Assembly (NCBI RefSeq): GCF_000169175.1
Contig: NZ_AAWS01000001.1
Location: forward strand, 124,001-188,000
Length of the DNA: 64,000 bases
Origin: Microscilla marina ATCC 23134
GTDB lineage: Bacteria > Bacteroidota > Bacteroidia > Cytophagales > Microscillaceae
Direction: 5' to 3'
Below are positions 1-64,000 of this stretch, in pieces. The notes under the pieces are model-generated. The model worked only from the letters and a program-made list of their open reading frames with translations, had not been told where the DNA came from and searched no databases. The translations under genes were made by a program, and so were the position numbers. The number at the start of each line of letters is the position of its first letter. The first letter of the stretch is position 1.

Positions 1-2
1 GT

Positions 3-2351
3 AATTATATTGAGGTAGAAGCTACCACTGGTTGGAAAGTGGGTGACCGTATAGTGATAGCATCTACTGACTTTGATATGGACAATGCTGAAGAACGAAC
101 GATTACTCAGATAAATGGTTCTAGAGTGTATTTATCGACTCGCCTTAATCATAAACACTTTGGGCAAAAGCAAACTTATCAACGAGTAATTAATAGACAA
201 ACCCATAGGTGGATACTGGATGAGCGAGCCGAAGTAGGCATGTTATCACGCAATTTAGTCATTCAAGGAGATATTAGTAGTGCCAGCACTAAGTTTGGTG
301 GGCATATAATGATGATGCGAGGATCTACCGCGCGTATTTCTAATGTAGAGTTGTATCGTATGGGACAGCGTAATATTTTGGGGCGCTATCCTTTTCATTG
401 GCATCTAATGGGTGATGCCAGCGGACAATACTTTAGTAATTCAAGTGTGCACCATACCTATAACCGTGCCATTACGGTGCATGGTACCAATAATACTGTA
501 GTAGATCAAAATGTTTGCTATGACAACTTGGGGCATGCAGTCTTTCTAGAAGATGGAAATGAAACTGGCAATCAAATCATTGGTAACCTGGGGTTGGTTA
601 CTCGCCGTCCTCACAAGGACTTTGCTTTATTGCACAGCGATGTTTTGAAACATAGAAATGCCAGCGGGCCCTCTACTTTCTGGATTACCCACCCTCATAA
701 TACAGTACAAAACAACCGTGCGGCAGGTTCCGATGGATCAGGTTTTTGGTTTGCTTTTCATGCCGAAGGCAACGGATTAAACTTTGCCAATGGCGCTTTT
801 GACAATAATACAGCGCATTCTAGTTACCATGGCTGGTTGGTGGGCATGGGACCCGATAGAGATGATTCTGTACAGCTAACCCTTACCTATGAACCAAGCA
901 CCGAAGTGACCATTAACAATCTGACGGTGTATAAAAATCAGCTGGGCAACTATTCACGGATCAAAGGAAGGAACCGTACTACCAACAAAACGATTACCAA
1001 CACATACAATAATATGATTGTGGCAGATAACTGGGAAGGAGAAACCAGTACCTGGAAAACCAACTACAACAGAGTGTTGTGGGTAGGAGCATCAGACAAT
1101 CACGAGCATGTGTCCAATATTCCAGATAGGTTAGCTCCTTCAGAAAGGGGAGATAAATATGTGGTAGGTCATATTATCTATGATGGACCAGTGCATATCA
1201 AAGATTCTTATTTTGCAGATTTTGATGCGAAGTATGTAGGGGGTAAACTTTCCAAATTTAGTTTGTTTGACCAGTGGGGAGCCACCATTAGGTATATGGG
1301 ACATACTATGGAAAATACCATTGTAGATAAGCCAAGTAGCTATCAGGTACACTTCAGAGAAGTACAAGACCACAATGGGACTGACTTGCAGTCTTTTTGG
1401 TTTGCCGGAATGATTTATGACATAGATGGGGCGATGACCAACCAACCCATGAATGCCATTACCCGCAATACTCCCATCATGGTAGATGGTACAAGTTTAC
1501 CCATTGGCTCAGGTAATGCAAGTGAAGTGACTCGTCGGTTTGCCTATGTAGAGTTACGTTCATCGGACGAAGATTATGGTCCAGCTAGTAAGCGTCGCCA
1601 AACCAGTACCTTGACTAGAGGCGATGGTGTGAGTTTTACTGAGTTACATCAACACTCGGCGCTCGACGGGGTAGCATTGCCCATTATGGTAGATGGGGTA
1701 CACCACTATAAATATACTTATTCAAAACCTGTCATTCCTACCATATCAAGATTCGATTTTCATAGCATGAATCAGGGAGAGTACGTGATTTTAGAGGTTG
1801 CAAACGTACCCAGCGGATTTATTGTACGTAGGGTAACCCCTAGAGGTAAATATAGTTATTATGCAAATGATGGTTTACAACTTGTACCTAATCGTTTGTC
1901 TTTGGCCAATTTGAAAAGTATGAACGGATCAGGGTATTACTATAACTCATTTACCAAAAGCTTGTACTTACGTTACCAGGCATTAAGTGGTTCGTTTACT
2001 GATGATGGCATCATAGAATCTTTGATGGTGTGTACCAATGGCACTTGCAATGGTACAGTAGCCCGTACTCATACTGTAGTAGGCAACGATCAGTCAGAGA
2101 GTAACTCTGTAGTATACCCCAACCCGTTTGAGCATACTTTGCAGCTATCAGTCAAAGTAGCCAATAACGAAAAAGTGACTTTTAAACTGTATGACTTGTT
2201 GGGCAAAGAAAGAAAAAACTATGTCCAGTCAAATCTAAAAGCAGGCAAGCATCGGCTAGAGGTAAACGTGGCAGATTTGCCCAAAGGCAGCTACCTGTAT
2301 CGCCTTCAGGTAGGTAATAAATATTTTACCGGAAAGCTATTGAAGAAATAG
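3..2351 (+). CDS. G8/beta-helix protein, CEMIP/TMEM2-like, T9SS cargo (5' partial)
   Basis: The gene runs off the left edge. The frame is open from base 3, and residues before the first in-frame GTG (base 39) already read as family sequence (TTGWKVGDRIVIAST), so the start lies outside. The first ~25 residues fit the end of a G8 domain. A right-handed beta-helix region follows, with a block at bases ~380-565 (GRYPFHWHLMGD, HHTYNRAITVHG, LGHAVFLEDG) very like the animal hyaluronan-degrading proteins CEMIP and TMEM2. The last ~80 residues (YPNPF..., LYDLLGK, LPKGSYLYRL) form a type A T9SS sorting domain, so the protein should be exported and surface-anchored or released. Binding or cleavage of a glycosaminoglycan-like polysaccharide is an inference. 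782 residues are visible. Confidence 0.88.
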   Translation, partial: NYIEVEATTGWKVGDRIVIASTDFDMDNAEERTITQINGSRVYLSTRLNHKHFGQKQTYQRVINRQTHRWILDERAEVGMLSRNLVIQGDISSASTKFGGHIMMMRGSTARISNVELYRMGQRNILGRYPFHWHLMGDASGQYFSNSSVHHTYNRAITVHGTNNTVVDQNVCYDNLGHAVFLEDGNETGNQIIGNLGLVTRRPHKDFALLHSDVLKHRNASGPSTFWITHPHNTVQNNRAAGSDGSGFWFAFHAEGNGLNFANGAFDNNTAHSSYHGWLVGMGPDRDDSVQLTLTYEPSTEVTINNLTVYKNQLGNYSRIKGRNRTTNKTITNTYNNMIVADNWEGETSTWKTNYNRVLWVGASDNHEHVSNIPDRLAPSERGDKYVVGHIIYDGPVHIKDSYFADFDAKYVGGKLSKFSLFDQWGATIRYMGHTMENTIVDKPSSYQVHFREVQDHNGTDLQSFWFAGMIYDIDGAMTNQPMNAITRNTPIMVDGTSLPIGSGNASEVTRRFAYVELRSSDEDYGPASKRRQTSTLTRGDGVSFTELHQHSALDGVALPIMVDGVHHYKYTYSKPVIPTISRFDFHSMNQGEYVILEVANVPSGFIVRRVTPRGKYSYYANDGLQLVPNRLSLANLKSMNGSGYYYNSFTKSLYLRYQALSGSFTDDGIIESLMVCTNGTCNGTVARTHTVVGNDQSESNSVVYPNPFEHTLQLSVKVANNEKVTFKLYDLLGKERKNYVQSNLKAGKHRLEVNVADLPKGSYLYRLQVGNKYFTGKLLKK

Positions 2352-2378
2352 TTTGACCTAGGCAATACTTTTTTTCTC

Positions 2379-2411
2379 AAAATCCCTGGTGTGTGTAACG
2401 CCAGGGATTTT
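2379..2411. terminator. Bidirectional intrinsic terminator
   Basis: Inverted repeat aaatccctgg/ccagggattt with an 11-base loop, T-rich on both flanks. It lies between the convergent G8 gene and the Uma2 gene, so it can end transcription from both sides. Confidence 0.85.
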
Positions 2412-2416
2412 TGGCT

Positions 2417-2947
2417 TTATACTACCTGCTGATAAATATCTTTTAACAATACCTCTTGGTTGTGTAATAAAAACGGTTTGGTATTGTCGCTATGCTTGAT
2501 TATTTCCAGCTTCCAACCTTGTTCGTTACGAGTAAACAACTGTAGCAAGGGACGTTGTTCATCTATGAGCAGGTATTGCTCAAGGTGGGAGACTTGCTGG
2601 TAAAATCCCCATTTTAGTTGCGTATCTGTTTGTTTGGTCTGAGGCGACATAATTTCTACCACTAATACAGGGTTGAGCACAGCACTTGCTTGTTGGGGGG
2701 CTTCGTAAAGAATGGGAGCGCTGGGTAATAGCACAAAGTCAGGGTATACATAAGCATCTGCCAAGGGTATAAATACTAGTGAGGAAGTTGTTGGGGCACT
2801 CTTGGAAAATAAATCAGCAAGATTTTGGCCGATTTGGTGATGAGCTTCACTGGCAGGTGCACAGGCAACCAACTGCCCTTGGTGGTACTCCCATTGATTG
2901 GGTTGTTGGCAGGCTTTTGTCAAAAAATCTTCTTCTGTAATAGTCAT
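2417..2947 (-). CDS. Uma2 family (DUF820) restriction-endonuclease-like protein
   Basis: 176 residues, the usual length for the Uma2/DUF820 family of PD-(D/E)XK-fold proteins, which are abundant in cyanobacteria and filamentous Bacteroidota and whose cellular role is unknown. Seen in sequence: the N-terminal WEYHQGQLV strand pair, then YVYPDFVLL with the first acidic residue, LVVEIMSP with the Glu, a Lys/Tyr helix (LKWGFYQQ) and LEQYLLID. It stands alone, convergent with the G8 gene and downstream of the divergently organised marR region. The family assignment is firm; nuclease activity is unproven. Confidence 0.85.
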   Translation of the reverse strand: MTITEEDFLTKACQQPNQWEYHQGQLVACAPASEAHHQIGQNLADLFSKSAPTTSSLVFIPLADAYVYPDFVLLPSAPILYEAPQQASAVLNPVLVVEIMSPQTKQTDTQLKWGFYQQVSHLEQYLLIDEQRPLLQLFTRNEQGWKLEIIKHSDNTKPFLLHNQEVLLKDIYQQVV

Positions 2948-3045
2948 ATAAAAGGCATTGCTTGAAGCCCAAAATTACAAAAGTTTTTAATCTTTAAGTA
3001 CTCAAAGCTGGTTGTTTGTTGTGATAGGGGGTACAATGTATTTGG

Positions 3046-3519
3046 TTACTCTTTTCGCTTGAGTTTGCGTAGACAAGCGTGCAGAAGCTGCAACATTTCC
3101 AAACGTTCATTTTGGTCAAGCGATCCAAACATTACTTGATTGGCGTCTACCCGCTTTTGCTCCATCTGGCTAATCACTCCAATGCCTTTTTCAGTGATTT
3201 TTAGTCTTTTACGCCTTCTATCTATGGGGTCTTCTATTTGAGTAATTAAGTCTTTTTGACTCAGAATATTTACCAGATTGGCAATGTTAGGCTTAGAAAC
3301 ATCCAGTGCCTCGGCTATATCTTTGGCAAATACCCCCTCTTTCATTCGTTGAGAATTTAAAAAAGGAATATTAGGGTCGCCATAAATGTATAGCAAAATC
3401 AACCATTGTTGGGTCGTAATACCTAACTCTTGGGTCAATACATCCCCTTTTTTAGTCATTTGAGCGGCCAGTTCTATAATGGTCAGTACTAAAGACTCTT
3501 CAACTGTTTCTTTGCGCAT
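3046..3519 (-). CDS. MarR family transcriptional regulator
   Basis: 157 residues from the ATG at 3519 (MRKETVEESL). An open extension upstream to 3606 is rejected because it crosses operator-like DNA and adds no conserved residues. The winged-helix part is clear: dimerisation helix, LGITTQQWLILLYI, recognition helix region FAKDIAEALDVSKPNIANLV, then the wing DPIDRRRKRLKITEKG. It probably represses itself or nearby genes in response to a small ligand. Two inverted 19-bp motifs and an 8-8-8 dyad lie just upstream (see those entries). No effector gene is adjacent in an obvious divergent pair, so the target is unknown. Confidence 0.92.
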   Translation of the reverse strand: MRKETVEESLVLTIIELAAQMTKKGDVLTQELGITTQQWLILLYIYGDPNIPFLNSQRMKEGVFAKDIAEALDVSKPNIANLVNILSQKDLITQIEDPIDRRRKRLKITEKGIGVISQMEQKRVDANQVMFGSLDQNERLEMLQLLHACLRKLKRKE

Positions 3520-3825
3520 GGGTTTAGTTTTTAAGCCGAACTTGTTTGAACTTTTATTCTTTAAGAGTAAAACAGGCAATATTGTTTTACAGGCAAGATT
3601 TAGCAATGAAGGTTTAACAAGGACTAACTAAGCCTTTTTAACGATAAAGTTTAAACAAGTTCATTATTAATGATAGTAACTTGAGGGCAAATTATAACAT
3701 TTTATGCACAATAATACGAGTGGGGAATTTCTTCACATTATAGTAAACTAGGGTTAAAATAAGTAAGTAGATTAACCGAATATTACTATTTTAAACTCTT
3801 TTTATCTTGTCAACAGAAGCTCCGA
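3520..3825. other. Intergenic region marR-siaC
   Basis: AT-rich region between two minus-strand genes. Apart from the operator-like repeats near the marR start, no gene, RNA or terminator is seen. Confidence 0.6.
3538..3662. promoter_or_regulatory. Operator-like repeats upstream of the marR gene
   Basis: Three symmetry elements sit just upstream of the MarR start. The motif gaacttgtttgaacttttat (3538-3557) recurs inverted at 3644-3662, where the reverse strand reads gaacttgtttaaactttat. Between them lies the perfect dyad gtaaaaca-N8-tgttttac (3567-3590). A 13-bp palindrome, tcattattaatga, follows at 3661-3673. MarR dimers bind such dyads in their own promoters; assignment to this MarR is inference. 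Confidence 0.45.
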
Positions 3826-4221
3826 TTAGTCGGCTAGTTCATAGGGAATGAGGTTGATAGATAGTTTGCTGACAAGTTTAAAACATTCACCCTCCTCCAA
3901 TAAACCTGTATTGTCTTCGGGGTAATGCCAGTTAATGACTAGCTTGCCACCTTCGTTTTCATAATCTTTGAGCGTTCTAAATACAGTCGACATAATCTTG
4001 GATGAGCTGGAGTTCAGGTATAAAAAACGAAAGTCCCACTCCATGTGGCCTTTTACTTCTTTGATGTAGGTGTTTATCCACTCCTGAATGGGCGCATAAA
4101 ACGCTTGTGGATTTTCTATGAATGATTCCCCTTCCATAGAACATTTGCCAGTGGTGGCATTTAATTTTACAGCAGGAGTTAAAAAGGTTCCAGTGGTTTC
4201 TTCTATATGCAAATCTTTCAT
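3826..4221 (-). CDS. SiaC family (DUF1987) regulatory phosphoprotein
   Basis: 131 residues, typical of the DUF1987/SiaC family. In Pseudomonas aeruginosa SiaC is phosphorylated by the kinase SiaB, dephosphorylated by the PP2C-type SiaA, and in its unphosphorylated form binds and activates the diguanylate cyclase SiaD. Family signs are the N-terminal TPAVKL..TTGKCSMEGES, FYAPIQEWINTYI, and the phospho-acceptor region FLYLNSSSSK (residues 67-75). Here Ser stands where the family usually has Thr after the Asn. A SiaB-type kinase gene lies upstream on the same strand, 208 bp away. No diguanylate cyclase is nearby, so the output partner is unknown. Confidence 0.88.
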   Translation of the reverse strand: MKDLHIEETTGTFLTPAVKLNATTGKCSMEGESFIENPQAFYAPIQEWINTYIKEVKGHMEWDFRFLYLNSSSSKIMSTVFRTLKDYENEGGKLVINWHYPEDNTGLLEEGECFKLVSKLSINLIPYELAD

Positions 4222-4429
4222 AACGGCAATTTATAATAAATCATTGAACGTAATATATACGATTAAATAAGACAAAATGAATTGTGAAATGCAATATTCA
4301 GAGGCTGAATACTGTATAAGCATAGATTAAGTGTTATAAAAACACCTTAAATACCTAGAAACAAAGGATGTTTTTTAAGTATTCAATATTGAAAACAATT
4401 TTCTTGGTGATGAAGCCCTTAGAGCACTT

Positions 4430-5002
4430 TTAATTATGATCTTTGTACACCTTGGCACAAAACCCCAGGTAGGTATACTCATCGTTGATTTTTTCTGTAA
4501 CAACCTGTATTTTGTTGCCTGATAGCAAAGCTACCTGAAGTAGTCCTAACCCTCCTCCTTTACTGGTGGGGCTGGCAGTTTTTTGAGCAAGCTCTGCTTT
4601 GAAATGAAACAAACCTGTACGGTCTAGTGAGTTGATGTGGTTACAATGATTTTTGAGTGTTTCTACTGTTTCACTTTTCATTACATTGCCCGTAATCAAT
4701 AGGTAAGCTTCTTCTTGTTCATCCAACACAATCGTTCCTACCGACTCTGTGTCTTTCAACAGGTTATGTTCTTCTGAATACAATAAGATATTTTGAGCCA
4801 GTTCTATAAAAATAGATTGTATTTTGTATTGAAGGTTGGTTTTGGTGAAGGTAGTACGGATAAAATGCCTTGCTTTGGCAATTAATTTATAATTAATCCC
4901 TCCCTTATACATGATAAGTGGAGCCTTTACCCGAAAAATATTACTGTATACAAGAGACTTTGCCATATAAAAATCAACCATTTTTGCTGTCAATATCATC
5001 AT
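4430..5002 (-). CDS. SiaB family protein kinase (GHKL-type ATPase fold)
   Basis: About 190 residues. It resembles SiaB (DUF6272), a Ser/Thr kinase with a GHKL/anti-sigma-like ATPase fold. The N-box helix reads IFIELAQNILLYSEEH and the ATP-lid/G2 region SKGGGLGLLQVA. The start is uncertain: ATGs at 5002, 4981 and 4966 are all in frame, and alignment to the family would favour one of the latter two. It precedes the SiaC gene, its likely substrate. SpoIIE/PP2C phosphatases that could reverse the reaction are encoded at 18485 and 53881, not beside it. Confidence 0.8.
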   Translation of the reverse strand: MMILTAKMVDFYMAKSLVYSNIFRVKAPLIMYKGGINYKLIAKARHFIRTTFTKTNLQYKIQSIFIELAQNILLYSEEHNLLKDTESVGTIVLDEQEEAYLLITGNVMKSETVETLKNHCNHINSLDRTGLFHFKAELAQKTASPTSKGGGLGLLQVALLSGNKIQVVTEKINDEYTYLGFCAKVYKDHN

Positions 5003-5005
5003 CAA

Positions 5006-5458
5006 ATATTTTAAGATAAATGGTTATTTAAAATTGTAAAAATATAACAATTAATGATCCCTGTGTTAATTAATTGTTGTGTTGGGTTTTTGCTTAAGAG
5101 TGAATTTATCTAAACAATTTAGAAAGAAAAAGGAGTGTATGCAATTGTGAAAATAGTGGTAATTTCTGCTGAAGTAACAAAAGCTTACAAAATTTAATAC
5201 GATGGATTGGTAAATATGGATACAGTATCTTCTGAATAAGTTGTACTTAGGCAATAATATGAGGCTAATTTGTCAATATTTTTGAATAGGCTTCATGCAA
5301 AAATATAGTTTTTTGTAGACTGTCTGTTCGTGTTGTTATTCTTAAAATAAAAACAAACGTGGGTTGTACTGCCTTTATCAAGGGTGATTGTCTGCGCCCA
5401 AAAAGTAAGCAATGTCTCACCACCCTTGTTACTCATAGGCACCGCCTATGCTTTGCAA
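5006..5458. other. Intergenic region upstream of the siaB-type gene
   Basis: No gene is convincing here; a 62-codon minus-strand frame is AT-rich and lacks protein-like composition. Two inverted repeats lie at the far end: caagggtg (5379-5386) with cacccttg (5421-5428), and cataggc/gcctatg (5434-5450). The latter is just past the end of the methyltransferase gene but has no T-run. Confidence 0.55.
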
Positions 5459-6196
5459 TTACTTTATTTTTTGAGCAATGATGTGATGAAGACCATTTTC
5501 CAGGGCATTTATCTGTACGCTAAACCCATTGTTGTGAAGTAAGCGCTCTATGAGCCCAGGAGAAATTTTTATTTTATAATAACTGCTTACTTTTTGCTGC
5601 CACCCTTCGTCTTTTTTTTCCCAAAGCAAATCTGTAACCCTTACTTTTTGCGCTTCATAGTTCAATACACAAGTCAATAGGCGCTCATTGTCACTTTTTA
5701 CAGGTATAAACTCTTGAGTACCCGATGGTTGGGTTGAATAATTTCGAAAAGAGCATAAAAACTTGCTACCCTTTTTGAGGCATGCAGCTACATCTTGGAT
5801 AAAAGTTTCGAGCGCACGGTCAGACACCAGGTGGGCAAGGGTATCGCCCCAACAACCAATAAGTTCAGGCTGTAGATGGGCGTACTTTTTTATGTGTCGT
5901 ATATTATCTTCCTGCGTATGAATAATTAAATCACCTGCATTTTGCTGAAGCTCTGCCAATAGTTTTTTATTAAAATCTATAGCGGTAACTTCAAAACCTT
6001 GCTTGGCTAATGCTATCGACTGGATGCCGTGTCCAGCGCCCAAATCTATGGCTACTTTGTTGCCTTGTGGCAAAATATTGTATGTCTCGAAAAACGCTTG
6101 TTGTTGTGTCATGCACTCATCAAAACTACCCATCATCCAGGAATAAAAATTCTGTAAATGAGTGTCATAGTGGGTTTTTACTTGTGAATCTGCCAT
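5459..6196 (-). CDS. Class I SAM-dependent methyltransferase
   Basis: 245 residues from ATG 6196. The Rossmann motif I is clear ([20 protein letters not shown]), followed by motif II EVTAIDF and a later [12 protein letters not shown] segment. The N-terminus ([18 protein letters not shown]) resembles the cap of methyltransferases acting on small molecules. Its substrate cannot be read from sequence. It is divergent from yidD, sharing a ~60-bp intergenic region. Confidence 0.85.
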
Positions 6197-6215
6197 CAAT
6201 CTGAACTTTTGAGAA

Positions 6216-6223
6216 TAAATTTG
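6216..6223 (+). promoter_or_regulatory. Putative -7 box for yidD
   Basis: taaatttg matches the Bacteroidota -7 consensus TAnnTTTG. It is 34 bases before the yidD ATG, but no convincing -33 TTG is seen at normal spacing. Confidence 0.4.
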
Positions 6224-6256
6224 TATTTTTACCTACAAGTACCAAATAAGAAGTCA

Positions 6257-6520
6257 ATGCTCAAAGCCATTTTTATATTTTTTATTCGGGTTTACCAAAA
6301 AGGTATCTCTCCTTACTTGCCCGCTACCTGTCGCTATCAACCTACTTGTTCGCATTATACCGTAGAAGCCATCCAAACTCACGGAGCCCTTAAAGGCATG
6401 TGGTTGGGAATGAAACGCATATCGCGCTGTCACCCCATGGGAGGCAGTGGTTATGACCCTGTACCCCCCAAAGTAGACAAGAAAAGCCCTTCTCAAAACC
6501 CCAAAAGTGACGACGATTAG
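6257..6520 (+). CDS. yidD: Membrane protein insertion efficiency factor YidD
   Basis: 87 residues from ATG 6257 ([19 protein letters not shown]); an upstream in-frame start would add 16 residues not found in the family. It carries the hallmark pattern [19 protein letters not shown], then [24 protein letters not shown], with the three conserved Cys. YidD is a small membrane-associated protein that helps YidC insert inner-membrane proteins. In most bacteria it lies near rpmH/rnpA/yidC; here it is alone. Confidence 0.95.
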
Positions 6521-6841
6521 TGTACGGTACATGGTGGCAATACTGTTTTCTTACCACGCCATTGGCAGCTCCCAACTTCCGTATCTTATCTAAAAGTCTT
6601 ATAAATCACTAAAAATAAGTGTGATAGAAAAAGTGTAGGTGCTTGTGAACTGAACCTACATTAACCTGCTGTGATGAGCTCAACATAGTTAAACAGGGTC
6701 TAGCATTAGTATCTAAGGACTTGCGACTTGTCGCTTAAAGCTTGCCCCTATCAGCACTTCTAACTTCCACCTATACATTATCATATTTAAAATTTTTCCT
6801 TTCCTATTTATAAATTAGTGGCATCTGTTTATTTTCGCAGG
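6521..6841. other. Intergenic region yidD-ACMSD gene
   Basis: Non-coding. It holds one copy of the dispersed repeat described at 6667-6749; nothing else is evident. Confidence 0.6.
6667..6749 (+). repeat. Dispersed intergenic repeat, copy A
   Basis: 83 bp nearly identical to 32021-32113: tgctgtgatgagctcaac, then agttaaacaggg, then the shared core gtatctaaggacttgcgac and ttgtcgcttaaagcttgccc. It lacks about 14 bases that copy D has in the middle. Family members at 18321 and 22101 share the core ggtatctaagga. Confidence 0.85.
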
Positions 6842-7849
6842 ATGAAGATAGACATGCACACCCACATTATACCGGAAAAGCTCCCCCGTTTTGCCGAAAA
6901 ATTTGGTTATGGGGGCTTTATATACCTTGATCACCACAAAAAAGGAAAAGCCCGTATGTTAATGGACGGCAAGTTTTTCCGCGAAATAAAATCTAACTGC
7001 TGGGATCCGGTACTCCGCATCGAAGAATACAAAGCATATAATACCCAGGTGCAGGTAGTGTGCACCATACCGGTCATGTTTAGCTACTGGGCACAACCTC
7101 AAGATGGACTAGATGTTGCCAGGTTTTTGAATGATGACCTTGCCAAACTGGTGCAGGCACACCCTAAAAACTACATTGGCTTGGGTACCTTGCCCATGCA
7201 AGACATAGACCTTGCCGTAGAAGAACTACATCGTTGTAAAGAAGAACTGGGTTTTGCCGGGGTGCAAATAGGCTCTAACATTAACCAAAAAAACTTGAGT
7301 GAACCTGAGTTTCGGCCTTTCTTTCAAGCGTGTGAAGAGTTGGAAATGGCGGTTTTAATTCACCCCTGGGAGATGATGGGCATGGAAAACATGCGCCGTT
7401 ACTGGTTGCCCTGGCTGGTGGGTATGCCCGCCGAAACCACCCGCGCCATTACGTCTATGATCTTTAGTGGGGTTTTTGCCAGTTATCCTAAATTACGTGT
7501 AGCATTTGCCCATGCTGGAGGTTCCTTCTTAGCCACGCTGGGCAGAATAGAGCACGGGTTTAATTGTCGCCCCGACCTTGTGGCAATTGACAATCCAATA
7601 AACCCAAGAGAGTATTTGGGTAAGTTTTGGATTGATTGTATCACCCATGACACTACTATGCTCAAGTATGCTGTAGACATGATGGGGTCAAACCGGGTCA
7701 CTTTAGGTTCTGACTATCCTTTTCCGTTGGGTGACCTGGAAATAGGGGCTTTCATCGAAGAAACTGACCTGTCGGACAAAGACAAAGAAAACATTTACTG
7801 TAATGCTACCCTTGAGTGGCTCAACCTAAAAAAAGAAAAGTTTATGTAA
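6842..7849 (+). CDS. 2-amino-3-carboxymuconate-6-semialdehyde decarboxylase (ACMSD)
   Basis: 335 residues from ATG 6842, matching ACMSD (about 336). ACMSD is a zinc amidohydrolase-fold enzyme of tryptophan/kynurenine (or 2-nitrobenzoate) breakdown; it decarboxylates ACMS and so diverts flux from quinolinate/NAD. Seen: the metal motif MKIDMHTHIIP, FGYGGF, NCWDPVLRI, VMFSYWAQP, GLGTLPMQ, GVQIGSN, IHPWEMM, YWLPWLVGMPAETT, FAHAGG and GSDYPFPLGD with the catalytic Asp. All are near-identical to animal ACMSD. No other kynurenine-pathway gene is in the window. The GTG at 6818 is a weaker start. Confidence 0.95.
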   Translation: MKIDMHTHIIPEKLPRFAEKFGYGGFIYLDHHKKGKARMLMDGKFFREIKSNCWDPVLRIEEYKAYNTQVQVVCTIPVMFSYWAQPQDGLDVARFLNDDLAKLVQAHPKNYIGLGTLPMQDIDLAVEELHRCKEELGFAGVQIGSNINQKNLSEPEFRPFFQACEELEMAVLIHPWEMMGMENMRRYWLPWLVGMPAETTRAITSMIFSGVFASYPKLRVAFAHAGGSFLATLGRIEHGFNCRPDLVAIDNPINPREYLGKFWIDCITHDTTMLKYAVDMMGSNRVTLGSDYPFPLGDLEIGAFIEETDLSDKDKENIYCNATLEWLNLKKEKFM

Positions 7850-7931
7850 CAGAGGGGGGAAGAGTTGATTGATAGACCTGTTGGTTAAGTTATTCAGAAA
7901 GTTAAAAACATAGCTCAAAGTTTTATAAAAC

Positions 7932-7967
7932 AAAACCCTCACCAACCAAAAGTTGATGAGGGTTTTT
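7932..7967. terminator. Bidirectional intrinsic terminator
   Basis: Stem aaaccctcaccaac/gttgatgagggttt with one mismatch and a short A-rich loop, T-run on both outer flanks. It separates the convergent ACMSD gene and the T9SS cargo gene. Confidence 0.88.
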
Positions 7968-8008
7968 ATGAATTTGGCGATGAATCGACCAAATTTATTC
8001 AAGGTTAC

Positions 8009-8860
8009 TTATCTCTTGATCCAGCGAGCAGTACCTAGTTCTTCACCGTTTAGCTTAGTTCTGATGTAGTACATACCTTTAGGCAATTTGCTAGTGTTGA
8101 ACTGCTGCTTGGCACTTTTAAGCTTTTCAGACAATACCACTTTTCCATTTTTGTTTACCACCTCTACCTGATACTTAGCATCAGTAACTTTGATCTTGTT
8201 GGCAGACTTAAGCTCTACAGTCAAGTCAGCGTTAGATGGGTTTGGAGAGATACGTAAAGGATCGATAGAACCGTTGCAGTAAGGTGCACGGATAGTTCTG
8301 GTAGAAGTAATAGACTGACCATTACAAGTAACCGTTACTCTTACTGTAAAGGAAGCTCTTGAGTTAGCAAACGCAGTGGCAAACGCACTGTTGTTATTGA
8401 ATATGTTGGCAGCACCACTAATCACTGTCCACTGGTAAGTTACCGGACTAGAACCAGAACCGGTAAGAATGGCTCTCATGTCAATAATGGCTCTTCTTCC
8501 AATACACTCAGCCGATTGTTGGCTAATAGCAACTCTTGTAGGGCAACCTGGCACACTTACACTTACAGAACGAGCCGCAGTACAAGGAGCAGCACCACTC
8601 TTATAGCGAGCATAATATAAAGTTCCGTTGCTAGTACCTCTTACTGATACGGTACGACCAGTGTTGCTTCCTACGATGCTTAAACCACCAGTAGTAGACC
8701 AAAAGTAACGTGCACCAGACTGATTGGTAGCAGTATAAACACGTGTTTCGCCAGCTAACATAGAGCTTGACCCGCTAACGCTGCATTGTGCCGATACATT
8801 GTTGGCAAATGCTACCATGAATAACAACATCAGGGTAAACAGAGTAGTAAATTTTTTCAT
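8009..8860 (-). CDS. Secreted PKD-like protein with T9SS type A sorting domain
   Basis: 283 residues. A signal peptide (MKKFTTLFTLMLLFMVAFANNVSAQ) is followed by Ser/Thr/Gly-rich, Cys-containing beta-sandwich sequence of PKD-like type (YTATNQSGARYFWST, VTYQWTVISGAANI). The last ~80 residues (LRISPNPSNADLTVEL, KLPKGMYYIRT) are a T9SS C-terminal sorting domain. The protein should be exported by the T9SS and displayed or released. No catalytic motif is visible; adhesion or matrix function is a guess. Two direct repeats that may be regulator sites lie ~180 bp upstream. Confidence 0.88.
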   Translation of the reverse strand: MKKFTTLFTLMLLFMVAFANNVSAQCSVSGSSSMLAGETRVYTATNQSGARYFWSTTGGLSIVGSNTGRTVSVRGTSNGTLYYARYKSGAAPCTAARSVSVSVPGCPTRVAISQQSAECIGRRAIIDMRAILTGSGSSPVTYQWTVISGAANIFNNNSAFATAFANSRASFTVRVTVTCNGQSITSTRTIRAPYCNGSIDPLRISPNPSNADLTVELKSANKIKVTDAKYQVEVVNKNGKVVLSEKLKSAKQQFNTSKLPKGMYYIRTKLNGEELGTARWIKR

Positions 8861-9040
8861 GTAAATAAAAAGTTAATTAAGGTTTAATAAAAGTAGAACC
8901 TAAGTACTCATGCGACAAGCAAATTGTGGCTCAATTACAGGCGCATAATATAATCAGGTACCAGAAAATAATGTAAAAATACGAAGTGTGTTTTGACTTA
9001 TTTCCTGAAATAGTTGTAGGGCAAAAGTATGTGATATGGA

Positions 9041-9074
9041 TGGGTAAGATTGGGTAATTATGGGTAAGATTGGG
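9041..9074. repeat. 20-bp-period direct repeat upstream of T9SS cargo
   Basis: tgggtaagattggg occurs exactly at 9041-9054 and 9061-9074, two helical turns apart. The spacing suits tandem binding sites for a regulator of the gene starting at 8860, though the distance (about 180-210 bp) is large. Confidence 0.6.
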
Positions 9075-9135
9075 AATTGATGAAACAAAAAGAGGGTTAA
9101 TCCTGTAAAAAGGTGCGTATATTATTGTATAACTC

Positions 9136-9178
9136 AAACAACATCCATTTACAAAAGGCCTGCATGTGGATGTTGTTT
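9136..9178. repeat. Perfect 12-bp inverted repeat
   Basis: aaacaacatcca pairs with tggatgttgttt across a 19-base loop. There is no T-run, so it is not a typical terminator. Confidence 0.7.
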
Positions 9179-9448
9179 ATACTATACTGTGGGGTGCCAA
9201 CCCCACAACGCCTACACTATTAAGGGAGCAACCGTTAAATAAAGTAAGTGTTTTCAGTGAGAGGTTTTGGTTTGAGGCGAGATGGCAACATCCAGTGAAT
9301 GTTGAGCCAGCCTGTGCGATGGTTGCGAGCGCAGTAGCATCCCACAACCTCGCCCAACATTCCCCAAATGTTGTTGTGGTCAAGACGCATCAGGGCGAAA
9401 CATCCTTTGTCAAATACGTATACTATTTGTTGGTTACTTCCCTAATTA

Positions 9449-11872
9449 CTAAAGATTCCATTCGTCCAGCAAAAATTCAATCTTAGGACTGTATTGGTCG
9501 TTGCGCTGACACTCGTCAATAAAACCGCGCACATCATCTTTGCTAAGGGTACGTTGTCCTTCCTGAATAAACTTTTTGACCCTGGTGACCAGCAAATCGG
9601 CACTGGTAGCCTGGGGTTTTTTTAGTAAGTTATCTATCCTTAGGCGGTTCATCAATGTTTTTATATCCGATGAAGTCATTCCTACACTTTCTTCGCCCAA
9701 ATAATTAAAATATACCTGTTCTACTTCTATAATGCCACGTTGTTTCTGGGCAAGCTCTTTATTGAGTAGTTCGAGGTAGTAGTGAAAAATCTCGGCACGT
9801 TCCTGTTCGTTGGGTGGAAAAATAGGAATTTTGAGGTCAAACCTGCCCGAACGCTTAAGTGCCGAATCTAATTGGCTGATTTTGTTAGTAGCCCCTACCA
9901 CCAGCACATTACTTTCGTCTATGTTATTCATTTCTATCAACAACTGGTTAATTGTCGCTTTCTGGTCGGTATGTGCTTGTTGGTTGCTTCGGCTAAAGCC
10001 AATACTTTCGAGCTCATCCATGAACAATAATGAGGGGCTTTTGGATTGCGCCTGCGAAAAAATGTCTTTGATATTCTTTTGGGTTTGTCCTATCCACATG
10101 CTTTGAATATCGGCGGGCGAAAAGCTAAAGAAATACCTGCCTAGCTCGCTGGCAAAGGCATTGGACAAGTAGGTTTTACCACAACCCGATAGCCCATAAA
10201 AAATAATTCCTCCAAGCCCTAGGCTATGGTGTTCGTCCTGAAGCTGAATCAGGTCTTTAAGCATGGCTTTCTCTTCGTGCAAGCCCTTTACATGGTCAAA
10301 CGACAAAGCCCTGGTGGTAGGCAGTGCCGTAGTACTGGGTAGTGAGGGGGCTTGCATGACCGCCTGGTGGGTGGGCAATGCGATCTCGTCGAAGTGCACT
10401 GGTACCAACTCGTGGTTGGCATAGTCGGGTGCCATCAGCACAATTTTAAATTGGCTGTTAAACGATTTCTTAAGTGTACTTTGTAGTATTTGCTGAATTT
10501 TCTTAAGCTGATAATAGTTGCGGGCAATCTCAAAACCTGGTACTACCAGCCAAAACTCTTTCAGGTTTTTTTTCCAACCCCGGCTCTCGCTTTTAATGCT
10601 TGATACCAAGTCGATATGAATGTTTTTGTCTCTAATTTTTTGCCCCAGTGTTTTTATCTCTACAATGATCTCATTTTTGACCATTACATCGGGGTTTGCG
10701 GCAAACTCGTAATCCTCGGTTACATGGTATCGGCTGCTATTGGCGTTGGTGTTAATATCAGGCAATGCATAACCATAACGTTTGTGCAAGGTATTGAGCG
10801 CAAAGTATTGCAAATGTAAAAACTCATCGTTTTCGTAGTTCCATTGCATGAGGTTAAACACTTCGGGCTTCATGTGGAGCAACAACTGTGTCTCTGCCAT
10901 TTTTTGGGCTTTTTGCAACAACGAAAACCCACTTGCCAATGGCAAAGATTCATCGATAGGGTAGTGGGGTAACTCTAGCAAAAACCTAAAGTGTTGGTAT
11001 ATTTTGTGCAATACCTCGGCTGGTATCTCGCTTTGGCGGGCAAACTTGCAGCGCAATGTAAACACATAAGGAAACTTTTGATTTACCTGAGCAATCAGAC
11101 TATCCATTACCTCTTGCCGTTGTTTGGCGGCCACCTGTTTTTGCGAGGGGCAGTTAAACACAATAAAAAACTGGTCTGAATAATACTTGTTGGCATACAA
11201 TGCCAATTGATTAAATTTTTGGGTAAATTTTTCAGATTGTAACAACGATGCTCCGTTTTCGCCCAAAATGACCTGTTCCATATTTTTTTGGTCGAAATTG
11301 TAGAGGTCGTAAAAGCTCCAGATATTAGCTACAGGCAGGTCGTTGCCTGATGGGTCGGTAGCCAGTTGGCCAAGCTCCATTTGCCCTATATCGCCTACTT
11401 TAAAATCGTTGCGGTATTGCCTTTTGCGTAGCAGTTCAAACGATAGCACTTTTTCTATCACGTCTGAATAAAAGTTTTCTTCTTGTGGAACGATAAATAA
11501 GCTTACCGGAGAAAAAGAGTCCAGTGCGGCTTGAAACCGTTCATATTCTTCGGGAGAACCAAAATCAAATAAATATTTAAAAAAATCTTCGACTACGGGC
11601 AATGTTTGAGGCACATTTGCCGGAAGGCGATCTTTTTCGTCGCTTATAAGACTAAAATGCAGCCAGGTATCTGCCGGAAGCTCGCCCGTAAGTGCTGGGC
11701 TTACCTCCAGGTGATGTTCTTCCAGTTGTTGATAAAACATTTCAAGAAACTCTTGAAAGCTTTCTGCAAGGTTTACCTTCTTAAGCAACGTACTGACTCT
11801 GCGTCGGGTGATGTTAAGAGAAGAGCTGTGAATACTTTTGAGAATTGATTGTATAAAAGTTTGTATTTCCAT
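9449..11872 (-). CDS. AAA+ ATPase with a nuclease-like PD...ExK motif
   Basis: 807 residues from ATG 11872. The C-terminal third is a FtsH/CDC48-type AAA+ domain: Walker A GLSGCGKT (K566), Walker B LLFMDELES (D619-E620), sensor 1 VVGATN and the SGRFD arginine-finger region, followed by a lid helix bundle. Residues ~390-470 contain PDVMVKNEIIVEIKT, a PD-(D/E)XK-like signature (D395, E405, K407), then helix and strand EFWLVVPG. Residues 1-390 match no family I recognise. The gene stands alone, facing the truncated ABC gene. It could be a nucleic-acid remodeller or defence protein; the nuclease idea is inference from the motif. Confidence 0.75.
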   Translation of the reverse strand: MEIQTFIQSILKSIHSSSLNITRRRVSTLLKKVNLAESFQEFLEMFYQQLEEHHLEVSPALTGELPADTWLHFSLISDEKDRLPANVPQTLPVVEDFFKYLFDFGSPEEYERFQAALDSFSPVSLFIVPQEENFYSDVIEKVLSFELLRKRQYRNDFKVGDIGQMELGQLATDPSGNDLPVANIWSFYDLYNFDQKNMEQVILGENGASLLQSEKFTQKFNQLALYANKYYSDQFFIVFNCPSQKQVAAKQRQEVMDSLIAQVNQKFPYVFTLRCKFARQSEIPAEVLHKIYQHFRFLLELPHYPIDESLPLASGFSLLQKAQKMAETQLLLHMKPEVFNLMQWNYENDEFLHLQYFALNTLHKRYGYALPDINTNANSSRYHVTEDYEFAANPDVMVKNEIIVEIKTLGQKIRDKNIHIDLVSSIKSESRGWKKNLKEFWLVVPGFEIARNYYQLKKIQQILQSTLKKSFNSQFKIVLMAPDYANHELVPVHFDEIALPTHQAVMQAPSLPSTTALPTTRALSFDHVKGLHEEKAMLKDLIQLQDEHHSLGLGGIIFYGLSGCGKTYLSNAFASELGRYFFSFSPADIQSMWIGQTQKNIKDIFSQAQSKSPSLLFMDELESIGFSRSNQQAHTDQKATINQLLIEMNNIDESNVLVVGATNKISQLDSALKRSGRFDLKIPIFPPNEQERAEIFHYYLELLNKELAQKQRGIIEVEQVYFNYLGEESVGMTSSDIKTLMNRLRIDNLLKKPQATSADLLVTRVKKFIQEGQRTLSKDDVRGFIDECQRNDQYSPKIEFLLDEWNL

Positions 11873-11939
11873 TCTTGTTCCTGTAATTTTCAATCACCTG
11901 CGTAATAATTATTGTTAGCGGTTTTATTGAAATAGCCTG

Positions 11940-11947
11940 CAAAGGTA
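11940..11947 (-). promoter_or_regulatory. Putative -7 box for the AAA+ ATPase gene
   Basis: On the minus strand tacctttg, a perfect TAnnTTTG followed by C, lies 68 bases before the ATG at 11872. No -33 element is clear. Confidence 0.45.
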
Positions 11948-11968
11948 CAACATTTTTTATTGGTTCAG

Positions 11969-12740
11969 ATGATTGAAGTAAAACAACTTACCAAAAAATA
12001 CGGCGATACCAGAGTAGTACAAGCAGTTTCGTTTTCGGTAGCCCCCCAAGAAACCCTGGTATTGTTGGGTACAAGTGGGTCGGGCAAAACTACTACTCTT
12101 AAGATGCTCAATGTTTTGGTAGAACCATCATCAGGAGTGATACGCATCAATGGTGAGGATGTTTTGCAACAAGTTCCCGAACAGCTACGGCGGAGCATAG
12201 GCTACGCGATCCAAAATGTAGGGTTGTTTCTGCATTATACGGTGGCTCAAAATGTGGCAGTAGTACCACAGTTGTTGGGGTGGCACAAAGACAAAATAGA
12301 CCAAAAGGTCAAGAAGTTGCTAGACCGTTTAAAAATACCTGCGGCATCGTTTGCCGAAAGGCTACCCACCGAACTCAGTGGGGGACAAAAGCAAAGGGTA
12401 GGCATTGCCCGTGCACTGGCGGCTGACCCTCCTGTATTGTTGCTCGATTGAGTTTGTTCGTCGGTTTTTCGACAGTCAACGCTTTCAATTAGAACTAAAG
12501 GCGGTAACTTTGGGCGAAATTTTGGCAAAAGCGCGTTTTGACGAACCACCACCCACCCGCAAAACGGTCAGTTTTTCTCACAATTCACATTTATTAGATG
12601 CACTGGAGCAAGCGTCGATTCATAACGAGAAAACCATTACCATAAGGGTGTTAAACAACGAAGGGCAGCAAATGACACAGTTGACCCGCCAGCAGTTGAT
12701 GCAGGTCTATTACCAATGGAAACAAACGCTTTTTAATTAG
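11969..12740 (+). pseudogene. Broken betaine/choline-type ABC transporter ATPase (OpuCA/OsmV-like)
   Basis: The 5' part (11969-12451) encodes 160 residues of an ATPase: Walker A GTSGSGKT, a Q-loop region (AIQNVGLF), signature LSGGQKQR, then the Walker B strand PVLLLD followed directly by TGA. From about 12450, one frame over, the sequence resumes as the family's C-terminal region (EFVRRFFDSQRFQLEL, then a CBS-like end) up to 12740. About 75 residues (the end of Walker B, D-loop and switch His) are missing, so a deletion also shifted the frame. No permease or binding-protein gene follows. The product would lack the catalytic Glu and cannot hydrolyse ATP. An assembly error is possible. Confidence 0.82.
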
Positions 12741-12862
12741 CTAAAGCCGCGCTCGCCAAGGCTTGATTACGAATGGGCTTGATGTGAATCGCCTTGAAGA
12801 AGCACAAAAGTTTTGGAAAAACTAAAAGCCAAAGCAAGACATAAAAACTAAACAAGAATAAC

Positions 12863-13891
12863 ATGTTATACGGACACGGGGACGACGTATATTTGCAGCC
12901 TCATACTATAGAGGCAAACTTTAGTACCAATGTATATGAAACACCAGGACTTTTGGGGCTCAAGCAATATGTGTTTGAGCAATGGCATACGGTGGCATCT
13001 TACCCCGAAGTGCTTGCCGAAAGCCTACGCCAAAAAATAGCCAACCACCATCAAGTGTCAGAAAAACAGGTGTTAGTGCTCAATGGTGCCGAAGAAGGTA
13101 TTCACTTGGTAGCCCAGTTATATGCGGGCAAGTCCACTACTATATTTACACCTACCTTTGCCGAGTACGAAGACGCTTGTAAGATACACCACCACCACTC
13201 TATTACTTTTGTGCCAGGCAAACACTTGCTTCACTGGAAACCACAAGGGGCTACACTTACTTTTATTTGTAACCCCAACAATCCCACAGGCACTACAGTA
13301 CCTGTCGAACACATTGCCTACTTGTTGGAACAATACCCTACCACTATTTTTTGTATTGACGAGGCATTTATAGATTTTACCGAAATTATTGACTCTCACG
13401 TGCCACTTATCCGCGACTACCCTAACCTTATTGTGTTAAAATCGCTCACCAAAAACTTTGCTATTCCAGGCTTACGTTTGGGGTATTTGTTAGCCGCTGA
13501 ACCTTTGATAAGGGCAATACAAAGTATCAAGGTAGCCTGGTCGGTCAATGCCTTGGCTATAGCTGCTGGCAAGTATATTTTTGATCATTATGCCGAAATC
13601 AGTCCCGCTATACATAGCCTGTTGGCAGAAAAAAAACGTTGGCTTGCTGAGCTTCATCAAATACCTCATTTTGAGTGGATAGAAAGTGATACCCATTTTT
13701 GGCTGGGTAAGGTACTCAATGGTACAGCTCAAGAACTCAAAGATTATCTGAGTCACGAGCATCATCTATTGATCCGAAACGCTACCAATTTTAGAGGACT
13801 CGACCATCAATACTTTAGGGTGGCCACCCTTACTGCCGAAAAAAACAATTTGCTCACTCAAGCTTTGAAAGCCTGGAACGCTACCCGTTAA
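12863..13891 (+). CDS. cobD: Threonine-phosphate decarboxylase-like PLP enzyme (CobD/HisC family)
   Basis: 342 residues, fold-type I aminotransferase of the HisC/CobD group. Motifs: FICNPNNPTGTT, FCIDEAFIDFTE and the PLP-binding Lys in LKSLTKNFAIPGLRLGY. HisC and CobD are hard to tell apart, but cbiB follows 89 bp downstream on the same strand. Salmonella CobD makes (R)-1-amino-2-propanol O-2-phosphate, exactly the substrate CbiB attaches to cobyric acid. The short length and the N-terminal YGHGDDVY, like GHGGD of CobD, support this. Name follows Salmonella usage. Confidence 0.85.
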   Translation: MLYGHGDDVYLQPHTIEANFSTNVYETPGLLGLKQYVFEQWHTVASYPEVLAESLRQKIANHHQVSEKQVLVLNGAEEGIHLVAQLYAGKSTTIFTPTFAEYEDACKIHHHHSITFVPGKHLLHWKPQGATLTFICNPNNPTGTTVPVEHIAYLLEQYPTTIFCIDEAFIDFTEIIDSHVPLIRDYPNLIVLKSLTKNFAIPGLRLGYLLAAEPLIRAIQSIKVAWSVNALAIAAGKYIFDHYAEISPAIHSLLAEKKRWLAELHQIPHFEWIESDTHFWLGKVLNGTAQELKDYLSHEHHLLIRNATNFRGLDHQYFRVATLTAEKNNLLTQALKAWNATR

Positions 13892-13980
13892 CGTTTTTCA
13901 CTATTCCTGAAGTAAATACACGCTAAGTATTGGAGCGGTACCATTGCTTGTCGTTGGTTTATACTCAATCTTGTTATTTT

Positions 13981-14943
13981 ATGCATAGCTATATCGGGGA
14001 GTCAATACTCCCTTGCCTGCCCTTATTGTTAGGTTATTTGCTCGATCTTTTATTGGGAGATCCTCGCAGGCTACCTCATCCCATTCGCTGGTTTGGCAAC
14101 AGTATATCTCTGGGCGAAAAGCTGCTCAATCGTGGGCGAGCCAGGTTTCTCAAAGGGGCATTGCTTACCACTGGGTTGGTTGCGCTGGTATTTATAAGTT
14201 TGGCTTTCGCCGAAAAATGGATGAATCAACTACACCCGTTGGCGGGCATTTTATTGGGCACCCTAGGCGTATTTTATGGTTTGGCAAACAAAAGCCTTAT
14301 TCAAGAAGGCAAAGCCGTATTTGATACCTTAGATCAACAAGGACTAGAGGCAGGTAGAAAGCGGCTTGCGTGGATTGTAGGCAGAGACACGGGGCAACTT
14401 AGCCCCCAACAAGTGCGAGTTGCTGTATTCGAAACTATGTCCGAAAATCTGAGCGATGGGGTCGTTGCCCCTTTGTTTTTTTATGCCTTGTTTGGGGTGC
14501 CAGGTATCATGGCGTATAAAATGGTCAATACGCTTGACTCGATGATTGGTTACCGCAACGACCGTTACGAGCAGTTTGGTAAATTTGCTGCCCGACTCGA
14601 CGACTTACTCAACTTTGTACCTGCCCGACTTACTGCTTTGTTAATGGCATTGGTCAGTTTTAACGGGCGTGCCCTGTGTTTTGTGTACAAGTATGGCCGC
14701 CAACACAAAAGCCCCAATGCAGGTTATCCTGAAGCTGCGTTGGCAGGCATTCTTAACTGTAGGTTTGGCGGGCCTAACAAGTATCACGGAGTTTGGGTAC
14801 CCAAACCCTACATAGGGCAGCAAGAGCGCCCCATCAGCCACCACGAATTTGGTAGAGTGGCTGTGATAAATCACCTTACTACGGCGCTCATGGTAGGGTT
14901 TATAGTGGGTTTATGTATAATAGGGACTTTGCCGCTGATTTAA
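13981..14943 (+). CDS. cbiB: Adenosylcobinamide-phosphate synthase CbiB
   Basis: 320 residues from ATG 13981; the TTG at 13930 is rejected because the family begins at the first membrane segment. Multi-pass membrane protein with the hallmark LLGYLLDLLLGDPRRLPHPIRWFG, then GRDTGQLSPQQVRVAVFETMSENLSDG, YKMVNTLDSMIGYRNDRYE and SPNAGYPEAALAG. It joins aminopropanol phosphate to adenosylcobyric acid. It follows cobD in a likely operon. Its stop codon overlaps the stop of the convergent leucine-rich-repeat gene by 4 bases (14940-14943). Confidence 0.96.
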   Translation: MHSYIGESILPCLPLLLGYLLDLLLGDPRRLPHPIRWFGNSISLGEKLLNRGRARFLKGALLTTGLVALVFISLAFAEKWMNQLHPLAGILLGTLGVFYGLANKSLIQEGKAVFDTLDQQGLEAGRKRLAWIVGRDTGQLSPQQVRVAVFETMSENLSDGVVAPLFFYALFGVPGIMAYKMVNTLDSMIGYRNDRYEQFGKFAARLDDLLNFVPARLTALLMALVSFNGRALCFVYKYGRQHKSPNAGYPEAALAGILNCRFGGPNKYHGVWVPKPYIGQQERPISHHEFGRVAVINHLTTALMVGFIVGLCIIGTLPLI

Positions 14944-15698
14944 AACACCACTTCACAATTGGGCAACCAGCTTTGTACTTCGGCTATTTTAGCCTCAGGT
15001 ATCGGGTTATTGATAAGGTCGAGCGTTTCCAGGTTTTGCAACTGCCTAATTTCATTGGGTACATCAGTCAGTTCATTGTCTGCCAAATGGAGCCCTTTAA
15101 GTGCCGACAGTTGCCCAATGCTGGCAGGTAGTGCCCTTAATCGGTTCACCTCCAGCATCAGCAGTTCCAGGTTTTGTAAGTTGCCTATGCATTCGGGCAA
15201 TGCCCGCAATTCGTTGGCGTGTGCTACTAGTCTGGTGAGTTGTCGCAGTTGGCAAAGTTCGTCGGGTAAACTTACCAGTTGATTTTCTTCCATACCCAAC
15301 CACTGTAATTGCTTGAGTTGTCCAATTTCGGCAGGCAAAGCTGTAAGTTGGTTGTATTCTAAATATAGGTTTTGCAATTTTGACAATTGCCCGATTTCTG
15401 CAGGCAAGGTGGTAAACCGAGTGTAAGTTATCCCTAAATCTGTAAGTGATTGCATCAAGCCAATCTCGGGAGGTAATTCACTCAGATCATCATCATCGTC
15501 TAAATACAACCTTTTTTTTTGCAAAAACTCTTGGTCATGTATACCATAGCGTAGGCACATAAACCAATAGTTTTGCAGAATAGTTATTACCCTTGGGCCA
15601 TAAGCACCCTTGAGACCAACGCATAACTGGAAAGCCACTGCTACATTCTTAACATCTTCGCTCTCAAGCAACTGTAATATTTTGTCTTCATCACTCAT
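14940..15698 (-). CDS. Leucine-rich-repeat protein A
   Basis: 252 residues from ATG 15698 (MSDEDKILQLLESED), 13 bases past the hemF stop and so probably in the same operon. The N-terminal ~65 residues form a helical cap (VAVAFQLCVGLKGAYG), followed by about seven bacterial LRR units of the form LPxxIGxLxxLxxLxLxxNxL. There is no signal peptide or membrane segment, so a cytoplasmic binding scaffold is likely. It is paralogous to the gene at 16913: same cap motif (DVKNVAVAF versus DLSNVALAF) and same C-terminal VVF. Confidence 0.9.
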   Translation of the reverse strand: MSDEDKILQLLESEDVKNVAVAFQLCVGLKGAYGPRVITILQNYWFMCLRYGIHDQEFLQKKRLYLDDDDDLSELPPEIGLMQSLTDLGITYTRFTTLPAEIGQLSKLQNLYLEYNQLTALPAEIGQLKQLQWLGMEENQLVSLPDELCQLRQLTRLVAHANELRALPECIGNLQNLELLMLEVNRLRALPASIGQLSALKGLHLADNELTDVPNEIRQLQNLETLDLINNPIPEAKIAEVQSWLPNCEVVF

Positions 15699-15711
15699 TG
15701 TCAAACTGTTA

Positions 15712-16602
15712 TTATACCCAATCAATGTCTTTTTTGAGCAAATTCATCGTTTTTTCTTCCTCGCTCCCCGGTTGTGACTGGTAGTTGTATACCCAAGAGG
15801 CATGGGCAGGCAAACTCATCAGAATAGACTCAATACGCCCCGATGTCTCCAGCCCAAACTTGGTACCTTTGTCATACACCAGGTTAAACTCTACGTAGCG
15901 ACCGCGGCGTACGCGTTGCCATTCTTTGTGTTTTTCATCAAATGATTTATTGCGGTTTTCACCAATAAGGTGCGTATAAATAGGAGCAAATGCATTGCCT
16001 ACCGACTGAACAAAAGCAAAGCGATCTTCCAGCGAAATGTCGTCAGTAGCCTGGAGGCGGTCAAAGAAAATACCTCCAATACCCCTGGTCTCATTGCGGT
16101 GCGGAATATAAAAATAATTGTCTGCCCATTGTTTAAACTCAGTGTAGTAATCGGCGTGGTGTTGGTCGCATACCTGCTTGAGTTGTTCGTGAAAAAACTG
16201 TGCCTGTTGGGGTACTATATAAATCGGGGTAAGGTCTATGCCTCCACCAAACCAAGCAGTGCCAGTAGATAGTTCAAAATAGCGAACATTCATGTGTATA
16301 ATAGGAACCATAGGGTTGGCAGGGTGCAACACTATAGATACCCCCGTAGCGTAGAAATCGGAAGGGGGAAAGCCCATTTTATCTTGCAGTGCCTGAGGAG
16401 TGCGACCAAATACCGATGAAAAATTTACCCCGCCTTTCTCTATCACCTGACCGTTGCGCATGATGCGGGTGCGCCCACCACCACCGCCAGGGCGTTCCCA
16501 CAAATCTTCCTCAAACTTTGCCTTGCCATCTGCTTTTTCAAGGGCTGCACAAATATTATCCTGTAAACCCTTAAACCAATTGGTATATTTTTCTTTTGCC
16601 AT
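15712..16602 (-). CDS. hemF: Oxygen-dependent coproporphyrinogen III oxidase
   Basis: 296 residues, the normal length for HemF. It oxidatively decarboxylates coproporphyrinogen III to protoporphyrinogen IX using O2. Hallmarks: EDLWERPGGGGGRTRIM, GVNFSSVFG, YFELSTGTAWFGGGIDLTPIY, HRNETRGIGGIFFD, and RGRYVEFNLVYDKGTKFGLETSGRIESILMSLP. Its presence implies aerobic haem synthesis. It is flanked by two paralogous LRR genes on the same strand; the downstream one begins 13 bases after its stop. Confidence 0.97.
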   Translation of the reverse strand: MAKEKYTNWFKGLQDNICAALEKADGKAKFEEDLWERPGGGGGRTRIMRNGQVIEKGGVNFSSVFGRTPQALQDKMGFPPSDFYATGVSIVLHPANPMVPIIHMNVRYFELSTGTAWFGGGIDLTPIYIVPQQAQFFHEQLKQVCDQHHADYYTEFKQWADNYFYIPHRNETRGIGGIFFDRLQATDDISLEDRFAFVQSVGNAFAPIYTHLIGENRNKSFDEKHKEWQRVRRGRYVEFNLVYDKGTKFGLETSGRIESILMSLPAHASWVYNYQSQPGSEEEKTMNLLKKDIDWV

Positions 16603-16912
16603 AATCTGATAGTTATAGTTTCAGTGGTGAGAGGCAAGTCGTAAACCTACCCAATGCCGCCCTTACATACTTTAAATTAAAATTGGGACGAATTTAGTGA
16701 TTTTTTTAATTATGAATTGGCGCAAAGCTTTTTAATTACGAATGGCTTCACCCAATTCGTAATTAGCTTTGCAGAGCTCCCTTTGGTCGGTTCGTAATTC
16801 TCAAACTCGTAATTCCTAACGGCTTCGCCCAATTCGTAATTAGCTTTGCAGAGCTCCCTTTGGTCGGTTCGTAATTCTCAAATTCGTAATTCCTAGCTGT
16901 AGTAGTTCCCAA
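16603..16912. other. Intergenic region LRR-B to hemF
   Basis: Non-coding, dominated by the 77-bp tandem repeat at 16744-16895 and further aattacgaa words upstream of it. Confidence 0.6.
16744..16895. repeat. 77-bp tandem duplication rich in aattcgtaatt
   Basis: Two nearly identical units start at 16744 and 16821 (period 77): ggcttc(a/g)cccaattcg, taattagctttgcagagc, tccctttggtcggttcg, taattctcaaa(c/t)tcg, taattccta. The word aattcgtaatt and its complement occur several times, so the DNA can fold back on itself. A related word, gattacgaatggg, occurs at ~12764 after the broken ABC gene, suggesting a dispersed family. Confidence 0.85.
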
Positions 16913-17701
16913 CTAAAATACCACCTTCGTACGGCTATCAGCAAACGCCTGCTTGATGGCTTGTTTGTGGCGATGGGGTAAGGCATTGCCTTTAATGCGT
17001 AATATATTGAGTTTTTGGAGGCTGGGTAAGTCGAGCGGAATGTGCTTGAGTTGATTAAATGATAAGTCTAGCTCCCAAAGTGAAGGCAAGTACTCAATAA
17101 AACCAGGAAAACTTGTCAATTGGTTATTGGATAAATCCAGTACCTTTAATTGGTGCAACTGCTCTAGTTGAGCAGGAGCGTCTTGGAGTTGGTTATGCGC
17201 AAAGTATATTTGCTTAAGATTGTCAAGTTGTGACACAAGCACTGGAAAATGCTCAAAGTTGTTGTGGCTCAAGTCAAGATTTTCTATAGCCTCAAGGTGG
17301 GCTACCGCTTGAGGCAAATCGCTGAACTTATTCTTGCTAAGGTTGAGCGTATGCAGTTGTTGCAGGTTTTTGATTTGAGTGGGCAAAAATGCAAGTTGAT
17401 TGTCAGACAAGTCGAGCCGGGTAAGGTTTTGTAGTAAACCTATCACAGGAGGAAGCTGCAACAACTTATAAGAACGAAGGTTGAGTCGGTTCCAGCGGGT
17501 CATATACAGCACTTGCTGAGGCGTAATGCCTTGGTCTTGCTCCCAATCTACTGCTTTCCAAATGGTGGCAAGCCCCTGTAGAGTTTGTTGAAAAGAGTCA
17601 TAGTTTTGCCCTATGGTAAAGGCAAGTGCTACATTACTTAAGTCATTACTTAGCAGTAAAGCTTCTAATTTTTGTAAATCAGCTTCCGAAGGGTTTAACA
17701 T
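16913..17701 (-). CDS. Leucine-rich-repeat protein B
   Basis: 262 residues. A helical N-terminal cap of ~70 residues (LEALLLSNDLSNVALAF) is followed by about seven LRRs (LDLSDNQLAFLP, LNLSKNKFSDLP, LDLSNNQLTSFP, LDLSFNQLKHIP) and a short C-terminal cap ending KVVF. No signal or membrane segment is present. It is a paralogue of the LRR gene at 14940, on the other side of hemF. Partner unknown. Confidence 0.9.
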   Translation of the reverse strand: MLNPSEADLQKLEALLLSNDLSNVALAFTIGQNYDSFQQTLQGLATIWKAVDWEQDQGITPQQVLYMTRWNRLNLRSYKLLQLPPVIGLLQNLTRLDLSDNQLAFLPTQIKNLQQLHTLNLSKNKFSDLPQAVAHLEAIENLDLSHNNFEHFPVLVSQLDNLKQIYFAHNQLQDAPAQLEQLHQLKVLDLSNNQLTSFPGFIEYLPSLWELDLSFNQLKHIPLDLPSLQKLNILRIKGNALPHRHKQAIKQAFADSRTKVVF

Positions 17702-18079
17702 TTACCAGAAATGGGTTGGTGTAAACAAATAGACAAGTTAGGAGTTATTTTGACAGTAATAAATTATCTCATAGCTAATCGCCGCGTTGAATGCTTTATT
17801 TCTCTTTGAATTCGTGGGAATTTAACATTACTCCAGTGATGATTTAATAACGCTTCAAAATTCATTGCAAGTTGCCAGCCTGGGGCTTTGGCATCCTGCT
17901 GCTGGCAACGATCGGTGGGAATGGCAAAACGAATTATATCATAACTAGAGGTACCCTAAGCATTTTACCAACCCCAACAGTTACTCTTTGGCCGACCAAC
18001 AAGCGTTTGACAAGCAAGAAGATTTTGATGTAATATGTAGGGGCGAACCCAAGTATCGGGCAGGGTGATTACTCAAAAA

Positions 18080-18292
18080 AATGGGCAAATGGGCTTTTTA
18101 GGGGCTTTTCAAGACATCATAGACAGCAAACTAAGAACACCTCAAGAAAACCAATGAGAGGTTATCGCTTACTATGTGGCAGGAACGGTAAAAGGAGAAA
18201 AAGAAAAGCGCGTGAGGGCTGGAATGGACGATTATGTAAGCAAACCGTTGGTAGAAGAAGACATTCAACAAGTATTTGATAGTTTTACATAA
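18080..18292 (+). pseudogene. Remnant of a response-regulator receiver domain
   Basis: The frame ending at TAA 18292 reads VIAYYVAGTVKGEKEK then RVRAGMDDYVSKPLVEEDI, the C-terminal half of a receiver domain with the conserved Lys of the SKP motif. Upstream in the same frame, past an in-frame TGA (18155-18157), DIIDSKLRTPQENQ matches helix 3 and the loop typical of hybrid-kinase receivers. The phospho-acceptor Asp region is not recoverable. It was probably the end of a hybrid histidine kinase that has largely been lost. Confidence 0.65.
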
Positions 18293-18320
18293 AATGGGGC
18301 TAAAGTTTTTAGTAGTAATT

Positions 18321-18380
18321 AGCAGCAAATAATTAGCTATAAGTCCTTAGATACCGATGTGTATCGATGCTACAAGTAAG
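18321..18380 (-). repeat. Dispersed intergenic repeat, copy B
   Basis: On the minus strand, 60 bp matching 22101-22160 at 55 of 60 positions without gaps (cttacttgtagca, ggtatctaagga, atagctaatta, ttgctgct). Copies B and C flank the sensor/phosphatase operon in inverted orientation. Confidence 0.85.
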
Positions 18381-18484
18381 AGGAGCACTTGCTTATGGTA
18401 GTTACACCTATTCATTGTGTTGAATGCTGCCTTGGTACTTTATAATAGCCTACAAAACATATAGCCCTAGCCCCTGTTGAGTTT

Positions 18485-19864
18485 TTAAAGTCTGACGCCC
18501 ACTACGGTGATATCGTCTCGTTGTTCAGTATTTAGTTGATGATCGTTCAGCGCCTGGTGCAAAAAGCGTTTCTGATGTTGCATCGACTTTTCATTGTGGG
18601 CAAAAAGAAGTTTTTTGAGTTTTCTTCTACCAAATTTTTTGCGTCTTTCATTGGCAGCATCACTGTATCCGTCAGTAGTAATATAGATAACATCTCCTAC
18701 CTCAAGGGTAATAGTTTTGTTTGTAAACTCAGGAAGATCTACCCCAAACCATCCACCAATAGAGTAGCGATCGCCTGGCAGTTCTACTAACTCACCCTGA
18801 TGGACTGTATAAAGAGGGCGCTTGGCACCAGCATAAACTACTGCTATCTTCCCGTTTTCGTCGGGTGATGCAATGCGGCAAATACCCAAGTCCATTCCAT
18901 CTTTGTTGTTGCTTGTATCTTGTTTAAGTGCCAGCCTTATGTTATGGTTCAAGACATCCAATATTTGCTCAGGTTCTAATATATGCTTTTCGTTGATAAT
19001 TTGATTGAGCAAAGTGTTGCCAATCATACTCATAAATGCCCCGGCTACACCGTGTCCAGTACAGTCAACTACTGCCAAAAAAGTGTTGTTTTCTACCTGC
19101 GACACCCAGTAAAAGTCGCCACTTACAATATCTTTGGGTAAAAATAAAATGAAATGATCCCTAAAAGCTTTTTCAAAATAGCCAACGACCGGCAAAATAG
19201 CATCCTGAATGTTTTTGGCATACTTAATACTACTGGTAATTTGTTTATTTTTTTCGTCTAGCTCATTATTACGACTTTTAAGCTTTTCTTCCTGGATATG
19301 CAAGTTAAGGTTAGAGCCAATATGAGGGTTGAGTTGTTTTAAAAACTCCAGATATTCAGGTTCAGGATCTTTAAAAAACAGCACCTCCATCACCCCGCTC
19401 AATTGGTTGTTAGAAACAATGGGTTGAACCAATATTTGCCGGATGGGTATTTGTGAGGTAGTAGTATCTAGTATTACTCCTTCGTCTACTTGGGGAGCTA
19501 CAGTAATGGATTCTCGTTTTTTGGCTGCCTGCCCTATCAGGTCTTCGCCATAGCACAAGGTTTCTTTTACCTCGTCGGAACTATCTAATGCAAAGCCAGT
19601 TAAAAAGGTGAGCTCTTTCTCTTCAGGACTGGCAACATACAAACTAGCTCTTACGCCCTCAACGAGTGGAATGAGGTTTTCGAGTAGGTTTTCTGCCCAT
19701 GAATCCAACGCGATGTCTTGGTGCCATTGCATTACATCTACAAATTTGGCAACGGCTAAATCATAAAATTCTTTATTTTCAAGCAAGGTAGGTAATAGTT
19801 TTGGGTGATCAACTAATGGGTTAGTATATAAATTAAGTATAGAAATGGTGAAAAAGACCTCCAT
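18485..19864 (-). CDS. GAF-domain SpoIIE/PP2C-type phosphatase
   Basis: 459 residues from ATG 19864, 20 bases past the stop of the upstream sensor gene. Residues ~40-210 form a GAF-like sensor (ASLYVASPEEKELTFLTGFA, GEDLIGQAAKKRESI), then a short coiled linker (LDEKNKQITSSIKYAKNIQ). The rest is a SpoIIE-type PP2C phosphatase with metal motifs DIVSGDFYW, VDCTGHGVAGAFMS, DGMDLGIC, TTDGYSDA and RDDITVVG. Such enzymes dephosphorylate Ser/Thr on STAS or SiaC-like antagonists. With the upstream GAF/PAS protein it forms a two-gene signalling unit; its substrate is not encoded beside it. Confidence 0.92.
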   Translation of the reverse strand: MEVFFTISILNLYTNPLVDHPKLLPTLLENKEFYDLAVAKFVDVMQWHQDIALDSWAENLLENLIPLVEGVRASLYVASPEEKELTFLTGFALDSSDEVKETLCYGEDLIGQAAKKRESITVAPQVDEGVILDTTTSQIPIRQILVQPIVSNNQLSGVMEVLFFKDPEPEYLEFLKQLNPHIGSNLNLHIQEEKLKSRNNELDEKNKQITSSIKYAKNIQDAILPVVGYFEKAFRDHFILFLPKDIVSGDFYWVSQVENNTFLAVVDCTGHGVAGAFMSMIGNTLLNQIINEKHILEPEQILDVLNHNIRLALKQDTSNNKDGMDLGICRIASPDENGKIAVVYAGAKRPLYTVHQGELVELPGDRYSIGGWFGVDLPEFTNKTITLEVGDVIYITTDGYSDAANERRKKFGRRKLKKLLFAHNEKSMQHQKRFLHQALNDHQLNTEQRDDITVVGVRL

Positions 19865-19883
19865 TTCTTTAAGGCAGGTCTTT

Positions 19884-21611
19884 TTATTTTTTTCCGTTAT
19901 GCCCACCATTGAAAGGTCCCTGTTGTACCAGCTCTGCATTGACTGTTTCCAGAGTCTTTACTGTTTTATTGCGTCCTTCTTGTTCGCCTATTTTGGCAAG
20001 CATTTTCTTTTCTCTTATTTTATACTTGTCTAGTTTTTTCTCCAGAGTTTTATAACGTGTAATATCTACCAAAGCACCCGCCATGCGTAGTGGCTTGCCG
20101 GTGGAATTGCGTTGAATAGTTCCTCTTAACAAAAACCAACGATAACGATTGTTATTGGTACGAAAACGAAATGCTTTCTCAAAGGGTTTGACCGACTTGT
20201 AATTACGCAAATGGTGGTGAAAATGCTCAAAGAATAATCCTCTCGAAGTAGGGTGTACCCGATCATACAAACTACCCAGTCTTTCGGCAAGGGCTGATTC
20301 CTGGTAGCCTAACAAGGTAGAGCATTGACCTGACCACCACACAGGTGTTTCTTGATTCAATATTTCGTTTTCAGGAATGTCCATATCCCATATTCCTTGA
20401 GCAGACCCTTTATTGATTAGTTCGAAGCGTTCATTAATTGTTTGTATAAACGTTTCCTTCTCTTTCATAGTAGTAATGTCGGTAAAAATACCACTGAACA
20501 AAACCGATTTGTCATCTAACATTTCGGGACGTGCTGACCCTGCTACCCATTTTACTGCCCCACCTTGCAGGTTAATCCTGCCTTCCCATTGCCATAAGCT
20601 GAATGTTTCTACTGCTTCAGCCATACTTTCTTCAAAAGACGGCAAATCATCAGGGTGGATAAGGTTTTTGAATACCTCAATATCTTCAAAATCATGGAGG
20701 TTTTCGCCAAAAATATCGGCAATACCACTACTGGTATAAGGAAGTTGGTGGGTGCCGTTAGGAAAAACTTGATACTGAAATATCATACCAGGCACAGCAG
20801 AAGTCATTCGGTTGAAATTTGCCTGTTCCTGTCTCAGTTTTTTCTGTTCTTTTTCTAACTTCTCTTTTACTTCACGCATCTCTTGCCCTTTTGCCTTTGA
20901 TTCCTGAAGCAAGTATTCGAGTTCTTTGCTTTTACGCTGCATTTCTTCTTGAGTAGCCACCAACTCTTCGTTATTTTGGCGCATTTCTTCTTCGGCAGCC
21001 CTCAAGCGCTCTGCCTGAAGAAGGGACTCGTGAAGTAGTTTTTTTGTTTTGATATTGTTTTGAATGCTTTGGAGCATTGCTGCTGCGCTTCTGCCAAGTC
21101 GGTTGAGCAGATCTAAGTATTTTTCGTCGAGATTATGCAAATATACGAACTCTAATACTCCGTACACCTCTTCATTAAAAATCAGGGGTATCACAGCCAT
21201 ACTACGTGCACTTAACTGACCCGACGAAGAGTTTACGTACACATTTTGAAGTGGAATATCTTTTAAAAAGGAGCTACGGTATGACTTTGCTACTTGTCCG
21301 ACTACACTTTCACCTATATCAAACGAAGTTTTACCCATTGATTTTTCGGTACAGGCATACCCACCTCTAAACTCTAAGCAGTTTTTTTTGGTGTTTCTGA
21401 CGAAAAATGCGCCTCTCATGGCTTCTGTCAGGGTACACAAGTAACCAATGATGGCTTCAGAGAAGTCTTCTATCGACTTGTCGTAGTTTTCTCTCAAAAC
21501 ATCATCAAATTTAGTTAAATTTGAGTCTAGCCAAAGGCGTTCCTGAATGTCTTTAGTGACAGTCACTTTACTGTTTGTGTTATTGTCAGGGGTTTCATTA
21601 TTTGCCTGCAT
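19884..21611 (-). CDS. GAF-coiled coil-PAS-PAS sensor protein
   Basis: 575 residues. A GAF domain (~residues 40-190) is followed by a long Glu/Lys-rich coiled coil (~190-275), then two PAS folds with PAC endings (FSGIFTDITTMKEKE; MAGALVDITRYKTLE), the second of the PAS_3 type (FEKAFRFRTNNNRYRWFLLRGT). No histidine kinase, GGDEF or phosphatase domain follows. It probably works through the SpoIIE phosphatase encoded 20 bases downstream, for example by direct binding. No membrane segment is present. Confidence 0.88.
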   Translation of the reverse strand: MQANNETPDNNTNSKVTVTKDIQERLWLDSNLTKFDDVLRENYDKSIEDFSEAIIGYLCTLTEAMRGAFFVRNTKKNCLEFRGGYACTEKSMGKTSFDIGESVVGQVAKSYRSSFLKDIPLQNVYVNSSSGQLSARSMAVIPLIFNEEVYGVLEFVYLHNLDEKYLDLLNRLGRSAAAMLQSIQNNIKTKKLLHESLLQAERLRAAEEEMRQNNEELVATQEEMQRKSKELEYLLQESKAKGQEMREVKEKLEKEQKKLRQEQANFNRMTSAVPGMIFQYQVFPNGTHQLPYTSSGIADIFGENLHDFEDIEVFKNLIHPDDLPSFEESMAEAVETFSLWQWEGRINLQGGAVKWVAGSARPEMLDDKSVLFSGIFTDITTMKEKETFIQTINERFELINKGSAQGIWDMDIPENEILNQETPVWWSGQCSTLLGYQESALAERLGSLYDRVHPTSRGLFFEHFHHHLRNYKSVKPFEKAFRFRTNNNRYRWFLLRGTIQRNSTGKPLRMAGALVDITRYKTLEKKLDKYKIREKKMLAKIGEQEGRNKTVKTLETVNAELVQQGPFNGGHNGKK

Positions 21612-22162
21612 TATGCTTGTGGATTAGTAAATTGTTGTGAATAACTAACAGGTACATAAAAATGGGGTGAAAAATATGTTGATAAATGGTCAAATTTTGT
21701 TCCAAAAACTTCAATGACTTGTTGTTAATTGCCATGTACAACTTACAAGCTTATTGAATTGTTTTAAAACCTATTGAACATTTTGTGTTAAACAATGGCT
21801 TTTGCAACTATTGATCTGGTTTACAGCATTATAGTTTTTGTTTTGTTTTTCTGTTGAGATGAACAATTGTTGGGAAAATAACTATTTGGTATGGTATATA
21901 CTAGCTTTATAGATGTATGTTTTATCGTGTTTTGCTATAAAAATAAGACTTATATTGTTTTTAACCAAAAAATTACACAATGAATTGAATTTAAGCAAAT
22001 TGTTTTAAAAATAGTGTTAAACTAAATTGAGCTAAGTACCGAGGCAGAATTAAATATATCTAATGAGTAGGTGCAACAGCTATACTATGAGCGAGTTACC
22101 CTTACTTGTAGCACCGATATACATGGGTATCTAAGGATTTATAGCTAATTACTTGCTGCTAC
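21612..22162. other. Intergenic region with repeat C
   Basis: AT-rich, no open gene. Holds dispersed repeat copy C at its left-facing end next to the HD gene stop. Confidence 0.6.
22101..22160 (+). repeat. Dispersed intergenic repeat, copy C
   Basis: 60 bp matching copy B (minus strand, 18321-18380) at 55 of 60 positions. It is bounded by gtagca (22109) and tgctgctac (22154-22162), like copy D, and abuts the 3' end of the HD gene. Confidence 0.85.
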
Positions 22163-23509
22163 TTATAACCAACGCACCAATTCTTTTTTGCGGGTAGTAA
22201 CTAATATGGCGCAAGCCTGGGCGATGTGACTGACCAAGTCGCGGTTTACCAACCTCAGAAAGGTTTCGGGGGCAATGCTACCCAAGAACATTTGCCGGGC
22301 AATGTCCATTGACTTTTTAGTTTCTTTATCACCCAGTAGTTTATAAGTAAAAGCCCCAATGGGAGAGTTTTTGATGTCGAAGCTGGTATCGCTGGTTCTG
22401 CCATACTCTAACAAGCGATAGATGGTATCGTTGTACGCTAGGTGGTCAGATAACTCAATAGGGGGGAGGTAATCTTCGGCTTTTTCTACCCCATCGATGA
22501 TCCCATCGCCCAAAAATAATGAAACAGGAGCATCGCCTCCAGTTACTTTTGCCAAGGCTTCTACAATGGTAATAGCCAAAATTTTTACCTGAAGGTACTC
22601 TTCCGAAGTTTGTAAGTTATGGTGTGCCTGTTGTTTTAAAAGTACTAAATATTGCTCATCAGGAGCCCCTTTGTAATGATGAAATATGTTTTGAGGGTCA
22701 AGACAAGACAAAAAACCCTCCATTTTACTTAAGGCCACTCTATAGTCTTGGTTGTAGTACACTCCTGGTCTCCATAGCATGTCGTTGGTTTCGGGCAGCA
22801 AAGCCCAGGTGTTGTCTAAAAACCTGCCTATATCTTTATCGGCAAAGTTTTCTACATCACGATTGGCAAGCCCGGCTGCCAGGCGAACCATTTGTTCTAT
22901 ATCAGACAAGGCCAGTGAAAGTTGATACTTGGGGAAACAGTGCTGAATGCGTAATTCCAGGTGGTCAAAACAATTCATTCCCTGGTCATCTTTAGGCCTG
23001 AAGGGAATGGTGGCTTCTATACAAGCCACTATAGTCATGAGGTCTTTAGCTTTTAGGAAATCTTTTAGGTAACTAACCGCTACCCAAGCGCTCAAAAATT
23101 CATTCAACCCTGCATCTGGCTTTAACAACTGTCCTGGAGCAAAATTGAACAAATCCAGGCATAAATCGATTAAGTAATCTTCGGATAAGTCATTCTTAAG
23201 GTGCACTCCTTGCTCGTTTACGGTAACTACCTGTAGCACCAAATCCTCGAACTGGGGTAAAAAACACTTATCTACCTGATAATACACCACATCGTGAAAC
23301 AATCCCGCCAGTATTTGTAAGGGTGCCATATCGTGGCATACATTCAGTACATGTTCAGTGGTATGAAATTTACGTTTGCCATTGTCCATACAGCTATAGA
23401 TAAATACGGCATACTTTTCACAAATTTTAGGAGGAATGTCTAGGTGCAGGCGCACGAAAGCTTCCTGAAAAAGGTCAATTAATTGATGGATAGGAGATTG
23501 TTTTTGCAT
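22163..23509 (-). CDS. HD-superfamily hydrolase-like protein
   Basis: 448 residues. The N-terminal ~90 residues contain an HD-type metal site: KFHTTEHVLNVCHDM, then LQILAGLFHDVVYYQ, similar to the small predicted metal-dependent phosphohydrolases of COG4339. The remaining ~350 residues are helical, with no domain I can name; conserved-looking segments are EATIPFRPKD and FLGSIAPETFLRLVNRD. It is encoded 41 bases after the AI-2E transporter gene on the same strand, a likely operon. It may act on a nucleotide or phosphorylated metabolite; the substrate is unknown. Confidence 0.7.
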   Translation of the reverse strand: MQKQSPIHQLIDLFQEAFVRLHLDIPPKICEKYAVFIYSCMDNGKRKFHTTEHVLNVCHDMAPLQILAGLFHDVVYYQVDKCFLPQFEDLVLQVVTVNEQGVHLKNDLSEDYLIDLCLDLFNFAPGQLLKPDAGLNEFLSAWVAVSYLKDFLKAKDLMTIVACIEATIPFRPKDDQGMNCFDHLELRIQHCFPKYQLSLALSDIEQMVRLAAGLANRDVENFADKDIGRFLDNTWALLPETNDMLWRPGVYYNQDYRVALSKMEGFLSCLDPQNIFHHYKGAPDEQYLVLLKQQAHHNLQTSEEYLQVKILAITIVEALAKVTGGDAPVSLFLGDGIIDGVEKAEDYLPPIELSDHLAYNDTIYRLLEYGRTSDTSFDIKNSPIGAFTYKLLGDKETKKSMDIARQMFLGSIAPETFLRLVNRDLVSHIAQACAILVTTRKKELVRWL

Positions 23510-23550
23510 ATTGCCTTGTCCTTATGAGTTGTTATTTTACCATCGTTTAT

Positions 23551-24741
23551 TTACTTGTTATCCTTTTGCTCAAACTGATGTTTGATTCGCTCACTTTTGC
23601 GCTCTAGTTTTAACTGGTACCCAGCTGCATCTGCCTTGAAAATATAGTATTGGGTGTACCCCAACCTTAACTCAATAAACGATACCCGAAGAATGGTATA
23701 TACTGGAATAGCAGCGATCATGCCTAAACCGCCTGACAATGCTGCTCCAGCAAAAATAGCAATGAATATTTCCAACGGGTGTGCTTTTACACTCTTAGAA
23801 AATATAAAAGGCTGCAGAAAAATGTTGTCAGTGAGTTGAGCACTGGCAAACACCGTAAATGTTTTTAAGGTAATCCAGGCGTATTCATTAGAAGTTACCT
23901 CGAATACTGAGTTAAGCGTGGTGGTAGAAATAATGACAAACAAGGCAAAAATAAAGCCTAGGGTAGGACCAAAGTAAGGAATGAGGTTAAACAAAGCTGC
24001 TGCTGCCGCAATTAATAAAGCATAGCGTCCTGCTACCCCTGCAATAGTAAGACCTACCGATATAATGGTAAAAATGACAATAATTTGGATAAGCAACCCC
24101 ACCAAATAGCTGGTAAGTCGTCGCTCTATTTTATATATAGTAGTCACTACCACCTCGAAATAATGGTTAGGAATGGCCGCCAATAAGGTGTGGCGGATCA
24201 AACCTTTTTCATAAAGAAAAAAGAAAGTAATAAAACTTACTGCTAATATATAAAGAAACAAAGTGCCAGCAAACCCCAATATATAGTTTAGAATGGCTCC
24301 TACATTGATGCCCTCAACAAAATTGAGCAGGTTTTGGGTAATGTCTTGCAGCAAAAAGCCTGGTTTTTTATTTACCTGAAAGTTCTTGATTAAAAACGAC
24401 TCAACCGACGCAATGGGTTTTTGTATCTGGTCGAGCAAACTCTGGTAATCAAGGTTGCTCAGCAGGTTAATCTGATCAGAAATGATAGGCGCAAAAAGTA
24501 GTAAGAACAAACTGGATAGTGTAATAAGTAGAGCAAAAGAAAACACAATGGCAATGCTTCGGGGTATTTTCAGACGAAAAACCTCTACACTTGTTACATA
24601 GTCGGTAATGGGGCGCAGAATAGAAGATATAATCAGTGATATGAGCAGGTAAATAACAATGTCAGAAAACACCCACCCTATTACGATTGCGACAAGCACT
24701 ATAAACAATAAATTAAGAGTGGCTCTGTGTAGTAAAAACAT
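23551..24741 (-). CDS. AI-2E family transporter (PerM/UPF0118)
   Basis: 396 residues with about seven to eight membrane segments arranged as in the PF01594 family: two N-terminal helices, a third helix (SIAIVFSFALLITLSSLF), a soluble region (~75-150), then the C-terminal pairs including GRYALLIAAAAALFNLIPYFGPTLGF and the conserved end FIAIFAGAALSGGLGMIAAIPVYT. Family members export small solutes, AI-2 or Na+/H+; specificity cannot be read here. A charged 35-residue C-terminal tail follows. Probably cotranscribed with the HD gene downstream. Confidence 0.93.
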   Translation of the reverse strand: MFLLHRATLNLLFIVLVAIVIGWVFSDIVIYLLISLIISSILRPITDYVTSVEVFRLKIPRSIAIVFSFALLITLSSLFLLLFAPIISDQINLLSNLDYQSLLDQIQKPIASVESFLIKNFQVNKKPGFLLQDITQNLLNFVEGINVGAILNYILGFAGTLFLYILAVSFITFFFLYEKGLIRHTLLAAIPNHYFEVVVTTIYKIERRLTSYLVGLLIQIIVIFTIISVGLTIAGVAGRYALLIAAAAALFNLIPYFGPTLGFIFALFVIISTTTLNSVFEVTSNEYAWITLKTFTVFASAQLTDNIFLQPFIFSKSVKAHPLEIFIAIFAGAALSGGLGMIAAIPVYTILRVSFIELRLGYTQYYIFKADAAGYQLKLERKSERIKHQFEQKDNK

Positions 24742-25191
24742 GTATAAAGTGAGTTACAAATTAAATTTTTAATTACATGGTACAATCAAACTATTCTTAC
24801 CTATACTATTTTTTGCCCTGATTCGCGTCCCCACCACCAATTTTATGAGGTTCTGGTCTGTTGTATAAGGACATAACCTTTAAGTAGATGCGGGTGTTTT
24901 TAAAAAAATAGTCAGAGTATGCGTCATAAAACCTGGAGCTCGTCTCTATTTTTTGAATGATTTGCAGCTCATTATTAAAAGCCGAGATGAGTTTTTATTG
25001 TTAAATCAATAATTTTTAATAAAGTTATAAATAAATATCAGGCACCAAAAACTGTAGCTTAGAAAAATAGCAAGTTATGCTAACATTAACATAACTTATT
25101 GATTTTATGTCTCTTAATTGATATAACTTTGATTGGTAACCCAGGTTTTGATAAGTTTATTTACCTCTGTGAGAAATAATTTTATTTTTTT

Positions 25192-25407
25192 TTGAAAAAA
25201 AATATAGGCGCTTGTCATTTTTTACTGCTATCGGCATTGTTACAAGTGAATCCTGATAACTCAGTTATCGCCCAAACCCTTAACCAGTACATCCTTTTAA
25301 GTTTTAATATGCACTATCCTTTACAACCACATCCTTTAATCGGTTGTATCTCTGATACCAGACAATGCAATAAAATTATTGAACCTTCGAAAAAACAAAA
25401 AGCGTAG
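25192..25407 (+). CDS. Possible small exported peptide or sRNA gene
   Basis: 71-codon frame starting with TTG: MKKNIGACHFLLLSALLQVN looks like a weak signal peptide with an AQ end (SVIAQ). The stop codon lies inside the stem of a strong terminator (25398-25436), and taactttg at 25124 could be a promoter. So a transcript is likely; whether it is translated is doubtful because of the TTG start and atypical composition. Confidence 0.3.
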   Translation: MKKNIGACHFLLLSALLQVNPDNSVIAQTLNQYILLSFNMHYPLQPHPLIGCISDTRQCNKIIEPSKKQKA

Positions 25408-25436
25408 AGATTTAATCATCTTTACGCTTTTTTTTG
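25398..25436 (+). terminator. Intrinsic terminator
   Basis: Stem aaaagcgtagagat/atctttacgctttt (one mismatch) followed by a T-run. It implies a plus-strand transcript ending here with no conventional gene before it. Confidence 0.85.
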
Positions 25437-25540
25437 CTTGAGCCAACGCAAAAATGCACTCATCAAATAAAAAAATCAACGAGTTGATCGTGAGTACCGA
25501 CGCTGTTCTGTCATTTACTATTATTCAAACTTACCCTATT

Positions 25541-25564
25541 TTGTGTAAAGGTTTTCTATTTTTG
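25541..25564 (+). promoter_or_regulatory. Putative prmC promoter
   Basis: tatttttg (25557-25564) fits the -7 box TAnnTTTG and is followed by CC. A TTG (25541-25543) sits 13 bases upstream of it. The inferred start of transcription lies about 23 bases before the prmC ATG. Confidence 0.5.
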
Positions 25565-25593
25565 CCTGCCAAAAATAAGCCTCAATAAATTAC

Positions 25594-26460
25594 ATGGACA
25601 GAGAAGCTAAACAATTATTTGATCAGTGTCGCCAAGCACTATTGCCTTATTACCCTGCTACCGAAGCCCAATCTATGGCTTTCTTACTACTAGAGCACCT
25701 GTTTCAGTTGGATAAAATGCAGGTTTTGATAAATCAGCCCATTCAAACAATCCCACAAGTGCTACAGGTGCTCGACAATGCCCTAAGGCGTCTCCAGCAA
25801 TATGAACCTATTCAATACATAACAAAACAAGCCGAGTTTTATGGATTACCCTTTCGGGTAAAGCCTGGAGTACTTATTCCGCGTCCTGAAACCGAAGAAC
25901 TGGTTGCCTGGATCATACAAGACTTCCAAAGCCAGCCCCTTACTTTGCTGGATATTGGTACTGGAAGCGGTTGCATTGCAGTAACACTTGCTAAAAACAT
26001 GCCCCAGGCTCAAGTAAATGCACTCGATGTATCAAATGAGGCACTGACCATTGCCCAGCAAAATGCAGCCTTAAATAAAGTAAATATTCAATGGATAGCA
26101 CACAATATTTTAGCCCCTTCATTTACTCATTTTGCCGACCAATCGCTAGACGTTATTGTAAGTAATCCACCTTATGTCACCCCTGCTGAGCAAGCCCAAA
26201 TGCACGAAAATGTACTAAAACACGAACCTGCCCTTGCTTTGTTTGTGCCCCAAAACGAGCCTTTGCTGTTTTATGAAGCCATTACCCAGGTTGCCCGACA
26301 AAAGCTTAAACCCCAAGGGGCACTTTATTTTGAAATCAACGAACAGTTTGGAGCCATCACCAAAAAAATGATAGAACAACAAGGTTTTCAGGAGGTAGAA
26401 GTACGCAAAGATTTATTTGGTAAAGATAGAATGGTAAAAGCAGTGGGGTTGAGTGGTTAG
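25594..26460 (+). CDS. prmC: Peptide chain release factor N5-glutamine methyltransferase
   Basis: 288 residues. PrmC methylates the GGQ glutamine of release factors RF1 and RF2 with SAM. The N-terminal helical domain ends in LRRLQQYEPIQYITKQAEFYGLPFRVKPGVLIPRPETEELV. The SAM-binding motif LLDIGTGSGCIAVTLA and the catalytic VSNPPYVTPAE follow, then ALFVPQNEPLLFYEAI. Single gene with its own promoter, convergent with cobS. Confidence 0.96.
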   Translation: MDREAKQLFDQCRQALLPYYPATEAQSMAFLLLEHLFQLDKMQVLINQPIQTIPQVLQVLDNALRRLQQYEPIQYITKQAEFYGLPFRVKPGVLIPRPETEELVAWIIQDFQSQPLTLLDIGTGSGCIAVTLAKNMPQAQVNALDVSNEALTIAQQNAALNKVNIQWIAHNILAPSFTHFADQSLDVIVSNPPYVTPAEQAQMHENVLKHEPALALFVPQNEPLLFYEAITQVARQKLKPQGALYFEINEQFGAITKKMIEQQGFQEVEVRKDLFGKDRMVKAVGLSG

Positions 26461-26518
26461 TATTTTCATGAGGAATATATGATGTTCTGGAATGCCCATG
26501 TATATGGGAGTAAGGCAA

Positions 26519-26623
26519 CCAGTGTTGTTTTCTCCGACCTTAAAAAAATATTCAGGCAAGCCATTGTCAAGAGGTGAAACTTAGAGCTAAAGGCGAAAAG
26601 CTTCGCAAAGAAAACAACATTGG
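26519..26623. repeat. 15-bp inverted repeat between prmC and cobS
   Basis: ccagtgttgttttct (26519-26533) pairs with agaaaacaacattgg (26609-26623) with one mismatch, enclosing 75 bases. No target duplication is seen. It may be a small MITE or fold as RNA between the convergent genes. Confidence 0.6.
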
Positions 26624-26635
26624 ATAATCACTGAA

Positions 26636-27397
26636 TTAAAGCCAGGCAATAAAAAACATATATATCGCCACCTCTGCCAGTTGTTGGGTGGCCCCAAGGC
26701 AGTCACCTGTGTAACCTCCAATCCATTTTTTGAAGTACCAGCCCAAGTATTGTTTTAGTAAAAACAGGGGGATTAACACCAAAAAAGCAGACCACAGTGG
26801 GTAAAACAAAAGCATAGGCAGGTGCCCAAATAAGGTGGCTACTATTAATTGTTTTAGGTTGGGTTTGTTCTTGGCAATAGGCTTGGCTTTACTGTCTTCG
26901 TTTTCTCGCACGTAGCGGTGGGTAAACAAAAAGGTAAGGGCTGTATAACGACTCAAAGTATGGCCAATAATGAGCACAGGTACAACGTGCATTTCAGGCA
27001 CCAGTGCTTTCAGGCTAAAAAACTTTACCAAAAACATCATTATCATACCAATGGAACCAAAAGCACCTACCCTGGAGTCTTTCATAATCGTTAGAATCTT
27101 GGCTTGGTTCCAGCCGCCCCCAAAGCCATCGCAAACATCGGCAAAGCCATCTTCGTGAAAAGCCCCCGTCATAAGAATACCTGCTACCATGCTAAGCAAA
27201 AGTGAGAGTTCGGCGGGGAATACCAATTGACACAAAAAATAAATCAATGCAGTATAACCACCTACCAACCATCCTATCACAGGAAAATAAACTGTAGCAC
27301 GGTTGAGGTATTTCTCAGAATAATCTACCCAATGGTATACCGGAATACGGGTATAGTACATCACTGCTGTCAGGAAAATATGAAATTGAGTTCGCAT
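26636..27397 (-). CDS. cobS: Adenosylcobinamide-GDP ribazoletransferase
   Basis: 253 residues, multi-pass membrane enzyme that joins alpha-ribazole to adenosylcobinamide-GDP, the last assembly step of cobalamin. Hallmarks: FFxTRIPV-like YYTRIPVYHW, TGAFHEDGFADVCDGFGGGWN with the metal-binding HEDGFAD, MKDSRVGAFG, and C-terminal GGYTGDCLGATQQLAEVAIYM. It is separated by ~12 kb from cobD-cbiB and is transcribed alone. Confidence 0.96.
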   Translation of the reverse strand: MRTQFHIFLTAVMYYTRIPVYHWVDYSEKYLNRATVYFPVIGWLVGGYTALIYFLCQLVFPAELSLLLSMVAGILMTGAFHEDGFADVCDGFGGGWNQAKILTIMKDSRVGAFGSIGMIMMFLVKFFSLKALVPEMHVVPVLIIGHTLSRYTALTFLFTHRYVRENEDSKAKPIAKNKPNLKQLIVATLFGHLPMLLFYPLWSAFLVLIPLFLLKQYLGWYFKKWIGGYTGDCLGATQQLAEVAIYMFFIAWL

Positions 27398-27439
27398 GGT
27401 ATTTTTTTAAGTTGCAAAATAAGCCTAAACATACAGCCG

Positions 27440-27463
27440 CAAATTTAGCATTAAGTCTTACAA
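27440..27463 (-). promoter_or_regulatory. Putative cobS promoter
   Basis: On the minus strand taaatttg (27447-27440) fits TAnnTTTG, with agttgtaa and TTG 13 bases upstream (27463-27461). The inferred leader is about 35 bases. Confidence 0.5.
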
Positions 27464-27583
27464 CTGAAAGCACATTGGATACAAACAAGTTTATCTGATA
27501 ATAATCAAATAAATTATAGCACTATATAAAGATAATGCGTTTTATTCTCTCAATTTTGATAAAAAGACTTACTTTCTTAGGTA

Positions 27584-27609
27584 TTTGTACAAAACTCCTT
27601 GTAGATTTG
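27584..27609 (+). promoter_or_regulatory. Putative promoter of the DEAD-box helicase gene
   Basis: tttg (27584-27587), 14 bases, then tagatttg (27602-27609), an exact TAnnTTTG. It predicts a 5' leader of about 195 bases. Confidence 0.5.
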
Positions 27610-27629
27610 CACTTTAAAATAATTCAAAG

Positions 27630-27738
27630 ATTGTCTCAAAAGACTCTTTTGGGATTTTAAAATTGGATATTATCAGACTATTCAATCACCAAAATCATTT
27701 ACGGCATTCATTTCAACGAATGAGCATATTGAGACAAT
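27630..27738 (+). promoter_or_regulatory. Inverted repeat in the helicase leader
   Basis: attgtctcaa (27630-27639) pairs perfectly with ttgagacaat (27729-27738), closing an 89-base loop inside the predicted leader. Long structured leaders are common on cold-shock helicase mRNAs; a regulatory role here is inference. Confidence 0.4.
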
Positions 27739-27810
27739 TTTTACTAACACATTTACCCAACCCATTTTTGATTCAAAAAGAAATTGAGGAAAGGTGAATT
27801 AATGTAATAT

Positions 27811-29526
27811 ATGCAAACATTTGAAGAAATTGGATTGCGCTCGGAAATTTTACAAGCCGTCCAGGAACTAGGTTTCGAAAAACCAACCCCTATTCAGGAA
27901 CAAGCTATTCCTTATTTATTAACCGAAGAAACAGACTTATTGGCATTTGCTCAAACAGGTACAGGTAAAACCGCTGCGTTTTCATTGCCATTGTTAGAGA
28001 GCATTGACCCTGACTCAAAACAGATTCAGGCGTTGATACTATGCCCTACCCGTGAGCTTTGTTTACAGATTGCCCGTGACATTCAGAGTTTTGCCAAGTT
28101 TATGAAAATCCGCACAACTGCGGTATATGGCGGAGCCAGCATTGACAAACAAATTGATGCATTGAAACGTGGAGTCCACATTGTAGTAGGTACTCCAGGG
28201 CGTTCACTTGATTTGATAAAAAGGAAAAAACTTAAACTGGAGCAAATTCAGTGGTTGGTATTAGACGAAGCAGACGAAATGCTCAATATGGGATTCAAGC
28301 AAGAATTGGATGCTATATTGGCCACTACTCCTAAAGAAAAACAAACTTTGTTGTTTTCGGCAACTATGCCTCAGGAGCTTATTCGTATTGCAGAGCAGTA
28401 CATGCACCAACCTAAGAAGATAAGTGTAGGACAGCGTAATTCCGGAGCCAAAAACGTAAGCCACGAATTTTATGTGGTACAACCCCGCGATCGTTATCAA
28501 GCCCTGAAACGTATTGCTGATATTAACCCTCATATTTATGGGATCGTGTTTTGTCGTACTCGCCGCGAAACAAAGGACATAGCCAACAAGCTTATCCAGG
28601 ATGGGTACAACGCAGATGCTTTACATGGCGACTTGTCGCAGGCACAGCGTGACCACGTAATGGGACGTTTCCGCTCTCGCCATTTACAAATATTGGTGGC
28701 TACTGATGTGGCAGCCCGTGGGTTAGATGTAGACGAAATTACACACGTAATCAACTTTAACCTTCCTGATGACCTTGAGGTGTACATTCACCGAAGTGGG
28801 CGTACTGGACGTGCCGGCAAAACCGGGGTATCGTTGTTGATTATTGGTGGACGCGAAGCGGGTAAAATCAAGACCATTGAGCGTAAAATCGGTAAAAAGT
28901 TTGACCGCAAACAAATTCCTACAAGTCAGGAGATTTGTGAAAACCGTTTACTTAGTCTGATGGACAAAGTAAAAGAGGTAAATGTAAACGAAGAAGAAAT
29001 TGCGCCTTACTTGCCACACGTATACGACAAGCTGGAGAGTTTAAGCCGCGAAGAACTCATCAAACACTTTGTGTCTTATGAATTCAATCGTTTCCTTGAG
29101 TATTACAAAAACGCACCTGATTTGAACGCTGCGACTCGTCGCGACCGCGATAGAGGTGACCGTAAGGAACGCAATGGCGACCGAAAAGATAAAAAACGTG
29201 GAGGCAATCGCATTGATTTTAGTCGCTTCTTTATCAACTTGGGTAGCAAAGATGAATTGAACCCTAAAAACCTATTGTCATTCATTGACAGTCAGCCATC
29301 GTTGAAAAATGTAGAAGTAGGAAAAATAGACATTCAAAAGTCATTTTCTTTCTTTGAAATTGACAAGCGTTACGAAGATCAGCTATTGAGTGCTTTTTCT
29401 GAAGTAGAGTATGATGGTTCATCAGTAGTAATTGAACGTTCTAAGGGAGGTTCATCTGGTGGTGGTGGCGGTAATCGCAGACGCGGTGGTGGCAACCGAC
29501 CATTTAAAGGAAGAAGAAGAAACTAA
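27811..29526 (+). CDS. deaD: DEAD-box RNA helicase, DeaD/CsdA type
   Basis: 571 residues. Complete helicase core: Q motif GFEKPTPIQEQAIP, motif I AQTGTGKT, PTRELC, VVGTPGR, DEAD, SATMP, then VFCRTRRETKDIA, VATDVAARGLDVD and HRSGRTGRAGKTG. A DbpA-type RNA-binding domain follows (~residues 470-545, RFFINLGSKDELNP...), and the tail is Gly/Arg-rich, as in cold-adapted or ribosome-assembly helicases. A basic stretch (DRDRGDRKERNGDRKDKKRG) links core and RNA-binding domain. It has a long leader and a strong terminator, so it is monocistronic. Confidence 0.95.
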   Translation: MQTFEEIGLRSEILQAVQELGFEKPTPIQEQAIPYLLTEETDLLAFAQTGTGKTAAFSLPLLESIDPDSKQIQALILCPTRELCLQIARDIQSFAKFMKIRTTAVYGGASIDKQIDALKRGVHIVVGTPGRSLDLIKRKKLKLEQIQWLVLDEADEMLNMGFKQELDAILATTPKEKQTLLFSATMPQELIRIAEQYMHQPKKISVGQRNSGAKNVSHEFYVVQPRDRYQALKRIADINPHIYGIVFCRTRRETKDIANKLIQDGYNADALHGDLSQAQRDHVMGRFRSRHLQILVATDVAARGLDVDEITHVINFNLPDDLEVYIHRSGRTGRAGKTGVSLLIIGGREAGKIKTIERKIGKKFDRKQIPTSQEICENRLLSLMDKVKEVNVNEEEIAPYLPHVYDKLESLSREELIKHFVSYEFNRFLEYYKNAPDLNAATRRDRDRGDRKERNGDRKDKKRGGNRIDFSRFFINLGSKDELNPKNLLSFIDSQPSLKNVEVGKIDIQKSFSFFEIDKRYEDQLLSAFSEVEYDGSSVVIERSKGGSSGGGGGNRRRGGGNRPFKGRRRN

Positions 29527-29552
29527 GCTTGTCTTAGATCATATATCAATAC

Positions 29553-29590
29553 AACGCCTCTTATGTTTATACATAGAGGCGTTTTTTTTG
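29553..29590 (+). terminator. Intrinsic terminator after the DEAD-box gene
   Basis: Stem aacgcctcttatgt/acatagaggcgtt with one bulge, followed by eight Ts. Confidence 0.9.
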
Positions 29591-29805
29591 GTATTCCACC
29601 TTGCTGCGTCTTCAAAAGCATAGTATGATATACCACTATCTGACTCGGCTCTTTTTTTGTTCCAACATATTAATATTTGTAAATATGAATATATATCAAT
29701 ATATTGTATTATCTTTAATTATTTAAATTTAAAAAGTCAGTTGTACGCTGATAAAAAGCCCGATAAGGGAGGCGAAAGTAAAGATGTAATTAAAAAAATA
29801 AAGTA

Positions 29806-31539
29806 ATGAATATCAAACAGTTAGTACCTATATTAGATTGGTTGCCTCAATACAAAAAGACCTATATTAAGGGTGATGTGTCTGCTGGGCTTACTGTAGG
29901 CATTATGCTTATTCCGCAAGGAATGGCGTATGCCTATATTGCAGGTTTGCCCCCTGTGTATGGTTTGTATGCAGCTTTGGTGCCTCAAATTATTTACGCC
30001 TTTTTGGGTACTTCTCGTCAACTTTCTGTAGGTCCGGTGGCTATGGATTCGTTGCTGGTGGCTTCGGGCGTTTCGCTCATTGCCGCAACTGGTTCTGACC
30101 AATACATAGCACTGGCTGTTTTGTTGGCTTTTATGATGGGAGCCTTACAGCTATTGTTTGGCGTGTTGCGATTGGGTTTTTTGGTAAATTTTTTATCGCG
30201 CCCAGTCATCAGTGGGTTTACCTCAGCGGCGGCTTTTATCATTGGGCTCAACCAGCTTAAGCACTTGATGGGAGTAACCCTGCCCCGGAGCAATCAAGTA
30301 CATGAAATTTTGTCTCAGGCAGTACTGAAGGTCTCAGATATTCACTGGACTACTTTTGCCATTGGTTTAGGGGGCATTGTGGTAATCAGGTGGGTAAAAA
30401 AATATAAAAAAAACGTTCCTGCGGCTTTGGTAGTCGTCGTTTTGAGTATTTTGGTAGTGTATATATTCAGGCTTGACCTGGTAGGGGTAAAAATTATACA
30501 AGATGTACCAGGAGGTTTGCCAGTGCCTGCCTTGCCCTTGTTTGATTTAGACGTTATAAGCCAACTTTTTCCAATGGCACTCACCTTGGCGCTTATTGCT
30601 TTTATGGAAGCCATTTCGGTAGCCAAGGCAGTTCAAGCCAAACATAAAGACTATGAAATAGACCCCAATCAAGAGTTGATTGCTTTGGGAGCAGCAAATT
30701 TGATAGGTGCCTTTTTTAAATCTTATCCTGGTACAGGGGGCTTTTCTCGTACTGCAGTAAACGACCAGGGAGGAGCTAAAACTGGAGTAGCCGCCTTGGT
30801 AAGTGCAGCGTTGGTGGCGCTTACCTTGCTTTTTCTTACACCTTTGTTTTATTATTTGCCTCAAGCAGTACTTGCCTCTATGATTATGGTAGCAGTATTT
30901 GGTCTTATTGACTTTGGTTACCCTAGGGTATTATGGCACACCAAAAAAGATGAGTTTTTGATGTTTACTGTTACTTTTATTACTACGCTTACTGTAGGCA
31001 TTCGTGAAGGGATATTTGCTGGTGTAGTGTTGTCGTTGTTGGCAATGGTTTACCGTACTACCCGCCCACATGTAGCCATTTTGGGAGCTTTTAAGGGAAC
31101 ACACGAATATCGAAATGTGGCGCGCTACGATGACTTGGTAGTACGCAAAGATGTATTGATTTTACGCTATGATGCCAGCCTTTATTTTGCCAATACCAAC
31201 CACTTCCGTGATACTATGCGCCAACAGGTAACCCCAAATCTGGGAGTGCTTGAGTTAGTCATAGTCAACGCCGAAAGTATAGACAGCGTAGACTCTAGTG
31301 CTGCCCAAATGCTTCAGGAATTGTTTGCTGAGTTGGAAGCCCAAGGGATAGGGTTCAACTTTAGTAACATCAAAGGACCAGTCAGGGACTACTTTGCTCA
31401 AAGTGGTTTGACTGCTCTCATGGGCAAAGATAAATTCTTTTTGGATGTGCAGTCGGCAGTAGATGCTTTTGACCAAAAGAAAAGCCCGTGGGTAACACGT
31501 TCTAACCAATATGCCCAACAGATAAATGGTACTTTTTAA
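29806..31539 (+). CDS. SulP family anion transporter with STAS domain
   Basis: 577 residues. The membrane part (~1-420) has the SulP signature VSAGLTVGIMLIPQGMAYAYIAGLPPVYGLYAALVP, SRQLSVGPVAMDSLL and EAISVAKAVQAKHKDYEIDPNQELIALGAANLIGAFF. A cytoplasmic C-terminal STAS domain (~455-560; LILRYDASLYFANTNHFRD, SIDSVDSSAAQML) follows. SulP proteins carry sulfate, bicarbonate or other anions; no carbonic anhydrase or sulfur-assimilation gene is adjacent to decide between them. Monocistronic. Confidence 0.95.
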   Translation: MNIKQLVPILDWLPQYKKTYIKGDVSAGLTVGIMLIPQGMAYAYIAGLPPVYGLYAALVPQIIYAFLGTSRQLSVGPVAMDSLLVASGVSLIAATGSDQYIALAVLLAFMMGALQLLFGVLRLGFLVNFLSRPVISGFTSAAAFIIGLNQLKHLMGVTLPRSNQVHEILSQAVLKVSDIHWTTFAIGLGGIVVIRWVKKYKKNVPAALVVVVLSILVVYIFRLDLVGVKIIQDVPGGLPVPALPLFDLDVISQLFPMALTLALIAFMEAISVAKAVQAKHKDYEIDPNQELIALGAANLIGAFFKSYPGTGGFSRTAVNDQGGAKTGVAALVSAALVALTLLFLTPLFYYLPQAVLASMIMVAVFGLIDFGYPRVLWHTKKDEFLMFTVTFITTLTVGIREGIFAGVVLSLLAMVYRTTRPHVAILGAFKGTHEYRNVARYDDLVVRKDVLILRYDASLYFANTNHFRDTMRQQVTPNLGVLELVIVNAESIDSVDSSAAQMLQELFAELEAQGIGFNFSNIKGPVRDYFAQSGLTALMGKDKFFLDVQSAVDAFDQKKSPWVTRSNQYAQQINGTF

Positions 31540-31679
31540 CCACTGTTTTTTCGTTGCCAGAACATTGCTGCCCTTTTGATTGTTTAAACAAGTAAAAGTT
31601 CTGTCAAAAAGCGGATGGGTAATAGTTTATAGAGCAGAGTACAACTAAAGACCAACCACCAAGCTTGGTCAGGACTGTT

Positions 31680-31732
31680 AACTAACAAATTCATAACCTG
31701 CTGAAAATAAGCATACTATAAATTTGTTAGTT
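31680..31732. repeat. Perfect 12-bp inverted repeat after the SulP gene
   Basis: aactaacaaatt and aatttgttagtt enclose 29 bases. No T-run follows, so it is not a standard terminator. Confidence 0.65.
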
Positions 31733-31762
31733 GCCTATGAACCGAATCTATTTCTAAATCCC

Positions 31763-32011
31763 GATTTATCGCATTGGCGTCAACTTAATTTTTCAGTTGA
31801 GGGCTTTAAATACTTGATAAGCAATGCCTTTCCTTTTAGAAGTACTTGATCTTTTAGGAACACAGGCGGGGACGCGTGCGCCAGCCGTTCAAGCCCTTGA
31901 GGTGCTTTAAACAAAGTATTTTAAATATTCAAAAGTTACCTAACAAATCAGTGTAAGCAGTATTTCTAAGGTTTCCTAAGCAACCTTAGGTTGACGCCAA
32001 TACGATTTATC
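31763..32011. mobile_element. 233-bp MITE-like element with 8-bp target duplication
   Basis: The element is 31771-32003. Its ends form an 18-bp terminal inverted repeat, gcattggcgtcaacttaa at the left and, read inward on the other strand, gtattggcgtcaacctaa at the right (16 of 18 match). It is flanked on both sides by the exact octamer gatttatc (31763-31770 and 32004-32011), a target-site duplication. No open frame for a transposase fits inside, so it is non-autonomous. The parent transposon family is not identifiable here. Confidence 0.85.
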
Positions 32012-32020
32012 GGAGCAGCT

Positions 32021-32124
32021 TGCTGTGATGAGCTCAACGGAGTTAAACAGGGTGTAGCACCGATATTCATTGGTATCTAAGGACTTGCGACTTGTCGCTT
32101 AAAGCTTGCCCCTGTAGGTGCTAC
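32021..32124 (+). repeat. Dispersed intergenic repeat, copy D
   Basis: 93 bp nearly identical to copy A at 6667-6749, plus an inner 14-base segment. Its right part is bounded by the inverted repeat gtagcacc (32054-32061) / ggtgctac (32117-32124) and contains an inner cgac-tt-gtcg hairpin. It sits 15 bases before the GNAT start, so it may lie in that gene's leader. Confidence 0.85.
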
Positions 32125-32138
32125 AGACTATTAAGAAA

Positions 32139-32567
32139 ATGAACATTACAAAAAACGGTTTTCTGCTTTCTACAGATAAAGCAAAGTTGCAAGTAGGGGG
32201 CATCCACAGTTTTCTGGCGTCTTCTTATTGGGCAACCAATATTCCCAAAGCAACTGTAGAAAAATCTATCAAACATTCATTGTGTTTTGGGATATACAAA
32301 GAAAACCAGCAGGTGGGGTTTGCGCGCATTATGAGCGATTATGCCACGTTTGCTTACCTGGCCGATGTGTTTGTGCTGGAGGCATACCGGGGGCATGGGC
32401 TTGCCAAGTGGTTGGTGCAAAGCATACGCCAGCACCCCGATTTGCAAGGCTTACGCCGTTGGATGTTGGCGACTCACGATGCCCACGCTTTGTATGCTCA
32501 ATACGCCGATTTTGTACCCATCGAAAACCCAGAAATGTGGATGGAAATAAAGGAAAGTTATCATTAA
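32139..32567 (+). CDS. GNAT family N-acetyltransferase
   Basis: 142 residues from ATG 32139. GNAT fold: GIYKENQQVGFARIMSDYATFAYLADVFVLEAYRGHGLAKWLV, with the acetyl-CoA pyrophosphate loop (R/Q)xxGxG/A seen as YRGHGLA, then RRWMLATHDAHALYAQYADF. This resembles small-molecule acetyltransferases of unknown substrate common in Bacteroidota. It precedes the lipoprotein hydrolase gene by 35 bases, probably one transcript. Confidence 0.88.
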   Translation: MNITKNGFLLSTDKAKLQVGGIHSFLASSYWATNIPKATVEKSIKHSLCFGIYKENQQVGFARIMSDYATFAYLADVFVLEAYRGHGLAKWLVQSIRQHPDLQGLRRWMLATHDAHALYAQYADFVPIENPEMWMEIKESYH

Positions 32568-32602
32568 TCGTTGTGGTGTTTACCAAAAAAATAAGTAAGG
32601 AC

Positions 32603-33796
32603 ATGAAAAAACTATTCTATATAAGCCTATTTTTCAGCCTGGTGCTGGCAAGTTGTAACAAAAAGCAGGACGAAAATGTATTGCCTGAAGCCCAATATTT
32701 GGTGCAAAGCGAATTGGTGGGTGAGTTTACAGGTGCCCAAATCAAGGCGCGTTATGCTAACAATACAGAAGTTGCGCCATTTTTGGGTTTATTGCCGCTC
32801 AACACAGTCAAGGTATACAACATTACTTACAACACGGTAGATGTTTCGGGCAACGCCATTATTGCCTCTGGTGCATTGATTGTCCCTGTAGAAAGCAAGC
32901 CTTATGCTTTGGTAAGTTATCAGCATGGCACCATTACTGCCGATGAAGAAGCCCCGTCAAACTATCAGCCCAATAGCGAGTCTTATACATCAGGTACGTT
33001 ATTTTCGGCAGCGGGTTATGTAGTATCTATGCCCGATTATATTGGCTATGGAGCTTCTAAAAACCTTGCCCACCCTTACGAACACGCTGCTTCGCTGGCA
33101 TCGGCTTCGCGCGATATGTTGCGGGCAAGCCGGGAGTTTTGCGCCCGCAATAATGTTGCTTTGAACAATCAACTCTTTTTAGCGGGTTACTCAGAGGGAG
33201 GCTATGCTTCTATGGCGTTGCATAAGCTACTGGAAACAAGCCACCACGATGAGTTTACTGTGACGGCAAGCATACCAGGGGCAGGCGCTTACAACAAAAC
33301 AGCTTTTGCTAAATATGTAGTCTCTAAAAACGAAAAATTATCCTTTATCAATGCTTACCTTTGGGTGCTCGATACTTACAACGATGTGTATAAGCTCAAC
33401 CGTTCGTTTGATGCATACATCAATGAACCTTACGCCAGTCAGTTGGCAAATGCCACCCCTGCCATTGGCATACAAATAGAGGTAGAACAAAACCCTCAGT
33501 TATTATTCAAGCAAAGTTTTTTGGATGGGGTACGTGATGAGACTGATGCTGCATTTTTGAACGCTACTAAAGACAACGACATATACAATTGGACGCCCAA
33601 AGCACCTATTAGAATGTTTCACGGTACCGCCGATGATTTTGTGCCTTTTTTTAATTCACAAAATGCGTATGATGCTATGCGTGCCAATGGAGCTACTCAA
33701 GTAGAACTGATACCTATAGAAGGTGGCAATCATTTTACGTCAATAGCTACTTATACTTTGGGTTTATTCAATTATTTGGCACAGTTCAATCAATAA
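32603..33796 (+). CDS. Lipoprotein alpha/beta-hydrolase (secretory lipase-like)
   Basis: 397 residues from ATG 32603; the open frame extends upstream in an unrelated reading across the GNAT gene and is rejected. A lipoprotein signal with lipobox LASC (MKKLFYISLFFSLVLASC) is followed by an alpha/beta-hydrolase fold: oxyanion region SYQHGT, nucleophile elbow GYSEGG, acid in GTADDFVP and His in GGNHF. It resembles fungal-type secretory lipases and other ester hydrolases. Likely anchored in the outer membrane; substrate unknown. Confidence 0.88.
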   Translation: MKKLFYISLFFSLVLASCNKKQDENVLPEAQYLVQSELVGEFTGAQIKARYANNTEVAPFLGLLPLNTVKVYNITYNTVDVSGNAIIASGALIVPVESKPYALVSYQHGTITADEEAPSNYQPNSESYTSGTLFSAAGYVVSMPDYIGYGASKNLAHPYEHAASLASASRDMLRASREFCARNNVALNNQLFLAGYSEGGYASMALHKLLETSHHDEFTVTASIPGAGAYNKTAFAKYVVSKNEKLSFINAYLWVLDTYNDVYKLNRSFDAYINEPYASQLANATPAIGIQIEVEQNPQLLFKQSFLDGVRDETDAAFLNATKDNDIYNWTPKAPIRMFHGTADDFVPFFNSQNAYDAMRANGATQVELIPIEGGNHFTSIATYTLGLFNYLAQFNQ

Positions 33797-33821
33797 CATT
33801 CAAGTAGGGTATGACAGCACC

Positions 33822-34682
33822 CTACTTAAGCTTTTTCCACTTCGTGATTAACGCTTCGTTCATACGAACAAAATCGGGGTTCTTACGCACTTTGGCAGCA
33901 GCAATGCTCAACTTTGCCGTGGCTATAGCCTGTGTATATTTTTTAAGCCTTCCTTCAATTTTTGCTTGATAGTGCAGCATCCAATAAGCGTCGGGGCGCA
34001 ATTTGGCCGCTTGGGTAGCCCACTCAAGTGCTTTGTTTAAATCTCTGCCTGTTTCGAAGTAGTAACGCGCTGAAGTATAGTAAGCTTGAGCAAGTGTACG
34101 CGCTGGGTTGTCCATTACCTTTTTTATCTGCTTCATTACCTTTGGGTCCACCTCCGTCTCAATTCTGAATGCCACCATTGTGTTTTCCCAAAAAATACGC
34201 AAATCGGCGCTGTTCTTATCAAAATTGCTAAAATCTATAGTACAAGTTTCGTACACCAACTTGGTGCGTTGTGGTTTTACCTTAAACCGATGCACATCCT
34301 GGGTGGGATCATACCTATTGCCGTACCCTTGTTTTTTGTTAATAATAATTGTCCATTCGATTTTACCCGGAATGGTATGTAAAGCGTATTGTCCCTTAGG
34401 AATTTTTTTACCACCTATAGTCACTGGCTCATAAAATGTAAGTCGGGTGTTTTGGTTGGCACCCGTGCGCCATACTTTGCCATAAGGCACCAGGTGACCA
34501 AATATTTTCCTTCCCTTCATTCCAGGGCGTGAATAACGCAACTCAATTTTGGTAAGCCCTATTTCTTGCAACAGGGTAACTGTAGGGCTAGGTACAGGTA
34601 CGCGTATTTGGGCTTGTGCCCACCAGCCGGTAAGCATTACCAAGAGGCAAGCCAGTCCAAAGTTTTTGTATTGTTTGTGCAT
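33822..34682 (-). CDS. DUF2911 domain secreted protein
   Basis: 286 residues. Signal peptide (LACLLVMLTGWWAQAQ), then a DUF2911 domain (~30-180): VTLLQEIGLTKIELRYSRPGMKGRKIFG, VPYGKVWRTGANQNTRLTF, IPKGQYALHTIP. The C-terminal ~90 residues form TPR-like helices (LEWATQAAKLRPDAYWML, KYTQAIATAKLSIAAA). It is a common periplasmic family in Bacteroidota with no known activity. Stands alone. Confidence 0.9.
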   Translation of the reverse strand: MHKQYKNFGLACLLVMLTGWWAQAQIRVPVPSPTVTLLQEIGLTKIELRYSRPGMKGRKIFGHLVPYGKVWRTGANQNTRLTFYEPVTIGGKKIPKGQYALHTIPGKIEWTIIINKKQGYGNRYDPTQDVHRFKVKPQRTKLVYETCTIDFSNFDKNSADLRIFWENTMVAFRIETEVDPKVMKQIKKVMDNPARTLAQAYYTSARYYFETGRDLNKALEWATQAAKLRPDAYWMLHYQAKIEGRLKKYTQAIATAKLSIAAAKVRKNPDFVRMNEALITKWKKLK

Positions 34683-35030
34683 ATTTGTATAATTTTTAAT
34701 TAAATAGTTTATATTTTTAAATTTATAACAATCAAATGAATTGAAGAGGTAAATAGTTATAAAATTTCATTGTTGATCAATAGCATCAGCATAATATTTG
34801 GTATTAAGGGAAAGTACTACTCTCTGAAAAATAAGTACTTAAATCGGGTGGGTATTTTTGATAAGAAGATATAATTAATATATTTATGCTTTGAACCCTG
34901 GCACACAGGAAAATGAATGAGACATATTCATTCAATCAAACAACATTGAACGAACAGTAAGTAGACATTTATTCATTTATCGCCTTTTTTGTGGTAAAAA
35001 CAAAAAAGCCAAACAAAATCAATACTTGCA
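34683..35030. other. Divergent intergenic region DUF2911/SpmAB genes
   Basis: 348 bp of AT-rich sequence between divergent genes. Apart from a short dyad gaatga/tcattc at 34915-34933, nothing is recognised. Confidence 0.5.
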
Positions 35031-36263
35031 ATGGTATTAAATTACATTTGGGTAGCCTTTTTCCTGATTGCGTTTATCATTGCGCTTTATAAGCTGATAT
35101 TTGAAGGGGATATAGAAATATTTGATCGCCTTATCAAGTCTACTTTTGATCAATCATCCCTTGCCTTTGAGCTTGCCCTGCACCTTACCGGAGCCATGGC
35201 TATGTGGTTGGGCATCATGAAAATAGGCGAAAAGGCAGGCATTGTAAAAATGCTGACCTTTGTTTTTGGCCCTTTCTTTCGTCGTTTATTCCCCGAAATT
35301 CCTACCAATCACCCAGCAATCACCCCTATTTTTATGAAACTGTCGGCCAACCTACTGGGACTCGACAATGCTGGAACTCCTTTGGGTATCAAGGCAATGC
35401 AGGAAATGCAAAAACTCAACCCCAAAAAAGAAGAAGCATCTAATGCCCAAATTATGTTTGCGGTGCTCAATACCACCGGGCTTACCTTTATTCCCCTGAC
35501 GGTAATGATTTACCGAGCCCGTTTACAAGCGGCCAACCCTTCAGACATTTTTATTCCTATACTTATTTCGGCGGCAGTTACTGGCATTGCCGGAATGATA
35601 CTAGTATCGCTCTATCAGCGTATCAACTTGTTTGACCCAGTATTGCTGGGCTACCTTGCCGTGATCCTGGGTTCATTGGGAATAGCTATTTATTACTTGT
35701 CAGGGTTGCCCAAAGAAAAAATCAGTGACATATCTAAGGTGGTCAGTAATCTAATCCTGTTTAGCATCATTGTATTTTTTATACTACTTGCCCTCTATAG
35801 GCGAGTCAATATCTACGAGTCCTTTATCGAAGGTGCCAAAGAAGGGTTTGATGTAGCCATCAAGATTATACCTTACCTGGTGGGCATTATGATAGCCATT
35901 GGGGTTTTTAAAGAATCGGGTGCGTTGGAAATTATTACCTCTACTCTCAAAAAAATAGTGATTTACTTTGGGGTGAACCCTGATTTTATCCCCGCCATGC
36001 CTACGGCATTTATGAAGCCACTCAGTGGCAGTGGGGCTACTGGTATGATGCTCGAAACAATGAACCACTATGGGGTAGATTCGTTTCAGGGGCGTTTGGT
36101 CTCCATTTTTCAAGGAACGACCGACACTACACTCTACATTTTAGCCATTTACTTTGGGGCAGTCAATATCAAAAAAACCCGCTATGCGGCTACTTGTGGT
36201 TTGCTGGCAGATCTTATTGGGGTGATCACAGCCATTTATGTAACCTATATTTTTTATCATTAA
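35031..36263 (+). CDS. SpmA-SpmB fusion, nucleoside-recognition (Gate) membrane protein
   Basis: 410 residues with about ten membrane helices. Two nucleoside-recognition domains in tandem: the first (~50-170; LTGAMAMWLGIMKIGEKAGIV, KLSANLLGLDNAGTPLGIKAM) corresponds to Bacillus SpmA, the second (~275-400; IPYLVGIMIAIGVFKESGAL, MKPLSGSGATGMM, FQGTTDTTLYILAIYFGAV) to SpmB. In Bacillus these proteins affect spore core dehydration; in this non-sporulating organism the role is unknown, possibly solute transport. The fusion is usual in Bacteroidota. Confidence 0.93.
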   Translation: MVLNYIWVAFFLIAFIIALYKLIFEGDIEIFDRLIKSTFDQSSLAFELALHLTGAMAMWLGIMKIGEKAGIVKMLTFVFGPFFRRLFPEIPTNHPAITPIFMKLSANLLGLDNAGTPLGIKAMQEMQKLNPKKEEASNAQIMFAVLNTTGLTFIPLTVMIYRARLQAANPSDIFIPILISAAVTGIAGMILVSLYQRINLFDPVLLGYLAVILGSLGIAIYYLSGLPKEKISDISKVVSNLILFSIIVFFILLALYRRVNIYESFIEGAKEGFDVAIKIIPYLVGIMIAIGVFKESGALEIITSTLKKIVIYFGVNPDFIPAMPTAFMKPLSGSGATGMMLETMNHYGVDSFQGRLVSIFQGTTDTTLYILAIYFGAVNIKKTRYAATCGLLADLIGVITAIYVTYIFYH

Positions 36264-36415
36264 CAAGCCTCCTAATGGGAGTAAATGTGATTACCACGCT
36301 CAGCAATATAAAAAAGGTATGGGGAGATTTGGCGGGAAAGATTAAAAAGGGAAAAGGTCATTGCCTGCCAAAGCATTAGTTGACGCAACCAAACTTATTG
36401 AACCCACACCATTTT

Positions 36416-38386
36416 ATGAAATTCGCCCTGATTTATATTGTTGTAGTCATTGCCCTTATTGTTGGAGTAAACCAATGGCTGACTGTGCCTTTTTTTGCGC
36501 AACAAAAACCCAAAAAAATTATTAACCCTCAGTTTGAAAAGAAAATTGCCAGCCAAACTACCAACGATACTACCTCCTTAGAGTACCACTACCAGTTGCT
36601 TACTTATCATTTTGGCAAACCTGCCTACCAAGCTACTCCTACAGCCAATATTTACCGCAACGACAAAGCCATCGAGCTGTATTACAGGAGGTATGCCAAC
36701 TATAAAAATGATGACCTGCGCGACATTGGTCACTTGGGTTTGGGCATTATTTATTTTCACAAGAAGCAATGGCAGGAATCGGGAGAGGCATTTGACAAAA
36801 TAAAAAATAAGTCAAGAAGGTATATCAGTAACGCTCGTGGCGAGTACTACCTTGAGGTAGGTGCAGTGTGGGTTGCCGAAAAATTGTTTAAACAAGAAAT
36901 CAAACTGAGAGGAGCCGTAGACAAAGCCCATCAAAACCTGATTAAGGCGCTTTCCAGGCAACAAAAATGGAAAGAGTTGGATCAATTGCTTCATCTGCCC
37001 AAAAACAAAGCGTATTTGGCGCAAACCGACCCCGATATACTTGCCTATATGTACTTTAGTCAAGGCAAAGTGTTGAGTTATGTACAAGTACGTTTAAGGC
37101 TCAAAACCAATACTATAGCCATTATTGCCAGTTGGTTGATTACAATGGTTTGGCTTGTTTACCTGATGCGTATCAAGTGCTTTGCCAAGCCTGCCTACAC
37201 CTTGTGGCTGGGGTGTTTTGTGGGAGCGGTTTTGTCTACGTTTTTGGCTTTCCCCTTGTACGACTATTACCACCTCAAGTTAGGGTTTTATCCTACGGGT
37301 GGTGTGTTCAATGACTTTTTGTATTGCATAGCTGCCATTGGATTGATAGAAGAAAGTGTCAAGTTTTTGCCTGTCATCATTATTCTTTGGCTTTTCCCTA
37401 AGTCCATCAAGGAGCCCATCGACTATATTTTGCTGGCATCGGTGGCAGCTTTAGGGTTTGCTGCCACCGAAAACCTGCTTTATTTGGCAAAAGATACCGC
37501 AAATATTATTCACCATCGGGCATTTTTTTCGGTAGTGTCTCATTTGTTCGACAGCTCTGTTATTGCCTATGGGCTAGTGCTTGCCCGTTATCGGTTATCC
37601 AAACGTCCTATGTGGTTGCAGGGCTTGCTGTATTGGGGGCTTGCTGCCTGTGCCCATGGCTTTTTCGACTTTTGGTTGATCAATCCAATTGCCCGTTTTT
37701 TCTTCTTGTTTACTTTTGGTTTTATGGTGTTGTCTATGGCATTGTGGATGAGCTTTATGAACAATGCCTTGAATATATCTCCTGTTTTCGATGATCAAAA
37801 AGTATTTAATTCTGACCATCTTAAGCGATTTTTGGTAGTGTCACTCACTATTATATTGTTGTTTGACTACGTATCTACGGCTCTACTCAAAGGCGCAGAG
37901 GTAGCCAATACCGAGCTCAACGACACTTTAGTTTTTGCGTTGTTTTTTATGGGATTTTTGTCTACCAGTCTGGCAAACTTCGACTTGGTGCGTGGCCATT
38001 GGCAACCCTTGTATAAAACCAGTTTTTTTAAGAAGCCTAACTACAATTACCTCATAGGTAAAAAAATACAGTTGAGCAGTCGGCAAAGCCCTGAAGTGGA
38101 GGAGTTCTTTCCCCAACCATTGACTATAGGCACACGCTTGGTGTTTGATGATGAAACTACTTATTTCAGACTTGATCTGCCTGCTCCTGTAACTATCACC
38201 AGTCATACTGTAGAAACATTGGTGCTATTTGTAAAGTACAAAAATGAACGTCCTAAATACAATGAAAATATGGGTGTAAGGCTTTTTTTGATGGATTTAC
38301 TTGAATCTGAAAATCTTAATAATACAATTTTACGTAAAGATAAGCTCAACTTTTGGATAGCTGCTTCTGCCTGTTTGGTAGAATAA
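36416..38386 (+). CDS. PrsW-family intramembrane metalloprotease with TPR-like N-terminus
   Basis: 656 residues from ATG 36416. One N-terminal helix (FALIYIVVVIALIVGV) is followed by ~200 soluble residues with TPR-like helices (LGLGIIYFHKKQWQESGEAFDKI, YLEVGAVWVAEKLFKQEI). Then a multi-helix membrane core carries the PrsW/CPBP protease motifs GLIEESVKF (E312-E313), LGFAATENLLY, SHLFDSSVIAYG and AHGFFDFW. A soluble C-terminal ~130 residues follows. PrsW cleaves the anti-sigma factor RsiW in Bacillus; here the TPR part may recruit substrate. The next gene, also TPR, is 45 bases downstream. Confidence 0.85.
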   Translation: MKFALIYIVVVIALIVGVNQWLTVPFFAQQKPKKIINPQFEKKIASQTTNDTTSLEYHYQLLTYHFGKPAYQATPTANIYRNDKAIELYYRRYANYKNDDLRDIGHLGLGIIYFHKKQWQESGEAFDKIKNKSRRYISNARGEYYLEVGAVWVAEKLFKQEIKLRGAVDKAHQNLIKALSRQQKWKELDQLLHLPKNKAYLAQTDPDILAYMYFSQGKVLSYVQVRLRLKTNTIAIIASWLITMVWLVYLMRIKCFAKPAYTLWLGCFVGAVLSTFLAFPLYDYYHLKLGFYPTGGVFNDFLYCIAAIGLIEESVKFLPVIIILWLFPKSIKEPIDYILLASVAALGFAATENLLYLAKDTANIIHHRAFFSVVSHLFDSSVIAYGLVLARYRLSKRPMWLQGLLYWGLAACAHGFFDFWLINPIARFFFLFTFGFMVLSMALWMSFMNNALNISPVFDDQKVFNSDHLKRFLVVSLTIILLFDYVSTALLKGAEVANTELNDTLVFALFFMGFLSTSLANFDLVRGHWQPLYKTSFFKKPNYNYLIGKKIQLSSRQSPEVEEFFPQPLTIGTRLVFDDETTYFRLDLPAPVTITSHTVETLVLFVKYKNERPKYNENMGVRLFLMDLLESENLNNTILRKDKLNFWIAASACLVE

Positions 38387-38431
38387 TGCATTCTACAAAG
38401 TCGTGTATACTAATTAAAATATAAGTGATTT

Positions 38432-38887
38432 ATGAATAAGAAAACAAAAGCCTTTGTCTGGACTGTAGGTCTATTGGCGATGATAGGAGTTACATTTGCC
38501 GTAGTCTATAACTATTACTACAATAAAGCCTCTAGAAAAGAGATAAAGTATGCCAAAACGCAGCTTGCCAAGCAAAGTTATTATCAGGCAATGTTGGGAG
38601 TGGGGAGAGCGATTTATTACAAGAAAAAGAACCCAGATGCTTATTTTATTTGGGGACAAATAGAAATAGAGCAACACCAAAATTATCCGCAAGCCGCCTA
38701 TTGTATGACCAAGGCCATTGATTATGCCAACCAACCCAATGCGGCTATGTTTTATCTGCGGGGCAAGTGTTATTACAAAATGAAAGAGTATAAAAAAGCA
38801 GTAGCTGACTTACAAAAAGCTACCCAACAAGGGGGACAGGCAGATAGCCTGGGTTATTACCTAAAAGCATCTAAAACAAAGCTATAA
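38432..38887 (+). CDS. Membrane-anchored TPR protein
   Basis: 151 residues: one N-terminal transmembrane helix (FVWTVGLLAMIGVTFAVVY), then TPR units (QLAKQSYYQAMLGVGRAIYYKKKNPDAYFIWG; MFYLRGKCYYKMKEYKKAVADLQKA). It follows the PrsW-type gene at 45 bases and ends at a strong terminator, so the two form an operon and may work together at the membrane. Confidence 0.82.
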   Translation: MNKKTKAFVWTVGLLAMIGVTFAVVYNYYYNKASRKEIKYAKTQLAKQSYYQAMLGVGRAIYYKKKNPDAYFIWGQIEIEQHQNYPQAAYCMTKAIDYANQPNAAMFYLRGKCYYKMKEYKKAVADLQKATQQGGQADSLGYYLKASKTKL

Positions 38888-38913
38888 ACTTTGTGTACAG
38901 CATAAAAAAATAC

Positions 38914-38952
38914 AAAAACGACGACATCAGTATTATTGGTGTCGTCGTTTTT
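38914..38952. terminator. Bidirectional intrinsic terminator
   Basis: Stem aaacgacgacatca/tggtgtcgtcgttt with flanking A and T runs. It lies between the convergent TPR gene and the acyl-CoA ligase gene. Confidence 0.9.
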
Positions 38953-38972
38953 TACTTTAGCCAAGTTACAAA

Positions 38973-40598
38973 TTAGGCTTCTTCTTCGTAAAAACCTTCA
39001 AACTGTTTGCGCAAAGTTAGTTTGCTAAACTTGCCCGTGGCAGTCATTGGAATCTCCTCTACAAAAACCACCTCGTCAGGAATCTGCCATTTGGCAAACT
39101 CGGTTCCCAGGTGTGTCTTAATACTTTCTTTGTCTGGGTTTTTACCTTCTTTGGGCACTACCACCAGCAAAGGCCTTTCACCCCATTTTTTATGCTTGAG
39201 CGCAATGGCGGCTGCCATGAGTACATCAGGATGCCCCATGGCTGTATTTTCCATTTCTACCGAGCTTATCCATTCGCCCCCCGACTTGATCAAGTCCTTC
39301 GAACGGTCTACAATTTCCATATAACCAAAACGGTCAATAGATGCCATGTCACCCGTGTCGAACCAACCGTCTTTGTTTACAGCAGGGGCATCGCTGCCAT
39401 AGTAAGTATGTACTACCCAATTGCCTCGCACCAACAAATGTCCTACTGCCTCACCATTGTGAGGTAGCTCGTTGCCTTCTTCGTCTACAATTTTTAGGTC
39501 AATGCCAAATACCGGGCGTCCTTGTTTCAAACGTATTTTGGCTTGTTCTTCTTGTGGCAAGTCTTTGAGTTGTGGAATGGCACGATTGATTGTACCTAGT
39601 GGGCTGGTTTCAGTCATTCCCCAGGCGTGCAAGAGTTGGGCGTCGTGTTTTTGTTCAAAGGCATCAAACATCCACGGAGGTGCTGCCGACCCGCCTACTA
39701 CTACATCACGCAACGAGTCAAGCTTTCGCCCTTTTTGTTTGGCAAAGTCGAGCAAGTTGGTCCATACTGTAGGCACACCCGCGGCAGTAGTTGCCTGGTA
39801 TTTATCTACCAGTTCAAAAATGGCTTCACCGTCCATAAGTTTGCCCGGAAAAATAAGGTTGGCACCCACCATAGGTCCCAGGTAAGAAATGCCCCAGGAG
39901 TTGGCGTGAAACAAGGGCACTACTACCAGGAGAGTATCTAGGCTACGGATGCCAAAGCCATCGGGGAGCCCGGCAGCATACGAGTGCAACAAGTTAGACT
40001 TGTGCGTATACATGACCCCCTTGGGGTTTCCGGTAGTGCCCGATGTATAACACAGCGATGAACCCGCGTTTTCGTCGAACACTGGCCATTCAAACTGGTC
40101 AGACTCACCTTTGATAAGTTCTTCATAGCAATAGAGTGCTACATCGTGTTTGGTGGTGGGCATGTGGGCGGCATCCGTCAATACGATGTAGCCTTCTACC
40201 TTGCCAAACTTGGGGTGCATTGCCTCAATCAGTGGCCAAAAGATAGGATCAATACAAATAAAACGGTCTTCGGCGTGGTTGATGATGTAATCCATTTGCC
40301 CCGCCGATAAACGTGGGTTGATGGTGTGACACACTGCCCCTTGCCCCGATATAGCATACCAGGCTTCGAGGTGGCGGTAAGTATTGAGGGCAATGGTGCC
40401 TATGCGATCGCCTTGTTGTACCCCTAGTTTTTTGAGGGCATTGGCAAGCTGGCGCACCCTTCGCAATATTTCGTGGTAAGTAATTTCGTGAATGCTATCG
40501 TCTTCTACCTTGCGGGTAATCACTTTTTGGTGGCTATAGTATTTTCCGGCGTGCTCTATACATTGCGCCAGGTTAAAAGGAGCATTTTGCATATTCAT
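38973..40598 (-). CDS. Acyl-CoA ligase / AMP-binding enzyme (DmdB-like)
   Basis: 541 residues from ATG 40598 (MNMQNAPFNLAQCIEHAGKY). Complete ANL enzyme: A3 motif CYTSGTTGNPKGVMYTHKS, LHAWGMTETSP, GWFDTGDMASID, RSKDLIKSGGEWISSVEME and the C-terminal catalytic Lys in MTATGKFSKLTLR. It is closest to medium/long-chain fatty-acyl-CoA ligases of the 3-methylmercaptopropionyl-CoA ligase type. It lies 96 bases downstream of the SGNH/MBOAT/P450/ACP genes on the same strand. It could supply acyl groups to that system or be an ordinary fatty-acid ligase; the gap leaves both open. Confidence 0.92.
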   Translation of the reverse strand: MNMQNAPFNLAQCIEHAGKYYSHQKVITRKVEDDSIHEITYHEILRRVRQLANALKKLGVQQGDRIGTIALNTYRHLEAWYAISGQGAVCHTINPRLSAGQMDYIINHAEDRFICIDPIFWPLIEAMHPKFGKVEGYIVLTDAAHMPTTKHDVALYCYEELIKGESDQFEWPVFDENAGSSLCYTSGTTGNPKGVMYTHKSNLLHSYAAGLPDGFGIRSLDTLLVVVPLFHANSWGISYLGPMVGANLIFPGKLMDGEAIFELVDKYQATTAAGVPTVWTNLLDFAKQKGRKLDSLRDVVVGGSAAPPWMFDAFEQKHDAQLLHAWGMTETSPLGTINRAIPQLKDLPQEEQAKIRLKQGRPVFGIDLKIVDEEGNELPHNGEAVGHLLVRGNWVVHTYYGSDAPAVNKDGWFDTGDMASIDRFGYMEIVDRSKDLIKSGGEWISSVEMENTAMGHPDVLMAAAIALKHKKWGERPLLVVVPKEGKNPDKESIKTHLGTEFAKWQIPDEVVFVEEIPMTATGKFSKLTLRKQFEGFYEEEA

Positions 40599-40694
40599 AT
40601 CTATACGTGTTTGAAGATTTTTCTTTATGTGATAGAAAGTTGCAATAATATTCTCGAAAGGGCAACTATAGCCAATCAAAATATGGTGTGTAGA

Positions 40695-41618
40695 TTAAAA
40701 ATGAGGTTTGATGAGAGGGCAAAGCAACTCCGTGTATTTTTGGGCTCCCCATTGATTGAGGTGTTGGGCATCTTTGAGAAAGCGGGCTTGTTGCATTTGT
40801 TGGATAAAATCAGCCGTGTAGACCACTTTTTGGTGTGGGGGTACATGATGGTATACTTCCAATGCTTGCTTTTTTCTTGTGGAGTCAACAAAGTTGATGG
40901 GAAGTAAAAAAATGATTCGTGCGTGGTGGTGTTGAGCTAATAGGGTTAAATAGTCGATCAATAACTTGTGCTCCTTTATATAAGGTGGGTAGGCTAGTGG
41001 GTTTAATACTTCGTTGTCATTAATAAACGATTGGATGCTTAAGCAGTTGTTTTGGGTATGGGCCTGAAAGCCAATGGGGGGGAGTGGGTTTTTGTAATTT
41101 AAAAGTACCTGGACAGTGTTTTTAACCGAGGCTGTTAAAAAAGCAGCTTGTTCCAGGTAGTGGGTTTGAATTTCGAGTTGCCTTTTTAAATCAAAACCTT
41201 TGACCAGCCGATGCAATGCCTTGGGGAGGTTTATTCCAAATTCTTGACAAATCAAGAATATGTGTTCAGGTAGTTTTTTGTGGATACTGGCTAATTCTAT
41301 AAAAATAGTTTTATGACCTTTGGTTTGGATAAGGTGTTGTGCTATAATACAAGAGTTGAGAAAAGTAGCTCCTCCCACGGCCAGGTTATATACCTTGTCC
41401 TGTCCAAGTTTTTTTTTGATAATATCAGGGTTTACCCCACACTGAACTCGACTGGAACCCAAAAAGAAGTAAGAAGTATCTTGAAGTGATTGACTGCTTA
41501 GTTTGGCTTCTTTCAACAGATGGTGGGGTTTTTTCCAAGTGTTCTGAAGCAGCAATATGACCACTACCCAAACACTTACAAATACGCCCAACTTTATCCA
41601 GGTATTGATTAGTTTCAT
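40695..41618 (-). CDS. SGNH/DltD-like partner of MBOAT
   Basis: 307 residues from ATG 41618 (MKLINTWIKLG), 8 bases past the MBOAT stop. One N-terminal membrane helix (LGVFVSVWVVVILLLQ) anchors a periplasmic domain with SGNH-type blocks: FFLGSSRVQCGVNPD (nucleophile Ser region), KVYNLAVGGATFLNS and the C-terminal DAQHLNQWGAQKY (Asp and His of block V). DltD and AlgX/AlgJ proteins have this layout and act with MBOAT proteins in acyl transfer outside the cytoplasm. The pairing with MBOAT supports the same role here. Confidence 0.8.
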   Translation of the reverse strand: MKLINTWIKLGVFVSVWVVVILLLQNTWKKPHHLLKEAKLSSQSLQDTSYFFLGSSRVQCGVNPDIIKKKLGQDKVYNLAVGGATFLNSCIIAQHLIQTKGHKTIFIELASIHKKLPEHIFLICQEFGINLPKALHRLVKGFDLKRQLEIQTHYLEQAAFLTASVKNTVQVLLNYKNPLPPIGFQAHTQNNCLSIQSFINDNEVLNPLAYPPYIKEHKLLIDYLTLLAQHHHARIIFLLPINFVDSTRKKQALEVYHHVPPHQKVVYTADFIQQMQQARFLKDAQHLNQWGAQKYTELLCPLIKPHF

Positions 41619-41626
41619 TTTGCAGG

Positions 41627-43006
41627 TTAAAATTGTATGTAATAATTGTCTATGATCAAACCTTTGCCTAAGGCTAATATGCACAAGGTGAGTTTAAAAT
41701 ATATAAACCATCTCTGCCAGAGGCTTTTACCTTGAAGGTAATCGTCAAACCTTTGTTTTTTTGCCTGTCCATTGTGATAATCCATCATACCAAATGCCAG
41801 CATAATTATCACCAGGTTTGCTTTTTGACCTGCCATGACTTGCCAGGGAAAGTAGGCATCAGTGTTTAAAGCTTGCTGAATAAGCGCTTGAATATCTGGC
41901 GAAATAAATACAAGGGCAAGTATGCTTGACAACATCAAATGATAAACAACTCCCATTACCTTTCTTAGTTTAGGATACGCCCATTTGCCAAAAGGTACTT
42001 TTTTTTCTAAAATAATCCATAGTCCGTTCATAGTACCCCACAAAAGTAGGCTATAGTTGAACCCATGCCATACTGCAATGAGCAAAAAGGTGAGCAATAG
42101 AATGGCGTTGGTATAGCGTCGTTTTTTATCATATTTGACCACTACAAAAAAGAAATAGTCTCTAAACCATTCATTCAGGGTTTTGTGCCAGCCTTGCCAA
42201 AACGTTTGCCGCGATGAGGCAAGGTAAATTCGGTGATTAAAGTTGTCTTTGAGCCTGACATTGAATAGTTGGGAGACTCCTTGAAAAAAATCTACAAACG
42301 CACTAAAGTTACAGTAGAGGTATAGAAAAAACACCAACCCTAATAGTAGGTAATAGCCTCCACTGATGGGGCTTGCCAAAAGGTTTTGCAAGAAGACATA
42401 TAACCTTTGGGCAATGACTATTTGTTTGAAAAGCCCCCAAAGCATTAATCTAAGCCCATGACTAATAGACTCATTGGTAATTTTAACTTGCTTGAATTGA
42501 GCAAAGAGGTATTTTGCCCGGTGCAAAGGGCCAGAGAATACCGTAGGGAAATAAAGCAAATATAACAGCAGCAAGAAAAAATTCTTCTCTGGAACTATAT
42601 ATTTGCGCTTGATGTCTATGAGGTAACTAATGCCATTGAAGCTAAAGTAAGACAAGCCAATCACTTGAAACCACCAGGACCAATGCCAGTTTTTTTGAGG
42701 CATAATCAAGTAGTGAGTGTATTGTATAAAGTGATGCCCTTTTTCAGTACTTTTAGCAATCAAGAGGGGCACCAACAGCAGCAATACCACCCACCAAAGT
42801 TTATGGATACGATCTTTGACCTTGAAACTTACACTGTAGATAATGAATGCCAACGCCAGCATCACCAATAACTTAGCCCCCACGATTGTATAATAAAATA
42901 CCAAGCTACTGATAAGCAAGGCTTGCCAGCGTCGATTGGCTGGAAAAGCAGCCACCAAACATACTGAGGTTAACACAAAGGCTGCAACAACCAATGGGTG
43001 AATCAT
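41627..43006 (-). CDS. MBOAT family membrane acyltransferase (DltB/AlgI-like)
   Basis: 459 residues from ATG 43006, whose ATGA overlaps the stop of the P450 gene, so translation is coupled. About ten membrane helices. Family motifs: [53 protein letters not shown], and the catalytic His region [22 protein letters not shown] (H314). DltB/AlgI-type MBOATs pass an acyl group across the membrane to an extracytoplasmic acceptor. Neighbouring genes supply a carrier protein and an SGNH partner, as in Dlt systems. Confidence 0.93.
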
Positions 43007-44208
43007 AGAGTTTTGTTTTTTAGCAAAATAGATTGGGCGTTGCGCATAAATATTTGTTTTGCCCATTGCACCCTGTTTTCCTCATGATCATCAAAAGTAT
43101 AGTTTTTTAGTAAGTGCATCATGGGCTGCAGGCAATGCCTCACTTCCAAACGGGCAACATTAGCCCCCAGGCAGAAGTGCATGCCTCCACCAAAAGATAA
43201 ATGTGGGTTTGGCTGACGGTCGGGTATAATTTCATCGGGGCGATCAAAAACTTCGGGATCACGGTTGGCGCTGGCAAGGCACAGGTATAACTTCGACTGG
43301 GCTGGCAAGTCTACTCCTGCATAGGTAAACTGATCTTGAGTTACCCTTACAGTATATTGCAAGGGAGCCGTAAATCTAAACAATTCTTCAATGAAAGCAT
43401 TTAATTGTTGAGAGTTGTTTTCTAATGCAAAATCGAACAAGTTTGAGTGGTTTAATATTTCATATAGTGCTATACTAAGATTGTCTTTGGAGGTTTCAAA
43501 GGCTGCCATGAGCGAAATTGCCATCAGCGAATACACCTTGTCGCTGGTATAGTCAAGTTGTTGCTCCTTGAGTGCTGTTTCAATTTTTTCGCGGTAGGGA
43601 GAGTGGTCAAATAGTTGTTTGCCCCATAATAAAGAGGTGTTGATTTTTTGGTAGAGTTGTTTGGGTACAAACAAATCCTGGCTACGGGCAAGTAGGTTAG
43701 AGTATTCCTTTATCTTGTCTGCGGTACCATATTTGTCAATGCCAAATATTTCTGAAGTGATCATAAAAATATAATCAGCGCAGTAGTCTACCAAGTTGAA
43801 CGTACCAAGCCTTTGGTAACGGGCATTTACTTTTTGTACTGCCTTCAGGATCACATTTTCCCACTCTAGCGAATTAAACACCTTGCCCAGTACGACCCTT
43901 ATTTTTTTGTGTAGTTTACCGTTCAAGTACATTGGCCACCATTGGGTGCTTTGGGCTAAATAAGGGCAAGCCTCTGTATTTTTGAAAATATAATCTTCTT
44001 TTTCTTTCAGGTACTGGCTAAGGTCTGATACATCAAGTTGGGGGTGGCGGAGCAAGTGACTTACATCACGGTGTTTGAAAAATATCCATTCCTTATGCAC
44101 CCCTTGGTGTATGGGGTTATTTTCGCGGCAGGCTTTGAGGTGAGGATAAGGGTCTTGAAAATAACCTTTGCTGTAGGGGTTCCAGATTATTTTTGTTGAG
44201 CTCTCCAT
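43003..44208 (-). CDS. Cytochrome P450
   Basis: 401 residues, bacterial soluble class (CYP107/BioI size). Motifs: ExxR in EELFR, the PERF-like region [10 protein letters not shown], heme loop [19 protein letters not shown] with ligand C346, and the I-helix AAFETSKDN in place of the usual AGxET/DT. Its ATG (44208) lies 22 bases inside the ACP gene, and its stop overlaps the MBOAT start, so it is the middle of a coupled operon. P450s paired with carrier proteins often hydroxylate the carrier-bound acyl or amino acid; a carrier-bound substrate is therefore likely. No ferredoxin gene is nearby. Confidence 0.95.
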
Positions 44209-44417
44209 GTTGCAAACTTATTGATAGTATTGTATTCTACAAACGCGGTAGGGTCAATGTCTTCATTGGTAACGCTTTCCAGGTCGGCTGCTATAGATAC
44301 AATAGACAGCGAGTCCATGTCAAAGTTATTGAAATCTTCGTCACAAGAAATTTCATCAGTATTTAATCCCGTTTCTTCGGCTATTTTTTCTAAAAGCCAT
44401 TTTTTTATATCGATCAT
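44187..44417 (-). CDS. Acyl carrier protein-like
   Basis: 76 residues from ATG 44417 ([17 protein letters not shown]). Four-helix ACP pattern with the phosphopantetheine site [16 protein letters not shown] (Ser36 of DSL), acidic as expected. It is not the housekeeping fatty-acid ACP by context: no fab genes are near, and it opens an operon with P450, MBOAT and SGNH genes, overlapping the P450 gene by 22 bases. Probable role is to hold the acyl group for oxidation and transfer. Confidence 0.9.
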
Positions 44418-44854
44418 TATTTTTGTACTTATGTCAGGTGAGTAATTCTGACAAACATACAACAGGATTAGAAAAAAATAAAATGATTTTGGGTTTACTT
44501 AACTTAAGCCAAATGTTTCTGCTAATTGCTGTGTAATGGGCTAGAGGCTTGGGTGCTCACAACGGCTGTTGACTAAGGATTGAGCATTAAAAAAACATAC
44601 GCGTGAGCCATCTGCGACAGGCTAAAGGCTTTGTTAAGGAACCGAACGTAGTGAGCTCAGCGGAGCTACGCCAGTACTGGACTAAAGACTGTGGACTATT
44701 TACTACGCCAGTTGGTAGCCATTGTTTTCCAGTACCTCCATCAAGTGATGCACTATTTCGGGGTGGTTTTTACCCAATACATACTCTAGTATTCGGCAAA
44801 TTTGTTGGGTATTGTGGGAGCAGTTTAAAGCAAGCTAGCCCTCCCTCCGGAGTT
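44418..44854. other. Intergenic region with a coding remnant
   Basis: No intact gene. On the minus strand 44703-44820 reads LNCSHNTQQICRILEYVLG then KNHPEIVHHLMEVLENNGYQ with a stop at 44703, clearly protein-like but without a start. It may be the tail of a lost gene after the ADP-ribosylglycohydrolase gene. The stretch gtgagctcagcggagctacg (44651 on) resembles part of repeats A and D. Confidence 0.45.
44452..44459 (-). promoter_or_regulatory. Putative -7 box of the ACP-P450-MBOAT-SGNH operon
   Basis: On the minus strand tatgtttg fits TAnnTTTG, 34 bases before the ACP start. No -33 element is clear. Confidence 0.45.
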
Positions 44855-45769
44855 TCATTTAACCAACCACCCCTCCAATATAGGTTCAGCCGCCTCTATC
44901 CAGCGAGCAGGCAAGCCTGATGTGCCCACCCGCAATGCCACTATGCCACCTACTATAGCGCAGGTAGTATCACGGTCGCCCAATGCCGATACTGTCAGCC
45001 AGAGTGCATCCTCGAAATTGTCTACATGATGAGCCGCACACCATAGCGCCAAAGGTACCGTGTCTTGAGCCAGCATTTGATGTCCATTGCCTAAGGCATG
45101 CACTACAGTATCTATCCTATAACTTGCCGGAAGACTCAACGCTTTATTGATTCGGTCTTTGGTTTGGCTGTCAGGGGTATGATGACTCACTTTAGCCAAA
45201 AAATCGTTGCCCGCAAGCACCGTGTGCCCCGCCAGATGAGCAGCTACGGCTACCGCAATGGCTCCTGCTTGAGCTTCGGGGTGGCTATGGGTGATTTGTG
45301 CCGATAACTTGGCTTGGTCAATTATTTGAGCCAAATCCTGCGTATAAAATGCCCCAATAGGAGCCACCCGCATAGCGGCCCCGTTGCCCATAGAGCCCAT
45401 GCCACTGAATACTTCTTTAGAAGCGTTTACCCAAGGTTTGCCTTCGCCTATTTCGCGCAGTATTTTGTGGGCAGTGCCACCGTAGCCTCTCGATATGTTT
45501 TTTTGGTAATTGATTGCCCATATTTGAGCAAGTTCGTTTTGATGAACGACTTGATTTTTAAATAAGCTTTGAGTAAGCCCAACCGTCATAATGGTATCAT
45601 CAGTAAAATACCAAGGGGCAGGTGGTAAGGTGTAGGTGTGTAGCCATTGCTCAATGTGAGGGCGGGTGTCAAAAAAACGTTGTCCAAAAGCATCACCCAA
45701 CCAAGTGCCTTGCAGTGCCAGTTTTGCCAGCTTGTGCTGGGGTTGGTTATAAGCTTTCAATATATCCAT
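44855..45769 (-). CDS. ADP-ribosylglycohydrolase family protein
   Basis: 304 residues, DraG/ARH family (PF03747). These binuclear Mg/Mn enzymes remove ADP-ribose from proteins or act on related N-ribosides. Metal motifs: GTWLGDAFG, WYFTDDTIMTVG near the N-terminus and SALGDRDTTCAIVGGIVALRVG near the end, plus SMGNGAAMRVAPIG. It is divergent from the GIN lipoprotein gene. No ADP-ribosyltransferase gene is adjacent, so its substrate is not known. Confidence 0.93.
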   Translation of the reverse strand: MDILKAYNQPQHKLAKLALQGTWLGDAFGQRFFDTRPHIEQWLHTYTLPPAPWYFTDDTIMTVGLTQSLFKNQVVHQNELAQIWAINYQKNISRGYGGTAHKILREIGEGKPWVNASKEVFSGMGSMGNGAAMRVAPIGAFYTQDLAQIIDQAKLSAQITHSHPEAQAGAIAVAVAAHLAGHTVLAGNDFLAKVSHHTPDSQTKDRINKALSLPASYRIDTVVHALGNGHQMLAQDTVPLALWCAAHHVDNFEDALWLTVSALGDRDTTCAIVGGIVALRVGTSGLPARWIEAAEPILEGWLVK

Positions 45770-45830
45770 ACAATCAAGGTTTTTCAGCGGGTATTTTGTA
45801 ATTTCGATGAATCAAATAAACTGTATAACT

Positions 45831-46619
45831 ATGAGATTGAGCACAATATTGACAAGTCTTTGTTTACTGGTGGTGATCAGCGCCTGTAATACCACCACCA
45901 GAGGCAAAGACCCTGGATATGATGACGATGGTAAGGTGTATACCGGAGAAGATACCTTTGTCGAAGAAGCTCCACCTTTGTCAAAAAACAATGACTATGG
46001 TAAGGTAAGAAATCTGCCTGAGTTTAACAGCCTTTTGCATAGCATTGCCGGCGATGTAATCTGGAAACAAGGCGATAAGCAATCGGTAGAAGTACATGCG
46101 GTGCCTGATGTACTCAGAGAGATTGTAACAGAAGTAAAAGAAGGAGGACTGTTATACATAGGCTACCGTACTCATGGCTTTCGGCAAGGCGACAATAAAG
46201 TGTATGTATTTATTACCACCCCCAGCATCAAAGCGATTCGTTTGAGTGCTTCGGGCAACCTAAAGTCTAAAAACAGGTGGGAGGTAAGTGACCTTTCACT
46301 GGCAGTTTCTGGTTCGGGTAACTTTAACATTCGTTTAGATGCCAAAAAAGTAATGACTGAGGTGAAAGGATCGGGCAATGTAAAGCTACGAGGAAATACT
46401 GACTTACATACGATTAATCTGATGGGTTCGGGGCAAGTGCTTTGCCAAAGCCTAGACACAGATGTTTGTCAGGTAGAGGTCAATGGTTCAGGGGTTTGTC
46501 AGTTAAATGTAAATGATGAGCTTAACGCCACCGTCAATGGCAGTGGTTCTATTACCTATAAAGGCAACCCAACCGTGCGTAAGTCAGTGAACGGTTCAGG
46601 AAGCATCAGTCAAAGATGA
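45831..46619 (+). CDS. GIN-domain (DUF2807) lipoprotein
   Basis: 262 residues from ATG 45831. Lipoprotein signal with lipobox ISAC (MRLSTILTSLCLLVVISAC). The rest is a DUF2807/head GIN beta-helix with its regular SGSGN/NGSGS turns (AVSGSGNFNIRLDA, EVKGSGNVKLRG, EVNGSGVCQLN, TVNGSGSITYKG). A very common Bacteroidota cell-surface or periplasmic family, sometimes called putative auto-transporter adhesin; its function is not known. Followed by a terminator. Confidence 0.92.
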   Translation: MRLSTILTSLCLLVVISACNTTTRGKDPGYDDDGKVYTGEDTFVEEAPPLSKNNDYGKVRNLPEFNSLLHSIAGDVIWKQGDKQSVEVHAVPDVLREIVTEVKEGGLLYIGYRTHGFRQGDNKVYVFITTPSIKAIRLSASGNLKSKNRWEVSDLSLAVSGSGNFNIRLDAKKVMTEVKGSGNVKLRGNTDLHTINLMGSGQVLCQSLDTDVCQVEVNGSGVCQLNVNDELNATVNGSGSITYKGNPTVRKSVNGSGSISQR

Positions 46620-47259
46620 GTGGGCAGGTGTTATAAGTTTTATAAAAAAGCCAGTGCTGAGGTTCCCAGTACCGGCTTTTTTATTAGATAGCGCCTCAGC
46701 ATTGCATTGGTACATTTTACTAGGTAAACCTAAGTAGGTATACTGTACCCATTGTTTTGCTGCTGCCAAAGATGTCAATGCCTTATTTATTGTGTCTACA
46801 TCAAATATAATAAGTATTTTATAGTTAGTGTAAGAAAAGTGTTGAAAAAGTGTGTTTTTTGCCAAGCGAAGCTACCCTCTAAAAGGAGATAATAGGCTGA
46901 TAAGTTGAATGTTAGTGATATATCTTATGCCTGTTATTGAATATTCCCAATAAATACTGGAATGATTTATATAAGGGTTTTAGTACATTCAAGGCGGTTA
47001 TATGCAGTTTAGCTATTGTAAATAAGCTTTAGCAAGCGCAGAAAAGGTTGAAAGGGAAAAAAACTCTAAGCATTTCCGTTTAATATATATATAACCCAAC
47101 CCCAAAGCAAATCGTAATAAAAGTAAGAATTAAGCAGATGTAAGTTTGATGAGTAAAAATACTAGTTTTAATAGTAATAATACCTACTTAACTTATATAC
47201 ATTTCTAAATATAGACATTGAATTTAGAGTTGAATCAACACAAAACAAGTTTATACGCT
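46620..47259. other. Intergenic region GIN/PD40-OmpA genes
   Basis: 640 bp. After the terminator, AT-rich sequence without recognisable gene or repeat. Confidence 0.55.
46643..46684 (+). terminator. Intrinsic terminator after GIN gene
   Basis: aaaaaagcc and ggctttttt form the base of an imperfect hairpin (agtgctg/cagtac inside) followed by T-run. Confidence 0.85.
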
Positions 47260-49113
47260 ATGAAAAGATTTTTTTACCTATTGATTGTATTGCTTTTAGG
47301 GGGAGCTGTTGCTCAAGCTCAAAACAAAAAAGTAAACGAAACAAAACAAGCAGAAGAAGCTTTGAAAAGAGCCAATAAACTGTTTGATAACGAAAAGTAT
47401 GGTCGTGCTATAGAAATGTACAAAGACCTGCTGGGAACTGTAGCAAGTGGGCAAGTAGTGTTTGCTGATAGAAAAGACGAGTTAGGCGCTCACCTTAGAC
47501 TTGGCCTGTGTTATTTGTATGGCGACGAACAATCACTTGCTTTGCAGCCGCTTAAGCAAGCTCACCTCATCAACCCTGATTTTAGCCCCATTCTCGATTT
47601 TCACCTGGGCGATGCTTACGTATACAACCGTAAATACATGGAAGCAGTACAGTCTTATCAGAGCGCTATAGACAAGACTAAAAAAGACGATGGCAAAAAA
47701 TACCTTGAATTGTTGCACGACAGGGTTTTGAAAGAAGATTTTGTAAAGGTGTCGAACAAGCGGATCAAAGAAGCCAAAAACGCTAAAGAGCTGATGGGTA
47801 CTCCTTTGATGGCGCGTATTCATAACCTGGGACCAAAGATTAACACAAAAGCCAATGAATATGCCCCCATTATATCTCAAGACAACTCTATATTGATTTT
47901 TACTGGGAGCCACGACAAAAACGAACACGAGGACGTACTCATTTCACACACTAAGAATCGTACCTGGAACGCCAAAGAGCCTTGGCATCACTTTAACTCT
48001 AAACGCCACGAGTCAGCCGTATTTTTATCGTTGGATGGTAGCCGTATTTTGGTGTATCAAGACCGGGGCAACGGAAACCTGTACGAGTCTAGTTTAAACT
48101 ATAGTACAAAATCTACGGCTTCGGAGTTTTCTGGTGGCAACTCAACCATTACTGGAGTGGGCAAAGGTAAAAAAAGAAGAAAGCGAAAAAAGAGAAGAAG
48201 CAAAAATTTAAAGGATGTAAAAGGTTCAGTGTCTGCCTCTGCCAAAAGTAAGGATGGGTGGTCTAAACCCAAAAGCCTGGGCAAACATATCAATTCAAAG
48301 TACCGTGAAACCTCTGGTTGCCTAAGTCCTGATGGCAATACCTTGTTTTTTACCAGTGATCGCCCTGGGGGTTTGGGAGGCTTAGATATTTATATGTCTG
48401 TAAAAGATAAGAAAGGACGTTGGGGAAAACCAGTGAATCTGGGCTCCAAGGTAAACACCCCTCACGATGAGGAAGCCCCTTTTATGCATGCCGATGGTAA
48501 AACCTTATATTTTAGCTCCACAGGACACAACTCTATGGGTGGTTTTGATATTTTCAAATCGGCAGTAAATAATGGCAAAGATTTTTCACAAGCCGAAAAT
48601 ATGGGAAGCCCCATCAATAGTCAGTCAAATGATATGTACTTCGTGTCTAACGATAAAGGGCACGCTGTGGCGTATTTTTCTTCAGACCGTCCAGGTGGCG
48701 TAGGAGGAAAAGACTTGTATCGGGTAATTATGAACCCTGGTTCCAGACAGAAAATTACGGAAGGAGCTTTATTGAGTTACCGGGTATTTTTTATGTATAA
48801 AAAAGCTGAAATGCATAAAAAATCATTGCCAGCTGCCAAAGCGTTGCTTACTTTTCTGAAAAACAACCCAGGAGTAAGCATCGAGGTAAGTGGGCATACC
48901 GACGATGTAGGAAGCAACTCAAACAATGTGGCTTTGTCGCAGCAACGTGCCAATGTGGTGTACAACTGGCTGGTGTCGAAAGGCATTGAAAAAGAGCGTT
49001 TGGTAAAAAAGGGGTATGGAGCCAAAGTGCCTATTATTCCTAATGAAACCAATTATGCCCGCATTGTAAACCGTCGTACCGATTTTAGAGTGGTGTCTGT
49101 TACTCAACAATAA
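47260..49113 (+). CDS. TPR-PD40-OmpA outer-membrane-associated protein
   Basis: 617 residues from ATG 47260. A signal peptide (MKRFFYLLIVLLLGGAVAQAQ) is followed by TPR-like helices (~30-150), a PD40/WD40-like propeller (~180-500; LSPDGNTLFFTSDRPGGLGGLDIYMS, HADGKTLYFSSTGHNSMGGFDIF, YFSSDRPGGVGGKDLY) and a C-terminal OmpA domain (SIEVSGHTDDVGS, NNVALSQQRANVVYNWL, RVVNRRTDF-like) that binds peptidoglycan. A strongly basic insert (GKKRRKRKKRRSK, ~residues 305-320) interrupts the propeller. It resembles the T9SS protein PorE but lacks the carboxypeptidase-like domain, so it is more likely one of the many PD40-OmpA paralogues. Confidence 0.9.
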   Translation: MKRFFYLLIVLLLGGAVAQAQNKKVNETKQAEEALKRANKLFDNEKYGRAIEMYKDLLGTVASGQVVFADRKDELGAHLRLGLCYLYGDEQSLALQPLKQAHLINPDFSPILDFHLGDAYVYNRKYMEAVQSYQSAIDKTKKDDGKKYLELLHDRVLKEDFVKVSNKRIKEAKNAKELMGTPLMARIHNLGPKINTKANEYAPIISQDNSILIFTGSHDKNEHEDVLISHTKNRTWNAKEPWHHFNSKRHESAVFLSLDGSRILVYQDRGNGNLYESSLNYSTKSTASEFSGGNSTITGVGKGKKRRKRKKRRSKNLKDVKGSVSASAKSKDGWSKPKSLGKHINSKYRETSGCLSPDGNTLFFTSDRPGGLGGLDIYMSVKDKKGRWGKPVNLGSKVNTPHDEEAPFMHADGKTLYFSSTGHNSMGGFDIFKSAVNNGKDFSQAENMGSPINSQSNDMYFVSNDKGHAVAYFSSDRPGGVGGKDLYRVIMNPGSRQKITEGALLSYRVFFMYKKAEMHKKSLPAAKALLTFLKNNPGVSIEVSGHTDDVGSNSNNVALSQQRANVVYNWLVSKGIEKERLVKKGYGAKVPIIPNETNYARIVNRRTDFRVVSVTQQ

Positions 49114-49137
49114 TAAACAAAAACGGAAAAAATAAAG

Positions 49138-49158
49138 TGCTCCATTGAGGAGCGTTTT
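49138..49158 (+). terminator. Intrinsic terminator after PD40-OmpA gene
   Basis: gctcc-attga-ggagc hairpin followed by a run of seven Ts. Confidence 0.8.
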
Positions 49159-49305
49159 TTTACCAAGGAACCTGTTCAAAAGAAGTGTCAATAAAGAGGA
49201 TTTGTTCTAAATTGGACAGTTATTGTTGAGGGCTACGCCCGAAATCCCGTTTACGGGGCGATCACGTTCCTAAGCAGTTTTAACACTTGTTTTAAATACC
49301 CACCC

Positions 49306-49337
49306 TACCTGGCAGATTTCAAAAAAACTGCCAGGTA
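49306..49337. repeat. Perfect 10-bp inverted repeat
   Basis: tacctggcag and ctgccaggta enclose 12 bases rich in A. It lies just past the end of the small membrane-protein gene (minus strand) and could act as a weak terminator for it. Confidence 0.6.
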
Positions 49338-49364
49338 TATTATTTTGTAAGCTGTTCAACCGTA

Positions 49365-49718
49365 TTAAAATACTTGAGCTTTTAAAGTGAAAAATAGGTT
49401 AAGTAATACCAGGCATACTATCCATACAACAATCAAGTATGCTTTAGAACCTTCTATAAATGCCCGTTTGAATACTTGATCTTTATGAGGAGGATGATGT
49501 TTGAGGGTAAAGAATACACCTGTAGAGATGAGCACAATGTTGAATAAAAACATGAGAAATCCTACATAAGAAAATACATAGTTGACGGCATGGTATGGGT
49601 CTGGCAATAAAAAATATTGTTTAGATACCATAAAAGACAAAAAATAAGACGCTGGTAATAGAGTTACTAAAATATCTAACAATAAAAACAGGCTAAATTG
49701 CTGATTTAGTTTAAACAT
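49365..49718 (-). CDS. Small membrane protein, unknown function
   Basis: 117 residues with three hydrophobic helices (FLLLDILVTLLPASYFLSFMV; YVFSYVGFLMFLFNIVLIS; YLIVVWIVCLVLLNLFF) and a short basic loop (LKHHPPHKDQVFKR). No family recognised. Divergent from pyrR. Confidence 0.7.
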   Translation of the reverse strand: MFKLNQQFSLFLLLDILVTLLPASYFLSFMVSKQYFLLPDPYHAVNYVFSYVGFLMFLFNIVLISTGVFFTLKHHPPHKDQVFKRAFIEGSKAYLIVVWIVCLVLLNLFFTLKAQVF

Positions 49719-49849
49719 TTTTGAAGTGATTTGGTGTCGCTATATTAGAAAAGTTATTTCCTTTCTAAACAAATTTAAACTTGAAAAAGTTGTAACAAAA
49801 ATTTTTACCGCTTTTTGAATAATTCCCTGAAAAGAATTATAATTGTGAT

Positions 49850-49883
49850 GAGCGATTGGGTATACTATTTAGCCCAATCGCTC
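49850..49883 (+). promoter_or_regulatory. Strong hairpin in the pyrR leader (attenuator candidate)
   Basis: gagcgattggg pairs perfectly with cccaatcgctc over a 12-base loop and is followed by ttatatttt. It lies 79 bases before the pyrR ATG and between divergent genes, so on the plus strand only a pyrR transcript could cross it. A PyrR-binding anti-antiterminator sequence is not recognisable. Confidence 0.5.
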
Positions 49884-49961
49884 TTATATTTTGTATAGCA
49901 TTTATTATAAGTTTCAGAGAATGCCTCAAGAGTATTTTTGAAACCTCCTCTCACTTACGGA

Positions 49962-50507
49962 ATGGAAAAAAGACTTATTTTTGATAATCAACTAATAAAT
50001 ATCACCATTAGTCGCTTGTGTCACGAACTGATTGAAAATCATCAAAGTTTTGATAACTCTGCCATCTTAGGCTTACAACCTAGGGGTATCTTTCTGGCAG
50101 AACGTTTGCGCCAGCGATTACAAGACATTACCCGTCAAAAAATAGCTTTAGGTTATTTAGATGTAACATTTTACCGGGATGATTTTCGTCGTTCAGACAT
50201 CAAAGCAAATGCTACCAAGATAGACTTTGTAGTAGAAGGTCGAGAGGTGATTTTAGTAGACGACGTGTTGTATACCGGGCGCACAGTACGTGCCGCAATG
50301 GATGCGATGACTGCTTTTGGTCGCCCTGAGAAGGTAGAGTTACTTACTTTGATTGACCGTAAGTATACCCGCCATTTGCCCGTAGAGGCAAACTATGTGG
50401 GGCGACAGGTAAACACTTTACAGTCGCAAAGAATAAAAGTAGAGTGGAAAGAGCAGGGAGCAGCTCAAGATAGCATTTGGTTGGTAGAGCAAGAAGATGA
50501 AGCTTAG
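49962..50507 (+). CDS. pyrR: Bifunctional pyr regulator / uracil phosphoribosyltransferase PyrR
   Basis: 181 residues from ATG 49962 (MEKRLIFDNQLINITISRL). PyrR binds pyr mRNA to control attenuation and also makes UMP from uracil and PRPP. Motifs: LGLQPRGIFLAERL, LGYLDVTFYRDDFRR, the PRPP loop VILVDDVLYTGRTVRAAMDA and the C-terminal VGRQVNT with an RIKVEW strand. A few in-frame residues before the ATG are not conserved. No other pyr gene is in the window. Confidence 0.96.
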   Translation: MEKRLIFDNQLINITISRLCHELIENHQSFDNSAILGLQPRGIFLAERLRQRLQDITRQKIALGYLDVTFYRDDFRRSDIKANATKIDFVVEGREVILVDDVLYTGRTVRAAMDAMTAFGRPEKVELLTLIDRKYTRHLPVEANYVGRQVNTLQSQRIKVEWKEQGAAQDSIWLVEQEDEA

Positions 50508-50630
50508 CGTTAACGTTCAGAAGGAAAAAAAGATAACGTCTCATTTTGTGTGTGTTTTTCATCTAAACTTCTGGTAATCAGTACTCAAAAATCGAGTTTA
50601 CACAAACTCTGAAACGTTATCAAAAAAAAT

Positions 50631-50655
50631 AGGGAAGTGTTGAGCTTCCCTTTGT
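50631..50655. terminator. Bidirectional intrinsic terminator
   Basis: agggaag and cttccct hairpin with A-run on the left and T-rich right flank, between convergent pyrR and the STAS-like gene. Confidence 0.75.
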
Positions 50656-51081
50656 TTACTTCTCCTTGATGGCAAATTTATTAAACCATTCCAACGCGTC
50701 TGACTGGCTGGAACAAAATTGTATTTCAAATAAAAACTTCTGACTTTTTACCAGGTTCACCAGTGTGCTGATGGCCACCTTTTGAAAGGCATTGCGTGGG
50801 CGTATAATTGCCACCCATAAGTTTTCTCCCAGGGTGCACTGCACCTTGTAAAGAAATGTAGTTAAAAACCATATCCGTGATTTGGGAGTATCGTACTCCA
50901 AATCATAACTATTCAAAATAATTTGCCGGATATTGGTCTGCTGCAGTTTCTCAATCAACAGCAACATTACTTCCTTATAATCTTCAAAACTGATCTTGCC
51001 TGATAGTTTTAACAATAAATAGTCGTGATCAGACTCAAATATAGCCGTGGTACACGCCTCATTTTCAAATAACTTATTCAC
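50656..51081 (-). CDS. STAS/SpoIIAA-like protein
   Basis: 141 residues starting at GTG 51081; an in-frame TGA directly precedes it. The pattern of strands and helices (YLLLKLSGKISFEDYKEVMLLLIEKLQQTNIRQIILNSYDLE) resembles SpoIIAA-like/STAS domain proteins that act in partner switching or membrane trafficking. The usual DS(S/T) phospho-site is not obvious (NSYDLEYDTPKSR), so it may be a non-phosphorylated relative. Neighbours give no clue. Confidence 0.55.
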   Translation of the reverse strand: MNKLFENEACTTAIFESDHDYLLLKLSGKISFEDYKEVMLLLIEKLQQTNIRQIILNSYDLEYDTPKSRIWFLTTFLYKVQCTLGENLWVAIIRPRNAFQKVAISTLVNLVKSQKFLFEIQFCSSQSDALEWFNKFAIKEK

Positions 51082-51213
51082 TCAATACACTTTTAGGTTT
51101 TTCTCCTGTTTGCGAGTCAATTTAGTCAAAAAAGCGAGCTTATGTAGTTTTTGTAGAGATAAACTTCAGGGTTGGACTTAAATAAGTGCTCGTAATGAAG
51201 CCGTTATACACAC

Positions 51214-51636
51214 TCAACTGCTTGTTGTAGGGTTTGTTTTTTGACCCCAGTTTGCCCAAAATTGATTGAGCCACTCTTGATAAATCCGACTGCTTTTTTG
51301 GTGATTTCCACGCATCATTCTATCACAGTTCTTACGCAAAACATTCTCAGCACTGAAGTTTGGGTCAAACCCGTCATGGTGCTTGTTGGCTGGGGTGTTT
51401 TGTGTAGTAGGTTTGCCAAAAATCTGCCAGTACTTAAGGTTGTAAGCATTACGTTTTTTTGGGTGGGTCAGTGTTTTATAAGCTTCATGTATACCCTGAA
51501 ATACCTTTGAGGCGCTTGGGCTATGATTTTTGTCAGGGTGCCAAATTTTAGCGAGTTTTCTGTAAGCTTTTTTTATTTCATCAATAGAAGCTTGAGGTAC
51601 TACTTGTAATAAGGTATAATAGTTCTTGAGTTTCAT
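51214..51636 (-). CDS. J-domain (DnaJ-like) protein
   Basis: 140 residues from ATG 51636 (MKLKNYYTLLQVVPQAS), where the J domain begins; another ATG at 51741 would add 35 residues. The J domain has all helices and the HPD motif (AYRKLAKIWHPDKNHS, FQGIHEAYKTLTHPKKRNAYN). The rest is a short polar tail without Gly/Phe or zinc region. It should recruit and stimulate a DnaK for some specific client. Confidence 0.9.
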   Translation of the reverse strand: MKLKNYYTLLQVVPQASIDEIKKAYRKLAKIWHPDKNHSPSASKVFQGIHEAYKTLTHPKKRNAYNLKYWQIFGKPTTQNTPANKHHDGFDPNFSAENVLRKNCDRMMRGNHQKSSRIYQEWLNQFWANWGQKTNPTTSS

Positions 51637-51741
51637 TTTTTTGAAGGTTAAGTTGATCACTGTTTTTTTACCAAAGATATATTTCCGTACAGGAAAATAA
51701 CTATAGAGCTCATCTCTGCTTGTAATTAATGGTTTATCCAT

Positions 51742-52079
51742 TCACTTCAAAACCTTCTTGTTATTCAACAAAAGCAATAATTTTTGCAAATGTTCAAAAA
51801 GGCGAGATAAATACATAGTATGGTTGGAGGCAAATCAAATGGCTTCATGTTTTATTTTGTAGGTGCATTGCTTTCAGCAGGCGTTTTTTGCCAGAAATGG
51901 GTAAATAGGGGAGGTGTGGGCAAGGTGTGGTAAATGCTTTCATAAATTTGTGGTTTGATCGTGTTACTTATTTTATCATAAGTTGTAATTAACAACATTA
52001 TGTATTAGATATAACGAGGTCGGTTTTATTTTGTTTAGGTAAAATATCGTGTTATGTGGTAAGTACAAAACAATATTCT
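51742..52079. other. Intergenic region after tandem membrane genes
   Basis: 338 bp. No gene, terminator or repeat recognised. Confidence 0.5.
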
Positions 52080-52697
52080 TTAAAGTAAACTTAAGAGGGG
52101 GTTATAGTCTGTTTTTTTGGTGACGATGGTTTTTTCGGCAAGTTGAGAAAAAAACAGGGCGTGATTTTTTTTATCCAAAGCGTAAAGGTATTTGTACTCT
52201 TTAGATTGGTAAGAAGTCACTTTGAGGTAGTATTTTCTTCCTTCACGAATGAGTTCGGCAGATGCCATATCATCCCAGCGGATGCCGGTTTTTGTGCGTG
52301 ATACTTTGTTATGAATAAGCAACCCTTGTGGGGTGATTTTGAAGTTGAGAAATTTTTTTTGGTGTATGTATTTGCCCAGGTTCACAGCAAAGAAGATAAG
52401 CACTAGGAAAGCGGGTTGGGCCAACCACCAGTATAAAGCATAACCTGAAATTTCAGCCAAAATAGCTGCCTGATGTTTTTTTCCGTGCAAATAAAACCGG
52501 GCATAGAAATTTTTCTTAACAGTATTTTCCTTCAAAACTGAGGGCTGCTGCTTTTGTGCGGTAACGTGCACCGCTGCTTTCTTTTTCTTGGCTTTGTAAA
52601 CCAGTTTGTTATACTTTGACCAAAAGTCTTCTGCTTCGTTGTCGTTGTATTTGCCCCAAAGCCGATCTGTTTTATTTTCTAAGGTCGTTTTTTTCAT
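52080..52697 (-). CDS. Two-helix membrane protein with PH-like domain (paralogue 1)
   Basis: 205 residues from ATG 52697. N-terminus with the motif FWSKYNKLVYKAKK, then a basic stretch, two hydrophobic helices (~ALYWWLAQPAFLVLIFFAV) and a C-terminal beta-rich domain resembling bacterial PH (LNFKITPQGLLIHNKVSRTKTGIRWDDM, YLKVTSYQSKEYKYLYAL). The upstream gene encodes the same layout. Function unknown. Confidence 0.7.
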   Translation of the reverse strand: MKKTTLENKTDRLWGKYNDNEAEDFWSKYNKLVYKAKKKKAAVHVTAQKQQPSVLKENTVKKNFYARFYLHGKKHQAAILAEISGYALYWWLAQPAFLVLIFFAVNLGKYIHQKKFLNFKITPQGLLIHNKVSRTKTGIRWDDMASAELIREGRKYYLKVTSYQSKEYKYLYALDKKNHALFFSQLAEKTIVTKKTDYNPLLSLL

Positions 52698-52783
52698 TGT
52701 TATATGGTTGAGCGTATTTGCCCCAACGGGTGTGCAGGTGTTTTGGTTGTTGAAGAAGAGGCGCAAGGGCGAAGGCATAGGTT

Positions 52784-53461
52784 TTATGCCGAAAGGCTGA
52801 TATTATCGTAAGTAGTGATGTGGTGATCGTTTAGTAAGTCCAGTAGTTTTCTTAGCTTACAATAGTTAATGTTTACATTGTATTTATACACACGTTTTGG
52901 GGTTCGGACTTGCAAATACCAGTACCCATGAGGGTTATCATCTATGGTAACGTCTTTGATTTGATGCAAGTCGAAACGCTTATTTACAAACATCCAGGGG
53001 TTTCTGACAATCAATGCATTAGAGGTAATCAGGCAGGTTTTGAACGAGCGAGCAAGAAATATACCTATGGTGATACTTAAGGGAAGTAACAGCAGGTAAA
53101 GGAAGCTTTCCAGCAATAGGTTTTTACTTAAAACAGCCGAAAAGATAAACAAGAATCCAAAGCTAAAAAGGGTGCCGTTGCCTATGGCATACAAGCGCCC
53201 AAACTCGGAAAAGCTATAAAGGGGAGGGGCATTTTGGGCAGAAGTATAAGTGGCAAACACTACTTGCCTTACTGTTTGGTTTTGCTGTGCTTGTTTTACC
53301 AGTTTGGTGTAATCTTTCCAAAAACGTTCATTCTCAAAAACATCCCGATTAATGGTGCATTCACCTTCAGGTTGTTGTTCCAGGCATTGTTCCCAAAGCA
53401 TACTACTTTTGGGCTCTATGTCTTGAGCGCGATTTTGCCGATATGTGAATAAAGGAAACAT
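52784..53461 (-). CDS. Two-helix membrane protein with PH-like domain (paralogue 2)
   Basis: 225 residues. N-terminal FWKDYTKLVKQAQQ matches the FWSKYNKLVYKAKK of the next gene. Two membrane helices follow (LFSFGFLFIFSAVLS; LYLLLLPLSITIGIFLA), then a PH-like C-terminal domain (CLITSNALIVRNPWMFVNKRFDLHQIKDVTID). Start ATG 53461 has a promoter-like box 54 bases upstream. Likely a tandem duplication with its neighbour; function unknown. Confidence 0.7.
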   Translation of the reverse strand: MFPLFTYRQNRAQDIEPKSSMLWEQCLEQQPEGECTINRDVFENERFWKDYTKLVKQAQQNQTVRQVVFATYTSAQNAPPLYSFSEFGRLYAIGNGTLFSFGFLFIFSAVLSKNLLLESFLYLLLLPLSITIGIFLARSFKTCLITSNALIVRNPWMFVNKRFDLHQIKDVTIDDNPHGYWYLQVRTPKRVYKYNVNINYCKLRKLLDLLNDHHITTYDNISLSA

Positions 53462-53880
53462 ACCTGTTGTTTATCTGTCAATCAAAGGATAAGACTTTGT
53501 TTTTGACTGCAGTTCAAAGTTAATTTTATGCCTTACAACTATACTACCACCCACCACTCTTGCTAAGTGTAGTATTAAACTATTTATTTTAAAAGTCACA
53601 CGTATTATACAATCTATAGACTAAAACTATTTGCCTCAATGTAGTAATATTATTTGGTAAAAATCAAATATATGAGAATATTTTACTATAAATTAAACTG
53701 ATTATATTACTTAAAGTCAGTATACAATAGAATATTTCATCATCCTTGATCTATATTAAGCGCTACCCTTTCATCTTTGGTTAATCTAGTACTCCAGACA
53801 CTTTATGAGTAAAACATTGTGATATTTCTCAAGGTAAGCGTATGGATAATTTAACCTTTCAAAAGAATAAAGATTGACCG
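53462..53880. other. Intergenic region
   Basis: 419 bp between the TPR-SpoIIE gene end and the PH-like gene start. Apart from the promoter near 53520 nothing is recognised. Confidence 0.5.
53515..53538 (-). promoter_or_regulatory. Putative promoter of the PH-like gene pair
   Basis: On the minus strand taactttg (53522-53515) fits TAnnTTTG, with TTG (53538-53536) 13 bases upstream within tagttgtaag, like the cobS promoter. Confidence 0.5.
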
Positions 53881-56121
53881 CTAAAGCAGCTTAAGGTGAG
53901 GTTTGATGCCCATCATCAAAATATCGTCTACCTGAGCGTTGTCCCCCTGCCAGTTAATCAGTGCCTGATCAAATATATTTTGTTGGGTAGCCATGGGCTC
54001 TTGCCAATGTTTAATAATGAGGTGTTTAAGTTTTTTTGCAATAAATTTTTTGCCTTCATCGCCTCCTAATTGGTCAATATAGCCATCTGTGAAACTATAA
54101 AACATATCCCCGGGCTGTAAAGCTACCTCATAAGACACAAAAGGTTTTTCTCTGATAAAAACCCCCACAGGCTGCCTATCACCTTTAATCTCTAGCAAAG
54201 TGGCATCTTGGCCATAGGTGTACCTGTATTTTTTCGATTCGATGGCCACCTCTTTATTTATTTCAAAAGCAGCGTTTGCTTTTGTTCTCAATACATATAA
54301 GGGGCTGTAGGCCCCCGAAAAATGCAATACGTTGGTTTGGTGTTCAACGATACAAAATGCAATGTCCAACCCATCTTTATGTTCTACTTCACTATTGACC
54401 TGATGCAATACATACTTTATTTTGTTCCTAAGCTCGTTTAACACATACGCAGTATCAGAGTTGGTTTCAGGGTTTACTATTTCGTTTAAACACGATATAG
54501 CAAGCATGCTCATCAATGCCCCAGGAATACCATGACCAGTACAGTCGGCAATGGCAAAAAAAGTGCGGTCTTTAAGCCTTTTGATCCAGTAAAAATCACC
54601 ACTTACTATGTCACGGGGTTTGTATAATACAAAACACTCTTCAAAAACACTCAATAATATTTCATACGAAGGCAACACACTTTGTTGAATCTCTTCGGCG
54701 TAATGGATACTATCCAACATCATCGTTTTTTGTGTGGTCAGTGCATTACGCTGCTTATTTAAAAGCTCATTTTTTTTGAGTATTTCATCACGTTGAACAC
54801 TTATTTCGTGGCTTTTCAGGTTAATCATTTCATTTTTTTGTCGTAATTTTTCGTTGGCTTTTCTATTGGTATATAGGCTGCGAAAGATAATGACTAATAA
54901 AAACAGCATGCCCAAAATAACAACTATGTATATATACTGACGTTGTCGTTGGCGTGCCATTTCGTTGGCTTGTTGTTCTTTTTCTTTGGCAAATTTGGCT
55001 TGCGATTCTTTAAGGGCTATTGCTCGAATATTTTCCACATTGAGCAAACTGTCACTCTTTTCTTTGAACATGACATGAAACCGATAGGCTTTTTGGTAGT
55101 CTTTCATTGATGCATAGATTTTTGCCAATAACCCTGTAGCGTGTTTTTGGGTTTTCTTGTCCCCCGATTTGTTGGCAAGGTCTAAAGCATCATGGGCAAA
55201 TTCGAGGGCATTTTTTTGTTTTTTTGTATGCATGGACGCCTGCCCTAAGCTCAATAAGTTTACAGATATGATTTGTCTATTCTGAAGTTCTTGTCCCAGT
55301 TTTAGTGACTTATTGAAGTATTCAGAGGCAGTGGCATACTTTCCTTGTTTTTCGTATATACTTCCCATGTTGTGCCACCTATAGGCAATGCCTCGTTTGT
55401 CGTTGAGTTGTTGGCTTATTTTCAATGACTTTTGATAGTATTCAAGTGCTGTTGTATATTGCTTTAGTTGTTTGTATATCAAGCCTATATTGTTATAACA
55501 CCTGGCTATTTCACCTTTGTTTTGTAGTTGTTGGTTAATGCTTAAAGACCGCTCGAAGTACTCCAGAGATTGTTTATACTGTTTTTGTTGCTTTAGCACA
55601 ATCCCTATGTTGTTGAGCGTTTGCGCTACTCCGGTTTGTCCTCCTGCTTTTTCGTAACTACTCAAAGCAATGTGAAAGTAATCATTGGCTTTCTTGTAGT
55701 TTCCCATCATACTATACACAATGCCTATATTGTTGATAACAAGTGCAATGCCTTCTTTATTTTGTGTGGTTTGGGAGATTTGCAGTGCTTTTTGGTACCA
55801 GCTTAAGGCAGTGGCTAAATCTCCTTTGGCGGTAAATACCCTTCCTTGATTTGCGTATGCTTGCGCTAACCCTTTGCTATAGTTCTTTTTTTTGGCAAGA
55901 CTTAAAGCTTTTCTAATGTATATAAGTGCCGCATCAGGTCTTTTGCGGGCATACACTTTACCCAACTCATTCATTATTAGTATTTTGGTAGTATCAGGCA
56001 AGTTTTGTTGCAATATCGCCTTGAGGCTATCTGTATAGGCTATAGACTGGGCATGTACACGTTGGTACAAACAATGTCCCCCAAAAAAGCAAAATAAAAA
56101 AATGATGTAAACCCTGAACAT
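53881..56121 (-). CDS. TPR-SpoIIE/PP2C phosphatase, membrane sensor
   Basis: 746 residues. Signal peptide (ending VHAQS), then about eight TPR units (~60-350; repeats of the type NNIGIVYxxxGxYxxAxxYFxxAL), one transmembrane helix (YIYIVVILGMLFLLVIIF), a coiled linker (~430-480) and a SpoIIE-type phosphatase: DIVSGDFYWI, ADCTGHGIPGALMS, DGLDIAFC, SFTDGYIDQLGG and DDILMMG. The TPR part is periplasmic, so the protein should convey an external cue to dephosphorylation of a cytoplasmic Ser/Thr target. A common Cytophagales architecture. Confidence 0.93.
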   Translation of the reverse strand: MFRVYIIFLFCFFGGHCLYQRVHAQSIAYTDSLKAILQQNLPDTTKILIMNELGKVYARKRPDAALIYIRKALSLAKKKNYSKGLAQAYANQGRVFTAKGDLATALSWYQKALQISQTTQNKEGIALVINNIGIVYSMMGNYKKANDYFHIALSSYEKAGGQTGVAQTLNNIGIVLKQQKQYKQSLEYFERSLSINQQLQNKGEIARCYNNIGLIYKQLKQYTTALEYYQKSLKISQQLNDKRGIAYRWHNMGSIYEKQGKYATASEYFNKSLKLGQELQNRQIISVNLLSLGQASMHTKKQKNALEFAHDALDLANKSGDKKTQKHATGLLAKIYASMKDYQKAYRFHVMFKEKSDSLLNVENIRAIALKESQAKFAKEKEQQANEMARQRQRQYIYIVVILGMLFLLVIIFRSLYTNRKANEKLRQKNEMINLKSHEISVQRDEILKKNELLNKQRNALTTQKTMMLDSIHYAEEIQQSVLPSYEILLSVFEECFVLYKPRDIVSGDFYWIKRLKDRTFFAIADCTGHGIPGALMSMLAISCLNEIVNPETNSDTAYVLNELRNKIKYVLHQVNSEVEHKDGLDIAFCIVEHQTNVLHFSGAYSPLYVLRTKANAAFEINKEVAIESKKYRYTYGQDATLLEIKGDRQPVGVFIREKPFVSYEVALQPGDMFYSFTDGYIDQLGGDEGKKFIAKKLKHLIIKHWQEPMATQQNIFDQALINWQGDNAQVDDILMMGIKPHLKLL

Positions 56122-56357
56122 CTTAAAGTCTTTAACTTATCAATTAATTTTAGTTGTGCATATAATCTACTATAAGGATCAGCACTAGTTGAAATATAAA
56201 TAACGGATTCATTCTGCGAGCGGTTTAGCTATGCCTAAGTGTATGTGGTAGATGTCACTTATTATGCATTCTGTTCGAACAATTGTATAGGTCAAATTTC
56301 GGGCTAAGCCCAATTTAATGATATGGAAAATTTCCGTTAAAAGAGGTGGGAAAAGAG

Positions 56358-56774
56358 TCAGCGGAGCTTTTTTTTGCGGTAGGTGAGTACTATGGTACCC
56401 CCTACACAAAACACCAAGCCAGTGATCATCAGGAGCCAGGGAAGTCTCTTGAGGTTAAATGAGTTATAAAGAAAAGCCTTCTGGGGCTGAGCAGGGGCAT
56501 ACAACAAGGGTAAAACATCGCCTACAGCAATTTGATTTTGTTTATATACCAGTTTGGCTGGCAAGGTGTACGTTTGACCCTGTTTGTCTTGAAAAGCGAT
56601 TTCAGGCGAGAAAGCTTCTTTACGATCAGGTACAGGGGTAAGTTTCACTACTTTGCCCTGTGCTTTTATATAATGTTGATTGATGTATGCATATTTTTGA
56701 TAAGTGCGAAAACCTACTACACTAAAAACAACTCCTAGTGTTATAAAAAATATTCCTTGAATAACTTTATACAT
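56358..56774 (-). CDS. DUF3592 membrane protein
   Basis: 138 residues: N-terminal helix (VIQGIFFITLGVVFSVVGF), a soluble beta domain (AQGKVVKLTPVPDR..EIAFQDKQGQTYTLPA), GDVLPLLYAPAQPQKAFL and a C-terminal helix (LPWLLMITGLVFCVGGTIVL). This is the DUF3592 layout, function unknown. It starts 2 bases past the stop of the PHP phosphatase gene, so it is the third gene of that operon. Confidence 0.88.
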   Translation of the reverse strand: MYKVIQGIFFITLGVVFSVVGFRTYQKYAYINQHYIKAQGKVVKLTPVPDRKEAFSPEIAFQDKQGQTYTLPAKLVYKQNQIAVGDVLPLLYAPAQPQKAFLYNSFNLKRLPWLLMITGLVFCVGGTIVLTYRKKKLR

Positions 56775-56776
56775 GT

Positions 56777-57643
56777 TTATCCTATATCTATACCTGTGTG
56801 GTCAAAACTGCGGCCCTGCCATTGACCATCCCAAAAAACTTGTAATTGTTTGAAGCCAATGTCTTGCAAAAGTTTTGCAGTGCTGCCAAATTCTTTAGTA
56901 ATATCTGAGGGGTGGTGGGCATCAGAGTTGAGCATAATAGGCAAGCCAAGCTCGTGGGCACGTTCCAGCACCCAAGTACTTGGGTAAGTTTCTTTGGCCT
57001 GTTTTTTATACAATCCTCTGGTGTTGACTTCCATAATTTGCCCACATTTGGCGATAGTTTCCAGTGTTTTTTGCACTTCTTGCTGGTACCAGGTTTCACC
57101 TTCGTCAAAAAAGAACTCATTTCGGTTATGTATCTTTACCTTGTCTAAATGTCCTACCACATCGGGCACCTGTTGTTGAACCATTGCCCTGGTAAGTGCA
57201 TAATACCTTTGAATGGCTTCGCGAACATTGCCTTTGAAAATAAGCTCTAATCCATGTTTAAATACCTGGGTGGTGCTGTCTATCTCCCAATATTGCCCAT
57301 TGGCAAAAGTATCAATAAAATGTACAGAACCTATGAGGTAGTCCACCTTAAAAGCCTGAGCCCATTGTTTGGGGGAGACAAAGTTACTGGAGATGTAGTC
57401 AAGTTCAAAACTTGTATATACCTGAAGTTGAGTTGCATGCTTTGCCTTCAGCAGATGTATTTCTTTAAAGTACGTCAGTACATCTTCAAACGACATAGCC
57501 CACTGGCTGGCAAATGGTAGGGGAGCATGGCTCGAAAACCCGTAAGCTTTCACATTTTGTTCTATAGCTGCTGCTATATAGGCGGTTGGTGAGTGACTGC
57601 CGTCACAATAACGGCAGTGGCTGTGATAGTTTGCCCAATACAT
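56777..57643 (-). CDS. Histidinol-phosphatase, PHP type
   Basis: 288 residues, PHP family as Bacillus HisK/HisJ. Metal-binding motifs: NYHSHCRYCDGSHS, GFSSHAPLP, SFELDYI, LIGSVHFID, VVGHLDKVKI, EVNTRGL and LNSDAHHPSDI. It dephosphorylates histidinol phosphate in histidine synthesis or a related phosphoester. It lies 6 bases after alkA and 2 before DUF3592 in an operon without other his genes, so the substrate is inferred from the family alone. Confidence 0.88.
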   Translation of the reverse strand: MYWANYHSHCRYCDGSHSPTAYIAAAIEQNVKAYGFSSHAPLPFASQWAMSFEDVLTYFKEIHLLKAKHATQLQVYTSFELDYISSNFVSPKQWAQAFKVDYLIGSVHFIDTFANGQYWEIDSTTQVFKHGLELIFKGNVREAIQRYYALTRAMVQQQVPDVVGHLDKVKIHNRNEFFFDEGETWYQQEVQKTLETIAKCGQIMEVNTRGLYKKQAKETYPSTWVLERAHELGLPIMLNSDAHHPSDITKEFGSTAKLLQDIGFKQLQVFWDGQWQGRSFDHTGIDIG

Positions 57644-57649
57644 TGCTCG

Positions 57650-58273
57650 TTATTTTTTAGCGTTTTTATTGTCTATCGGGGTGTTATCTTTCCATTGCCA
57701 CAAATACAGACAAGCAAGGGTGCGGTAAGGTTTCCAGGCGTTAGCAATGGTTTTCATTTTTGCTTTGAGTGCCTTGCCCTCTTCATCCAGTTGGTACAAT
57801 TTTTTGACGGCTTGTTGAATACCCAAGTCATCTACTGAAAACACATCTGGTCGTTGAAAAGCAAACATCAAGAGCATCTCTACCGTCCAACGGCCTACCC
57901 CTTTGATTGTAATGAGTACTTGTATAATCTCTTCGTCTGTTTGGTTGTTTAATACTTCAAAATCCAGCCCTCCCTCTATAGCAAAAGCAGCCACGTTTTT
58001 AATATAGGTAGCTTTTTGTTTAGACAAACCCGCAGCTTTGAGGGTGTCCAGTTCAGCGGCAACCACTAATTTGGGTGTAGGGTAGTTTTCGGGGAAAAGT
58101 TCGCGAAACCTTTGGTAAATTGTGGCAGCTGCTTTTACTGATAGTTGTTGTCCCACAATAGAACGTACCAGGGCTAGATAAATGTCCTTTTTGGGCAGAG
58201 CAAGGCTCAATGTTTGGGAAGCTTGCTCTATTACTTTCTTGAGCAAGGGATCTTTTTTTAAATGTTCATGCAT
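57650..58273 (-). CDS. DNA-3-methyladenine glycosylase II-like (AlkA/HhH-GPD)
   Basis: 207 residues. HhH-GPD DNA glycosylase: LVRSIVGQQLSVKAAATIYQRF, AGLSKQKATYIKNVA, the hairpin ITIKGVGRWTVEMLLMF and catalytic Asp in DVFSVDDLGIQQAV, then NAWKPYRTLACLYLWQW. It excises alkylated purines from DNA. No iron-sulfur Cys cluster is present. First gene of a three-gene operon; tagatttg just upstream (58288-58281 on the minus strand) may be its -7 box, giving a nearly leaderless mRNA. Confidence 0.92.
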   Translation of the reverse strand: MHEHLKKDPLLKKVIEQASQTLSLALPKKDIYLALVRSIVGQQLSVKAAATIYQRFRELFPENYPTPKLVVAAELDTLKAAGLSKQKATYIKNVAAFAIEGGLDFEVLNNQTDEEIIQVLITIKGVGRWTVEMLLMFAFQRPDVFSVDDLGIQQAVKKLYQLDEEGKALKAKMKTIANAWKPYRTLACLYLWQWKDNTPIDNKNAKK

Positions 58274-58351
58274 AAGGAGCCAAATCTAAGGAATAATCTT
58301 TGGCAAAAAAATAAAATTAGCCTGCCTTGACCAACTTCCAGCCATAAAAAC

Positions 58352-59092
58352 TTACTCTACCTTTTCAATGGTCATTCCGCTGCCTTCTACGTCTACCTTG
58401 ATGATAAAGTGCGGCAGTTTTTTTCTCAAGTATAAAATATTAGATACTCCTGATCCCTTTACTACTTTGAGGGCTACCTTGTAAGTGTCAAAGGTTCCCG
58501 CAGGTACAGTCACTTTGGTGGTGCCCAGTACCTCTAGCTTCATTAAAGTAAACTTGCCAGAAGTAAGCCCAAATACAAAAAAGCGACGACTATAGGATGG
58601 TTTAAAATCGGCAAAAGGCAGTAAGCCAAACAGCGTTGGTCTTGCTAGCCAGTGATGGTGTAGAGTGGTATCTATAGTTTGCTGTCGTTCTTTATCTCCT
58701 TGAGTAAGGGCATACTTTGCCCAAAGGTGGATACCCTTAGCTTTTACTTTTGCCTTAAGGGTACTTTTGGCAGACTTAAGCACCATGTTCATTTGCGTCA
58801 TTTCAAGCGAGGCAGCCTGGAGTATTACTTCAGCGTCTTCTCTCACTTTGCCATCCAGTATAGACACATCATTAAATATGACCTGTTTGCCCTGAGGTTG
58901 TACAGTCCATTGCCAACTTCCTGTTTTTTTATGGGCTACTTTCATAATAAAAGAATCTTTTCGAGCGGTTATATACTTACGGTAAACCTTCAAACCGGTG
59001 ACTTTTTCAAACCCTTGAGAACTTTGTGCCTGTATGACTACAGGGCATAATACCACACCACACAAAATAACATTTCTAATAATTTTCAGCAT
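58352..59092 (-). CDS. DUF3108-like secreted protein
   Basis: 246 residues with signal peptide (MLKIIRNVILCGVVLCPVVIQAQ). Beta-rich; C-terminal segment VTVPAGTFDTYKVALKV then SNILYLRKKLPHFIIKVD resembles DUF3108-type periplasmic domains. Function unknown. Divergent from the AraC-type regulator. Confidence 0.65.
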   Translation of the reverse strand: MLKIIRNVILCGVVLCPVVIQAQSSQGFEKVTGLKVYRKYITARKDSFIMKVAHKKTGSWQWTVQPQGKQVIFNDVSILDGKVREDAEVILQAASLEMTQMNMVLKSAKSTLKAKVKAKGIHLWAKYALTQGDKERQQTIDTTLHHHWLARPTLFGLLPFADFKPSYSRRFFVFGLTSGKFTLMKLEVLGTTKVTVPAGTFDTYKVALKVVKGSGVSNILYLRKKLPHFIIKVDVEGSGMTIEKVE

Positions 59093-59238
59093 AATAATTA
59101 TATCAACATTTTACTATAAATACATAATGATGTATTACTTTTATTGCGTCAAAAGTAGTATACCTGGTAAAATGATGCGCTTCACTTCATATAATGACAC
59201 TCATCTTTTAACCATTCCTAAGCCTTTTTAATCCGACT

Positions 59239-60366
59239 ATGATGGAAAAACTAAAATGGTTCTCATATTTTTTGTTATTAGCAGCCGGACACGGCCTTAT
59301 ACTCATTGCTGTTCTCAATAAAATGCCCAACAAAAATAAACCAGCCAATACTTACCTGTCTGTACTTATTGGTTTGGTCATTACTGCTTTGGTAGGGAGG
59401 CTGGCATTTGATCCATCATTGTTTGGTCTATTTCCGCACCTGGTCATTGTTGCCGACATTATCATATTTATGTTTGGGCCCATTTTTTATTTCTATATTC
59501 GTTCTATACTGGGGCTCCCGCCTATAGCACTTCGACGCCAATTATTACACTTTATTCCTGCAATGGTTCACCTGGTCACTATGATTCCTCAAATCATCAT
59601 TGATCAAGATACTTATATACAAATGATGATGGTGGACAAAACTCCCTGGTTATACGCGGTTTGGTTCAGTTGTGAAGGGCTGGCATTGGCAATCAATTTT
59701 GGTTATTTATATTTTAGTTATCAACTGTTCAAAAAACAACCCGTCGCTCCACTGCTCCTGCAGTTGTATCGCCCTTACATAAAAAACCTGCTCCTGCTCA
59801 TGACAATATGTCTGGTTGGCTGGCTACAGGGGTATGTTTTACACTTTTTCGGCTTGTATACTACCTGGTCTTTTATCGGGTCAAATATTGCCTGGATCAT
59901 CCCTTCTGCCATTACTTATTACCTCGGCTATCTGATGGCAGTTAAACCTTCCCTTTTTCAGGAACCTGTTTTACCCAAAGCCAAATATCAGAATTCTTCA
60001 TTGGGCGATTCTGAAGTAGAACAAACTAAAGCCAGGTTAGAAGCATTTATGATTGCCCAACAACCTTATTTGCAAAGTGACCTTACGCTGGGGGCTTTGG
60101 CAAAAATGCTTGATTTAAAGCCGGCAAGCTTATCAAGAGTAATTAATGAGTGTTACAACAAAAACTTTTTTGATTTTACAAATACTTATCGGTTGCAGTA
60201 CTTTATAGAAATGGTTCGCCTGGACGAATACCGTCATAAAACTTTGTTGGGCATTGCACTAGAAGCGGGGTTTAACTCTAAAAGTACTTTTAACCGGGCG
60301 TTTAAAAAAGAATATGACATGCCTCCCACGGCTTATTTTAAACAAGCTAACCTGACCATTGATTAA
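59239..60366 (+). CDS. Membrane-bound AraC family regulator
   Basis: 375 residues. Seven hydrophobic helices (~1-235) precede a cytoplasmic AraC DNA-binding domain (~270-370): LTLGALAKMLDLKPASLSRVINECYNKNFFDFTNTYRL and LLGIALEAGFNSKSTFNRAFKKEYDMPPTAYF. This seven-helix-plus-AraC layout is widespread in Bacteroidota; it probably senses a membrane or external signal and acts on nearby genes. The GNAT gene follows 60 bases downstream. Confidence 0.93.
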   Translation: MMEKLKWFSYFLLLAAGHGLILIAVLNKMPNKNKPANTYLSVLIGLVITALVGRLAFDPSLFGLFPHLVIVADIIIFMFGPIFYFYIRSILGLPPIALRRQLLHFIPAMVHLVTMIPQIIIDQDTYIQMMMVDKTPWLYAVWFSCEGLALAINFGYLYFSYQLFKKQPVAPLLLQLYRPYIKNLLLLMTICLVGWLQGYVLHFFGLYTTWSFIGSNIAWIIPSAITYYLGYLMAVKPSLFQEPVLPKAKYQNSSLGDSEVEQTKARLEAFMIAQQPYLQSDLTLGALAKMLDLKPASLSRVINECYNKNFFDFTNTYRLQYFIEMVRLDEYRHKTLLGIALEAGFNSKSTFNRAFKKEYDMPPTAYFKQANLTID

Positions 60367-60426
60367 GGATTGAATTTTAGTATAGTATTTTGCAGTTTTA
60401 CCAAAAATATATTGGTATAAGATTGT

Positions 60427-60870
60427 ATGAAAAATGTTTTAACTATTCGTGAAGGAACTGTAGATGAAGTTGTACAACTTTCTAAACAAATTCCTGAGTT
60501 TGTAAACCCCCACCAGGCTTTAGAATATCAGCAACGTTTAAGCAATGTTCCTCACCTTATTTTGGTCGCCTGTGATGCTACCTTGCCAGTAGGTTTTAAG
60601 GTAGGTTATCAACGAGCATCAGACGGAACTTTTTATAGCTGGATGGGGGCTGTACTGCCTGCATACCGACACAAGGAGGTGGCAACACAGCTGGCTCACC
60701 AACAGGAAAGCTGGGCAAAACAGCAAGGCTATACACACATTAGGTTCAAAACCCGGAATCGTCTGAAAGGCATGCTTATTTTTGCGTTAAAAAATGGGTT
60801 TGACATTATTCGGATAGAACACCAGCCTACCAGAGAAGAGCATAGAATTGTTTTAGAAAAAAGATTGTAG
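60427..60870 (+). CDS. GNAT family N-acetyltransferase
   Basis: 147 residues. GNAT core: PVGFKVGYQRASDGTFYSWMGAVLPAYRHKEVATQLAHQQESWAKQQGY, with the acetyl-CoA loop degenerate (YRHKEVA instead of RxxGxG/A), then RFKTRNRLKGMLIFALKNGFDI. Substrate unknown. It follows the AraC gene and may be part of its transcript. Confidence 0.85.
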   Translation: MKNVLTIREGTVDEVVQLSKQIPEFVNPHQALEYQQRLSNVPHLILVACDATLPVGFKVGYQRASDGTFYSWMGAVLPAYRHKEVATQLAHQQESWAKQQGYTHIRFKTRNRLKGMLIFALKNGFDIIRIEHQPTREEHRIVLEKRL

Positions 60871-60922
60871 GATATAAAGTTTGACTTTTTATAAGGTAAT
60901 TGGACAAAATCAAGAAACTATG

Positions 60923-60952
60923 TTTGTTTTTCAGCTTAAATGATTATATTTG
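60923..60952 (+). promoter_or_regulatory. Consensus promoter for the DUF2281 gene
   Basis: tttg (60923-60926), 18 bases, then tatatttg (60945-60952). Both boxes and spacing fit the Bacteroidota consensus TTTG-N~19-TAnnTTTG. Predicted leader about 45 bases. Confidence 0.7.
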
Positions 60953-61003
60953 TTAATAAGGATATTAAAAACTATTCCTAACAATTAACCTTTAAAAATT
61001 ACT

Positions 61004-61219
61004 ATGAGTATATTGACAAAAATGATCGCTCAGCTTGATCAACTACCAACAGACGCCCAATTACAAGTAGCAGATTTTGTGGAGTTTTTAGCACAAAAAC
61101 ACGAAACTAAAGAATGCCTTAAACTTAGCTCTGATGAGAGGAGATCGCTGGAAAAAAGCCTGGGAATATCCCCAACAAACAAAAGAAGTTCCAAACGCGA
61201 AGCCGTACTCGTCGGTTAA
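61004..61219 (+). CDS. DUF2281 small protein
   Basis: 71 residues: MSILTKMIAQLDQLPTDAQLQVADFVEFLAQKHE is the DUF2281 helix pattern (two helices with LP and DFVEFL). Family members often sit beside PIN toxins as antitoxin-like proteins. No toxin gene follows; only a 36-codon frame (61240-61350: KVILGFTGLINVGIKAIS...) and a hairpin. Role uncertain. Confidence 0.75.
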   Translation: MSILTKMIAQLDQLPTDAQLQVADFVEFLAQKHETKECLKLSSDERRSLEKSLGISPTNKRSSKREAVLVG

Positions 61220-61351
61220 TACAAATAATTTATACTAAGATGAAAGTGATTTTAGGATTTACAGGATTGATTAATGTTGGTATTAAGGCAATTAGTCAAA
61301 ATCCATCCTCAAAACCATTTTTGTTTAAGTTTAATTCACTACCAAAATAAA

Positions 61352-61379
61352 GAAACACCAGTTTTTGAACTGGTGTTTC
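61352..61379 (+). terminator. Perfect 12-bp hairpin, probable terminator
   Basis: gaaacaccagtt-tttg-aactggtgtttc. Stem is perfect but only weak T content follows, so termination is likely but may be inefficient. Confidence 0.6.
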
Positions 61380-61746
61380 AATCCCTTCTTGACAAAGTCC
61401 ATTTTCTTTGTAAATTACTGTTTTGTCTGTTTTTCTGCAAACGTTGTCAAAACTTACAACAGGTAGGCTTTTATTAACATTCGTTTTAAATAAAGCTGGA
61501 AATAGGAGTAATTTTCAATATTTTAAGATGTGGCACTGCATATATCAAGCTTTATTTCTTTTCTTTACAGCCAAATTGGAGTAAATATTGTGCAAAAGCA
61601 CTTTGTTATACTTATGGATGGCGTTTGCTTAAGGTTTTTATCTTGGAGAGTTAAGCCTGGCAAGGCACAGAAACAAGCCTTGGCTTGTAACCAAAATAGT
61701 TTTTTCAGCTGTTTGGATAACCTTTAAAAAAGCTTATTAGGAATGC

Positions 61747-61779
61747 TTGAACAATGAGTAACTAAAACGGTTACTTTTG
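61747..61779 (+). promoter_or_regulatory. Putative promoter of the cNMP/CBS/DUF294 gene
   Basis: ttg (61747-61749), 22 bases, tacttttg (61772-61779), an exact -7 box. It is 51 bases before the ATG. Confidence 0.55.
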
Positions 61780-61829
61780 TCCATTCTTTAGTAAAAAACT
61801 GTATTTAAAACACCTAATTATTACCCCTA

Positions 61830-63779
61830 ATGCCTTCAGAAACAATTGTACAAAGTGTACTCGATTTCTTAAAAACCTACCCCCCTTTTGATCAAATAAA
61901 CCCTGATGAGCTCAACGAATTGGCTACCCAGGTAAATCTCAACTATTTTGAGGTGGGCGATGTATTGTTTAGAGAAGGAGATGCTCCCTTGCCTACAGTG
62001 TTTGTAGTAAAACAGGGCAACATAAAACTGAGTCGCAAACAAGGAGAGCAAGAAGTATTGATAGACGAGTGCGATGAAGGTTCAGTATTTGGCATACGCC
62101 CTTTGATGGCCAACGACCGTTATTTATCTACGGCAATTGTTGCCGAAAAAACCCTGTTATATGCCATTCCCATTGCTGCTTTTGCCAAAGTAATGGAAAG
62201 CAACTCTAAAGTAGCCATGTATTTTGCGGCTGGTTTTGCTTCAGGGGGTATTACCGATAACCTGAAGGACATGACCAAGGTGAAGCGTATGCTCGCCCTC
62301 AAAGATGAGTTACCCGAAGCCATTAGTTTAAATGATACAGATACATTAAAAATAAATCCGGCAAAACAAATGGTGAGCTGTAGCCCAACGCACACTGTGT
62401 GGGAGGCTGCCAAAATCATGAGTATATTCAATGTAGGGTCTATATTGGTAGTGAATAATGAAAACTACCCGGTGGGTATTATTACCGACTCAGACTTTAG
62501 GCGCAAGGTGGTGGCACGACAAGAAACCATTAAAACTAATCCTGTCACTGAGATCATGAGTTCGCCGGTAAAAACCATCAAGCCTAATTTGTCAGTGTCT
62601 GAAATTATGCTCTTGATGGTCAATAACAAAGTCACTCACTTTTGTGTAACGAAAGACGGTACAGATGCTTCGCCTGCTTTAGGTATTATTTCGCAGCGCG
62701 ATTTGCTCATTGCACAAGGCAATAACCCTGCGGTACTTGCCAAGCAAATCTCCGTAACCAATAGTGTAGAGCGTTTGGTAGCTATCAGAGGCAAGGCCGA
62801 AAAACTGATTTGGAGCTATTTGCAAAATGAAGTGGCAGTGCCTTTTATCTCCAATATTATTACTGAGATCAACGATTCGCTCATTCGCAAGGCTACCTCT
62901 TTGGCTACGCAAAAATTGCAGGAAAAAGGTTGGGTAGTGCCCGATTTGCAATATGCGTTTTTATCGATGGGCAGCGAAGGGCGCAAAGAGCAATTGTTGC
63001 GTACTGATCAAGACCACGCCATTGTTTATGAAAACCCACCCAAAGGAGAAGAGCAAAAAGCCAAGGAGTATTTTCTTGAGTTGGGCAAAGAAGTCACACG
63101 TATATTACTGAAGTGCGGGTTTGACGCCTGCCCTGGCCATATGATGGCAAACAACCCTAAATGGAACCAACCCGTGGCCAAATGGGAAAAATACTTTCAT
63201 AAATGGATCAGCGAACCCGATCATAACTCGTTGATGCACGTAAGCATTTTCTTTGATTTTCGCCCGGTGGCAGGCGATGAGTCTTTGGCGAAAAACCTGA
63301 GAAGCTTCATTTTTAATGAAATCAAAAAGACCAACTTATTTTTACCTTACCTTGCCAAAAAGGCATTGACCAACCCTCCACCACTGAGCTTTTTTCGCAG
63401 TTTTATTGTAGAAAAATCCGGACAACATAAAAATGAGTTCGACATCAAAGCAAGGGCAATGGTACCTTTGATTGATGCTGCCAGGGTATTGGCTTACGAA
63501 TATCAATTGCCTGGGTTTAATAGTACTTTTGAGCGCTTTGCTCAAGTAGCAAGTATCAACCAGGGGTTGGCTCCTTTGTGCGAAGCCGCTGCTATGGGGT
63601 ATGAAATATTGATGCGCCACCGGGCAATACAAGGGCTTAAAAACGGCAATTCGGGGCGTTACCTGAACCCTAATAAGTTTAATAAACTAGAGCGGCAAAC
63701 TATTCGGAATATTTTTAAAACCATAGAAAAAATACAGGAGGTGCTGGATACACGGTACCGCACTGGGTTGTTGAGGTGA
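61830..63779 (+). CDS. cNMP-binding/CBS/DUF294 nucleotidyltransferase-like protein
   Basis: 649 residues. Domains in order: cyclic-nucleotide-binding fold (~15-140; FEVGDVLFREGDAPLPTVFVVKQGNIKL), a CBS pair (~175-300; VWEAAKIMSIFNVGSILVVNNE, NPVTEIMSSPVKTIKPNLSVSEIMLLM), a DUF294 nucleotidyltransferase domain (~350-480; FLSMGSEGRKEQLLRTDQDHAIVY with the GSxxRxE and DxD-like residues) and a DUF294 C-terminal helical domain. The layout resembles GlnD-like signal proteins and responds presumably to nucleotides. Target protein or nucleotide unknown. Confidence 0.93.
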   Translation: MPSETIVQSVLDFLKTYPPFDQINPDELNELATQVNLNYFEVGDVLFREGDAPLPTVFVVKQGNIKLSRKQGEQEVLIDECDEGSVFGIRPLMANDRYLSTAIVAEKTLLYAIPIAAFAKVMESNSKVAMYFAAGFASGGITDNLKDMTKVKRMLALKDELPEAISLNDTDTLKINPAKQMVSCSPTHTVWEAAKIMSIFNVGSILVVNNENYPVGIITDSDFRRKVVARQETIKTNPVTEIMSSPVKTIKPNLSVSEIMLLMVNNKVTHFCVTKDGTDASPALGIISQRDLLIAQGNNPAVLAKQISVTNSVERLVAIRGKAEKLIWSYLQNEVAVPFISNIITEINDSLIRKATSLATQKLQEKGWVVPDLQYAFLSMGSEGRKEQLLRTDQDHAIVYENPPKGEEQKAKEYFLELGKEVTRILLKCGFDACPGHMMANNPKWNQPVAKWEKYFHKWISEPDHNSLMHVSIFFDFRPVAGDESLAKNLRSFIFNEIKKTNLFLPYLAKKALTNPPPLSFFRSFIVEKSGQHKNEFDIKARAMVPLIDAARVLAYEYQLPGFNSTFERFAQVASINQGLAPLCEAAAMGYEILMRHRAIQGLKNGNSGRYLNPNKFNKLERQTIRNIFKTIEKIQEVLDTRYRTGLLR

Positions 63780-63978
63780 GGTTACTTTCAGCAAAAACCA
63801 AACACGCCTGCCTTGACAAAACAGCTGGATGCAACCTGTTGGTTTTCAAAAGATTTGTAGCGGCAGGCAATGTATACAAATGAGGGTCTAAAGTCGAGCT
63901 GAGGGATTGCTTTTAATATATTTTCTTACTATTATTGAAGTACATCACTTGTATGCATCACCTAAACTAACCAAGCAA

Positions 63979-64000
63979 ATGTCCAGCATTACCCAATCCA
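63979..64000 (+). CDS. Possible start of the next gene (3' partial)
   Basis: ATG at 63979 opens a frame (MSSITQS) that runs off the right edge. Too short to identify; listed because it lies 200 bases after the DUF294 gene on the same strand with an otherwise empty gap. Confidence 0.3.

Follow-up and report, generated by a model that had tools for sequence, protein, structure and literature searches.

We found that four adjacent genes of Microscilla marina ATCC 23134, which encode a carrier protein (ACP), a cytochrome P450, an MBOAT protein, and an SGNH protein, form a conserved unit: we sampled 390 genomes of the order, and at least 21 of them have the set, as do nine further g60 genomes. We propose, with a probability of roughly 0.6, that this cassette is a carrier-dependent MBOAT-SGNH system for acylating the envelope, with an oxidation step that takes place on the carrier. 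The catalytic residues of the proteins are intact, the MBOAT ends in a variant motif, and clade B of the cassettes is tied to a fatty acyl-AMP ligase (FAAL). The genes lie in a window of 64,000 nucleotides, in which the relevant features are:

44187-44417, minus strand: ACP gene (76 aa)
44310-44312, minus strand: phosphopantetheine-site Ser36 of the ACP (DSL motif)
43003-44208, minus strand: P450 gene (401 aa), which overlaps the ACP gene by 22 bases
43171-43173, minus strand: heme Cys346 of the P450
41627-43006, minus strand: MBOAT gene (459 aa), with an ATGA overlap with the P450 gene
41630-41647, minus strand: C-terminal hexapeptide NYYIQF of the MBOAT (residues 454-459)
40695-41618, minus strand: SGNH gene (307 aa), with an 8-base gap to the MBOAT gene
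41451-41453, minus strand: Ser56 of the SGNH protein (GSSR)
38973-40598, minus strand: ligase gene (541 aa), 96 bases beyond the SGNH gene

A first-pass annotation of this DNA had reported all five open reading frames on one strand, with the coordinates that we give here. Among the loci that we read, the ligase adjoins the cassette only in the two Microscilla genomes, so the unit that needs explanation is four genes (ACP-P450-MBOAT-SGNH), not five.

The annotation had also pointed to the coupling of a P450 to a carrier/MBOAT/SGNH set as apparently undescribed in a Gram-negative, had suggested a search for the gene order in other genomes, and had named a lack of conservation as grounds for rejecting the idea. 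The order does recur, which excludes that refutation. (The count of at least 21 genomes comes from a survey that scored at most four candidates per genome and in which 22 of the 52 matches, with E of 1.5e-19 or weaker, were left out of the locus reading.) The ACP gene is present in 30/30 cassettes examined, and the SGNH gene is present in all 22 cassettes whose sequence stretch covered it fully. As controls, we considered P450 and MBOAT loci from outside the cassette: none of 29 P450 loci had an MBOAT or SGNH gene within about 1.5 kb, and none of 22 MBOAT loci had an ACP, P450, or FAAL within that distance. The recurrence and both control sets rule out a chance neighbourhood. Across 395 genomes of the phylum, 18 had a match to the P450 profile at 1e-30 (21 matches altogether, with at most four candidates scored per genome), and only the window's own match had an ACP and an MBOAT beside it. 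A contig search with a single P450 query reached only the sister species, and tblastn against 1154 plasmid records gave less than 27% identity in all 20 matches listed. There were also two P450-ACP pairs without an adjacent MBOAT; the genome with one of these, G252, has a FAAL-type match as well.

In a tree of MBOAT proteins, a single branch with support of 100/100 split the 23 cassette sequences from 22 others. (Seven near-identical cassette MBOATs were removed beforehand, and L066 was used instead of L041, from the same genome, whose MBOAT is truncated by its locus.) In the P450 tree, from which oth_L091 and four cassette P450s had been removed beforehand, 20 of 21 cassette sequences formed one clade (support 96/96); a quick tree made earlier gave an SH-aLRT of 91 for the same 20. 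The P450 from G384 fell outside the cassette clade, and a single clade of all 21 was not rejected (p-AU 0.171). The cassette travels as a unit: in a genus where the remaining cassettes score as clade B, G773 and G791 have clade A forms of all four genes, assigned by tree for the P450 and MBOAT and by best blast match for the ACP and SGNH.

The ACP has a Pfam PP-binding match (4.9e-15), its Ser36 is invariant in 11/11 aligned sequences, and its four matches among solved chains are other carriers, not DltC. The P450 (Pfam match of 3.7e-16) has what is expected of a functional enzyme, namely the predicted heme ligand (Cys346), the ExxR motif (E275/R278), and an acid-alcohol pair in the I-helix (E238-T239), and all five residues are invariant in 12/12 aligned sequences. 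The best solved relative of the P450 profile is PksS, which is named as a polyketide enzyme. The second best is P450BioI (CYP107H1), whose substrate is an ACP-linked fatty acid and which is among the closest known systems; it differs in being an enzyme of the biotin pathway that cleaves between C7 and C8 (PMC10741444). For the P450 of the cassette, the gene overlap and the conserved linkage are what suggest that it acts on an ACP-bound substrate. We know of no MBOAT or SGNH partners for P450BioI.

The MBOAT has a Pfam match of 4.8e-7 (29.8 bits versus a cut-off of 27), and its fold is nearest to DltB, but it scores 93.6 bits against the NCBIfam model for DltB (TIGR04091), which is under the cut-off of 375. 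The SGNH protein had no Pfam match at 0.01 and nothing meaningful in a profile search against solved chains, and the Pfam DltD model reached only 0.011, in 1 of 11 SGNH proteins. The SGNH protein has an N-terminal helix (residues 2-27), and its predicted fold (mean pLDDT 73) is nearest to DltD 6pfx, although weakly so (Foldseek E of 4.8e-4, TM 0.40/0.34). As in PatAB/AlgI-type systems, the MBOAT has a putative catalytic histidine (His314, conserved in 11/11) and a partner with a serine and a histidine (Ser56 and His286 of the SGNH protein, both conserved in 11/11); Asp283 is present in 8/11 and is Asn in the other 3/11.

All 30 cassette MBOATs that we read end in xYYxxF, and Y455, Y456, and F459 are invariant in 11/11. 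A related acyl-shuttle motif, FXYXXF, is found in other MBOAT systems (PMC12148441). Relative to that motif, NYYIQF in the window retains the Tyr and the last Phe and has a substitution of the first Phe, while most clade B MBOATs end in FYYIQF, which is compatible with it. We propose that the NYYIQF hexapeptide is an acyl shuttle with Tyr456 as the carrier residue.

FAAL was present in 23/23 clade B cassette genomes (with G770, G772, and G780 assigned to clade B on profile score alone), and it was unlinked to the cassette in 8 of these. It was in none of the 10 clade A genomes, and there was no match in the Microscilla genome at E of 1e-20. Among 48 genomes of one genus, FAAL and a clade B P450 occur together in 22, FAAL alone in 2, the clade B P450 alone in none, and neither in 24 (two of which have a clade A cassette). 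The co-occurrence gives a Fisher test value of 2e-11, or 2.5e-6 if only the 8 unlinked pairs are counted, with kinship ignored in both. In 8 genomes, FAAL is paired with its own second ACP, apart from the cassette. FAAL-ACP may have an additional role, because G777 and G790 retain it in the absence of the P450 and of a cassette-type MBOAT. Starter units that combine a FAAL, an ACP, and a modifier, such as JamABC, work in a comparable way: a dedicated ACP is charged by the FAAL, and the bound chain is acted on by an oxidative enzyme. Unlike what we propose here, the product of these units then passes to a PKS/NRPS and not to an export acyltransferase.

What is loaded onto the ACP, and by what enzyme, is where alternative explanations need to be weighed. 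Ranked by NCBIfam score, the clade B loader matches PRK05691 (NRPS/PKS, N-terminal part) at 398 bits and then fatty-acid--AMP ligase at 360.6 bits, neither of them over its own cut-off, versus 177.7 bits for amino acid adenylation and 127.8 bits for DltA. Its best solved chains are named as a polyketide synthase, Saframycin Mx1 synthetase B, and FadD23, followed by other FadD/FAAL chains. It is likely a FAAL, not a CoA ligase or an amino acid adenylation enzyme. Because the clade B-linked loader is a FAAL, the ACP probably carries a fatty acyl cargo, which is likelier than an aminoacyl one; of the acyl or aminoacyl group that was first suggested, the former is favoured. Cargo of the other kind would imply a Dlt- or NRPS-like route, in which the P450 beta-hydroxylates an ACP-bound amino acid and MBOAT-SGNH adds the hydroxy-aminoacyl group to the surface. 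There are precedents in the A-PCP-P450 trios, in which a P450 beta-hydroxylates a carrier-bound amino acid, and both the DltB-like and DltD-like folds and the use of a carrier protein by DltB (PMC12148441) would fit. Nevertheless, given the FAAL scores, and with no match to the window's ligase around L058-L063 and no FAAL match around L135 and L136, we consider this route quite unlikely. In Microscilla, the adjacent FadD-like ligase might instead have been recruited as an acyl-ACP synthetase that replaces FAAL. This ligase adjoins the cassette in both Microscilla genomes and its relatives include solved acyl-ACP synthetases (309.8 bits), but 6ihk-type chains score much higher (573 bits, with 6ihk itself the best match), and relatives at 70-73% occur in G005 and G006, both of which lack a P450 match at 1e-20. 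Also, it is 97% conserved between the two Microscilla species, versus 79-90% for the cassette proteins; its GC content is 48.5%, versus 35.5-41.7% in the four cassette genes; and no similar open reading frame occurs in six 14-kb stretches that each surround a g62/g117 cassette (L058-L063). Recruitment is unlikely, in our view. The relatives in genomes without the cassette P450 and the absence around six other cassettes rule out the ligase as a conserved fifth member, and the initial reading of it as the cassette's DltA is not supported: it is a FadD/DmdB-like acyl-CoA ligase that probably lies outside the cassette. (It matches Pfam AMP-binding at 7.9e-76; its best NCBIfam model is PRK07008, with 730 bits versus a cut-off of 822, and among the 25 models listed it is above the cut-off only for PRK06187, a long-chain-fatty-acid--CoA ligase.)

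Another question is where the acyl group goes. The g62 cassettes of G095 and G244 adjoin genes for Wzi-like, glycosyltransferase, Polysacc_synt_2, and UDP-GlcNAc 2-epimerase proteins. We also scanned the neighbours of the window cassette, the g60 cassettes, and L063 and saw no polysaccharide locus there, so for these an envelope glycan as the acceptor is a guess. The lack of polysaccharide genes near the window and g60 copies, and PksS as the top solved match of the P450 profile, would suit a cassette whose product is an acylated small molecule or lipid for export and not a decorated polymer. This seems quite unlikely given the two g62 copies, and there was no PKS or NRPS among the scanned neighbours.

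Under the carrier-dependent envelope acylation that we prefer, a PPTase would convert the ACP to holo-ACP (the Microscilla genome encodes two ACPS-domain proteins). In clade B, linkage and co-occurrence suggest that FAAL would load the acyl chain; we propose this for clade B alone, and the Microscilla cassette belongs to clade A. The P450 would then oxidise the ACP-bound chain, most likely by hydroxylation. The MBOAT would use the loaded ACP as its acyl donor on the cytoplasmic side, as DltB uses DltC, and, judging from its motif, would place the acyl group on its own Tyr456, as in PatA. Finally, Ser56 of the SGNH protein would receive the group and esterify a hydroxyl of an envelope glycan, as the polysaccharide genes near the two g62 cassettes hint.

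According to PMC12148441, Dlt uses a carrier protein and DltX, whereas other MBOAT-SGNH pathways, among them PatA/PatB and AlgI-type systems, use an acyl-CoA donor without a carrier protein and a motif fused to the MBOAT C-terminus. The cassette resembles Dlt in its carrier protein (the putative donor), MBOAT, and SGNH protein. It differs in its extra P450, in having no DltA-like ligase in the unit, in its spacing (neighbouring genes overlap or have just 8 bases between them, which leaves no DltX between the four), in its MBOAT score below the DltB cut-off, and in the shuttle-like motif on the MBOAT's own C-terminus. A C-terminal shuttle motif on the MBOAT and an SGNH protein also occur in PatA/PatB and AlgI-type systems, but the cassette encodes an ACP and a P450 with the MBOAT-SGNH pair, and its xYYxxF hexapeptide contrasts with F[IV]YFxF in 27/28 of the non-cassette MBOATs that we read. 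So, it seems to combine Dlt-type and fused-motif features, plus an oxygenase. It is an even bet, we think, that this is a third architecture for envelope acylation, with a Dlt-like carrier, a PatA-like fused acyl-Tyr shuttle, and a P450 that edits the carrier-bound acyl chain ahead of export, which would yield oxidised (hydroxy) acyl esters on surface glycans and in which xYYxxF would be adapted to this larger cargo. Our searches of open-licence literature (which mostly leaves aside subscription papers and preprints) gave no description of a P450-bearing carrier/MBOAT/SGNH cassette. If our reading is true, then bacteria can diversify their surface acyl groups through oxidation before export, and the variant MBOAT C-terminus allows the fit between shuttle motif and cargo to be tested directly. 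The cassette is also a source of compact P450/carrier pairs for enzymology.

Finally, scans for terminators and promoters told us little: there were 8 terminator-like sites, which is at the level expected by chance (7.0), and 24 promoter-like sites versus 12.6 by chance, on both strands and with many of them within genes.

The first-pass annotation had placed four cassette genes and a ligase gene on one strand of the window, and all five are at these places:

44187-44417, minus strand: ACP gene
43003-44208, minus strand: P450 gene, overlapping the ACP gene by 22 bases
41627-43006, minus strand: MBOAT gene, with an ATGA overlap with the P450 gene
40695-41618, minus strand: SGNH gene, after a gap of 8 bases from the MBOAT gene
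38973-40598, minus strand: ligase gene, 96 bases beyond the SGNH gene

The cassette is conserved and intact. From the comparisons below we infer its reactions, cargo, and acceptor: most likely, it transfers an oxidised fatty acyl group from the carrier protein to an envelope glycan. Our searches of openly licensed papers found no description of such a cassette.

Pfam and NCBIfam support the names of these genes other than SGNH, which has no match in either. The closest fold to the AlphaFold model of the SGNH protein (pLDDT 73) is DltD, a weak match, and the closest to the MBOAT model (pLDDT 70.5) is DltB, followed by PORCN and HHAT. Across the aligned sets, ACP Ser36, P450 Cys346, E238, T239, E275, and R278, MBOAT His314, and SGNH Ser56 and His286 are invariant. 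SGNH Asp283 is replaced by Asn in 3 of 11 aligned proteins. (At L058 4379-5320, L059 4155-5096, and L060 8747-9688, the SGNH proteins have Asn where Asp is usual, three positions ahead of the catalytic His.)

The sister Microscilla species has all four genes (identity of 79% for P450, 90% for MBOAT, 86% for SGNH, and 88% for ACP). There, several additional genes separate ACP from the window's next upstream gene, an ADP-ribosylglycohydrolase gene on the same strand (44855-45769), so that gene does not belong to the unit. The first-pass annotation had proposed looking for the order ACP-P450-MBOAT-SGNH in other genomes, and it recurs both across Cytophagales and within genus g60. Among 390 Cytophagales genomes there were 52 P450 matches; of the 30 loci taken, 21 have adjoining ACP and MBOAT genes and 9 lack MBOAT, so at least 21 of the 390 genomes have the set. 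The one-strand order was confirmed on longer stretches and is the same in nine further g60 genomes. SGNH is present in all 22 cassettes whose stretch spanned it fully, and ACP and P450 overlap by 22-28 bases in 10/10 clade A cassettes (with starts taken from the longest ORF). As controls, 29 other P450 loci had neither MBOAT nor SGNH (ACP adjoined two), and 22 other MBOAT loci had no ACP, P450, or fatty acyl-AMP ligase (FAAL), with an SGNH match at one. A P450-ACP pair without MBOAT (L118 6240-7666), which has type IX secretion-related genes on one side and a PAPS reductase-domain gene on the other, is possibly a relative of the module with a different use.

The MBOAT and P450 trees show the same two groups. 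Clade A contains the window, its sister species, five g62 genomes, one g117 genome, and two g60 genomes; clade B contains the remaining g60 rows; and G384 is separate from both in either tree. In the MBOAT tree, a 100/100 branch parts all 23 cassette rows from 22 others. In the P450 tree, 20 of 21 cassette rows form a single clade (96/96) with G384 outside it, and a single clade for all 21 is not rejected (p-AU 0.171). Two g60 genomes (G773 and G791) have clade A forms of all four genes, as placed by the trees for P450 and MBOAT and by the best blast match for ACP and SGNH, so the cassette seems to move as one unit.

PatA is reported to acetylate a Tyr within a C-terminal FXYXXF motif, and the motif is argued to be common to MBOAT-SGNH systems (PMC12148441). 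According to the same paper, Dlt carries it on DltX, whereas in the cassette a variant ends the MBOAT itself: NYYIQF in the window and NYYL[AR]F, AYYMQF, AYYVRF, FYYIQF, or, in G384, FYYFQF elsewhere. Tyr-Tyr and the final Phe are found in 30/30 cassette MBOAT ends, while 27 of 28 other MBOATs end in F[IV]YFxF and the remaining one has no motif. The cassette variant may suit a larger acyl group.

Among solved chains, the P450 profile scores highest with PksS (241.8 bits) and next with P450BioI (236.9 bits), an enzyme whose substrates are fatty acids linked to ACP (PMC10741444). This likeness hints at an ACP-bound substrate, and only hints, because numerous other P450s score just below. The ACP has four solved relatives, including the carrier of a mycolic-acid polyketide synthase; carriers of this type are typically loaded by FAAL.

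Clade B genomes encode a FAAL-like ligase. Its NCBIfam matches, all below the models' own cut-offs, are headed by an NRPS/PKS model (N-terminal part) and then fatty-acid--AMP ligases, and the solved chains related to it go by the names polyketide synthase, Saframycin Mx1 synthetase B, and FadD/FAAL. It is present in 13/13 clade B genomes of the first set searched and in 22/22 with a clade B P450 in a survey of 48 genomes of the genus (23/23 distinct genomes when pooled; Fisher values for this co-occurrence ignore kinship). FAAL adjoins the cassette in 14 g60 genomes and G384, with coordinates and profile score as the sole criteria for three of the 14 (G770, G772, and G780). In eight g60 genomes it lies away from the cassette, whose surroundings vary, and is followed by a second ACP and, in seven of them, a sodium-solute symporter gene. 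As co-occurrence holds without linkage, the gene content argues that FAAL and the clade B cassette may form one pathway. Against this, two genomes (G777 and G790) retain FAAL-ACP without the cassette P450 or a cassette-type MBOAT. FAAL-ACP pairs at L116 6204-9600 and L137-L151 (g60) lie downstream of a PhoR-like kinase gene, usually with the symporter gene next, and are kept though the P450-MBOAT-SGNH part is elsewhere or, in G777 and G790, missing. At L068 ~7561-9179 (G354), the FAAL gene differs from related genes in being split between two frames, which could be due to either sequencing error or decay.

At 1e-20, FAAL was found in 0/10 clade A genomes, the window's own included. Thus, the Microscilla ACP could be loaded by exchange with fatty acid synthesis, by an unlinked ligase, or by the neighbouring ligase. 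The last is FadD/DmdB-like by NCBIfam and solved-chain comparison (its solved relative 6ihk is DmdB) and is 97% conserved across the two Microscilla genomes. Its GC is above that of the cassette. Relatives in G005 and G006 (70-73%) and G026 (49%) have surroundings that differ from the window's, and these three genomes have no cassette P450 match at 1e-20.

As for the acceptor, we scanned two of the five g62 genomes. In G095 the cassette lies between two Wzi-like genes, with epimerase, glycosyltransferase, heparinase II/III-type, and UDP-GlcNAc 2-epimerase genes farther out. In G244 a run of epimerase and glycosyltransferase genes (including Polysacc_synt_2, UDP-GlcNAc 2-epimerase, RmlD-type, and GDP-mannose dehydratase-type genes) reaches up to the cassette. 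These neighbours suggest that the acceptor is a surface polysaccharide; the scanned neighbours in the window, the g60 copies, and locus L063 gave no such pointer. In the window, 36380-38386 encodes a 668-aa protein with no Pfam match in its N-terminal part and a PrsW-protease domain confined to residues 271-453, and the gene is followed by one for a TPR protein.
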